In this document: in pieces, positions 1-36,397 of the stretch
How positions within the stretch are numbered: the first letter of the stretch is position 1
How the letters are laid out: each line of letters starts with the position of its first letter
From: Actinomycetota bacterium
GTDB lineage: Bacteria; Actinomycetota; Acidimicrobiia; Acidimicrobiales; Ilumatobacteraceae
Assembly: GCA_026393575.1 (NCBI GenBank)
Contig: JAPKZX010000076.1
Location: forward strand, 1-36,397
Reading direction: 5' to 3'
Length of the DNA: 36,397 nucleotides
Notes under the pieces: generated by a model
Told to the model about the DNA's origin: nothing
The model's input: only the letters and a program-made list of their open reading frames with translations
The model's database searches: none
Translations under genes and position numbers: made by a program

Positions 1-65
1 GATTGACTCGCACTGGTTGGTCCACAACACACCTCCACGGCCCCCATATATATGGTGACCATTTG

Positions 66-138
<73 letters not shown>

Positions 139-313
139 GGAAGGAACGAAACCCAGAGCGAAACTCGCGGAGGGAGCCGAATACATCCGTTTTTCATGAT
201 AGTTCACCGAAACCAGAAACTTTCATTCCGATAGCAAGGTCACAGGGCTACAGCCCATTTCAGACAGATTTGAGGGCTTTCGGAGCACACTTCTTGAAGC
301 TCCTCACTGGCTC

Positions 314-319
314 TATATT
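314..319 (+). promoter_or_regulatory. -10 box TATATT, leaderless-type promoter of the DUF2256 gene
   Basis: TATATT ends six bases before the ATG at 326, so transcription would start at or next to the start codon. No Shine-Dalgarno site is present. It fits the TANNNT pattern seen before many genes in this window. Confidence 0.5.
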
Positions 320-325
320 TTTCCT

Positions 326-472
326 ATGGCTCGTGTTGCGAAAACCAAGAATGGTCACAAGCCGAAAATTTGTGCAGCCTGCGGTCGACCATTTGAGTGG
401 CGCAAAAAGTGGGAGCGGGATTGGAACAACGTTCGTTGGTGCAGCGACGCTTGTCGCTCACAGGGTGTTTAG
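326..472 (+). CDS. DUF2256 small zinc-finger-like protein (48 aa)
   Basis: A 48-residue basic protein. It has two CxxC-type pairs: Cys16/Cys19 (CAAC) and Cys39/Cys43 (CSDAC). Between them is the family hallmark [13 protein letters not shown] (residues 21-33). This matches the DUF2256 family, short proteins predicted to bind zinc, whose role is unknown. Relatives are often found near photolyase/cryptochrome genes, but no such gene lies in this window. The frame ends at TAG 470-472, 33 bases before the convergent oleD stop. The start is fixed by the ATG with a TATATT box six bases upstream. Recognition comes from the conserved core, and the length is normal for the family. Confidence 0.85.
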
Positions 473-505
473 TTCGCAACTACAGGACGACCAACCCACG
501 AACCA

Positions 506-1468
506 TCAAGAATCATAAGAGTTCGCTAAGCGAGCGAAACCTTCATCGAGGCTGATGCGAGGTGCCCACTCCAATAACTTTCGAGTCTCTGAAATATCAA
601 ACCAATGCGAGATGCCTAATTGGTAGGCCGTGAACTTTGTGAGTGGTGGCTCGCTACGCGGGCGCAACTTGAACACTGCTTCGATGATTGACCCAAGAAC
701 AACGGCGGCGCGCAAACTCACCGACCGCGGTGCATACGCAACCCCGGCTGCTGTGCAAATGGATTCGACAAGACTCGCAACTGTTCGTGGCTCGCCATTG
801 CTCACCACAAGTGCTCGGCCATCAAGATTCTCTTGTATACCGATGCGTTCTGCGGCAGCAACTAATGCTTCAGCCACATTGTCTATATACGTGGAATCCA
901 CAACTGCATTGCCGTTGTTCACCAGTACAAGACGACCTTGTTGGGCACGTTCCACAATGCGCCCCACAAGTTGTGTGTCCCCTGGTCCCCACACAAGATG
1001 AGGACGCAATGCAACAGAAGGTAAACGATGGTCATTGAGCACGGCGCGTTCTGCGCCTGATTTGGTGCGCGAATAATGTCCCATCACATCGTCGATGGCT
1101 GGAGGAGAAACTGCACCCTCTACTGGAGTTGTGCTGTAAGAGACCGAAGGAGAAGAGACGTACACCACTCCCCGACACCCTGCATCGGCAGCTGCGTTCA
1201 TGATGTTTTCAGTACCCGTCACATTGATTGAGAAAAACTCTTGAAAAGATCCGATCAACCCAACTTTTGCTGCAGCATGAATCACTACATCACATCCATG
1301 AATTGCTGCGCGCACTACATCGCTGTCACGAATATCACCACGAAAGACTTTTCCAGGAAGCTCTGATTCTCCACGCTGCATGACATGCACTTCGTGACCA
1401 CGGTGCAGCAGCTCTCGCACTGTGCACGCACCAATCATTGAAGTTGCCCCAGTAACAAGAACTCGCAT
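506..1468 (-). CDS. oleD: OleD, NAD(P)H-dependent 2-alkyl-3-oxoalkanoate reductase
   Basis: Extended short-chain dehydrogenase of the 3-beta-HSD/epimerase type (320 aa from the chosen start). In the olefin pathway OleD reduces the beta-keto acid made by OleA to a 2-alkyl-3-hydroxyalkanoic acid. The N-terminal dinucleotide motif is VTGATSMIG (residues 5-13), in which the usual middle glycine is replaced. The catalytic set is Ser105/Ser106 with Tyr132-x3-Lys136 (YSRTK). An upstream start at 1495 is possible, but the ATG at 1468 forms a TGATG overlap with the oleBC stop and puts the Rossmann fold right at the N-terminus, so it is preferred. It is the last gene of the oleA-oleBC-oleD operon and is probably translationally coupled to oleBC. 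The assignment as OleD rather than another SDR rests on the neighbours. Confidence 0.88.
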   Translation of the reverse strand: MRVLVTGATSMIGACTVRELLHRGHEVHVMQRGESELPGKVFRGDIRDSDVVRAAIHGCDVVIHAAAKVGLIGSFQEFFSINVTGTENIMNAAADAGCRGVVYVSSPSVSYSTTPVEGAVSPPAIDDVMGHYSRTKSGAERAVLNDHRLPSVALRPHLVWGPGDTQLVGRIVERAQQGRLVLVNNGNAVVDSTYIDNVAEALVAAAERIGIQENLDGRALVVSNGEPRTVASLVESICTAAGVAYAPRSVSLRAAVVLGSIIEAVFKLRPRSEPPLTKFTAYQLGISHWFDISETRKLLEWAPRISLDEGFARLANSYDS

Positions 1469-3885
1469 CACTTGCTCAATTGGGTAGTTGCCCACGCACT
1501 CAATGCAGTGCGATCAATCTTGGAATTATGGCGTCGATCCACTGGGAGAGTTTTCTTGTACAGAACCGATGCAACTTGTAGTGCAACACCACGCACTGCA
1601 TGCCGCGTCGCAATATCTGCCACGCCAGTCGTACTGCCGTCACACAACACGACAACAAGAGCATCGTGTCCATTAGTTTTCACGCCCACTGCTGCTGCGG
1701 TGACGCCAGGCAAGATCTCCTCGACTGATTGCTCAATAGGCACTGGAGTCACTTGTGTTCCGGCAATATCAAGCACGTGCGCAATGCGACCTTCCACGAA
1801 CAAGCCATCTTGCACATGTCCCACATCTCCGGTGCGATGCCATTCATGCCCTGCATATTGCACACGCGCATCTCTATTGCGTGCCCAATGCTGGTCATAA
1901 CCCACCGACAACCATGGGCCAGTCACAAAAATCTCGCCTGTTGTACCCGTGGCAACCGGCTCTAAATCATCAGTAGCAACACATCCGAATGGGAACACCA
2001 CTACATCAACACCAGGCAATGGACGCCCGACTGGAACTCCGCGACTTCTTGTTGAAGATTCACGAATTCCATCAGTGATGATCAACATTTCTGTCATTCC
2101 ATAGGGACTGAAAAGTTCCGCATCAGGAAATGATCGTGCAACGTCACGCAATAACACATCGCTCACTGGTGCACCCGCCGACATCACACAACGCACATTG
2201 GAAAACCGTGCACCATCTTTAATGACATTTCGCAACGGTGCTGGAGCTGCAAACAGAATTGTTCCGTTTACTCCATCGAGGGCTTCTCGTAAATTCTCTG
2301 TGGATAGTTTTCCCGGAGCAATCACATTGATCTTCGGTAGCCCTACTGCTACTCCCCATGCAGGCCCGTACAAAGCAAAAGGAATGTAGGCAGCCGCAAT
2401 ACCGTCGTCATCCGTAATGGAAAACTGTTGTTGAATTGCTGCAGCTAAAGAGCGAAGTTGACCATGCGTGTACACCACACCTTTTGCTGGCCCAGTGGCA
2501 CCAGAGGTATACAACACAGCAGCTGTTTCGGAATCAGCAATGCTGTTCCATTCAGAGATGGTGTGCCGTCCTGGTTGTGTCATCGCAGTGAGATCAAGTC
2601 TTTTTGCGCGATGCGCTAGATGAAGTGCTCGTGCTGCGATACGAGTAGCCCGAATAGTCACCACAAATGCAGGTCGGCTCTCACGTAGCGCACGGCGCAT
2701 GTTGGCAATACCTAAACCTGGGTCTGCAACAACGGGAACAACCCCCTCGGCCCAACATGCATACACAAAGGCAATCGTTCTGGCTGTAAACGGAGCAAAG
2801 ATCGCCACACGTTCACCAACACCTACACCGCCGTCCACAAGATGTCCACGGCAATGCAGAATGAGTGCCTCTAGTTCGCGCCATGTCGTCGTGATTTTTT
2901 CTTTGGCATCAAAAACTGCAACTGCATCGGGAGTTGCTTTGGCACGTCGCCGCACCGCATCATTCAGATCTGCGCTACCACTGGGCTGACCACCAGTTGT
3001 TGGCGCACCTGATGCCAATAACCATTCACGCACCAATCGTGGCGCATCAAGGTGTTCCGGCGAGAGATGACCCGTATCTAACGTGATGGTCTGGGCGTGT
3101 GGAAAAGTGCGTTGCACATCCGCCAGTACCCCAGTGTGAAAGACAAAATCGCGCACTCCCCACATCAATAATGTGGGAACTACGAGCGTTCTGGCGCGCG
3201 CTGCTAATTCCCGCAGCACAGGTGCGGTGACATGGTTTTCAGAAGTCGGAATATCTGCAACAAACTGCCCGATAGCCCGACGACGACGTGAAGATTTATA
3301 CGGCGCGGAATACGCCTTGCGAATACTGCGCGAGATTCCACCAGTTGTGACCACAGCGCCTGTAATGAATGCTTTAGTCCAAGTACAAATTGCATTGCGC
3401 AAAATCGGAGTGTTCGAGACTTGAATGAGTCCGGGGATTCCCGATGTAGGAATCTGAGTACCTGTGTTAAACAACACGAGTTTTTCCACGCGCTCTGCAT
3501 GCTGTGTCGCCCAACCAATAGAAATAGGCCCACCCCAGTCGTGTGCCATCAATATAACGGGCCCGTCCACCTTGGCTTCTGCCAGCAATGCGTCTAGATC
3601 TTTGATGCGAGTGGCGAGTGTGCGCGTTTTTCCAGACCGACTCGAAAAACCCATACCCAGTTGATCGATAGCAATGACGCGCCACTGTGTACTGAGTTCG
3701 CGGACAAAATTACGCCACATGAATGACCAGGTGGGATTGCCATGAACGCACACAATCGTTCCACGTGGTTCCAATGGTCCCGCCTCGAGAACTGAGAAAC
3801 TCTCAGCAATGCCATCTCGATCAACGTTGTAGGTGCGCACCCACGAAGAGTCAATTTCGGGTAGTTGCGAAACGTCTGTCACCAT
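1468..3885 (-). CDS. oleBC: OleBC fusion: beta-lactone decarboxylase (OleB) + beta-lactone synthetase (OleC)
   Basis: An 805-residue two-domain enzyme. Residues ~1-290 form an alpha/beta hydrolase of the haloalkane-dehalogenase type, with HGNPTW (48-53), nucleophile Asp116 in AHDWGG and a probable catalytic His273. This is OleB, which decarboxylates the beta-lactone to a cis-olefin. A short linker leads to an AMP-forming ligase (~305-805) with P-loop YTSGATGPAKG (459-469), a GMTE motif and the C-terminal catalytic-type Lys789 (NSKID). This is OleC, which cyclises the beta-hydroxy acid to the beta-lactone using ATP. Many bacteria carry oleB and oleC separately; the fused form is known from actinobacteria such as Micrococcus luteus. 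The start ATG overlaps the oleA stop by seven bases (ATGGTGA), indicating coupling. Confidence 0.92.
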   Translation of the reverse strand: MVTDVSQLPEIDSSWVRTYNVDRDGIAESFSVLEAGPLEPRGTIVCVHGNPTWSFMWRNFVRELSTQWRVIAIDQLGMGFSSRSGKTRTLATRIKDLDALLAEAKVDGPVILMAHDWGGPISIGWATQHAERVEKLVLFNTGTQIPTSGIPGLIQVSNTPILRNAICTWTKAFITGAVVTTGGISRSIRKAYSAPYKSSRRRRAIGQFVADIPTSENHVTAPVLRELAARARTLVVPTLLMWGVRDFVFHTGVLADVQRTFPHAQTITLDTGHLSPEHLDAPRLVREWLLASGAPTTGGQPSGSADLNDAVRRRAKATPDAVAVFDAKEKITTTWRELEALILHCRGHLVDGGVGVGERVAIFAPFTARTIAFVYACWAEGVVPVVADPGLGIANMRRALRESRPAFVVTIRATRIAARALHLAHRAKRLDLTAMTQPGRHTISEWNSIADSETAAVLYTSGATGPAKGVVYTHGQLRSLAAAIQQQFSITDDDGIAAAYIPFALYGPAWGVAVGLPKINVIAPGKLSTENLREALDGVNGTILFAAPAPLRNVIKDGARFSNVRCVMSAGAPVSDVLLRDVARSFPDAELFSPYGMTEMLIITDGIRESSTRSRGVPVGRPLPGVDVVVFPFGCVATDDLEPVATGTTGEIFVTGPWLSVGYDQHWARNRDARVQYAGHEWHRTGDVGHVQDGLFVEGRIAHVLDIAGTQVTPVPIEQSVEEILPGVTAAAVGVKTNGHDALVVVLCDGSTTGVADIATRHAVRGVALQVASVLYKKTLPVDRRHNSKIDRTALSAWATTQLSK

Positions 3886-4895
3886 TGCAATTCAACAAAG
3901 CTGACATTCAAACCTGAGCCAATTCCCATGCACAAAATATTGTCGCCTGCAGCAAAGAGATGTTGATTGTGCGCCATGGTGAGTGGAATTGCAGCAGGCC
4001 CCACATTTCCTAATGATGGATACGAGACGGGAACTTTTTCTGGATCAATTCCAAGACGTGCACACACACTTTCGGTGTGCACTTTGCTTACTTGATGCAA
4101 GATATACCAATCAATATTCTTCAACCATTTTTCGTGTTGTTCAGCTTCAGTGAAGCAATCATGTGCAAGAGCAATTCCGTTTGCCAAAAGACCTGCAGTA
4201 TCGGTTGTCATTTTGTCAAGCGAACCAATGCACAGTTCATGATGTTCTGTTGCGGCTCGGGACACTCCACCCACAATGCGGTGCCCACCTAAATCTGCTG
4301 GTCCCAACACTGCAGCCACAGCGCCTGAGCCCAGTGTGAGAGACGCAAATTCAGCAAAGATGTCCTCGGCGGTGGTGCCAGGCATTTGAAGGCGACGAAT
4401 TGTCTCTTCTTGTGTGTAGCGACTTCCCTCTCCATCAACAATGAGGACATAGCGCACTTGACCAGAATCAATAAGTTGCGACGCAAGCCAAATGGCATTG
4501 ATGAAACCTAAACATGCATTTGCAAGATCAAAGTTCATTGCAGATGACGGCAATCCCAATTGATGATGCACTGAAGATGCCATGGATGGTTCAAGGTGGT
4601 GTTTGCAGACCGAAGTGCTGATGAGGACGTCGATATCTGACGCACTCACCCCAGAATTCTTCAGAGCAACACGTCCAGCTTCTGCCGCTACTTGGTCGAA
4701 TGTGGTGCCCTCGGGCCACCAACGACGACTGTGAATCCCAGCGACTTTTTCCAACAGCCCCGGCCGAACTCCACACGAGGCATAGGTCGCGGCTAACTGC
4801 TCGTCGATCCAGGCAGATGTGACCTCTTGGGGAGCATCTACTGCTCCTAGTGCCACTAGCGCTGTGTTGCGTGCTGTAAACACCGCGTTCGTCAT
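3879..4895 (-). CDS. oleA: OleA, acyl-CoA head-to-head condensing thiolase
   Basis: A 338-residue thiolase-fold enzyme of the ketoacyl synthase III type. OleA joins two fatty acyl-CoAs in a non-decarboxylative Claisen condensation to a 2-alkyl-3-ketoacid. The catalytic triad is visible: Cys128 (NACLGF), His267 (LHQVS) and Asn297 (GNVGPAAIP). Glu102 in HLEPSMAS matches the glutamate that acts as base in characterised OleA and separates it from FabH. The start ATG at 4893-4895 has a GGAG Shine-Dalgarno site five bases upstream. It is the first gene of the ole operon. If OleBC/D do not keep pace, OleA products decarboxylate spontaneously to long-chain ketones. Confidence 0.93.
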   Translation of the reverse strand: MTNAVFTARNTALVALGAVDAPQEVTSAWIDEQLAATYASCGVRPGLLEKVAGIHSRRWWPEGTTFDQVAAEAGRVALKNSGVSASDIDVLISTSVCKHHLEPSMASSVHHQLGLPSSAMNFDLANACLGFINAIWLASQLIDSGQVRYVLIVDGEGSRYTQEETIRRLQMPGTTAEDIFAEFASLTLGSGAVAAVLGPADLGGHRIVGGVSRAATEHHELCIGSLDKMTTDTAGLLANGIALAHDCFTEAEQHEKWLKNIDWYILHQVSKVHTESVCARLGIDPEKVPVSYPSLGNVGPAAIPLTMAHNQHLFAAGDNILCMGIGSGLNVSFVELQW

Positions 4896-4912
4896 GACAA
4901 CTCCATTTCTCT

Positions 4913-4933
4913 AGCGTAATGAGCGACTGCTCA
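4913..4933 (-). promoter_or_regulatory. Probable oleA promoter (-10 TACGCT) with overlapping palindromic operator
   Basis: On the minus strand TACGCT (4913-4918) lies just upstream of the GGAG site of oleA, leaving a very short leader. Directly upstream is the inverted repeat TGAGC-gact-GCTCA (4920-4933), in the spacer where a repressor would block RNA polymerase. No convincing -35 box was found. The promoter and operator roles are inference; the repeat itself is plain in the sequence. Confidence 0.4.
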
Positions 4934-5150
4934 GATAGGAGAAGCGTCACACTTCCCCTCATGGGCACTCTTTCGGGCTGTGGAACGGTTTTCGGAGTGA
5001 AACTGGCCCCAAAACGCCAAAATCCACCAAATTCCGGGTGATGTAGCGGTGTTGTGACTTCGGTAGGGCGATGCTAATCCCCCCAAATTGTGAATTATTT
5101 TGAGATGACCAGCCAGTCGGCCGGGCATCAAAGTTCACAGGAGTGAAAAC

Positions 5151-5698
5151 ATGAAAAAACAATTGTTGCTATAGCTGCAGCTTCAGTTCTGTTGCTATCC
5201 GCATGTGGAGCAGACGATTCATCTTCAAATACCACCGTCGCTGCAGCTGATGAAACAGAAATGACTACTGAAGTAGGCACCATCGTTGAAGTCGCTCAAG
5301 GCAATGAAGACTTCTCCACTCTTGTTGCTGCAATAACAGCTGCGGGCCTAGGCGAGGCACTTTCTGGAGCCGGACCGTTCACAGTTTTCGCACCAACAAA
5401 CGCTGCATTCGAAGCATTGCCTGCAGGACTCCTCGACAAGCTTCTCCTTCCAGAGAACAAGGACGTTCTCACAAAGATCCTCACCTACCACGTTGTGTCA
5501 GCCAAAGTTATGGCCGCTGACGTTGCCGCAGGTGATGTCGCCACTCTTGAAGGATCCACTTTCGCAATAACAACAGATGGTGGCGTCAAAGTAAATACCT
5601 CAAATGTGACTGCGACCGATGTGGAAGCTTCCAACGGTGTCATTCACATCATCGATGCAGTTCTCGTGCCTGCATCAGTTGATGTTGCATCACTGTAA
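5151..5698 (+). pseudogene. Fasciclin-domain lipoprotein, frameshifted in its signal peptide
   Basis: The mature part is a secreted fasciclin (FAS1) lipoprotein. FAS1 domains mediate adhesion or matrix contacts. The H1-type motif TVFAPTNAAF and the H2-type motif NGVIHIIDAVLVP are both intact. An AGGAG site (5139-5143) sits seven bases before ATG 5151, but that frame stops after seven codons at TAG 5172-5174. The lipobox LLSAC lies in the -1 frame. Adding one A to the six-A run at 5154-5159 gives MKKTIVAIAAASVLLLSAC, a textbook lipoprotein signal with Cys19, and a 182-residue protein. So the run is one base short. Either the sequence has an error or the gene is off. Without repair, only a TTG near 5192 could start the frame, with almost no signal peptide. 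Terminator at 5712. Confidence 0.85.
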
Positions 5699-5711
5699 GT
5701 AATAACGAATG

Positions 5712-5752
5712 AATAGAGCCGGTGAGAGAGTTCTCTTGCCGGCTCTATTTTT
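5712..5752 (+). terminator. Rho-independent terminator after the fasciclin gene
   Basis: AATAGAGCCGG (5712-5722) pairs perfectly with CCGGCTCTATT (5739-5749) and runs into TTTTTG. The loop itself contains further self-complementary bases (AGAGA/TCTCT). It lies 14 bases after the TAA of the fasciclin gene. This is the clearest intrinsic terminator in the window. Confidence 0.9.
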
Positions 5753-5767
5753 GTCTGTAGCCAAAAG

Positions 5768-5773
5768 TACGCT
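5768..5773 (+). promoter_or_regulatory. -10 box TACGCT, leaderless-type promoter of the 5782 gene
   Basis: TACGCT ends eight bases before ATG 5782 and directly follows the terminator, so the downstream gene needs its own promoter. A TTGTCT at 5751-5756 could serve as a loose -35 element. There is no Shine-Dalgarno site. Confidence 0.4.
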
Positions 5774-5781
5774 TCGTATTC

Positions 5782-6153
5782 ATGTCATCTAACATCACGG
5801 AACTCATCGGGGTCTACGATGCCGATGCCTCATTATTGGGTGAGGTGTCTTACTGGGTGGGTGCCCGACTTGGAATCACTCATTGCTCGCTCTGCGAACT
5901 CACGCACGGCCTCTTCACTAAGAAGTCTGAATGGAACCAGTGTGCAAATTCGTTGAGTGTTCCCTTTCGTCTGTTTCATCGAGACGATGCTCCGAACGAC
6001 ATCAAGCTTGCACTTGCCGGGAACTTTCCTGCTGTCTTGCAGCGCACGAACGAAGGCGTGACAACCATCTTGACCAAAGACGAACTCGAGCGCTTCGAGG
6101 GACGCACTTCAGACTTTGCCCAGTGGATTACGGAATTCCTCAGCCACACATAA
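5782..6153 (+). CDS. Conserved hypothetical protein with CxxC motif (123 aa)
   Basis: I recognise the general pattern of a conserved family without an assigned function. An N-terminal segment ELIGVYDADASLLGEVSYWVGARLG (residues ~7-31) is followed by THCSLCELTHG, which carries Cys36 and Cys39 flanked by histidines and suggests a metal or redox site. A later segment contains alternating strands and ends in a helix with EFLSH. There is no signal peptide and no membrane segment, so it is probably cytosolic. The TAA stop is followed at once by the next small gene, and the two probably form a unit. The start ATG lacks a Shine-Dalgarno site but has a TACGCT box eight bases upstream. Confidence 0.7.
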   Translation: MSSNITELIGVYDADASLLGEVSYWVGARLGITHCSLCELTHGLFTKKSEWNQCANSLSVPFRLFHRDDAPNDIKLALAGNFPAVLQRTNEGVTTILTKDELERFEGRTSDFAQWITEFLSHT

Positions 6154-6162
6154 GTGTTTACA

Positions 6163-6447
6163 ATGAGCATCAGCGAAGCAGAACGGTTCGACATGCAGGT
6201 CGGCCTGCGATCACACCTAGGAGACCACGTGGCCAACATACTCATGGAACATCTGCCACCCTCAGGCTGGTCAGACGTTGCCCGCAAACAAGATTTTGAG
6301 CCCATCAGTTACCGCATCGGCAACATTGAGAAAGATCTCACGCGAATCAACAGCACCCTAAAAGTGATTATCGGTGGAGTGCTCACAGTCTCCGCAGCAA
6401 TCATCGTGCTTCTGATTCAACTGAACCAGAACATCTCATCGCTATAA
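6163..6447 (+). CDS. Small tail-anchored membrane protein (94 aa)
   Basis: The N-terminal part is MSISEAERFDMQVGLRSHLG with a following LMEHLPPSGWSDVA block, a pattern I recall from small actinobacterial proteins. It is followed by a short heptad-like region (SYRIGNIEKDLTRINSTLK, ~50-68) and one hydrophobic helix (~69-87) at the C-terminus. The layout resembles the coiled-coil plus C-terminal anchor of DUF1640/CCDC90-type proteins, but I cannot confirm family membership. Function is unknown. A GTG directly after the upstream TAA (6154) would add three residues; the ATG at 6163 is preferred because it starts the conserved N-terminus. It converges with the TetR gene. Confidence 0.65.
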   Translation: MSISEAERFDMQVGLRSHLGDHVANILMEHLPPSGWSDVARKQDFEPISYRIGNIEKDLTRINSTLKVIIGGVLTVSAAIIVLLIQLNQNISSL

Positions 6448-6527
6448 GTCATGGTGTGCTGCTTTCGTGGTGACAGCAGATTACAGGCTTATGCACATTG
6501 GGGCTCTGAGTAGGTACTACGCAAATC

Positions 6528-7121
6528 TCAGGCAAGTAGATGTCGCACTACTTCGTATGAGACCGCGTCCCATTTCTCAAGGTCAACAACGCCAGGATTC
6601 ATTTCTGCAACAACGCGACCATTAATTTGGCCGTGTAACCAATATGCCGTCGCCATTGGATCGAGATCTGTACGCACCCACCCCTTTTGCTGCGCAGTTG
6701 CCAAAGCATCAGCAATGCTCGTGAGGAATTTTTTATTTACTGCATTGATTTTTTCGCGCAGTTCAGGATTCGTTTGCGCTGCCCCCAAGACACTGATTCG
6801 GATGGATCGAGTTTCAATTCGGTCGGGCTTATAACTCCACGACATTGACTTCAACACCGCACGTAGATAATCCTCTTTCGTATCGACAAGCATCATGATG
6901 TTGTCCACCGGCACTTCGAGTTTGAGACAGCGCCAATACCACTCGCTATATGCCTCGGTAATTAACTCACTTCGATTCTTGAAGTGATGATAAATGGATG
7001 GTTCAGAAATTTCTAAGGCTTCTGCGACTAATGCCAGACGAACAGATGAATCTCCACCTGTGGCAAGGAGGTCAATCGTGGCGTCAAGAATGCGCATACG
7101 AGTGTCGAGAGCAACTGCCAT
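6528..7121 (-). CDS. TetR/AcrR-family transcriptional regulator
   Basis: A 197-residue one-component regulator. The N-terminal helix-turn-helix (~residues 9-55) reads RILDATIDLLA ... VAEALEISEPSIYHHFKNRSELI, the classic TetR recognition-helix pattern. The C-terminal helical domain would bind an unknown ligand. A nitroreductase gene lies directly upstream on the same strand, so the regulator may control that gene and itself. An own TAGTAT box lies seven bases before the ATG. Possible targets include the palindrome at 7925-7942 and the one at 4920-4933, but no link is shown by sequence alone. Confidence 0.9.
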   Translation of the reverse strand: MAVALDTRMRILDATIDLLATGGDSSVRLALVAEALEISEPSIYHHFKNRSELITEAYSEWYWRCLKLEVPVDNIMMLVDTKEDYLRAVLKSMSWSYKPDRIETRSIRISVLGAAQTNPELREKINAVNKKFLTSIADALATAQQKGWVRTDLDPMATAYWLHGQINGRVVAEMNPGVVDLEKWDAVSYEVVRHLLA

Positions 7122-7128
7122 AAATCAC

Positions 7129-7134
7129 ATACTA
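7129..7134 (-). promoter_or_regulatory. -10 box TAGTAT, leaderless-type promoter of the TetR gene
   Basis: On the minus strand TAGTAT ends seven bases before the ATG at 7121 and no Shine-Dalgarno site is present. It lets the regulator be made independently of the nitroreductase gene. Confidence 0.45.
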
Positions 7135-7167
7135 GGCAAGGTTGTATGGCGCTTGGCAGACGAGGCG

Positions 7168-7863
7168 CTAGTCGAAACCAACAAAAGAAGCCGCTGCATC
7201 GTTTGGCGAACGGCGGGAGCGAACGTCATTGGCTACAAAAGATTCATCCGGGAACCCCATAGCTACACAGGTCATGATGACTTGGTCTTCGGGGATATTC
7301 GCGTGTTCACGTACGACCTGTGACTGCATGATGCCCTGACCGTTGATAACGGAACCAAGACCTTTTGAGCATGCAGCAAGCACCAGACCATATGTTGCAG
7401 CACCGCAATCGAAATGAGCGATGGTGTCATGTTCAAGTGCCTTGTCAACTGTGATCACAATGGATACAGGTGCGTCGAACTGGCGAAAGCCGCGCATCAC
7501 CCAATCTTGACGGCGAGCCTTGTCGTCGCGTTCGATTCCCATTGCTTCAAACAACTGAACTGCAATTTCTACTTGACGATCTCGGTGTGGCCCTTCGTAC
7601 CCGTGATTCAATTTGATCTCTCGGTCAACACTTGATCCAGACATCATGCGCTCGGTATTGCCTTTGCGAATCATTTCAAGTGGCTCACCAGTTACTACGT
7701 GGAAATGCCACGGCTGAGTGTTCATGGACGACGGCGCGCGCTTTGCAATCTCAATGACTTCCTCAATGAGTTCACGAGGAACTGGAATGGGCTTATACCC
7801 GCGAATACTGCGGCGTTCATTAACGACTGTCTTGAAATCTGTATGCACATCTGGCGTTGCCAT
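7168..7863 (-). CDS. Nitroreductase-family FMN oxidoreductase
   Basis: A 231-residue flavoprotein of the nitroreductase superfamily, which reduces nitro groups, quinones or enones with NAD(P)H. The FMN-phosphate region RRSIRGYKPIPV and the APSSMNTQPWHFHVV motif are near the N-terminus. The second conserved region, GAATYGLVLAACSKGLGSVI, is in the C-terminal half, followed by VAMGFPDE. The frame extends upstream to 7902, but the ATG at 7863 has a perfect AAGGAGG Shine-Dalgarno site (7869-7875) at five bases and is chosen. A likely promoter lies at 7891-7919. The physiological substrate is unknown. Confidence 0.88.
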   Translation of the reverse strand: MATPDVHTDFKTVVNERRSIRGYKPIPVPRELIEEVIEIAKRAPSSMNTQPWHFHVVTGEPLEMIRKGNTERMMSGSSVDREIKLNHGYEGPHRDRQVEIAVQLFEAMGIERDDKARRQDWVMRGFRQFDAPVSIVITVDKALEHDTIAHFDCGAATYGLVLAACSKGLGSVINGQGIMQSQVVREHANIPEDQVIMTCVAMGFPDESFVANDVRSRRSPNDAAASFVGFD

Positions 7864-7890
7864 GTGGGCCTCCTTGGTCGGTGAGAAAAC

Positions 7891-7942
7891 CTTATAACTC
7901 ACTGCACTTCAATTCTGAATCGAACGCAATCTATTCATTGCG
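7891..7942 (-). promoter_or_regulatory. Divergent control region: nitroreductase promoter and 18-base palindrome
   Basis: On the minus strand TTCAGA (7914-7919) and TATAAG (7891-7896) are 17 bases apart, a fair -35/-10 pair for the nitroreductase gene. Immediately upstream is the perfect inverted repeat CGCAAT-ctattc-ATTGCG (7925-7942). It also overlaps the -35 area of the divergent gene at 7967. It is a good candidate operator, possibly for the nearby TetR protein. That link is inference. Confidence 0.4.
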
Positions 7943-7954
7943 CTGAAATTCAAG

Positions 7955-7960
7955 TACCCT
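7955..7960 (+). promoter_or_regulatory. -10 box TACCCT, leaderless-type promoter of the 7967 gene
   Basis: TACCCT ends six bases before ATG 7967, and no Shine-Dalgarno site is present. The palindrome at 7925-7942 lies just upstream. Confidence 0.45.
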
Positions 7961-7966
7961 CAAATC

Positions 7967-9399
7967 ATGCGCCGTATTTCCCTTTTAACAGTGACCGCCT
8001 TTGTAGCAATTGCTATCGGCTTCACCTCTGCCTCCCCCGTCAAAGCGGCCACAAAGACGGTGTACATCTTCAACACCACACTTGCGAATAACAAGGGCTT
8101 GGGCTTCTGTTCTACAGATAACTCCAAGGGCTGTATTGATTCGATATTCGTCGATGGTGTTGAACTCACCCAGGTCGCAACACAAATGACTGCCGACTAC
8201 ACATTTGCTGGCGGTGTGTACTCCACTCCGTGTCGATTCCTAGAGACCACCGCTACCTCTTGCGAAGCCCCTTATATGGTGGTGTATCCAAAGGTTGCAT
8301 CAGTGCTACCCCGACTGGGTCTCAAGTATTGGGCGAAGTCACCATCAATTTCCGCCGTCAACCTGGTACCGATCCAACGGCACGTGTCGGCACAGTGATT
8401 TCAAATGGTGCAATTCAATCGTTTACTCCAGCAGCACCTGGCGTACGTGATGTTGCAACCATCGTGGTCAAGCCAACTCTCACTCAGAATTACGGCGTCG
8501 GCGCCAGCAGTTGTTCAGGCTGGTCCCCTGCAATTGAATTATGTGACATCGGCGAGAAAGCCACATATGCATCAGCAAACAGACTCGTTGCATTCTTGCT
8601 TCCTGGTTTTCGTAATTCCGTAGTTCCTCCAGATGATTTATTAGACGGTTGTGTTCGTAATGCAGACGGCAGTGGTTGCATAGTCAACGTGTTCGATCCC
8701 GCAAGTTTTGGTGGATGGATGGATACTGATGCTTCTGTCTTCGGACTCGCTTCAACAGACCGTCTCACAGGTGCTGCACAATTAAAGATTGCTGGACCCC
8801 ATTTTCAAATGGATCAGTACGAGACAATCAGCACACCAAATTCGTGTCCATGGAGTCCCAGCATCTGCGCCGGATCTCCACCGAATCAAGATTGGGGATC
8901 TACCACTACACGTGTTGTGAAAAACACAGAACCTATATTGAATCTGTCAACATTCCGTGCATTCATCCCAAGTGAATACCTCATGAACTCGTTTGGACTC
9001 ACGCCTGCCCAGGCCAACATCAGCACACTTCCAGTAAAACGCACAACGAACTCCACCGATAGTGCTGTGGTTCCGACAACCACATACACCCCAGTTGCCG
9101 GCGGCATTCAAATAGTCACTACTGGAATTGGCTTTTCAGTTCCCACCATTTCAATGGCGCGCATTCTTACTGTGAAAAAAGGTAGCAAGGTCTCAACTAC
9201 TTCACTTCTTAAGGCAGCAGGAGTTTTTCAAGCCAAACGATTTGGATCCATCACAATTGCAACGAGCGCAAAGAACGGCATCACCGAATCTGGTTCTAGC
9301 TATAAATTCAGCAAAAAGAAGGCAATCACTTTGTCGCTTCGCTACAAGCCAAGCAAGAAGTCAGCGGCCACTCGCACATTGCAAATAGTCGTCAAATAA
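7967..9399 (+). pseudogene. Secreted protein of unknown function, split by a one-base frameshift
   Basis: The N-terminus MRRISLLTVTAFVAIAIGF...SPVKAA is a Sec signal peptide. The first frame reads to a stop at 8398. A second frame, one base back, is open from before 8230 to 9399 and continues the same kind of protein. It is Thr/Ser-rich with scattered cysteine pairs and a basic, beta-rich C-terminus resembling an Ig-like tail. One extra base, most simply a G in AAAGG at 8290-8294, would join the frames through ...VVYPKGCISA... and give about 477 residues. No known domain was recognised. The gene is either broken or mis-sequenced. It converges with the acyl-CoA dehydrogenase gene. Confidence 0.8.
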
Positions 9400-9435
9400 C
9401 TACTTGTATTGAAGTATTGCGTCGGTTGACAAATA

Positions 9436-10689
9436 TCAGCCGTGGCCAGGAATGCTCTTCCAAGGACCACCGTCTGCACGAGGTTCCTTTGGAAGACCAA
9501 GAACTTGTTCGCCAACAATTCCACGCTGCACTTGGCTCGTGCCTGCATAAATTGTTCCGGCGCGAGCATTCAAGAACACGCCCACCCAGTTAGCACTGTC
9601 GTTTGGTGAACCAGGTGAATCAGTGGTGAACGCTGTGTGTGGCGTTTGACCAACAGGCACAAGAGCATTGGCACCAAGAATATCGATAGCCAATTCAGTG
9701 ACTTCCTTGTGATATTCACTCCACCACAATTTGCCAATTGATGCTTCAGGTCCGGGCTGGTTGCCACTCATAAATGCTGTGAGCGTGCGGTACCCGAGGA
9801 AACGCATGATCTCCACTTTGATGTGAGCTTGAGCAAGACGCTGGCGAATGTGTGGATCTTTTGTGAGACCCTTTTCTTGCGCCAATGCATTCAACTTGTC
9901 GAGTTCACCACGGAACGAGATGCTGCTAACAACTGCGCCAGCGCCACGCTCGTTGCCGAGAAGCGTCATCGCGACCATCCAGCCGCCATTGACTTCTCCC
10001 ACGACATTTTCTTTTGGACAACGTGCATCGGTAAAGAACACTTCGTTGAACTCTGAATCACCAGACATCATCTTGATGGGACGAATCTCCACACCTTTTT
10101 GACGCATGTCAACGAGAAGGAAAGTAATGCCGCGGTGTTTTACATCGTCTGGAGATGTGCGAGCTAATACGAAAATGTAGTTAGCGAGATGACCAGCTGA
10201 TGTCCAGATTTTCTGACCATTGATAACCCATTCGTCGCCGTCGAGTACTGCACGGCAACCAAGGTTTCCTAAGTCGCTTCCTGCTGCAGGCTCGCTGTAT
10301 CCCTGACACCAACGATCTTCACCAGACAATGCGCGCGGCAAATAGTGGCGCTTCTGTTCTTCTGTGCCGACAGCGATGATGGTGTTACCCAACATACCAA
10401 TTCCGAAACCATCGTTTGGTCCACCTGCAGGAACACCCGCACGTGCAAATTCTTCAGCAAGAACAAGAGACTCAATGTGTGACAAGCCTTGACCGCCGTA
10501 TTCCTTCGGCCATGTGATTGCCAGAAGACCTTCTGAGTACAACTTCTTGCGCCAGTCTTCAGTCCACTCTGCTGCCGCAGCATGATTCAATGCACCGATG
10601 CCCTTCCAATCTTTCGGAAGGTTGGCATCAAGAAACGAACGCACTTTTGTGCGGTAGGTATCGGCTTGGGGTGGGTACTCAAAATCCAT
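9436..10689 (-). CDS. Acyl-CoA dehydrogenase family protein
   Basis: A 417-residue FAD flavoprotein of the acyl-CoA dehydrogenase superfamily, which introduces the alpha-beta double bond into a CoA thioester. Landmarks are the helical N-terminal domain with WPKEYGGQGLS (60-70), the substrate/FAD signature CQGYSEPAAGSDLGNL (128-143), WVINGQKIWTSAGH (154-167) and the C-terminal region GTIYAGTSQVQRGIVGEQVLGLP. It resembles the many FadE-like enzymes of actinobacteria that act on branched, steroid-like or otherwise unusual acyl-CoAs; the exact substrate cannot be told. It lies 86 bases after the Baeyer-Villiger monooxygenase gene on the same strand, with its own TAGGGT box, so it can be read alone or as the end of the operon. 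Confidence 0.9.
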   Translation of the reverse strand: MDFEYPPQADTYRTKVRSFLDANLPKDWKGIGALNHAAAAEWTEDWRKKLYSEGLLAITWPKEYGGQGLSHIESLVLAEEFARAGVPAGGPNDGFGIGMLGNTIIAVGTEEQKRHYLPRALSGEDRWCQGYSEPAAGSDLGNLGCRAVLDGDEWVINGQKIWTSAGHLANYIFVLARTSPDDVKHRGITFLLVDMRQKGVEIRPIKMMSGDSEFNEVFFTDARCPKENVVGEVNGGWMVAMTLLGNERGAGAVVSSISFRGELDKLNALAQEKGLTKDPHIRQRLAQAHIKVEIMRFLGYRTLTAFMSGNQPGPEASIGKLWWSEYHKEVTELAIDILGANALVPVGQTPHTAFTTDSPGSPNDSANWVGVFLNARAGTIYAGTSQVQRGIVGEQVLGLPKEPRADGGPWKSIPGHG

Positions 10690-10695
10690 AACCGC

Positions 10696-10701
10696 ACCCT
10701 A
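10696..10701 (-). promoter_or_regulatory. -10 box TAGGGT, leaderless-type promoter of the acyl-CoA dehydrogenase gene
   Basis: On the minus strand TAGGGT ends six bases before the ATG at 10689. It lies in the 86-base gap behind the monooxygenase gene, and no Shine-Dalgarno site is present. Confidence 0.45.
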
Positions 10702-10775
10702 GTAAGGCAATCGCCTGCCCTTGGTATCCGAGCCTGTACATGGCTCTCCAACTGACAGTGGAATTGCCCCAGGGG

Positions 10776-12563
10776 CTATTTCTGTAATTCCAGACCAGCG
10801 AAATCGCCTTGTGCACGCCACGCTTCAAGCAGTCGCACAAAGGCCACAGGCCCACGGCCGTAACTGCCATTTTGTGCAGCGCGTTCAGCCGGCTTGCCCT
10901 CATTGTTGTAATAACCGGGCGTGCATGCTTCCAGGAACTTCAGGTTCATGGTGGAGTTTGCTTTGATCTCCTGCACCCAATCTTGTTCAGCCTGCTCAGC
11001 AGTCTCTATTCGAGTCACGCCTTCTTGCGTTGCATGCTTCACCACGTGAGCAATATGTATTGCTTGTTCGTTCAACATGTGTGGGAAGTTCACGGAGAAA
11101 CCAGATTGAGCAGTCGACACGATGAATGCATTGGGAAATCCGCGAGAGAAAAATCCGTGGAATGTCTCAACACCTTCAGCCCACTTGTCGGTAATGGTTA
11201 GGCCATCGGTACCAAACACTTCGTATCCAGAACGACGTGCGTAATCTGTGCCCACTTCAAATCCTGTGGCATAGATAAGGCAATCAAGTTCGTATTCCAC
11301 TCCGTTTGCCACGATCCCTTTTGGAGTGATTTTCTCAACACCACGACCACCAGTATCAACAAGCGTGACATTAGGACGGTTGAACGTTGGGAGATAGTCG
11401 TCATGGAAACACGGACGCTTGCAGAACTGTCGGTACCAAGGTTTCAAAGCTTCAGCTGTCAGCGGATCTTTCACAATGTCGTCAACACGTGAACGAACTT
11501 GATTCATCTTTTCAAAGTCAGCCACTTCGACAATGGTGCCAATCTCTTCCACACTGGTGCCAAGACCGCCTTCTTTACGGGCGCGCAACATGAGATTGCC
11601 AATAATTTCTGTCCAACCGTCTTTAACAAGGTCTTCGCTGTCGAACACACCGGAAGTGAGGTTGGTGAAGTTTTCATTACGGCGTCTCTGCCAACCAGGT
11701 TCTAAAGAACCAGCCCACTCAGGATCAGTTGGTTTGTCATTACGCACATCAATCGAAGACGGTGTGCGTTGGAATACGTACAACTCTTTTGCACCTGCAC
11801 CAAGATGCGGCACACACTGCACAGCAGTTGCGCCCGTACCGATAATGCCTACGCGCTTATCTTTAAGACCTGTCAATGCACCCTTACTTGTGCCACCGGT
11901 GTATTCATAATCCCATCTGCTGGTATGAAATGAATGCCCGGCAAATGTGCCGACACCTTCAATACCAGGCAACTTGGGCCGGTGAAGAGGACCGTTCGCC
12001 ATACTGATGAAGCGTGCGCGAATCTCGTCACCACGATTAGTACGAATTACCCAGCGTCGATCGCTTTCGTTCCAACGAACCTCATTTACTTCGGTTTGCA
12101 ATATTGCGCGTTCATACAAATTGAAGTGGTTCGCGATGCGGTGGCAATGGGCCAGAATCTCAGGCGCAGGCGTGTACTTCGATGCAGGAATAAACCCGGT
12201 CTCTTCTAACAACGGTAGATAGATATACGACTCAACGTCGCATGCTGCACCGGGATACCTATTCCAATACCAGGTGCCACCGAAGTCGCCACCCTTTTCA
12301 ATAATGGTGAAATCATGCACTCCGGCTTCGTGCAAACGAGCGCCCACCAACATTCCACCAAAACCGCCGCCCACGATTGCAACTTGCACCTCTTCCACAA
12401 TCGGTGCACGCTCTTCAAGTTTCATGTACGGATCATCGAGATAATGAGCGAACTCTCCTGCTACCTCTACGTATTGTTCGTTTGCCTCAGTGCGAAGTCG
12501 CTTGTCTCGCTCTGACCTGTACTTGTCACGTAGTTCGTCTGGGTTGAAATCAAGTGTTGTCAT
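10776..12563 (-). CDS. Flavin-dependent Baeyer-Villiger monooxygenase
   Basis: A 595-residue class B flavoprotein monooxygenase that inserts oxygen next to a ketone, using FAD, NADPH and O2, to form an ester or lactone. The FAD site is VGGGFGG (64-70) and the NADPH site is GTGATA (242-247). Between them is the diagnostic Baeyer-Villiger fingerprint FAGHSFHTSRWD (207-218), an exact FxGxxxHxxxW match. GGTWYWNRYPGAACD (95-109) is also typical. The ~60-residue N-terminal extension matches larger members such as those acting on cyclic or long-chain ketones. The start lies five bases after the amidohydrolase stop, with AGGA upstream. The neighbours suggest ketone or terpenoid/steroid-like catabolism; the substrate is unknown. 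Confidence 0.93.
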   Translation of the reverse strand: MTTLDFNPDELRDKYRSERDKRLRTEANEQYVEVAGEFAHYLDDPYMKLEERAPIVEEVQVAIVGGGFGGMLVGARLHEAGVHDFTIIEKGGDFGGTWYWNRYPGAACDVESYIYLPLLEETGFIPASKYTPAPEILAHCHRIANHFNLYERAILQTEVNEVRWNESDRRWVIRTNRGDEIRARFISMANGPLHRPKLPGIEGVGTFAGHSFHTSRWDYEYTGGTSKGALTGLKDKRVGIIGTGATAVQCVPHLGAGAKELYVFQRTPSSIDVRNDKPTDPEWAGSLEPGWQRRRNENFTNLTSGVFDSEDLVKDGWTEIIGNLMLRARKEGGLGTSVEEIGTIVEVADFEKMNQVRSRVDDIVKDPLTAEALKPWYRQFCKRPCFHDDYLPTFNRPNVTLVDTGGRGVEKITPKGIVANGVEYELDCLIYATGFEVGTDYARRSGYEVFGTDGLTITDKWAEGVETFHGFFSRGFPNAFIVSTAQSGFSVNFPHMLNEQAIHIAHVVKHATQEGVTRIETAEQAEQDWVQEIKANSTMNLKFLEACTPGYYNNEGKPAERAAQNGSYGRGPVAFVRLLEAWRAQGDFAGLELQK

Positions 12564-12568
12564 AATTC

Positions 12569-13756
12569 CTACTGATGTGATGAAACTTTTGCGCGTGGAA
12601 GAACCCGCATAAAGTTTCCTGAATTGAATTTTTGAATTGATTCTTCTGGCAGACCCTGCATGCAGGATTCAAAACGAGCAATCGGGTCTCTGCCGCCTTC
12701 GGTGTGTGGGTAATCACTAGAGAACAAATAGAGATCGTCATTTGAATGTTCAATCATGCGACCTACGTTTTCAAACACGAACGGCGTAAATGCACATTGC
12801 TCTCGTATTTGTTCAGAAGGTTTGCGCGTAAATCCCTTGAGACGTTCATCCACACGTGAGTACGCCTTGTGAATGTCATCAAGACGGACAAGCATCTCAG
12901 GAACCCAACCGGCGCCAAGTTCGACAGATGCAAACTTTAAGTTCGGGAAATCTTCGAGCACGCCATCAAGAATCAACATTGAGATGAATGTTTCAATACC
13001 TTGTTGCAGAACTGCTGCATCTCGAGCACGAACGTTTTCTCCGCCACCCATCCAATCTTTAGTGACACCGCGACCGGTGTTGCTCCAACCAGGTGACAGC
13101 TGTAGTGGATTGCCACCAACATGGAACACAACCGGTACTTGTGCTTCCTGTAACACCGACCAGATGGGATTGAAATCAACATGAGTTGGAGAACGTTCAC
13201 CAGCTAAACGATGTGGAACCCACATCGCGTCAAGACCATTATCGAGACTCCACATCACTTCTTTCAATGCGAGTTCAGGATTCTCAAGTGGAATCGCGGC
13301 AACACCCATGAGCCGATCATCAATGGAACAAAAATCTGCCATGTGGCGGTTGTGGGCACGGGCGCCGCCATAACGAAGCGCATCTGAAATCTTGCTGCTC
13401 GGCGAAAATGGCATGTGCAAGCTATGTGTTGCAAACACAAGCTGTTTCTTGAAGCCCAACATGTCGTTGGCAATTACTCGGTCATGTTTTTCGAAAGCAC
13501 CAAGAGCTTGAATCTCTTTGACTTCGGTGATCATACGATCACCTAGTGCAATGAGTGTCTGCTTGTGATCCTCCGAATGTTGTGATCCATTCTCCATGAT
13601 GACGGCGACTTCTTCGTCAGTCACCAATGATCGTCCGTAATCCACCAAAGGCAATTGGTCACGAATTTCTGGGTCCGCAAATTTCTTCAAGAAATCGGGT
13701 AACTCCATAATGTGAGTGTCTGCGTCATACAGCACCCGCTCGCCTGCGTAAGTCAT
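12569..13756 (-). CDS. Amidohydrolase-family metal-dependent hydrolase (ACMSD-like)
   Basis: A 395-residue TIM-barrel hydrolase or decarboxylase of the amidohydrolase_2 group. The first-strand metal motif is DADTH near the N-terminus, with later VVFHVGGN and the C-terminal catalytic Asp in LYLFSSDYPHTEGG. Homologues in actinobacteria are usually uncharacterised and sit in gene sets for ring or side-chain degradation. The open frame reaches 13810, but ATG 13756 has GGGG (13764-13767) seven bases upstream and begins just before the conserved domain, so it is preferred. First gene of the unit amidohydrolase - monooxygenase - acyl-CoA dehydrogenase. Divergent from surE. Confidence 0.85.
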   Translation of the reverse strand: MTYAGERVLYDADTHIMELPDFLKKFADPEIRDQLPLVDYGRSLVTDEEVAVIMENGSQHSEDHKQTLIALGDRMITEVKEIQALGAFEKHDRVIANDMLGFKKQLVFATHSLHMPFSPSSKISDALRYGGARAHNRHMADFCSIDDRLMGVAAIPLENPELALKEVMWSLDNGLDAMWVPHRLAGERSPTHVDFNPIWSVLQEAQVPVVFHVGGNPLQLSPGWSNTGRGVTKDWMGGGENVRARDAAVLQQGIETFISMLILDGVLEDFPNLKFASVELGAGWVPEMLVRLDDIHKAYSRVDERLKGFTRKPSEQIREQCAFTPFVFENVGRMIEHSNDDLYLFSSDYPHTEGGRDPIARFESCMQGLPEESIQKFNSGNFMRVLPRAKVSSHQ

Positions 13757-13865
13757 ATGGTTTCCCCTTTCACACTGGAATTTACGGTACCACCGGACTT
13801 GTTTTGACACCTCAGTGAAAGGTTGCGTCTACCTCTTGGCAACCCGAAGCAAGTAAACATGGGGT

Positions 13866-14708
13866 GTGCGCATTCTTGTAACTAACGACGACGGTATTGA
13901 TTCGATCGGGCTTCATGTCCTTGCTAGGGCCATGCGCTCATTTGGCGAGGTCGTCATCGCCGCCCCCGACCAGGAGTACTCCGGTGCTGGAGCAGCCATT
14001 GGTGCACTGCACATCATTCAACCCGAAGTGCAGCGCCGTCATATTGAAGGTATCGATACTGCGTGGGCAGTAACTGGCCCGCCGGCATTGTGCGTATTCT
14101 TCGCGCGACTCGGCGTGTACGGTCCGCCATTCGATCTTGTGGTGTCGGGAATTAACCCTGGTGCAAATGTTGGTCGCGCTGTGTATCACTCGGGAACAGT
14201 TGGTGCGGCCATAACTGCACGTAATGGTGGAATTAGTGGAATTGCAATCAGCCAAGCAGTTACCGGATTCGGAGTTGAAGGCCAAGGTTGGGACGACGCA
14301 CTCAAGGGACAAATGTGGGAGTCAGCAGCCACCGTTGCACAGAGTGTTGTTGAAGGTTGGATTGCAGATCGTCCAAAAGAAGCTGTAGTTATCAACGTCA
14401 ACGTTCCGAACTGTGCAGTGAGCGAAATGAAAGGCTGGCGTCGCACAGACATTGGTCATGTAGTCACGCGTGCAATGGCAGGAGCCGAACTTGAACCAAA
14501 AGAAGGTCACGACGGTGCGTTCTATGTTCGCATGACATACGGCGACACCATTCAAATGCCTGGCGATACCGACGGTGGAGCAGTTGAGAACGGCGAAGTG
14601 GCTATTACATATATCGGTCGATTCAATGATGTGCCTTCACAAGGTTCCGCAGCAGTAAACAATGCATTGACTTCCCTTGTAGGTGAAGCGAACACTCTGC
14701 ACTCATAG
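13866..14708 (+). CDS. surE: 5'/3'-nucleotidase SurE
   Basis: A 280-residue SurE-family phosphatase that dephosphorylates nucleoside monophosphates, and in some species polyphosphate, using a divalent metal. The metal site is visible: Asp8-Asp9 in TNDDG, Ser39 in EYSGAG and Asn97 in SGINPGAN. The conserved GTVGAA loop follows at 110-115. The start is GTG at 13866. The ATG at 13859 is out of frame, so GTG is forced by the conserved MRILVTNDDG beginning. No good Shine-Dalgarno site is seen; a TAAACA six bases before the GTG is a near match to the leaderless box. The next gene, an SCO6745-like protein, follows 32 bases later with its own box. Confidence 0.92.
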   Translation: MRILVTNDDGIDSIGLHVLARAMRSFGEVVIAAPDQEYSGAGAAIGALHIIQPEVQRRHIEGIDTAWAVTGPPALCVFFARLGVYGPPFDLVVSGINPGANVGRAVYHSGTVGAAITARNGGISGIAISQAVTGFGVEGQGWDDALKGQMWESAATVAQSVVEGWIADRPKEAVVINVNVPNCAVSEMKGWRRTDIGHVVTRAMAGAELEPKEGHDGAFYVRMTYGDTIQMPGDTDGGAVENGEVAITYIGRFNDVPSQGSAAVNNALTSLVGEANTLHS

Positions 14709-14728
14709 CCACGCTCTCCCTTCGCCAC

Positions 14729-14734
14729 TACGGT
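14729..14734 (+). promoter_or_regulatory. -10 box TACGGT, leaderless-type promoter of the 14741 gene
   Basis: TACGGT ends six bases before ATG 14741 in the 32-base gap behind surE, and no Shine-Dalgarno site is present. Confidence 0.45.
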
Positions 14735-14740
14735 GAAGCA

Positions 14741-15610
14741 ATGACCGATTGGCAAGACCTCACTCGACGCGCATCATTTACGTCGCACCAATTTCTAGGT
14801 TGGATCTTTTGGGATCCACGTGCCAAAGAAAACTTGGCGGCACTTGGTGTTCCTGATGGCTTAGGCCACTACATCATCAATCGCAGTGCGCCGCTTGCTA
14901 TTGCCGGACCTGAAGCAGTGTTCGCAGCCTTCTACACAATCAAACGCGAGTTCATTCAGTTTTGCCTCAACCACGCATCGCCACATATCAATAATTGGCA
15001 CGATGTCACGGTTGCTCGCGATGCAGCTGTTCGTGCTGGGCTCGAAGAGATGACGCCGCAGATTATTGAACCATTTGGTTTGCTCGCCGAAGATCTTTGG
15101 AAGACAGTTGATGCCATTCCTGCAAGTGGGCGCGTTCTTTTTGCCACGCATAAATCATGGCCACGACCTACAGACCCATTGATGTCTGCATGGAATGCGC
15201 TGAACTGCATTCGCGAATGGCGCGGTGACACGCACTTCGGAATCTTGTTGAACGACAACATTGATGTTGTAGAAGCTGGGCTCTTGCACGATGCATGGAT
15301 GGGTTACCCCAAGGAATGGATTCCTCGCAGTCGTGGCGCCGACGACGTAGAAATTACTGCTGCACTCGAGAACTTGTCAGCACGAGGATTTGTAACAGAT
15401 GGTGTTGTTAACGATGAAGGCGTCGCATACCGCGTAGAACTGGAACGTCGCACTGATGTCTTGTGTGAAATTCCATGGCGACATTTCGGCGAAGCGAACA
15501 CATTGAAGTTGTTGTCGATACTTGAGCCTGTTGGTGAGCGGTACGTGCAACACATCAACGAGACCGCGGGCGATAACTGGATGCCAGCCGCACGCGCACG
15601 TCGTCACTAA
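14741..15610 (+). CDS. SCO6745-family (SalK-like) protein, function unknown
   Basis: A 289-residue soluble protein. The sequence follows the actinobacterial SCO6745/SalK family. An N-terminal FWDPRAKENLAALG...GHYIINRSAPLAIAGPEAVFAAFYTI segment leads to a central DPLMSAWNALNCIREWRGDTHFGILL block, which is the family's most typical stretch. A C-terminal winged-helix-like part contains ALENLSARGFVTDGVVNDEGVAYRVELERRTD. No enzymatic role is established. The C-terminal part could bind DNA or mediate dimers. The stop TAA shares bases with the TAG of the convergent DUF2071 gene (CTAA, 15607-15610). The family call is from memory of the pattern. Confidence 0.72.
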   Translation: MTDWQDLTRRASFTSHQFLGWIFWDPRAKENLAALGVPDGLGHYIINRSAPLAIAGPEAVFAAFYTIKREFIQFCLNHASPHINNWHDVTVARDAAVRAGLEEMTPQIIEPFGLLAEDLWKTVDAIPASGRVLFATHKSWPRPTDPLMSAWNALNCIREWRGDTHFGILLNDNIDVVEAGLLHDAWMGYPKEWIPRSRGADDVEITAALENLSARGFVTDGVVNDEGVAYRVELERRTDVLCEIPWRHFGEANTLKLLSILEPVGERYVQHINETAGDNWMPAARARRH

Positions 15611-16314
15611 GCCGAATGCGGTAACCCGATTCGTACTGATACACCGGGTGAATACAACACATGCGCCGGACCAATTGGCGCGGGTAAACCAGAAGCCGTC
15701 ACCAGAGTGTCATTGAGGTACTCAAGTGTCGCCGAATGCAGAATCCATGTTTCGTGATCAACAGGTGCATAACGAATCTTGGAACCAAATCCTTTCGAAT
15801 ATAAACCCCATCGCGCAGACAAAAACACTGACAACTCATCAGGCGTTTCAATACGATCTCCGATTGAAATCTTGATGTGAGTCGATGCGCTGCTCGGCCA
15901 TCTGCGTTTCACAGCCGTCTCCAGAGATTCTGAATTCACAACATGTGATGCACTCCCCCAGCAATACGGCAAGAAATACGATGCACGTGCAACTAACGCA
16001 GGAATGAAGCGATTGACATCAAGAGAGAAAAACCACACTCCTGGTATTCCGTCTTTCTTTACATAGGTACGCACATTCACTTCAGGGAATGAACCGAAGT
16101 ACGGAATAGCCGGCGTTCCCGGAAATGAGATATTGCGCATTGAGAATGGGATCAGGCCAACCCATGCGTCTCCATCGAAAGTGTCCACTTCGAGACCTAC
16201 TGGCAATAACGCCTGCACCACCGCTGGGTCATAACGCCAATGGACATACGCAAGTTCTTGCCATTGCTGTCTCATTATTGGTCGTTCCACCGGTGCGGGA
16301 CAGAAATCCTTCAT
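15607..16314 (-). CDS. DUF2071 (YqjF-like) family protein
   Basis: A 235-residue protein matching the YqjF/DUF2071 family. The pattern includes MRQQWQELAYVHWRYDPAVVQALLPVGLEVDTFDGDAWVGLIPFSMRNI at the N-terminus, FPEVNVRTYVKKDGIPGVWFFSLDVNR in the middle (~75-100), and a C-terminal AHVLYSPGVSVRIG ending. The fold is related to acetoacetate decarboxylase-like proteins. The biological role is unknown. A methionine at residue 14 is an alternative start, but the ATG at 16314 has a TAAGGT box seven bases upstream and a GAGG just before it, so it is kept. Convergent with and touching the 14741 gene; divergent from the SRPBCC gene. Confidence 0.85.
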   Translation of the reverse strand: MKDFCPAPVERPIMRQQWQELAYVHWRYDPAVVQALLPVGLEVDTFDGDAWVGLIPFSMRNISFPGTPAIPYFGSFPEVNVRTYVKKDGIPGVWFFSLDVNRFIPALVARASYFLPYCWGSASHVVNSESLETAVKRRWPSSASTHIKISIGDRIETPDELSVFLSARWGLYSKGFGSKIRYAPVDHETWILHSATLEYLNDTLVTASGLPAPIGPAHVLYSPGVSVRIGLPHSA

Positions 16315-16321
16315 ACCTCAT

Positions 16322-16327
16322 ACCTTA
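16322..16327 (-). promoter_or_regulatory. -10 box TAAGGT for the DUF2071 gene
   Basis: On the minus strand TAAGGT ends seven bases before the ATG at 16314. GAGG also occurs two bases before that ATG, so either mode of initiation is possible. Confidence 0.4.
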
Positions 16328-16338
16328 TGAACAATTCC

Positions 16339-16344
16339 TATAAG
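16339..16344 (+). promoter_or_regulatory. -10 box TATAAG for the SRPBCC gene
   Basis: TATAAG lies five bases before an ATG at 16350 and 38 bases before the preferred ATG at 16383. It is close to the consensus TATAAT and divergent from the DUF2071 promoter. Confidence 0.4.
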
Positions 16345-16382
16345 TCGGAATGGAATCCTTGTCACGGTGGTTGGATGACGGT

Positions 16383-16814
16383 ATGGCTCGTTACGTGACA
16401 ACTATTCCTTCATCAAAATCCCCAGCTGAGGCATTTGCATATATGGCTGACTTACGCAACTTTGCAGAGTGGGATAAAGGAATCATCCGCGTGGAACAAA
16501 TCACGGGCGACGGGGCCGGCCTTGGCACAGTTTTCGATATCACAGTGAAAGGATTTGGCGGACAAAACTCTGTCTTGCGTTACGAGACAACTGAATTTGA
16601 TTCCCCCACCAATGTTTTGGTGAAGGGTAAGAACTGGATGTTTACATCAATTGATCGAGTCACTGTTACGCCAACTGCAACAGGCTGCGATGTCACTTAC
16701 GACGCAGTACTCACTGCAAACCTGATTGTGTGGCCAATGAATATCTTGCTTGGTCGCATCTTTGACAAAGTGGGTGACGTTGCTACTCGCGGTTTGAAAA
16801 AGGTTCTTGCCTAA
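16383..16814 (+). CDS. SRPBCC (START-like) polyketide cyclase/dehydrase-type protein
   Basis: A 143-residue helix-grip fold protein that would enclose a hydrophobic ligand. It starts MARYVTTIPSSKSPAEAFAYMADLRNFAEWDKGI, a standard SRPBCC opening. It continues with GLGTVFDITVKGFGGQNSVLRYETTEFDSP and ends in the long C-terminal helix (IFDKVGDVATRGLKKVL). The ligand is unknown. The frame is open from ATG 16350, and the TATAAG box there would allow an 11-residue longer leaderless form. ATG 16383 is preferred because it matches the usual N-terminus of the family. The stop TAA overlaps the TAG of the convergent zinc-ribbon gene. Confidence 0.82.
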   Translation: MARYVTTIPSSKSPAEAFAYMADLRNFAEWDKGIIRVEQITGDGAGLGTVFDITVKGFGGQNSVLRYETTEFDSPTNVLVKGKNWMFTSIDRVTVTPTATGCDVTYDAVLTANLIVWPMNILLGRIFDKVGDVATRGLKKVLA

Positions 16815-16975
16815 GGGCAACCAAGACCGTGCAAGTTTGCACACTCTCTACACAACCATGCTTTGCCGTCTGCAGTACTCCATGCAGTTGCAAAAGGTGA
16901 ACCGCATGACATGCAGTCATGTTTTTCGTTTAGTTCAGGTCGAACTTGAAACTGCGGCACCTTGTCATCGGACAT
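16811..16975 (-). CDS. Small zinc-ribbon protein (54 aa), unrecognised family
   Basis: A 54-residue frame that reads MSDDKVPQFQVRPELNEKHD, then CMSCGSPFATAW, then ADGKAWLCRECANLHGLGCP. Two CxxC knuckles, Cys21/Cys24 and Cys42/Cys45, are 17 residues apart, the layout of a zinc ribbon. A further Cys53 and His49 sit near the end. A TGA directly upstream in frame means the ATG at 16975 or a later codon must be the start; GAGG lies one base upstream, rather close. It is followed 19 bases upstream by the VOC gene on the same strand, so the two are probably co-transcribed. Its stop overlaps that of the SRPBCC gene. Function is unknown; a nucleic-acid or protein-binding adaptor is possible. Confidence 0.72.
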   Translation of the reverse strand: MSDDKVPQFQVRPELNEKHDCMSCGSPFATAWSTADGKAWLCRECANLHGLGCP

Positions 16976-16994
16976 ACCTCAACTTTAGTGGCAT

Positions 16995-17519
16995 TCATTT
17001 ACCAGCAGTGGCGTAGTCGGTAATTGACTCGGCACTCGCTCCTGCTCGGTAGCGCAAGACGAGTTCATCGAAATTCACATCAATACCAATTGGGTTCGCC
17101 GCGAACAGTGGACCAGACATGAAAGCATCAGCCTCATTCATAGACATTGCATCAACTTGGGTTTCAACTTGATTGCCATCGGGGTCGCGGTAATACGCAG
17201 ACAATGTCATGCCGTGATTGATAGTCCAATAGGGAGATATTCCTTTTGCTTTCATGCGCTCATATTGATCAAAGAGATCGTCGAGCGATGCATAAGTAAA
17301 CGCAAAATGCTCCATTCCTTCTGCCGTTGCCGATCGAGGTTCCAGGTTTGGAAAATTCGCAATTGCAATCCGGTGATGCTCATCGTCATACGACAGAAAC
17401 GATATGAAATCGTCTCCGTGACGCACTGCGCCATCTAGAAAGTCCACCCACCAGGCCACCATCTCCTTGTATCGCGGTGACTTCAATACAACATGTGCGA
17501 ACTTGATTGGCGAGGCCAT
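16995..17519 (-). CDS. VOC-family (glyoxalase/extradiol dioxygenase-like) protein
   Basis: A 174-residue vicinal-oxygen-chelate protein built of two beta-alpha-beta modules. Likely metal ligands are His9 (KFAHVVL), His71 (MEHFAFTY) and Glu119 (GNQVETQ), the pattern of single-domain extradiol dioxygenase-like members. The C-terminal ~45 residues (MSGPLFAANPIGIDVNFDELVLRYR) match a tail common in biphenyl-diol dioxygenase relatives. The substrate is unknown. The start ATG has AAGGAG (17526-17531) six bases upstream. It is divergent from the FAH hydrolase gene, and the zinc-ribbon gene follows it. Confidence 0.87.
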   Translation of the reverse strand: MASPIKFAHVVLKSPRYKEMVAWWVDFLDGAVRHGDDFISFLSYDDEHHRIAIANFPNLEPRSATAEGMEHFAFTYASLDDLFDQYERMKAKGISPYWTINHGMTLSAYYRDPDGNQVETQVDAMSMNEADAFMSGPLFAANPIGIDVNFDELVLRYRAGASAESITDYATAGK

Positions 17520-17556
17520 GGGAATCTCCTTAGGTAGTCAAACGACTATCTATGAC

Positions 17557-17562
17557 TATCGT
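17557..17562 (+). promoter_or_regulatory. -10 box TATCGT, leaderless-type promoter of the FAH-family gene
   Basis: TATCGT ends seven bases before ATG 17570. It favours this start over the ATG at 17552, which would lie upstream of the expected transcript. Confidence 0.45.
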
Positions 17563-17569
17563 GGCACAT

Positions 17570-18418
17570 ATGACATTGCGATTCGCTTCCAAGAACGGCC
17601 GAGCACAACTAGTAGTCGGTCCCAACAACAACCTCGTCGACCTTGCTGAAGTGAGTGGTGGTCGATTTGATTCAGACCCCATCAAGGCGTTCCCACGTTG
17701 GAGTGAACTCCGCGAATTCGCCGCGACCATCACCGATGGTGGAACGCCTACCAATGTCGACGAACTTGATGCACCATCACCCTGGCCATTGCAGGTGTTC
17801 GCCATCGGTTTGAATTACAGATCTCATGCAGAAGAAAGCGGAATGGGCCTTCCTGCTGTGCCGCTTACTTTCACAAAATTCACATCATGTATCGCAGCCC
17901 CTAACGCGAACATTCCCATCGATGCACCAATGGTGGACTGGGAAGTCGAACTTGTCGTGGTGATGAGCAGCGGTGGTCGCAACATCAAAAAAGCAGATGC
18001 CTGGAAACACATCGCTGGAATCAGCGTTGGTCAAGATATCTCAGATCGTGCATTGCAATTCGCTGCACAACCTCCCCACTTTGATCTTGGCAAGAGCAAA
18101 AAGAATTACGGACCTTTCGGGCCATGGCTTGTTGACGCCGCAGAAGTTGCAGACCGTGATGCACTTCATATGACATGCACACTGAACGGTGAGGAAGTAC
18201 AAAATACTCTCACTGATGATCTTGTTTTCAATGTTGGCGACATCGTTGAATACTTGTCAGGAATAGTGGAGCTACTTCCTGGTGATGTGATCTTCACAGG
18301 AACTCCTGGTGGAGTTGGAGTGTCACGTAAACCTGCTGTCTTTCTGAAGCCAGGCGATGTATTGGTGTCAACTATTGAAGGTATTGGCACCACTACAAAC
18401 AAGTGCACTCAGGGTTAA
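17570..18418 (+). CDS. Fumarylacetoacetate hydrolase (FAH)-family protein
   Basis: A 282-residue FAH-fold enzyme. This superfamily cleaves or isomerises 2,4-diketo or 2-hydroxy-dienoic acids and decarboxylates oxaloacetate. Seen motifs are FAIGLNYRSHAEE, the metal ligands in DWEVELVVVM (two Glu) with the later Asp in GQDISDR, KSKKNYGPFGPW, and the C-terminal PGDVIFTGTPGGVG. The frame is open from ATG 17552 (six residues more), but the TATCGT box and the normal family N-terminus MTLRFAS support ATG 17570. Only about 50 bases separate it from the divergent VOC gene, so the two may share regulation. The exact reaction cannot be assigned. Confidence 0.88.
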   Translation: MTLRFASKNGRAQLVVGPNNNLVDLAEVSGGRFDSDPIKAFPRWSELREFAATITDGGTPTNVDELDAPSPWPLQVFAIGLNYRSHAEESGMGLPAVPLTFTKFTSCIAAPNANIPIDAPMVDWEVELVVVMSSGGRNIKKADAWKHIAGISVGQDISDRALQFAAQPPHFDLGKSKKNYGPFGPWLVDAAEVADRDALHMTCTLNGEEVQNTLTDDLVFNVGDIVEYLSGIVELLPGDVIFTGTPGGVGVSRKPAVFLKPGDVLVSTIEGIGTTTNKCTQG

Positions 18419-18425
18419 GAAAGAC

Positions 18426-19403
18426 TTATTCCGAGACAAATGGCGTAATCATCTCATTGCACCATTGCCATAGATTTTCTCGGGCATCACGAGTGTCTTT
18501 GCGGCGCGTCGATGGAAGTTTGTGAGTTGGTCTCACTTCTCTATCGGACCAGAATGAGCCACTTGCACCAGGAATAACTGTGACTGCAGCCAACCACGCA
18601 ATGGTGTCTGCACCTTCAGCAACTGTGCGCAATATTGGTCGGGTTATCTGACGGAAACGCGGAATGGAATCTTGCACTCCTGGAGTATCTGCCCAACCCG
18701 GGTGCATACAAGCAAACTGCACTGATAGTTCCTGTTTGGCCCACAGTGCATTCAATGTCACTTGAGCACGCTTAGCAATTGCGTATTGCTTTGTGCCGTT
18801 GTAATTGTCAGTGCGCATTTCGAGTGTTCGGCCGTGTCCAACCATTGGTAGTTCTGCCGAATACATACCACCCGAAGAGACAGTCACGACGCGCCCTTGT
18901 GCTGCGCGTATGTTCGGCATCAACACAGTCGTCAAAAGATGTGGACCTACTACGTGTGAAGCAACCGTCTGTTCAAGTCCTTGTGGTGATTCTTCTCGTG
19001 AATTGAGGAGCGCCCCGGCATTGTGCACAAGCGCGGAAATTTGTGGGAAGCGCGTTGCAATTTCTCTTGCTGCCATTCCAACAGAATGAAGATCGCCCAT
19101 CTCTGCCACCACACATACGGGGTCTGGTCCCGTGCAGATTTCACGAACAGATGCAATGACGGCTTCACATTTTTCTTTGTTACGAGCAACTAAAACCAAC
19201 TGCGCACCAGTTGGAGCAAGAATACGAACACACTCTTTGCCGAGACCAGATGTTGGTCCAGTTATCACAATCACTTTGTTGGTCAAGTTGTAACTCGAGA
19301 CCTGGTCCCAATGATTCAGACGAGAACGTACAAAGAAACCCACGCGTGAAAACCCGGGCACAATCGCTGTATCCAAAAGTGAACTTACAAAATTACTCAT
19401 CAT
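18426..19403 (-). CDS. Short-chain dehydrogenase/reductase (retinol dehydrogenase/DHRS12-like)
   Basis: A 325-residue classical SDR with an N-terminal extension of about 40 residues. The cofactor motif is TGPTSGLG (48-55). The other landmarks are HNAG (127-130), the catalytic serine around 176-177 (VSSGG) and Tyr207-x3-Lys211 (YAIAK). ARN at the end of the second strand suggests NADP(H). The extension and the HPGWADTPG segment are like DHRS12-type proteins, whose substrates are probably lipids or retinoids. The ATG follows the TAA of the upstream membrane-protein gene directly, so it is the last gene of a three-gene operon. Confidence 0.88.
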   Translation of the reverse strand: MMSNFVSSLLDTAIVPGFSRVGFFVRSRLNHWDQVSSYNLTNKVIVITGPTSGLGKECVRILAPTGAQLVLVARNKEKCEAVIASVREICTGPDPVCVVAEMGDLHSVGMAAREIATRFPQISALVHNAGALLNSREESPQGLEQTVASHVVGPHLLTTVLMPNIRAAQGRVVTVSSGGMYSAELPMVGHGRTLEMRTDNYNGTKQYAIAKRAQVTLNALWAKQELSVQFACMHPGWADTPGVQDSIPRFRQITRPILRTVAEGADTIAWLAAVTVIPGASGSFWSDREVRPTHKLPSTRRKDTRDARENLWQWCNEMITPFVSE

Positions 19404-19838
19404 TTACATTCCTTGCACAAGCATTACGGCAGCGAAGAAGCCACACATTGTCCACGCAATTGTTCGAGGCCAGTTTGTTTGTACAAGTTCACGACCCACT
19501 TGTGCATCTGGAGTCGTAACCATGCGCGCGTGTCGCGGTACCGATAAGAAGATGGTGCACAGAAGTGCCACTGCCAAGAATGCGCCGTTCACCCATGTCA
19601 ACCACCACGAGACTCCTGATGGTGTATTTGCCCACAAGAGCAAAGTAGTTACGCCTTCAACTGCCATTGGTGGCCCCACCACAAAACCAGTCCATCGCTG
19701 ATGTTTTTCGGCAACTTGTGTCGCGCTCTCTACCGGCACAACTGCAAGCAACGGGTAATGCACTAACTGCACAAACCAAATGACTCCCACCATGATGCAC
19801 GTTGAAACAAGGTGCAGTACCAATACGAGATCATCCAT
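19404..19838 (-). CDS. Four-helix integral membrane protein, function unknown (144 aa)
   Basis: Hydrophobic segments lie at about residues 3-25 (LVLVLHLVSTCIMVGVIWF), 53-72, 79-99 and 123-142, giving four predicted membrane helices. A WFVQLVHYPLL stretch ends the first helix and a HQRWTGFVVGPPMAVE segment precedes the second; histidines at helix ends could bind haem or metal, but this is not shown. The open frame reaches 19907, but the ATG at 19838 begins one base after the stop of the upstream oxidoreductase gene and just before the first helix, so it is chosen. Middle gene of an operon with an oxidoreductase and an SDR. Confidence 0.75.
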   Translation of the reverse strand: MDDLVLVLHLVSTCIMVGVIWFVQLVHYPLLAVVPVESATQVAEKHQRWTGFVVGPPMAVEGVTTLLLWANTPSGVSWWLTWVNGAFLAVALLCTIFLSVPRHARMVTTPDAQVGRELVQTNWPRTIAWTMCGFFAAVMLVQGM

Positions 19839-19839
19839 G

Positions 19840-20916
19840 TCAGAGTCCGTATTCCGAAACAAGGACAGGCCGAGACTCATCAATAGATTTATGCGCGGCC
19901 GCGCCAATCACTACGGACCACAATCCATCAGCAACAGTTACTTCAGGTGGGGTGTTGTTGATAACCGCATCAACGAATCGTTTGCACTCAATGAAACTGG
20001 CGCCGAAGTGAAAACCCATATGTGCAATGTCTGGGTCGGTAGGAACATCAATTTCTTGTACGGCACGCGATGTGCGATCCCCCACAAAGATCTTCCCATT
20101 ACCAGGAATAAACGCTTCAAGTTTTCCTTTGTCACCCACCACGGTGATTTCCTGTTCGTGTTGTCCACCTTCAGCGAACATCGAAAGGTCGAGCATGGTG
20201 CGCACACCATTGGCATATTCAACAATCACGTAGGCATTGTCGAGGATGTCGCTACGTTCACCGTTGTAGACCTCGTCTAGATGATTCACATCTTGGCCAC
20301 CACTTGCCATCACTCGTACTGGCTGTGAACCCACAGCAAGATTCATCAAATCAAAAAAATGGCAACACTTCTCTACAAGCGTGCCGCCAGTGTTTTTGGT
20401 GAAACGATTCCAGTTATCCACTTTGACTAAAAAGGGAAAACGATGTTCACGGATAGACATCATCTTCATGTTGCCAATGATTCCGCTGCGAAGTTCTTGC
20501 AACAAACCTGCAATAGGTGCCATGTAACGGTATTCAAGACCAACCCATGTGATAGCTGAACGAGACTCTTGGGCTTTAACTACAGAAATACAATCCTCCA
20601 CGGTGGTGCACATCGGCTTTTCCACCAGCACCGGAATATCCGTCGACAAAATGTCATCGAGTATTGATCTATGTGTGTAGTTCGGCGACGCAACCAATAC
20701 GGCATCAACTAAACCACTAGCAAGTAAATCCTCATGCGAGGTGAACTGGGTGACGCTGTTGGCTCTGTCCCCCAATGTCTTTGCAGCCCAACGCAACGGC
20801 TCTTCGTTCGGGTCGCTGACAGCAGTAATGGCCACCGAATCAAGCCCGATGAGATTGCGCAAGTGCTCGCACCCCATCATTCCGGTGCCAATAAGTCCCA
20901 CGCGCAAATCAGACAT
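19840..20916 (-). CDS. GFO/IDH/MocA-family oxidoreductase
   Basis: A 358-residue NAD(P)-dependent dehydrogenase of the glucose-fructose oxidoreductase/inositol dehydrogenase family. The Rossmann motif is GLIGTGMMG (G10-x-G12-x2-G15), and the conserved VEKPMCTT (catalytic-type Lys100 with Pro101) follows. The C-terminal half has the beta-sheet domain with KVDNWNRFTKNTGGTLVEKCCHFFDLMN. Substrates of the family are sugars, inositols and sugar-derived acids; the particular one is not predictable. First gene of the operon, with a TAGGCT box six bases before its ATG. It is divergent from the phosphotransferase gene. Confidence 0.9.
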   Translation of the reverse strand: MSDLRVGLIGTGMMGCEHLRNLIGLDSVAITAVSDPNEEPLRWAAKTLGDRANSVTQFTSHEDLLASGLVDAVLVASPNYTHRSILDDILSTDIPVLVEKPMCTTVEDCISVVKAQESRSAITWVGLEYRYMAPIAGLLQELRSGIIGNMKMMSIREHRFPFLVKVDNWNRFTKNTGGTLVEKCCHFFDLMNLAVGSQPVRVMASGGQDVNHLDEVYNGERSDILDNAYVIVEYANGVRTMLDLSMFAEGGQHEQEITVVGDKGKLEAFIPGNGKIFVGDRTSRAVQEIDVPTDPDIAHMGFHFGASFIECKRFVDAVINNTPPEVTVADGLWSVVIGAAAHKSIDESRPVLVSEYGL

Positions 20917-20922
20917 AACCCA

Positions 20923-20928
20923 AGCCTA
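20923..20928 (-). promoter_or_regulatory. -10 box TAGGCT, leaderless-type promoter of the GFO/IDH/MocA operon
   Basis: On the minus strand TAGGCT ends six bases before the ATG at 20916, and no Shine-Dalgarno site is present. Confidence 0.45.
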
Positions 20929-20978
20929 CGAGGTGATTATTTGCCTTCGCCCCAACGGCTACTAGTGTTTTTAGTTAT

Positions 20979-20993
20979 TGCTCCGGGGGAGCA
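20979..20993 (+). other. Hairpin in the leader of the phosphotransferase gene
   Basis: TGCTCC-ggg-GGAGCA is a perfect six-base stem with a three-base loop. It lies just before the AAAGGGG ribosome site (about 20998-21004) of the gene at 21012. It is GC-rich enough to be stable but lacks a T tract, so it is not a terminator. It could affect translation or mRNA decay, or be incidental. Confidence 0.35.
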
Positions 20994-21011
20994 TTACTAA
21001 AGGGGAATCTC

Positions 21012-22118
21012 ATGGCCATCGTCGATCTGCTCACATCCGGACTCGGATTGCTCGCATCGGAAAAAGACATCACACCGCAATGGGTTGAAGGGGTAATGCG
21101 CGGCAGCGGAAGCCTTGAAGATGGGGTGACAGTCACTTCTGTTTCAACAGAACGCATTGGTGAAGGTGTTGGAATTCTCAGCATTTTGCAACGAGTAAAG
21201 CCCACCTATTCCGGTGCTACAAAAGCACCGCAGTCTTTTGTGGTGAAGTACCCCACCGATGATGTCACTCAACGTTTCACAGCCGATGCACTAGTTCTCT
21301 ATATTCGAGAATTGGTTTTTTACCGAGACTGCGCCCAAATTGCGCCTTTCAAAACTGCAAAGTGCTATGCGCAGGCCATCGAAGGCGAGAACACCAACTT
21401 CACAATTGCCATGGAAGACATCGGCCACTACCGCGGATTGAATCAAATTGAAGGAGTCGGCCTGGCTGAATCAAAGATTCTTCTCGAGACTCTTGCCGAC
21501 TACCACGCCATGTGGTGGAACAGCCCCAAGTTGTCTGGCATGCAAGATGTGTTTCAGCCCTTGCTGAACCCAACCTATGAAGCTGTGCTTCCGATGTTGT
21601 GGGCGCAAGGTTGGCCAAATGTTGAGCAATACGCCGGGCACTTACTTCCCGAGAGTGTTCGAGGTATTGGTGACATCTGGGGAGGAAAAGTTTCGTGGAT
21701 GCTCGGCAATCTCATGGCGCCTTCAACTCTTTGTCATGGCGACTACCGCGCTGACAACATCATGTTCGACGGTAACGACCCTGCCGTGATCGATTTCCAA
21801 CTCATTGGAGTAGGTTCAGGCATGTACGACGTTGGTTACTTCATCAGTCAGTCCATTGCTACCGATGTTCGTCGTGGGCACGATCAAGAACTCGTAAACA
21901 CATATCTTGATCGTCTCGAGAAGCATGGAATCACAATTGATCGTGATGAAATGTGGCGTCAATACCTCATCTCAGTTTGTTTCTGTGTCACGTATGGAGT
22001 GACCACCTTCGGTGGATTCGCTGAACAAAACGAACGTGGCCAACAGTTACTGCAGGATATGTTGTTGCGTGCACTCAATTGTGTCGCCGACAACGATGCA
22101 CTTACAGTGTTTGCATGA
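21012..22118 (+). CDS. Kinase-like phosphotransferase (ecdysteroid-kinase/APH-like)
   Basis: A 368-residue protein of the aminoglycoside-phosphotransferase/ecdysteroid-kinase clan, which phosphorylates small molecules with ATP. Lys79 in FVVKYP fits the ATP-binding lysine. The catalytic loop is CHGDYRADNIMF (241-252), with Asp244 and Asn249, and the metal Asp261 follows in VIDFQLIG. A YRDCAQ stretch follows the helix C region. Actinobacteria have many such genes, often near CoA-ester metabolism; the substrate is unknown. The ribosome site AAAGGGG lies upstream behind a small hairpin. The stop overlaps the start of the next gene (ATGA), so the two are coupled. Confidence 0.85.
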   Translation: MAIVDLLTSGLGLLASEKDITPQWVEGVMRGSGSLEDGVTVTSVSTERIGEGVGILSILQRVKPTYSGATKAPQSFVVKYPTDDVTQRFTADALVLYIRELVFYRDCAQIAPFKTAKCYAQAIEGENTNFTIAMEDIGHYRGLNQIEGVGLAESKILLETLADYHAMWWNSPKLSGMQDVFQPLLNPTYEAVLPMLWAQGWPNVEQYAGHLLPESVRGIGDIWGGKVSWMLGNLMAPSTLCHGDYRADNIMFDGNDPAVIDFQLIGVGSGMYDVGYFISQSIATDVRRGHDQELVNTYLDRLEKHGITIDRDEMWRQYLISVCFCVTYGVTTFGGFAEQNERGQQLLQDMLLRALNCVADNDALTVFA

Positions 22119-22477
22119 CAGATCACGTACACGACCACGGCCGAGGCGTACTCGCCCAACTTGCGCCCGAAGGGCGCGAACTGAAAGCTCTCATTCCAGG
22201 CGTCTATGACGGTTTCGCTCAGTTGCACAGCGCAGCATTTGCAGAAGGTGCTGTCGATAAAAGGACCAAAGAGTTATTGGCACTTGCAATCGCGATTGCT
22301 GTGCGATGCGATGGTTGCATTGCTAGCCATGCTCGTGGTGCAGCTCTCAATAAGGCCACAGAAGCAGAAGTTGCCGAGACAATCGGTGTCGCCATCGCAA
22401 TGAGTGGTGGACCAGGCACGGTCTATGGCCCACGGGCTCTTGCTGCGTTTCGAGAATTCGCTCCGAAGCCTCAGTAA
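22115..22477 (+). CDS. Carboxymuconolactone decarboxylase/AhpD-like protein
   Basis: A 120-residue all-helical protein with an exact E-x11-C-x2-C-x3-H motif (Glu53, Cys65, Cys68, His72). This is the redox-active site of AhpD-like members of the CMD family, which reduce peroxide or peroxiredoxin partners. The N-terminus is histidine-rich (MTDHVHDHGR). The frame is open further upstream, but ATG 22115 overlaps the kinase stop in an ATGA arrangement and gives the usual family length. It may protect the cell from peroxides, but no peroxiredoxin gene is adjacent. Confidence 0.88.
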   Translation: MTDHVHDHGRGVLAQLAPEGRELKALIPGVYDGFAQLHSAAFAEGAVDKRTKELLALAIAIAVRCDGCIASHARGAALNKATEAEVAETIGVAIAMSGGPGTVYGPRALAAFREFAPKPQ

Positions 22478-22511
22478 CTGTTCCAGTAATACCCACTCCA
22501 TGAGGTGGTTC

Positions 22512-22517
22512 TAGATT
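22512..22517 (+). promoter_or_regulatory. -10 box TAGATT, leaderless-type promoter of the 22524 gene
   Basis: TAGATT ends six bases before ATG 22524, and no Shine-Dalgarno site is present. Confidence 0.5.
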
Positions 22518-22523
22518 GCTGTT

Positions 22524-23759
22524 ATGTCGAATCTCGAAGTAACAATTGATCCATCTGAAGTGGGGCTAGACGCCGCTCGTCTTGCACGCATTCGTACTCA
22601 CTTTGGTAAGTACGTAGACAGTGGCAAGTTGCCCGGCTATCACATCACTGTTTCACGTGGTGGCAAGTTGGCCTACAGCGACATGTACGGACACGCCGAT
22701 GTTGAGAACAAAAAGCCAATCGCGGACGACACCATTTATCGTGCTTACTCAATGACCAAACCCATCTGTGCAGTTGCTGCACTTATGTTGTGGGAAGAGG
22801 GCTTGTTCGAAATGCATGACCAAGTGAAGTGGTTTATTCCATCATTCGCTGATCAAAAGGTATTCCGCTCGGGCACATTGACTGCGCCACGTTATGAACC
22901 AATTACAGAGCCAATGGAAATGTGGCATTTGTTTTCACACACGACTGGCATGACATACGGCTTCGTATATTCAAACCCTGTCGACCAGATGTATCGAAAT
23001 GCAGGTTTTGAATGGGGCACACCACCTGGTGCATCGCTCGCAGACATCTGCGACATCCTCGCTGGCCTTCCACTCATGTTCCAACCCGGAACTGAATGGG
23101 CATATTCAATGTCTATCGATGTCCTTGGTCGCGTTGTAGAAATCCTCGCTGGCATGACACTTGGTGAGTTCATGAAAAAACGAATCTTTGATCCGCTCGG
23201 CATGACCGACACTGCGTTCCATTGCTCAGCAGATAAAGCTGACCGTCTTGCAGCGTTGTACGTACCAAACCCAGCAGACAAAAAGATCTTGCGCAACGAT
23301 GCCGGAGCTGCCGGAGCGTTGAACGAACCTAATGCGCACATGGGTGGCGGCGGACTCGTTTCCACTACAAGTGACTATTTGAAGTTTGCAGAGATGTTGC
23401 GCGGAGGTGGCGAGTACAACGGCACACGTATCTTGTCGAATCGCACTGTTGCGTTTATGGCTTCAAATCATTTGCCGAACAATGCTGACCTCACTGAGTG
23501 CGGTCGCCCACTCTTTGCAGAGACCGCATTTGATGGCGTGGGTTTCGGACTTGGCGTTAGCGTCACGCTTGACCCTGTCAAAGCAAAAGTGCCAGGAAGC
23601 GCTGGAGATTACGGTTGGGGCGGTGCGGCAAGCACCAATTTCACGGTTGATCCGAAAGAAGAACTTGTGTACATGATCATGACTCAGCTCTTGCCGTCAA
23701 GCACTTGGCCACTGCGCCCACAACTTAAGCAGTTGGTGCATCAGTCTTTGATCGACTGA
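22524..23759 (+). CDS. Serine hydrolase, beta-lactamase class C/esterase EstB-like
   Basis: A 411-residue protein of the beta-lactamase/penicillin-binding fold. The nucleophile and general base are Ser76-x2-Lys79 in AYSMTKP. The second motif is a Tyr in EWAYSMSID (YSx rather than YxN, as in EstB-type esterases). The third region, in place of KTG, is YGWGGAAST near the C-terminus. There is no signal peptide, so it is likely a cytosolic esterase rather than an antibiotic-resistance beta-lactamase. Substrates of this group are short or medium esters and beta-hydroxy acids. Its last 35 bases overlap the convergent membrane-protein gene. Confidence 0.88.
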   Translation: MSNLEVTIDPSEVGLDAARLARIRTHFGKYVDSGKLPGYHITVSRGGKLAYSDMYGHADVENKKPIADDTIYRAYSMTKPICAVAALMLWEEGLFEMHDQVKWFIPSFADQKVFRSGTLTAPRYEPITEPMEMWHLFSHTTGMTYGFVYSNPVDQMYRNAGFEWGTPPGASLADICDILAGLPLMFQPGTEWAYSMSIDVLGRVVEILAGMTLGEFMKKRIFDPLGMTDTAFHCSADKADRLAALYVPNPADKKILRNDAGAAGALNEPNAHMGGGGLVSTTSDYLKFAEMLRGGGEYNGTRILSNRTVAFMASNHLPNNADLTECGRPLFAETAFDGVGFGLGVSVTLDPVKAKVPGSAGDYGWGGAASTNFTVDPKEELVYMIMTQLLPSSTWPLRPQLKQLVHQSLID

Positions 23760-24651
23760 CGGCTCGTTTCATCTGAGCACCAAGAACAGCAAGGACGACA
23801 AGTCCAGACGCCACAATGGCAAGCCCTTGAGCAATGTCATTATCGATTGTCTCAAAAACTATTGAGAGAAGACCGGCAAGTACACAGAAGGCACCAGCAA
23901 GCAACATTTCTGGGGCGAGTCGTTGGATACCGACTGCAAACAGAACTGCTCCAATTACTAGCGGTATCGCTCGCCCCGCAGCGCCAAAATCACTGCCTAA
24001 TGTCATGGCGCCAATCAGCACATACAGCGAACCTGCTGCGCGTGGCGCAAAAGCAAAACCCATAACTCGAGTGCCTTGAAAGATCAGCAAACTTCCACCA
24101 ATGACCATAAGTAAGCCCAATAAGCGTCCGTTGTTCTCATCTAATCCCGCGGCGAACGAAACAATAAATGTTGGAACACCAGCTGAGATAAGAATTGCTC
24201 CAGCGATCTCAGATTTATTGGAACGAAAAAGACCCCATCCGATGGCCACAAGCGCAATCACTGCTACCGACCACTTCATTTCAAGATCTGCAACATTGCA
24301 GACAATGCCTGTAGCGATTGCTGCTGACAAAGTCGTAGCAATTTCGAGAATTTCAGAAACGCGAGATTGAATATCGCTCTTCCCGCTCAGCCGTACCGAC
24401 ACAGCACCAGTTACTAGTGCAAGAAGATACAAAAGCGTTGCAATGGCGGTTTCGGAAACGTCAACCAATGCCGCGGCCACGGTGCGAATCACGCCAACAG
24501 CAATGATGAGTGCCGCAAGATACGAGAGTAATTCGCGAGGGGTGTACGACCAACGAGGTGCATGCAGAATTTCTTCTGATTGTTTAGTTGACAACACTCC
24601 AGATTCAATGAGGTCGTTCAATGTATTGGCAAGTGATTTGCGTTGCTTCAT
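23725..24651 (-). CDS. Multi-pass membrane protein, DUF2157-like
   Basis: A 308-residue protein. A soluble N-terminal segment, SLANTLNDLIESGVLSTKQSEEIL (~6-29), resembles the leader of DUF2157-type membrane proteins. After a WSYTPRELLSYLAALIIAVGVI transition it has about nine to ten hydrophobic helices, glycine- and alanine-rich throughout. No catalytic motif is evident and no function is assigned. The frame is open to 24717, but that would run into the acyltransferase gene; ATG 24651 (MKQRK) lies 16 bases after the acyltransferase stop and is chosen. The C-terminus overlaps the convergent hydrolase by 35 bases. Confidence 0.72.
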   Translation of the reverse strand: MKQRKSLANTLNDLIESGVLSTKQSEEILHAPRWSYTPRELLSYLAALIIAVGVIRTVAAALVDVSETAIATLLYLLALVTGAVSVRLSGKSDIQSRVSEILEIATTLSAAIATGIVCNVADLEMKWSVAVIALVAIGWGLFRSNKSEIAGAILISAGVPTFIVSFAAGLDENNGRLLGLLMVIGGSLLIFQGTRVMGFAFAPRAAGSLYVLIGAMTLGSDFGAAGRAIPLVIGAVLFAVGIQRLAPEMLLAGAFCVLAGLLSIVFETIDNDIAQGLAIVASGLVVLAVLGAQMKRAVSRSKTDAPTA

Positions 24652-24667
24652 ACAAGCAGTTCTACAC

Positions 24668-26806
24668 CTATTCAGGTTTGCGCGCGTACCACTCAACAAA
24701 TTCGGCGATATCGGCATCTAGCAGTGGCGCAATGAACGACGCGAAGGTCACAGACATGTGATTGTCATCTCTGTACACCATGATGTTGCCAACAACCGTC
24801 GGGCAACCGTTCGTCGCGCAGAACCAATTCTGTACCCATAACATGTTTTCGCCTGCCTCATCGAAATCGGCAACCATTTGTTGCATGTCATCTCGATAAG
24901 CAGAGGTCACTCCAGGTGTGCATCTATGAACATTGGTGTAGTTGCGGCTCAGACACGTTGGAACATCTTGCCCGGGATACGGCGTGTCTTGCATCAGGAC
25001 TGGGACGATTCCTTGGCCCTTCAGCGCATCAACTGTTCCTTGTAGACCTTCTCGCCATTCTTTCTGCCACATTGGTTTACGTGTTGTGGCAGACAACAGT
25101 CGATCAAAGTGAGCAACAAAGACAACCGAAACACCATCTTCTTTCATCTTTGCAAGTGCATTCTTTCGCCAGGGTCCACACTCCTTGTACACCTTGCCCA
25201 ATACCTTGCTGTACACCGTTATGTCTGCAGGCGGGCATCCACGTTTTGTATACGTAATGAGTTTCCAATTGCGTTTGATAGCAACTTTTTCAAATGTTGG
25301 AAACCATTGGGCAGCGTGAGAATCTCCGTATAAACCAATCACAGTTGTGGATTCTTTGTTACCGAAAACACAATGCTTTGGAGTAACCGAAGAAAAACCA
25401 ACATGGCAACCGTTGTTGTAGATAATGGGCATATCTGACAATGCACCTTGTAATGAAGGTGTGATGTTTCCGGGTAATCCAGTTGCCTGCATTGCATCGA
25501 TAATGGGAGCGATTGGGGCAGACAGCCCGGGAAGTTGTGGTGCAACTGGGATAGTGGTGGAAGAGATATTGGTGGAAGTAGTTGTCACCAACGTTGGTGT
25601 TGTAGCAATAACTCCCGTGCTTGTATTCGGAGGATTGTTCTGAGCCAATACACCAGCACCGCCAACAATCGCTACGAGCGATACAGCGAGTGCAGCGGCA
25701 CGCACGCCACGTATCTGATGGTTCCGCCTAATCGGGTTTTCAACAATTCGATATGACAATTCCGACAACATAAGAGCAGCGGCTATACACAACAGGCCCT
25801 CATTCACAGTGAGGTCACGTTCAAGCGCAGGGACTGCGACGATCAGAATCGGCCAATGCCACAGGTATGCGGAATACGAACGCGAACCAAGCCATTGAAA
25901 AGGAGCCCACTTCAACACACTGTGAGGCGACCATGAAGTTGTATTTCCGCCTCGCAAAACGAACGCAGTTGCTATTGCGGGCACCAATGCCCAAGGTCCA
26001 GGGAATTTTGTTGTCTCAGTAAACAAAACCACACAACAGCACACCGCGATTAGACCAACCCAAGCACTAAGGCCACTGAAGATTTTTGCTGTCTTCCTAG
26101 TAGCAACTGGAAGGACAGCGAAAAGTGCACCAATCGACAATTCAAATGCACGGGTGTGAGGCGCAAAAAATGCCCACGGTTGCGACGTGTTCATGAGAAC
26201 CGTGCACATTGCAAATGAAGATACTGAAACAACAGTTGCGAGTATGCCAACTCTGCGACGTATAGAAACGCGAGACGCCGCACCTATACATACGAGCGCT
26301 ATTACGGCAGGCCACACGAAGTAGAACTGTTCCTCTACGGCAAGGCTCCAATAATGCTGCAGAGGCGAAGGGGGCAAAGTCGACTGCAGATAATCCGCTC
26401 CACGACTTGCAAAGACAAAGTTAGAAGAGAACGTTGCCACGGCAATCACATCATTGGCCAATGAACGAAGCCGCAGTGGTTCCAACCACACCCACGATGC
26501 GAGCACGGTGACTACAGCGACAAGAGACGACACCGGCAGAATTCGACGGGCTCGCCGCGCATAAAACGCTCCAAGAGAGATGCCGCCATCTGTCTCGCGC
26601 TCACGTACCAGAAGTGAGGTAATCAGGAATCCCGAAAGCACGAAAAATACATCAACACCGATGTAGCCACCTTCGAGGCGTGGAACCCCGGCATGAAACA
26701 GAAGAACTGCAAGCACTGCTATGGCGCGCAAGCCTTCTATGTCTGATCTACGTTCCACGTCTACGAGTATTGTCGCCCAAGGCCTTTGAACTGGGGCACG
26801 TGTCAC
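24668..26806 (-). CDS. Acyltransferase-3 with C-terminal SGNH domain (OafA-like O-acetylase)
   Basis: A 712-residue membrane enzyme that transfers acetyl groups to surface glycans such as LPS, peptidoglycan or exopolysaccharide. Residues ~20-390 form about ten membrane helices, with the hallmark RSDIEGLRAIAVLAVLLFHAG (His38) and the GYIGVDVFFVLSGFLIT and SLAVEEQFYFVWP motifs. A Thr/Pro/Ser-rich linker (~391-425) leads to an extracytoplasmic SGNH hydrolase domain, with GDSHAAQW (494-501) and the Asp/His pair in DDNHMS near the C-terminus. The start is GTG at 26806; a few residues more or less are possible. Likely first gene of a two-gene unit with the membrane protein downstream. Confidence 0.93.
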   Translation of the reverse strand: MTRAPVQRPWATILVDVERRSDIEGLRAIAVLAVLLFHAGVPRLEGGYIGVDVFFVLSGFLITSLLVRERETDGGISLGAFYARRARRILPVSSLVAVVTVLASWVWLEPLRLRSLANDVIAVATFSSNFVFASRGADYLQSTLPPSPLQHYWSLAVEEQFYFVWPAVIALVCIGAASRVSIRRRVGILATVVSVSSFAMCTVLMNTSQPWAFFAPHTRAFELSIGALFAVLPVATRKTAKIFSGLSAWVGLIAVCCCVVLFTETTKFPGPWALVPAIATAFVLRGGNTTSWSPHSVLKWAPFQWLGSRSYSAYLWHWPILIVAVPALERDLTVNEGLLCIAAALMLSELSYRIVENPIRRNHQIRGVRAAALAVSLVAIVGGAGVLAQNNPPNTSTGVIATTPTLVTTTSTNISSTTIPVAPQLPGLSAPIAPIIDAMQATGLPGNITPSLQGALSDMPIIYNNGCHVGFSSVTPKHCVFGNKESTTVIGLYGDSHAAQWFPTFEKVAIKRNWKLITYTKRGCPPADITVYSKVLGKVYKECGPWRKNALAKMKEDGVSVVFVAHFDRLLSATTRKPMWQKEWREGLQGTVDALKGQGIVPVLMQDTPYPGQDVPTCLSRNYTNVHRCTPGVTSAYRDDMQQMVADFDEAGENMLWVQNWFCATNGCPTVVGNIMVYRDDNHMSVTFASFIAPLLDADIAEFVEWYARKPE

Positions 26807-26928
26807 AATTGCGGCTCTATCTAATTCTTTTTCACTGCATTTCCCCGTAAACGAAGTTGGTAGCCCTCTGCGTCTAGTGGTCTAAGGTTGTACCAGCCCA
26901 ATACAGGGCACTACCAAAGGAGTCACTC

Positions 26929-27714
26929 ATGGCACGTAGTTCACGTTTGCTTGCAGCTGTTGCAGCATTATCACTTGTCGTCGCAGCGTGCGGCGGAAGC
27001 GATTCATCATCAACCGAAGAAGGTGCTCTTAGCACCATTGCAGAGGGCAAGCTCACAGTGTGCTCCGACGCACCATATGAGCCATTTGAATTCCAAGATG
27101 CCGACGGCACTTGGACCGGCTTCGACATGGATGTTGTTCGTAAAATTGCAGAAGCAAACGATCTCGAACTTGAAGTCAGCGTGCAACCGTTCGACGGAAT
27201 TTGGCTCGCACCAGCAGCTGGCACATGCGACATGGTTGCATCGTCAATGACAATCACAGCAGAGCGCGAAGAAGCAGCAGACTTCACACAGAGCTACTTC
27301 GATGCATTCCAGTCATTGCTCGTTCGCAGTGCCGACGAAGCAAAGTACACAACTCTTGAGTCACTCGCTGGAAAGACAATTGCTGTTCAAACAGGAACAA
27401 CTGGCGAAACTTTTGCAAAAGAAAATGCAACTTCTTCAACAATCCAATCATTTGATGAAGCATCCGCAATGTTCCTCGCTCTCGAGTCTGGTCAAGTAGA
27501 TGGTGTTCTTCAGGATTACCTCATTAATAAGGAACGTGCCGACAAGCAGGGAACTTCAGTAGTTTCCATCAAGTTTGAAGACACACCAGAGCAATACGGA
27601 TTTGCAGTTGAGACCGGTAACACAGCGCTCCTCGAAATCTTGAACAAGGGCATCACAGACCTCAAGGCCGACGGCACATACAAGACCATTTACGACAAGT
27701 ACTTCATTGGCTGA
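26929..27714 (+). CDS. Polar amino-acid ABC transporter, substrate-binding lipoprotein
   Basis: A 261-residue solute-binding protein (family 3). The lipobox at VVAAC places the lipidated Cys at 21. The mature part starts KLTVCSDAPYEPFEFQDADGTWTGFDMDVVRKIAE, the standard opening of glutamine/arginine-type binders. It includes ADFTQSYFDAFQSLLVR and GKTIAVQTGTTGE and ends TYKTIYDKYF. The ligand is a polar amino acid; which one cannot be told. AAAGGAG (26916-26922) is six bases upstream of the ATG. The 122-base region before it is the likely promoter area; no convincing box was seen. First gene of the complete binding protein - permease - ATPase set. Confidence 0.93.
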   Translation: MARSSRLLAAVAALSLVVAACGGSDSSSTEEGALSTIAEGKLTVCSDAPYEPFEFQDADGTWTGFDMDVVRKIAEANDLELEVSVQPFDGIWLAPAAGTCDMVASSMTITAEREEAADFTQSYFDAFQSLLVRSADEAKYTTLESLAGKTIAVQTGTTGETFAKENATSSTIQSFDEASAMFLALESGQVDGVLQDYLINKERADKQGTSVVSIKFEDTPEQYGFAVETGNTALLEILNKGITDLKADGTYKTIYDKYFIG

Positions 27715-27757
27715 TCTCTGATCACCCAATAACTAATACCTAACGACGAAGAGGGTC

Positions 27758-28549
27758 ATGGCACTCAGCAAACGCAAGAAAGCTATGTATATGCGCTATG
27801 CCATGTACGTAGTCAGTATCGCTTTTCTGATTGCTGTGATCCTCTTCATCGATTGGGAGCGCTTAGGAAATGCGATGTTCCGTTGGAACATCGTGAAGGA
27901 ACAGTTCCCAGACATACTGACTAAAGCCGCGAAGAATACTGTTGTATTTACAGTGCTTGGTTTCGCAGGCGGATTGTCCTTCGGTCTTCTATTCGCTCTC
28001 ATGCGACTCAGCAGTATTCGTGCTTACAGATGGTTTGCTGCCACATACATTGAGATCTTTCGTGGCATTCCACTCTTAGTGACATTGCTCATCCTCGGTT
28101 TTGGTATCCCCATCGCCACCGGATGGAAATGGCCAAATCCTTATCTTCAGGGTGCTATCCCCTTGTCACTAGTTGCAAGTGCCTACATGGCCGAAACTAT
28201 TCGTGCAGGCATAGAAGCAGTACCCAAAGGTCAAATGGAAGCTGCACGTTCACTTGGTATGTCATATACGCGCGCAATGACCACCATCATTATTCCGCAA
28301 GCCCTTCGCATCATCGTTCCACCACTAACCAACGAATTTGTTCTTCTCATCAAAGACACGTCGCTCATTTCTGTACTCGGCGTTACTGCAGCAACAAAAG
28401 ACTTAGCGCGGTTCGGTCGAGATGGAGTTAATCAAACAGCTAACGCTACGCCACTGATTGTTGCTGGATTGGTGTACTTAGCAATGACGCTTCCCCTCAC
28501 GCAACTAGTCGCATGGATGGAACGTAAGACAAAGGCGATGAGCCGATGA
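27758..28549 (+). CDS. Polar amino-acid ABC transporter, permease
   Basis: A 263-residue permease of the His/Glu/Gln/Arg/opine type. About five or six membrane helices are seen, with the first at ~13-30. The segment [29 protein letters not shown] and [14 protein letters not shown] are typical. The EAA loop that contacts the ATPase reads [29 protein letters not shown] (~161-189), followed by [13 protein letters not shown]. It follows the binding-protein gene after 43 bases with a GAGGG site before the ATG, and its stop overlaps the ATPase start by four bases. A single permease gene suggests a homodimer. Confidence 0.93.
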
Positions 28550-29289
28550 GTTCCGACGTTGTTGTCTCTCTTCAAAATCTCCATAAGTCTTTTGGTTCTA
28601 ATCACGTCTTGCGAGGAATTGATTTAGAAGTAACGCGGGGCGAGGTGGTGTGCATCATTGGTCCATCTGGTTCCGGCAAAAGCACTCTTCTGCGTTGCGT
28701 GAACATGTTGGAAACACCGTCATCTGGAACCATCACAGTCCTCGGGCGAGAACTGACAGATATTGATTGCGACATTAATGAAGCGCGTTCAAAAATTGGC
28801 ATGGTGTTTCAATCATTCAATCTTTTCCCTCATATGACCGCGTTAGAAAATGTCAGCGTTTCTCAACGAAAAGTTCTCAAGCGAAATGCAAAAGAAGCAC
28901 AAGAGATTTCACGTTCCCTTCTTGCACGAGTCGGTCTTCAAGACAAAGAGAATTCATACCCTGCTCAGTTGTCTGGTGGGCAGCAACAGCGTGTTGCAAT
29001 TGCTCGTGCATTGGCGATGAACCCAGATGTCATGTTGTTTGACGAGGCAACGAGTGCTCTTGACCCAGAGCTAGTGGGCGACGTCCTTGCCGTCATGCAA
29101 GCACTGGCGCAAGAAGGTATGACCATGTTGGTAGTAACTCACGAAATGGGTTTTGCCAAGAACGTGGCTGACCGAGTGGTGTTCATGGATGCTGGCGTGA
29201 TCGTGGAACAAGGTTCCCCACAGCAAGTCATTGGCGCACCGAGGGAAGAACGCACTCAGTCATTCCTTTCAAGCGTTCTGAACCACTAA
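28546..29289 (+). CDS. Polar amino-acid ABC transporter, ATP-binding protein
   Basis: A 247-residue ABC ATPase. Walker A is GPSGSGKST (39-47), the Q-loop is [18 protein letters not shown], the signature is LSGGQQQR (142-149) and Walker B is VMLFDE (162-167), with the switch His in VVTHEMGFA. The order and length match GlnQ/ArtP-type importers. ATGA overlap with the permease gene shows translational coupling. It completes the importer. No terminator was recognised before the next gene. Confidence 0.95.
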
Positions 29290-29301
29290 CCACCCTTCAT
29301 C

Positions 29302-29307
29302 TATTGT
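29302..29307 (+). promoter_or_regulatory. -10 box TATTGT, leaderless-type promoter of the DUF2786 gene
   Basis: TATTGT ends seven bases before ATG 29315 in the 25-base gap behind the ABC ATPase gene, and no Shine-Dalgarno site is present. Confidence 0.5.
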
Positions 29308-29314
29308 CCATGCA

Positions 29315-29989
29315 ATGAGTTCTCAGCGCGAGCGCATCCAGTCACTTCTGTCTCTCGCACAGCACCCCAACACCCCTCAGGCCGAAGCCGAAACTGCCCT
29401 GGCAATGGCTTCGAAACTTATGCAAAAGCATGGCCTTAGCGAAACCGACATTGCAGAGGTTCCCGACGAAAACGTCTCCATCGTTTCAGAGTCAGTAGTT
29501 GTTACAGGGCCGTACCGGGTGAGGCGTGTCAATGTTTTATACGTCATTGCCAAAATGCATTCCTGCGCGTCGTATCGAGCACATGATTCTGTCGATGGGT
29601 GCGTCCTTGTTATCTACGGACGTCAATCAGACATTTTTGCTACACGCACGCTGTTCGCCGCAGCCGATGCTTTAGGCGCACGCTTACTTCCACGTGGGTC
29701 ACGTTCATGGCGCGTGTCGTGGTGGAGCGGTTTCCAATCAGGAATCGAAGAATCGTTAAGCGGTGCACGCAAAGAATTCATTTCTGAAACACAAGGTGCC
29801 GGTTTGGTTCTTGCTGATCGTATGAAACGTGCAGAAGACACCATGTATGTATTTGCTCCACCACTTCGTGGAGGTACGTACTACTCCGACACTTCTTCTG
29901 GCGCTCACGCAAGTGGCAAAAATGCAGGACGCGGCTTTGGGGCATCTGGCCGTTCATTTACTTCCGGTGTGCGCGGCGAACTGCAATGA
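29315..29989 (+). CDS. DUF2786-domain protein
   Basis: A 224-residue protein. The N-terminal helix pair (residues ~4-45) ERIQSLLSLAQHPNTPQAEAETALAMASKLMQKHGLSETDI is the DUF2786 signature. The middle has a predicted alpha/beta region, SCASYRAH...LVIYGRQSDIFATRTLFAAADALG, with repeated histidines and arginines. The C-terminus is Gly/Ser-rich (SSGAHASGKNAGRGFGASGRSF) and probably disordered. The family is found in phages and actinobacteria, with no proven function. Its stop overlaps the start of the HExxH gene in an ATGA arrangement, so the two products are made together and may act together. Confidence 0.82.
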   Translation: MSSQRERIQSLLSLAQHPNTPQAEAETALAMASKLMQKHGLSETDIAEVPDENVSIVSESVVVTGPYRVRRVNVLYVIAKMHSCASYRAHDSVDGCVLVIYGRQSDIFATRTLFAAADALGARLLPRGSRSWRVSWWSGFQSGIEESLSGARKEFISETQGAGLVLADRMKRAEDTMYVFAPPLRGGTYYSDTSSGAHASGKNAGRGFGASGRSFTSGVRGELQ

Positions 29990-30462
29990 CCCACATCAGT
30001 GAATACGCCGTACAAGCAATTGCACTCTCTGCTAAATATTCAAAAGCAACTCCCGAGACCGCACTTACATACGCTTGCGAGGCCATCGCCGAACAGGAAA
30101 TTGGTGTTAGAGATTTGAAGTCAACCGATATTGACGCATGGGTTGAGGCCATCAGCCATCGCGAAGATATCGATGTTCCAAACATTGTGGTGATGCGTAA
30201 GTCGCCAAGCATTCTCGCGACCGCTCATTCAGATATTCACACCATCTGCATCCGCGGAGCCCACACCAACCAAGTCACTGTTTTGCATGAAATCGCTCAT
30301 CTCAGTATTGGTATTCCAGCTCACGGTGTTCTTTTCAGAGACGAACTAGTTCGACTTACTCGTGCTCACATATCAGTTGAGTTTGCTTCTTTTCTCTATT
30401 CCTTGTACCAATCCACCGGACTTGAAATGTCTCCGTGGCCAGCGAGCGCTCACCAACGTTGA
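29986..30462 (+). CDS. Putative zinc metallopeptidase (HExxH), partner of the DUF2786 protein
   Basis: A 158-residue protein whose C-terminal half holds a zinc-binding motif, VLHEIAHLSIGIPAHGVLFRDELVRL, with His101, Glu102 and His105. His113 or Glu120 is a possible third ligand. The HG-x2-F layout after the motif is like SprT-type and TIGR04338-type putative metallohydrolases; I recall the latter occurring beside DUF2786 genes in actinobacteria. The N-terminal ~90 residues have no recognised domain. It has no signal peptide. Coupled to the DUF2786 gene by a four-base overlap. Substrate unknown. Confidence 0.75.
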   Translation: MTHISEYAVQAIALSAKYSKATPETALTYACEAIAEQEIGVRDLKSTDIDAWVEAISHREDIDVPNIVVMRKSPSILATAHSDIHTICIRGAHTNQVTVLHEIAHLSIGIPAHGVLFRDELVRLTRAHISVEFASFLYSLYQSTGLEMSPWPASAHQR

Positions 30463-30493
30463 CACGTGAGCTTCATGCGGTCAGACTGCAGGC

Positions 30494-31144
30494 ATGACCA
30501 ACTCAACTGACTTCTACGACATCTTGTCCACTACTCGCTCAATTCGGCGCATCAGTGACAAACCCATCGATGACGAAGTTCTCAACCGAGTGTTGCAGGC
30601 TGCAATTTGGGCTCCTAGCGGCGGCAACAGACAACCGTGGCGCATCATTGCTGTTCGCGATCGCGCCATCAAACAGCAACTCTCCGACATCTATGCACAG
30701 CGTTGGTCTGAATACGTAGATATGAACATGAAGCGCGTAGAAGGCATGCCAGAAAACATTGTGGAAGCCACTCGCAAAGGTCTCGCAATCGGCACACAGT
30801 TGGCTACTTCACTCGCAGATGTTCCGGTAGTCGCAATGTTTGTTCATGATCCTCGCGAGGTTTTTGTAACTGACGGAAACCTAGGAAGAACTCCAGTCGT
30901 TGGAGGCGCGTCTCTGTACCCAGCGGTACAAAACTTTCTTCTTGCCGCTCGCGCAGAAGGTTTGGGTGGCGTTCTCACCACTCTTATCTCGGCCAGCGAA
31001 AGCGAAGTTCGGCCCATTCTTCAACTGCCAGAACCTTGGGGTGTCTACGCCATGGTTCCACTCGGCTACCCCAAAGGAAATCATGGGCCGTTACGACGCG
31101 CACCACTTGAACACATGGTGAAGTTCGATGTGTGGTCTGACTAG
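30494..31144 (+). CDS. Nitroreductase-family FMN oxidoreductase
   Basis: A 216-residue nitroreductase-fold flavoprotein, different from the one at 7168. The N-terminal flavin region is STTRSIRRISDKPI, followed by IWAPSGGNRQPWRIIAV. The C-terminal conserved part is LYPAVQNFLLAARAEGLGGVLTT, with a MVPLGYPKG ending. It could reduce nitro compounds or enones; the substrate is unknown. No Shine-Dalgarno site is seen; CAGACT six bases before the ATG is a partial match to the leaderless box. Its stop is three bases from the convergent sulfatase stop. Confidence 0.88.
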   Translation: MTNSTDFYDILSTTRSIRRISDKPIDDEVLNRVLQAAIWAPSGGNRQPWRIIAVRDRAIKQQLSDIYAQRWSEYVDMNMKRVEGMPENIVEATRKGLAIGTQLATSLADVPVVAMFVHDPREVFVTDGNLGRTPVVGGASLYPAVQNFLLAARAEGLGGVLTTLISASESEVRPILQLPEPWGVYAMVPLGYPKGNHGPLRRAPLEHMVKFDVWSD

Positions 31145-31147
31145 TTG

Positions 31148-32620
31148 CTAAGCAGTCGGCGCATTATTGCGCCAGTGCACACCCGATGGCCATCGACCAA
31201 CGCCACCATCTTCTACAAGTAAGCCAGTGTTCTGGCGATTGGCATGCTCCATTCGCCACACCAGCATTGCCCGCGCTTCGCGTGCAATCACTGCATCATC
31301 ATTTGTAGTTGTTCGCCACGTGGGGTCTGCCTCAAGGTCAAAACATACGTATTCACCGTCGCCAAACTGCACATATGCATGAGTGTCTGAACGTCGAACA
31401 GCCAAATTCATTTGTTCTAAACGACGTTGCCACGGCCACTGATGCTTGTCGTGAGGGATTAGAACAAAACGCCAGTCATACTCCCAATGCGCCGCGTCAC
31501 GCCACCATGGTGGTTCTGTTCCCCGCACAAAATGCGTGAGAGGAACGCCGTCGCATTGTGCCGGAATGTCAATACCCATCACATCACACAACGTTGGAAA
31601 AACATCAACGTTCTCAGTGAACTTGTCAATCACTGTTCCGTGCGTGTCTGCATGCCGCGGGTCGCGCACAATTCCTACAATGTGCTGACTAGTTTCCCAG
31701 TATCCAAGTTTCTCTTTCAAACCGTGATCACCGAGAAGTTCAGCATGGTCGGCTACAACGACAATGACCGTGTTCTCCCATTGCCCAGTCGACTCAAGAA
31801 AATCCCACACACGTCCGAGTTGAGAATCCACTTCGCTCACCATGCCAAAGTATTGAGCGCGCATGTGCGCCAGTTCATCCACATCCGTAGGTGCTTTTAT
31901 GCTGTCCAATTGCAGCATCACTTCGTGGAACGGTGGAACAGATTCAGCGCGTGCAATTGGCTGACCAACATTGTCTGGCGAATACATAGAACCAAAGTGC
32001 CCCGCTGCTGAATACGGAGGATGTGGTCGAATAAAACTTGCGTGAGCAAACCACGGTTCAGATTGCTCGCCCATCCAACTAAGCAATTCGTTGGTCATGA
32101 ATGCCGACACGCTCATGTCTGCAGGTCGTTCATGCTCGGTTGAAAGTAGATGCAATACCCCGCCAGAGGCATCATGTCCGTTGGTCGCTAGGAAACGTCT
32201 CCATGGTCCATATCCACGTGTGAGATCCACAATGGAATCAAAACCGGGAAGCACACCTTCATACGTTTGAAGTCGCGGATCATCTGCTGACTCTGTAACG
32301 CGTGGATCAATGGACTGGTCTGTGTAGCCAAACAGAGCTGGCGCATAACCAGCACGCCGTGCCGTACGAGCAATGTTGTCGAAACCGTCATCAAGTGGCG
32401 TGCCATTAGCTACAACACGGTGATTCATTTGATACATGCCGGTGTACAAAGACGCACGCCCCGGTGCGCATGGTGATGCCTGGCTGTAATGGCGACTGAA
32501 TCTGACTCCGGCCCTACTTAACCGATCGAGTTGCGGTGTCTGCACAACGGGGTGGCCCGCAATAGAAAGACAATCTCCTCGAAACTGGTCAAGAGTGACA
32601 AGAAGGATGTTTGGTTTCAT
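31148..32620 (-). CDS. Sulfatase (formylglycine-type, cytosolic)
   Basis: A 490-residue type I sulfatase, which hydrolyses a sulfate (or phosphonate) ester. Metal Asp11 lies in LVTLDQFRGD. The catalytic Cys51, to be converted to formylglycine, lies in SPCAPGRAS and matches C-x-P-x-R with Arg55. A further metal site is VVVADHAELLGDHGLKEK. There is no signal peptide, so it acts in the cytosol; it would need a formylglycine-generating enzyme, which is not encoded here. The ATG overlaps the stop of the alpha/beta hydrolase by four bases (ATGA), so the two are coupled. The substrate is not predictable from the sequence. Confidence 0.9.
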   Translation of the reverse strand: MKPNILLVTLDQFRGDCLSIAGHPVVQTPQLDRLSRAGVRFSRHYSQASPCAPGRASLYTGMYQMNHRVVANGTPLDDGFDNIARTARRAGYAPALFGYTDQSIDPRVTESADDPRLQTYEGVLPGFDSIVDLTRGYGPWRRFLATNGHDASGGVLHLLSTEHERPADMSVSAFMTNELLSWMGEQSEPWFAHASFIRPHPPYSAAGHFGSMYSPDNVGQPIARAESVPPFHEVMLQLDSIKAPTDVDELAHMRAQYFGMVSEVDSQLGRVWDFLESTGQWENTVIVVVADHAELLGDHGLKEKLGYWETSQHIVGIVRDPRHADTHGTVIDKFTENVDVFPTLCDVMGIDIPAQCDGVPLTHFVRGTEPPWWRDAAHWEYDWRFVLIPHDKHQWPWQRRLEQMNLAVRRSDTHAYVQFGDGEYVCFDLEADPTWRTTTNDDAVIAREARAMLVWRMEHANRQNTGLLVEDGGVGRWPSGVHWRNNAPTA

Positions 32621-33438
32621 GATTGACCGCTTTGCACCGACGAATCGCCACTAAGAAAAGCCCACAGATCTTTTAGGGCCAACTTGTCTTGCGCCACGAA
32701 TATATGGCCACCCTCATATTCGGCCATCGTTGCGTGTGGAATTCTTTTCACAATTTCGTGAGAGTTACTGGGCGGCGCAATTCCGTCGAACCGACCTGCC
32801 ATCACAAACGTTGGCGACGCCACCTTGTGTAAACGATCTGCCACATCATGACCGATTCGAGCAATCAATTGCAGACGTTCTCCACGAAGCACTTCATCTG
32901 CTTTGGGTTGCGCTGCTTGCTCAGCTCGAAGTCTCATCATCTTCAAGTCAGACGGGTGAGATGCCAACCACTCTTCTGTAAATCGAGAATCAGTCAGCAG
33001 CAGAATTTTCTGGTTTCTCTCTTCAACAGATAGTGCACCCAACTCGTGTAGTGGATACGACGCCCCCGCATCGCCACCAGCAGAAGTACACAAGAGTGCA
33101 AGTCGTTCAACGCGTTCTGGATATGTGACTGCAAATTCCTGCGCCACCATTCCACCAAAACTCATGCCCACAACTGCACAAGTAGACCAACCCACGTGAT
33201 TCAGAAGTGCATCTGCATCTTGTGCATACTGCGCCATTGTGTACGGGCCATCTGGAATAGAAGTTTTCCCCAGGCCGCGTTGATCGTGCGCAAGCACTTC
33301 GCATGTTTGTGCAAGCGCACCAATGAACAAAGCTGCAGACTCAAGGGTTGCACCAGAACCATTGAAGAACAACACACGCGGGCCAGAACCAACAATCTCA
33401 TAGTTGATGCTGATGTCCTCGTGAACAAAAACTGGCAT
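32617..33438 (-). CDS. Alpha/beta-fold hydrolase
   Basis: A 273-residue alpha/beta hydrolase. The oxyanion segment FFNGSGATLES replaces the more common HG motif, and the nucleophile elbow is VGMSFGGM with Ser93. The acid is probably the Asp in MAGRFDGIAPP, and the base is the His in YEGGHIF near the C-terminus. The lid region carries many charged residues. It could be an esterase, lactonase or enol-lactonase-like enzyme. It is the first gene before the sulfatase and is translationally coupled to it. Its start codon shares bases with the divergent gene at 33437 (CATG), so at least one of the two promoters must lie inside the other gene. Confidence 0.88.
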   Translation of the reverse strand: MPVFVHEDISINYEIVGSGPRVLFFNGSGATLESAALFIGALAQTCEVLAHDQRGLGKTSIPDGPYTMAQYAQDADALLNHVGWSTCAVVGMSFGGMVAQEFAVTYPERVERLALLCTSAGGDAGASYPLHELGALSVEERNQKILLLTDSRFTEEWLASHPSDLKMMRLRAEQAAQPKADEVLRGERLQLIARIGHDVADRLHKVASPTFVMAGRFDGIAPPSNSHEIVKRIPHATMAEYEGGHIFVAQDKLALKDLWAFLSGDSSVQSGQS

Positions 33439-34114
33439 GTCTTATTCTCTCACTTACTGGGGTATCCACCATTCTCAGGCCACCACAGACAAACATTCTC
33501 ATGTGCAAACAATCGTCGACGGAGTGAAACGTTCTCTTTCCGAGAACCACGACACACTCACCTGGCGACGAGTAACAATGCCAGGCCTCGACGTGGCATG
33601 GGTAGGCATGAATGTTCCTGCCCTCGACACTGGTGGTCGGCCTTGGGTATGGGAGATAGTCACTCCTTCTCAATATGAATCTTCCGCGCGACTACAAGAA
33701 GATCCTTTGGTATTAGCGGTTGCGCAAGACACCGTGGTGGCAGACATCAATCACAATGACCACTCGGGCCCCATCATGCGAATGCAAGTTCCGGTGCGTC
33801 AGGCTCCCGACGCCATCAGTGTGATGACGGGCCTTGACCCCTCTGGCCCCTGGTCAATTCAGCTCGAGGCTGGCTGGACAGTGCAAGCTCTTGGCTCGGC
33901 AGCCCAATGCTGGATTGACCGCGAAAGCCCGGGAAGTGCCCGTTTGCAGACCCCCGAGCCCCAATTGGCCCCGCACCAGCTCTATCAATTACACCCCGCC
34001 ATCGATATCGAGTCGGCAGCCTTCGACCGGTTGCTTACACTCGACCCTGATGATGCAGCCGTGGTCACTTCCCTTCTTGCCTCGGTTCACGAGGCCTTGC
34101 AGCCCTACCGCTAG
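33437..34114 (+). CDS. Unrecognised protein (225 aa)
   Basis: No family was recognised. The 225 residues are soluble and acidic, with no signal peptide, membrane segment or low-complexity region. The N-terminus MSYSLTYWGIHHSQ is followed by a mixed alpha/beta pattern. Notable are a central run of aspartate/histidine residues (DINHNDHSGP, ~100-109) and a C-terminal helix (DDAAVVTSLLASVHEALQ). The last ~300 bases are richer in C-ending codons than the flanking genes. The start ATG at 33437 overlaps the divergent hydrolase start and lacks a Shine-Dalgarno site; an internal methionine at MPGLDVAW or GMNVPAL is possible. It is followed 18 bases later by another unrecognised gene. Confidence 0.6.
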   Translation: MSYSLTYWGIHHSQATTDKHSHVQTIVDGVKRSLSENHDTLTWRRVTMPGLDVAWVGMNVPALDTGGRPWVWEIVTPSQYESSARLQEDPLVLAVAQDTVVADINHNDHSGPIMRMQVPVRQAPDAISVMTGLDPSGPWSIQLEAGWTVQALGSAAQCWIDRESPGSARLQTPEPQLAPHQLYQLHPAIDIESAAFDRLLTLDPDDAAVVTSLLASVHEALQPYR

Positions 34115-34132
34115 GCCGCAGGCGGTGACGCC

Positions 34133-35617
34133 ATGATCACCACGTACGCGCTCTCTCTCACTACTGCTGACTGCAACGAAGAACAACGCATTGCACTCAT
34201 CGATGTAGTGAGCGATTGGATGTTGCTTCATTACCCGCTCGATGCACGTGGGCCTGGAACTTCAGTTCGAGTCACCCGCGAATCATCCGACGACCCTGTA
34301 TTTCGAATGATGATTACAGAAAGTGGAGCTGCGAGTACACATGTCGAGACACTCACCATCACTGTCGTTCTCTTGAGTGGTGTTCTCACCTTTGACATTC
34401 GCATTCTGTCCACCCCTACAACGTCAAAGGTTGTCCCGTACACGCCACAACTAGTACCACCGCGTATTGCTCGCCTTGTTCGCGATGTTCTCACAACAGT
34501 TCCCACTGAAGATGCGAATCAATTCATTACAGATTCTGTGCATGTTGCAAGCACGGAACTTGATGGACAAAACATTGCCGCTTTCATCGATGCGCCTAGT
34601 CGTCGTCTGCCAGTCGTTGTTGAAATTGGCGACTACGAACGACACAGCGCACTTCTCTTAGCCGTTGGTGCTGGTCCACTTGTTGGCCTCGCACATATCT
34701 TCCACATCACAAGTGCTGAAGCACTGCGCGGATTTGAATCACTATCGCGTTACTCACTTCTTGGTCCTGGTTGCGTCATCGTGCAGTGGGCCGGGAAAAC
34801 TGAACCTGAAATTGTCCACACTCGTGAACTCCCCTCTTCATCACTGCCACGTGAACGTCACCGACTTGTGCGATTGATTCTCGATACTGCGGCACGTTCT
34901 ATTGCATCGCCTCGTGTACCGCCACCGCCGCGCACTGAATACGACATCATTGACTCTTCGTCGCGCGGTTCGTCAGATGGTGGCGGCTTCAATGAAGATC
35001 AAGCGATTCATATTGAACAATTGGAAGCATCTGTCAACGAACTAGAAGCTTCTATGGCAGACGCAGACCGACTCATGGCTGAACTTCGAGAACAACTTGA
35101 GAAAAAGGGTGGGCAAGTCGACGAACTCATTCTGCGTAACGTGTCATTAGAAATCCAAGCTGGACAAACACCAAAAGTGCTCGCGGTTCCTTCAATGACC
35201 GAAGCGCTGCGACTTGCCAAAGAAAACTGTCCATTCCTTGTCTTCCACGATCGAGCAATCGAATCTGGTTCTGGTCTGGAAGGACCAGAACCAGTCAGCG
35301 TGTTGCAGGATCTGGTTCGCCTCAACGAAGTTGCGCGTGCATGGATGTCTGGTGAGATTTCAGGAACCAGCATCAAACTGGCTTGTCGCCAAATGGGACT
35401 TGATTTCGTTGCGTCTATCTCTGACACCGCACGTCAAAAATACGAAGAGGATTACCTCATTGAATGGCGTGGACGAGCCGTTCGTGCCGAAGCGCACTTG
35501 CGACGAGGCCGAAAAACCCATCTCGTTCGCATCCATGTATTTTTCGATGACGAAACCCAGCAAGTTGTTGTCGCCTACATTGGCCGACATCTTCGCGATA
35601 AAGGCAGTGCCTCGTAA
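34133..35617 (+). CDS. Unrecognised three-part protein with central coiled coil (494 aa)
   Basis: Not recognised. The N-terminal ~260 residues form an alpha/beta region (EEQRIALIDVVSDWML ... VPPRIARLVRDVLTTV ... LARHRL-like end). A Pro/Ser/Gly-rich linker follows (~266-290). Then comes a strong coiled coil (~295-340, QLEASVNELEASMADADRLMAELREQL). The last ~145 residues make a compact domain that ends TRKTHLVRIHVFFDDE...VVVAYIGRHL, with strands characteristic of small protein-binding or toxin-like folds. The layout (sensor-like head, coiled coil, C-terminal domain) recalls regulators or effectors, but no function can be given. It follows the 33437 gene by 18 bases; the two probably form a unit. 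Confidence 0.62.
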   Translation: MITTYALSLTTADCNEEQRIALIDVVSDWMLLHYPLDARGPGTSVRVTRESSDDPVFRMMITESGAASTHVETLTITVVLLSGVLTFDIRILSTPTTSKVVPYTPQLVPPRIARLVRDVLTTVPTEDANQFITDSVHVASTELDGQNIAAFIDAPSRRLPVVVEIGDYERHSALLLAVGAGPLVGLAHIFHITSAEALRGFESLSRYSLLGPGCVIVQWAGKTEPEIVHTRELPSSSLPRERHRLVRLILDTAARSIASPRVPPPPRTEYDIIDSSSRGSSDGGGFNEDQAIHIEQLEASVNELEASMADADRLMAELREQLEKKGGQVDELILRNVSLEIQAGQTPKVLAVPSMTEALRLAKENCPFLVFHDRAIESGSGLEGPEPVSVLQDLVRLNEVARAWMSGEISGTSIKLACRQMGLDFVASISDTARQKYEEDYLIEWRGRAVRAEAHLRRGRKTHLVRIHVFFDDETQQVVVAYIGRHLRDKGSAS

Positions 35618-35625
35618 CTCTGGCG

Positions 35626-35631
35626 TAGCCT
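35626..35631 (+). promoter_or_regulatory. -10 box TAGCCT, leaderless-type promoter of the 35639 gene
   Basis: TAGCCT ends seven bases before ATG 35639 in a 21-base gap, and no Shine-Dalgarno site is present. Confidence 0.4.
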
Positions 35632-35638
35632 GTACAAC

Positions 35639-36397
35639 ATGACCCGCCGTAAGATATTTCGATACCTATTGCTGGCAGTTCTTATGTTCGGCATCGTCAC
35701 CGGATTTTCACTCACCCGGTACGTGTTGGCCCACCCAAATGATCCTCTGCAACAAAACGTTGCATCGTGGGCGCGCAACAAGGGCATGGGAGTTGTGGTC
35801 GACAAACTCGAAACGTGGCTGCATAACGACCCACCCGCTGTCGCGCCTACAGACACATTGGCGCTACTGACAGACGACTCCACCATCGCGCCACAGATCA
35901 CAACGACATCACTTGCACCTCTCGGCGAGGAAACAACGACCACTCACTTAGGAAAAACGACGCCAGCAGTTGAGCGACCAGTCATTGCAACACAATCATG
36001 TTCAACACCCACCACCACGAGTCCAACTGGCGCGACAACCACTTCAACTACCACAACTTCAAGCACAACAACCACAACAAGCACCGTCGTGCCAGACATG
36101 ACAAGCACGACTACCACCACTTTGGTTCCGCGACCAGCAGATATCGCTCCATTTATTAGTCCAGGCATTAAGGCTGAAGGCGAATGGGCTGCAACGGCAC
36201 GAGTACGCAAAAAACCAATGGTGTACGTCAGTTCAATCCGACCTCTCTGGTGTTTCGGTTCAGTAGTGGCAACCATGGCTGCCTACAACCCATCACTTGT
36301 ACACACTGCACTTTTCAACGGGACAGAAATGCCCGGTGGAAAAGGCTGGAAGAACTCTTCAAAGATTAAAGGCAAAGCCTTGCCGTCTCTCATCGCC
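35639..36397 (+). CDS. Membrane-anchored phosphodiester-glycosidase-like protein, 3' end outside the window
   Basis: The reading frame is open from ATG 35639 to the end of the window (253 codons) with no stop. Residues ~7-30 (FRYLLLAVLMFGIVTGFSLT) are a signal anchor. A Thr/Pro-rich linker of mixed ACN codons (~95-165, including 35985-36125) would place the rest outside the membrane. The last ~60 residues contain RPLWCFGSVVATM and a later ALFNGTEMPGGKGWKNSSKIKGKALPSLIA. This resembles the start of the NAGPA/phosphodiester glycosidase domain, whose members act on cell-wall or exopolysaccharide glycosides. The domain call is tentative because the catalytic part is missing. An antisense valine-rich frame opposite the linker is a by-product. 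Confidence 0.6.
   Translation, partial: MTRRKIFRYLLLAVLMFGIVTGFSLTRYVLAHPNDPLQQNVASWARNKGMGVVVDKLETWLHNDPPAVAPTDTLALLTDDSTIAPQITTTSLAPLGEETTTTHLGKTTPAVERPVIATQSCSTPTTTSPTGATTTSTTTTSSTTTTTSTVVPDMTSTTTTTLVPRPADIAPFISPGIKAEGEWAATARVRKKPMVYVSSIRPLWCFGSVVATMAAYNPSLVHTALFNGTEMPGGKGWKNSSKIKGKALPSLIA

Follow-up and report, generated by a model that had tools for sequence, protein, structure and literature searches.

Small proteins built around a CxxC finger are a well-known kind, and the cysteine spacing of the protein considered here recurs in several described systems. The cysteines of DksA are spaced C-x2-C-x17-C-x2-C, and in DksA/TraR proteins an N-terminal helix or coiled coil reaches into the channel of RNA polymerase. 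GATA fingers have the same cysteine spacing, and a basic tail after the finger contacts DNA, while the domain TIGR04272 (CxxC-x17-CxxC) shares the spacing by its name. Two folds are relevant to proteins of this sort: the treble clef, composed of an N-terminal CxxC knuckle, a beta-hairpin and a helix bearing the second CxxC at its start, and the classical zinc ribbon, composed of two knuckles and a beta-sheet with no helix after the second CxxC. The window, meaning the whole stretch of 36,397 nucleotides analysed here, carries a gene for such a protein between two enzyme-like neighbours, and the features referred to throughout are as follows.

16811..16975, minus strand: gene, stop included, for a 54-residue small C4 (plus C53) protein, predicted to be treble-clef-like (sequence, conservation, models)
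16814..16915, minus strand: 34-residue core C21-P54 (C-x2-C-x17-C-x2-C-x7-C-P, then stop), with C21, C24, C42, C45, A46, G52, C53 and the stop position kept in 84/84 genomes
16976..16994, minus strand: gap of 19 bases from the VOC stop to the ATG (sequence)
16350..16814, plus strand: SRPBCC (Polyketide_cyc2) gene, convergent (Pfam; convergent neighbour in 26/42 related loci)
16995..17519, minus strand: VOC/glyoxalase-fold gene, upstream, an incidental neighbour (Pfam; comparison of 42 loci)

The first-pass annotation had not recognised the family of the small protein, and in line with this no Pfam or NCBIfam model reached its cut-off; neither the family nor its fixed Gly-Cys-Pro end has a name in the libraries searched, and we found nothing in the literature pairing this lineage or class with a zinc ribbon, treble clef or smORF. 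The nearest NCBIfam lead was HVO_2901 (NF041915; E 0.0038, 17 of 80 bits, below cut-off), and DUF7573 (PF24458; E 0.00094, 19.5 of 30.2 bits) likewise stayed below its gathering cut-off. Like the window protein, both are very small, whether as proteins or as domains, and have two CxxC pairs, but they belong to another domain of life, DUF7573 being of haloarchaeal origin. PHROG 54, a DksA/TraR-type zinc finger, was matched at E 3.9e-4, with 20 of 65 members at E <= 0.1. The C-x2-C-x17-C-x2-C finger is present in both DksA/TraR and the small protein, but the latter, unlike DksA/TraR, has just 20 residues before the finger, with no helix predicted there, and ends at Gly-Cys-Pro. For TIGR04272, 5 of 34 members matched at E <= 0.1 (best 0.0061), and the window protein had no match at E <= 1. 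ArfGAP (PF01412) shares the pattern W-x-C-x-E-C-x3-H with the small protein in alignment, and 27 of 34 members matched it at E <= 0.1 (best 0.00037); the window protein itself scored 17.6 of 28.7 bits over profile positions 10-43 of 117, under a third of the domain, and the wider profiles A3 and A4 did not list ArfGAP among their PDB matches (alignment A4 is without one of the 66 distinct cores, at a contig edge). Lesser leads were phrog_1895, for which no function is given (2 of 65 members, best E 2.9e-5), and ribosomal eL43 (9 of 34 members, best E 0.0087). PDB matches to PRDM9 came from short repeated C-R-E-C pieces, were not listed with the wider profiles and were set aside, and an anti-phage role was rejected, as the window protein had no match in PADLOC.

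A conserved gene and its distribution

The 54-codon frame lies on the minus strand, with its ATG at 16975-16973 and its stop codon, TAG, at 16813-16811. An in-frame TGA stands two codons 5' of the ATG, a weak Shine-Dalgarno-like GAGG lies one base from it, and the TAG overlaps, tail to tail, the TAA of the SRPBCC gene (16812-16814). The protein contains the motif C21-x2-C24-x17-C42-x2-C45. Both flanking genes score above their Pfam cut-offs (SRPBCC, PF10604, 54.0 bits, cut-off 27.4; VOC, PF00903, 47.5 bits, cut-off 20.6). The first-pass annotation had already described the extent of the frame, the two CxxC pairs 17 residues apart, the in-frame stop just upstream, the stop meeting the convergent gene and the SRPBCC and VOC flanks, and each of these holds; the strand had been left unstated.

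The motif alone is not beyond chance. The window contains one ATG frame of 40-80 aa with CxxC-x12-22-CxxC against a mean of 0.21 in 200 dinucleotide shuffles, and 39 of the 200 shuffled windows contain at least one. Because comparable frames are not rare in shuffles, the case for a gene rests on conservation, which is far beyond chance. Cores were gathered from genomes already matched by profile or tblastn search, 79 from the family and 5 from elsewhere in the order. Their selection used ungapped similarity scoring in which the first or third motif position had to be a cysteine, and the stop played no part in it. In all 84 genomes, C21, C24, C42, C45, A46, G52 and C53 are kept and a stop follows directly after residue 54. 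P54 is kept in 81/84 (Asn in two, Ser in one), so that the chain ends in Gly-Cys-Pro in 81/84, and the same end followed by a stop is found in three further members of the order. Other core positions are nearly as constant (G37 in 82/84, T34 in 79/84, W32 and L41 in 77/84 each). The invariant fifth cysteine, C53, and the fixed C-terminus are new observations, absent from the first-pass annotation. Upstream of the core, the open frame runs from 11 to 687 residues across the 84 genomes (one contig-edge case aside), and the long examples are probably chance read-through in GC-rich DNA.

Selection points the same way. For the window and 41 of the 42 loci of the public genome collection, pooled pN/pS is 0.21 (pS 0.78, pN 0.16), with one of the 43 sequences, L055, left out since its matched stretch ends before the stop; the contig of L055, as L015, ends in Gly-Cys-Pro and a stop. 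The other five reading frames are not kept open, as stops interrupt them in 13 to 28 of 42 sequences. It is clear from these results that the frame is a real and strongly conserved protein gene under purifying selection, as had been proposed, with the frame and both CxxC pairs retained among relatives, the opposite of the outcome that the first-pass annotation had named as refuting it; that it is a chance open frame without a product is, despite the frequency of comparable frames in shuffled windows, vanishingly improbable given the 84 conserved cores, the pN/pS value and the stops in the other frames, and we reject this explanation.

A tblastn search with the protein matched 80 of 200 family genomes at E <= 0.01, the weakest matches including fragmentary ones, and a profile search matched 79 of 221 genomes at E <= 1e-4, once per genome and spread over 10 of 27 genera; second, weak matches in G053, G133 and G142 (E 0.001 to 0.005) are absent at that threshold. 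Among the same-genus genomes listed, 24 of 32 carry the gene. The widest profile matched 15 of 347 genomes in the order, six in the family and nine in other families (one of the nine, G1054, over 21 positions only), and in a sample of the phylum 7 of 346 matched, four in the family and three elsewhere in the order. Earlier, narrower searches gave 9/198 for the order, 11/247 for the class and 10/396 for the phylum, three short or unlike matches outside the order being set aside in the last of these. The outer matches L081-L084 (E 9e-5 to 1e-3; three outside the order) were also set aside, L081-L083 because they are without the C-x2-C-x15-19-C-x2-C pattern and L084 because its pattern, though present, lies in a long frame not ending at Gly-Cys-Pro. 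Most of the 42 loci come from records titled as Ilumatobacteraceae, Acidimicrobiaceae or Actinomycetota metagenome assemblies. The gene is common to a group of mostly uncultured actinobacteria and rare in the rest of the order. The 142 of 221 family genomes without a profile match at E <= 1e-4 are soft absences, as many of these genomes are incomplete and the searches scored only part of the initial candidates in many genomes. Some same-genus genomes that are 96-97 percent complete also have no match, and the gene is therefore probably dispensable in some lineages. A phage or plasmid origin was rejected, as phage and plasmid records gave no match and none of 26 pattern matches in viral contigs was confirmed.

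The finding is genuine but modest. It adds a strongly conserved small-protein family without a name to these mostly uncultured actinobacteria, and a profile made from the gathered cores would let annotation pipelines name the family. The five-cysteine core and its exact Gly-Cys-Pro end also lead to sharp, testable predictions.

Predicted fold and candidate functions

The first-pass annotation called the protein a zinc ribbon, and the predicted models argue for a treble clef instead. The model of the full-length protein has a mean pLDDT of 76, and AlphaFold2 modelled a 38-residue core, from 65 sequences, with a pLDDT of 90.2; in the core model the cysteines are at 5, 8, 26 and 29, with strands at 14-18 and 21-25 and a helix at 27-32. 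Because both models start the helix within the second CxxC, the core is predicted to have the knuckle-hairpin-helix order of a treble clef rather than the helix-free arrangement of a classical zinc ribbon. The closest structure is that of a type II thymidine kinase (2qqe; Z 4.2, 2.0 A, 34 residues), in which the zinc module is part of an enzyme, unlike the stand-alone small protein, and the likeness shown is structural, to a common small arrangement. Further neighbours of the core are RING, B-box, GATA, ZZ and ribosomal-subunit chains, and the best neighbours, the kinase included, are mostly small metal-site modules going by their names; the matches are weak, Foldseek giving none with E <= 0.001. 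As such short folds resemble one another, these matches show arrangement and not ancestry.

We infer that C21, C24, C42 and C45 probably hold one zinc ion. The CxxC pairs are no proof of this, since in Haloferax volcanii 5 of 14 micro-proteins predicted to be zinc fingers, similar in appearance, did not bind zinc (PMC11241148), and the study lists HVO_2901 with 0 zinc.

Our preferred reading, held tentatively and at somewhat less than even confidence, is that the protein is a stand-alone adaptor or regulator in which a structural metal site supports the binding of a protein partner via the helix and the fixed Gly-Cys-Pro end. As far as sequence tells, it would be a cytoplasmic mini-protein, in which the four cysteines would hold a single zinc in a treble clef of knuckle, beta-hairpin and short helix, preceded by a variable and probably flexible N-terminal tail. 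The C-terminus is the likely working part, because it is free, fixed and equipped with a spare cysteine, in contrast to the variable N-terminus; the working surface would most likely be formed by the helix together with Gly-Cys-Pro and would dock a protein partner, and the C53 thiol and the terminal carboxylate, both free, may form part of the partner contact or of a thiol switch. The core has a net charge of -2 to +2 (mean -0.25) and the whole window protein one of -2, and, unlike the basic surface of a nucleic-acid finger, this near-neutral core speaks weakly against nucleic-acid binding. It is the fixed C-terminus together with the near-neutral core that leads us to favour a protein-binding adaptor or regulator.

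That the protein is instead a small nucleic-acid-binding zinc finger, a regulator of transcription or translation resembling GATA or a ribosomal protein and contacting DNA or RNA through its helix, is possible but unlikely. A GATA finger has the same cysteine spacing and a treble-clef fold, GATA and ribosomal-subunit chains are among the structure neighbours (GATA structure 4hca, Z 2.6, 33 residues, 2.7 A), and the best PDB matches of the widest profile, all weak, are GATA (E 0.021) and ribosomal eL37 (E 0.059). However, the scores are weak, the core is neutral to slightly acidic, and the chain stops 9 residues after C45 in 84/84 genomes, leaving no room for a GATA-like basic tail. A precedent for a small zinc-finger regulator is the haloarchaeal Brz (PMC2253796).

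Another reading, which we regard as distinctly unlikely, makes the protein a thiol or cofactor sensor in which the zinc site would serve as scaffold and the penultimate C53 of its Cys-Pro end would be reactive or ligand-binding, as a disulfide switch, a persulfide or a heme ligand like that of Cys-Pro heme regulatory motifs. A C4 site needs no fifth cysteine, and C53 (84/84) and P54 (81/84) always stand at the very end, both of which would fit such a role. The motif is, however, two residues long, Asn or Ser replaces the proline in three genomes, and none of the genes tested is a stable neighbour suggestive of heme or redox sensing. A specific version seems to us very improbable: a sensor confined to this lineage, with a structural zinc finger displaying Gly-Cys-Pro, whose penultimate thiol would respond to redox state or bind a cofactor (heme, for example) and which would signal by protein contact, in effect a C-terminal Cys-Pro switch on a zinc scaffold.

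The neighbourhood of the gene

The VOC gene lies on the same strand as the small gene and 19 bases upstream, so that the co-transcription proposed by the first-pass annotation is possible in the window; a stable link is not seen, however, as VOC is the nearest upstream gene among those tested in just one of 42 loci (L039), and we reject it as a general partner. A sister locus, L031, has aligned DNA 89-94 percent identical to the window and carries TetR and FAD monooxygenase genes between VOC and the small gene; there, the monooxygenase frame runs 11 bases into the start of the small gene. The window has neither of these two genes (L031:6006-8011) at the corresponding position (16976-16994), and a search of the rest of the window's genome, 82 percent complete, did not recover the monooxygenase. 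Among the genes tested, the nearest upstream is the monooxygenase in 10/42 loci (L031, L033, L037, L040, L041, L042, L045, L048, L049 and L055), TetR in 4/42 (L034, L043, L044 and L047) and an oppositely oriented FAA hydrolase in 3/42 (L032, L036 and L046). Other genes intervene in L035, the upstream flank of L038 is short, and the remaining 22/42, most of which belong to other genera and several of which have a short upstream flank, show none of monooxygenase, TetR, VOC or FAA hydrolase upstream; no relative of the window's VOC gene was found in them.

On the downstream side, SRPBCC is the convergent neighbour in 26/42 loci, and 14 of the other 16 are also without the whole block; in three of these, for example, MFS and RmuC genes adjoin the small gene. 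In other genera, the loci carry MFS and RmuC or isochorismatase genes as neighbours. Neighbour calls in GC-rich genomes are unreliable, because the longest frames there are often false. The upstream genes vary while the small gene stays, and there is therefore no fixed operon partner. Membership in one of the neighbouring catabolic enzymes, as a partner subunit of VOC, SRPBCC or the FAD monooxygenase, would agree with the frequency of the convergent SRPBCC gene and with the 11-base overlap in L031, but we consider it very improbable: SRPBCC is on the opposite strand, the small gene persists where at least one of VOC, TetR and monooxygenase is missing upstream (for example in the window, L032, L036 and L046) and beside the unrelated neighbours of other genera, and the window's genome, at its 82 percent completeness, yielded no monooxygenase. 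As an adaptor or regulator, the small protein would not be tied to its VOC or SRPBCC neighbours.

The core also forms the C-terminus of a larger in-frame protein in two single genomes, its tail still free. It ends a SnoaL_4 protein at L095:5541-6194 and a DUF402 protein at L096:6317-7036, the latter in a one-contig genome; the SnoaL fusion scored 27.1 bits with DUF7573 (cut-off 30.2). Searches of five relatives for each fusion did not recover it, and both may be accidental stop losses.

Several further observations concern the surroundings of the gene. In eight same-genus genomes without it, a DUF2071 relative occurs in four, as five copies, none with an SRPBCC match in the adjoining stretch examined. 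The SRPBCC protein of the window (16350-16814) scored 54.4 bits with NF047960, an Rv0910 family toxin model, below the cut-off of 100. Two records, CAMDBY010000005.1 (L041) and CAMDLK010000013.1 (L046), are titled Bifidobacterium breve and have the gene order of the window's genus; the titles look wrong. The window also encodes, at 14741-15610, an HTH_67 / SCO6745-family protein that passes both curated cut-offs (211.6 of 27 bits and 169.6 of 120 bits), and its gene belongs to the block kept by most loci of the genus.
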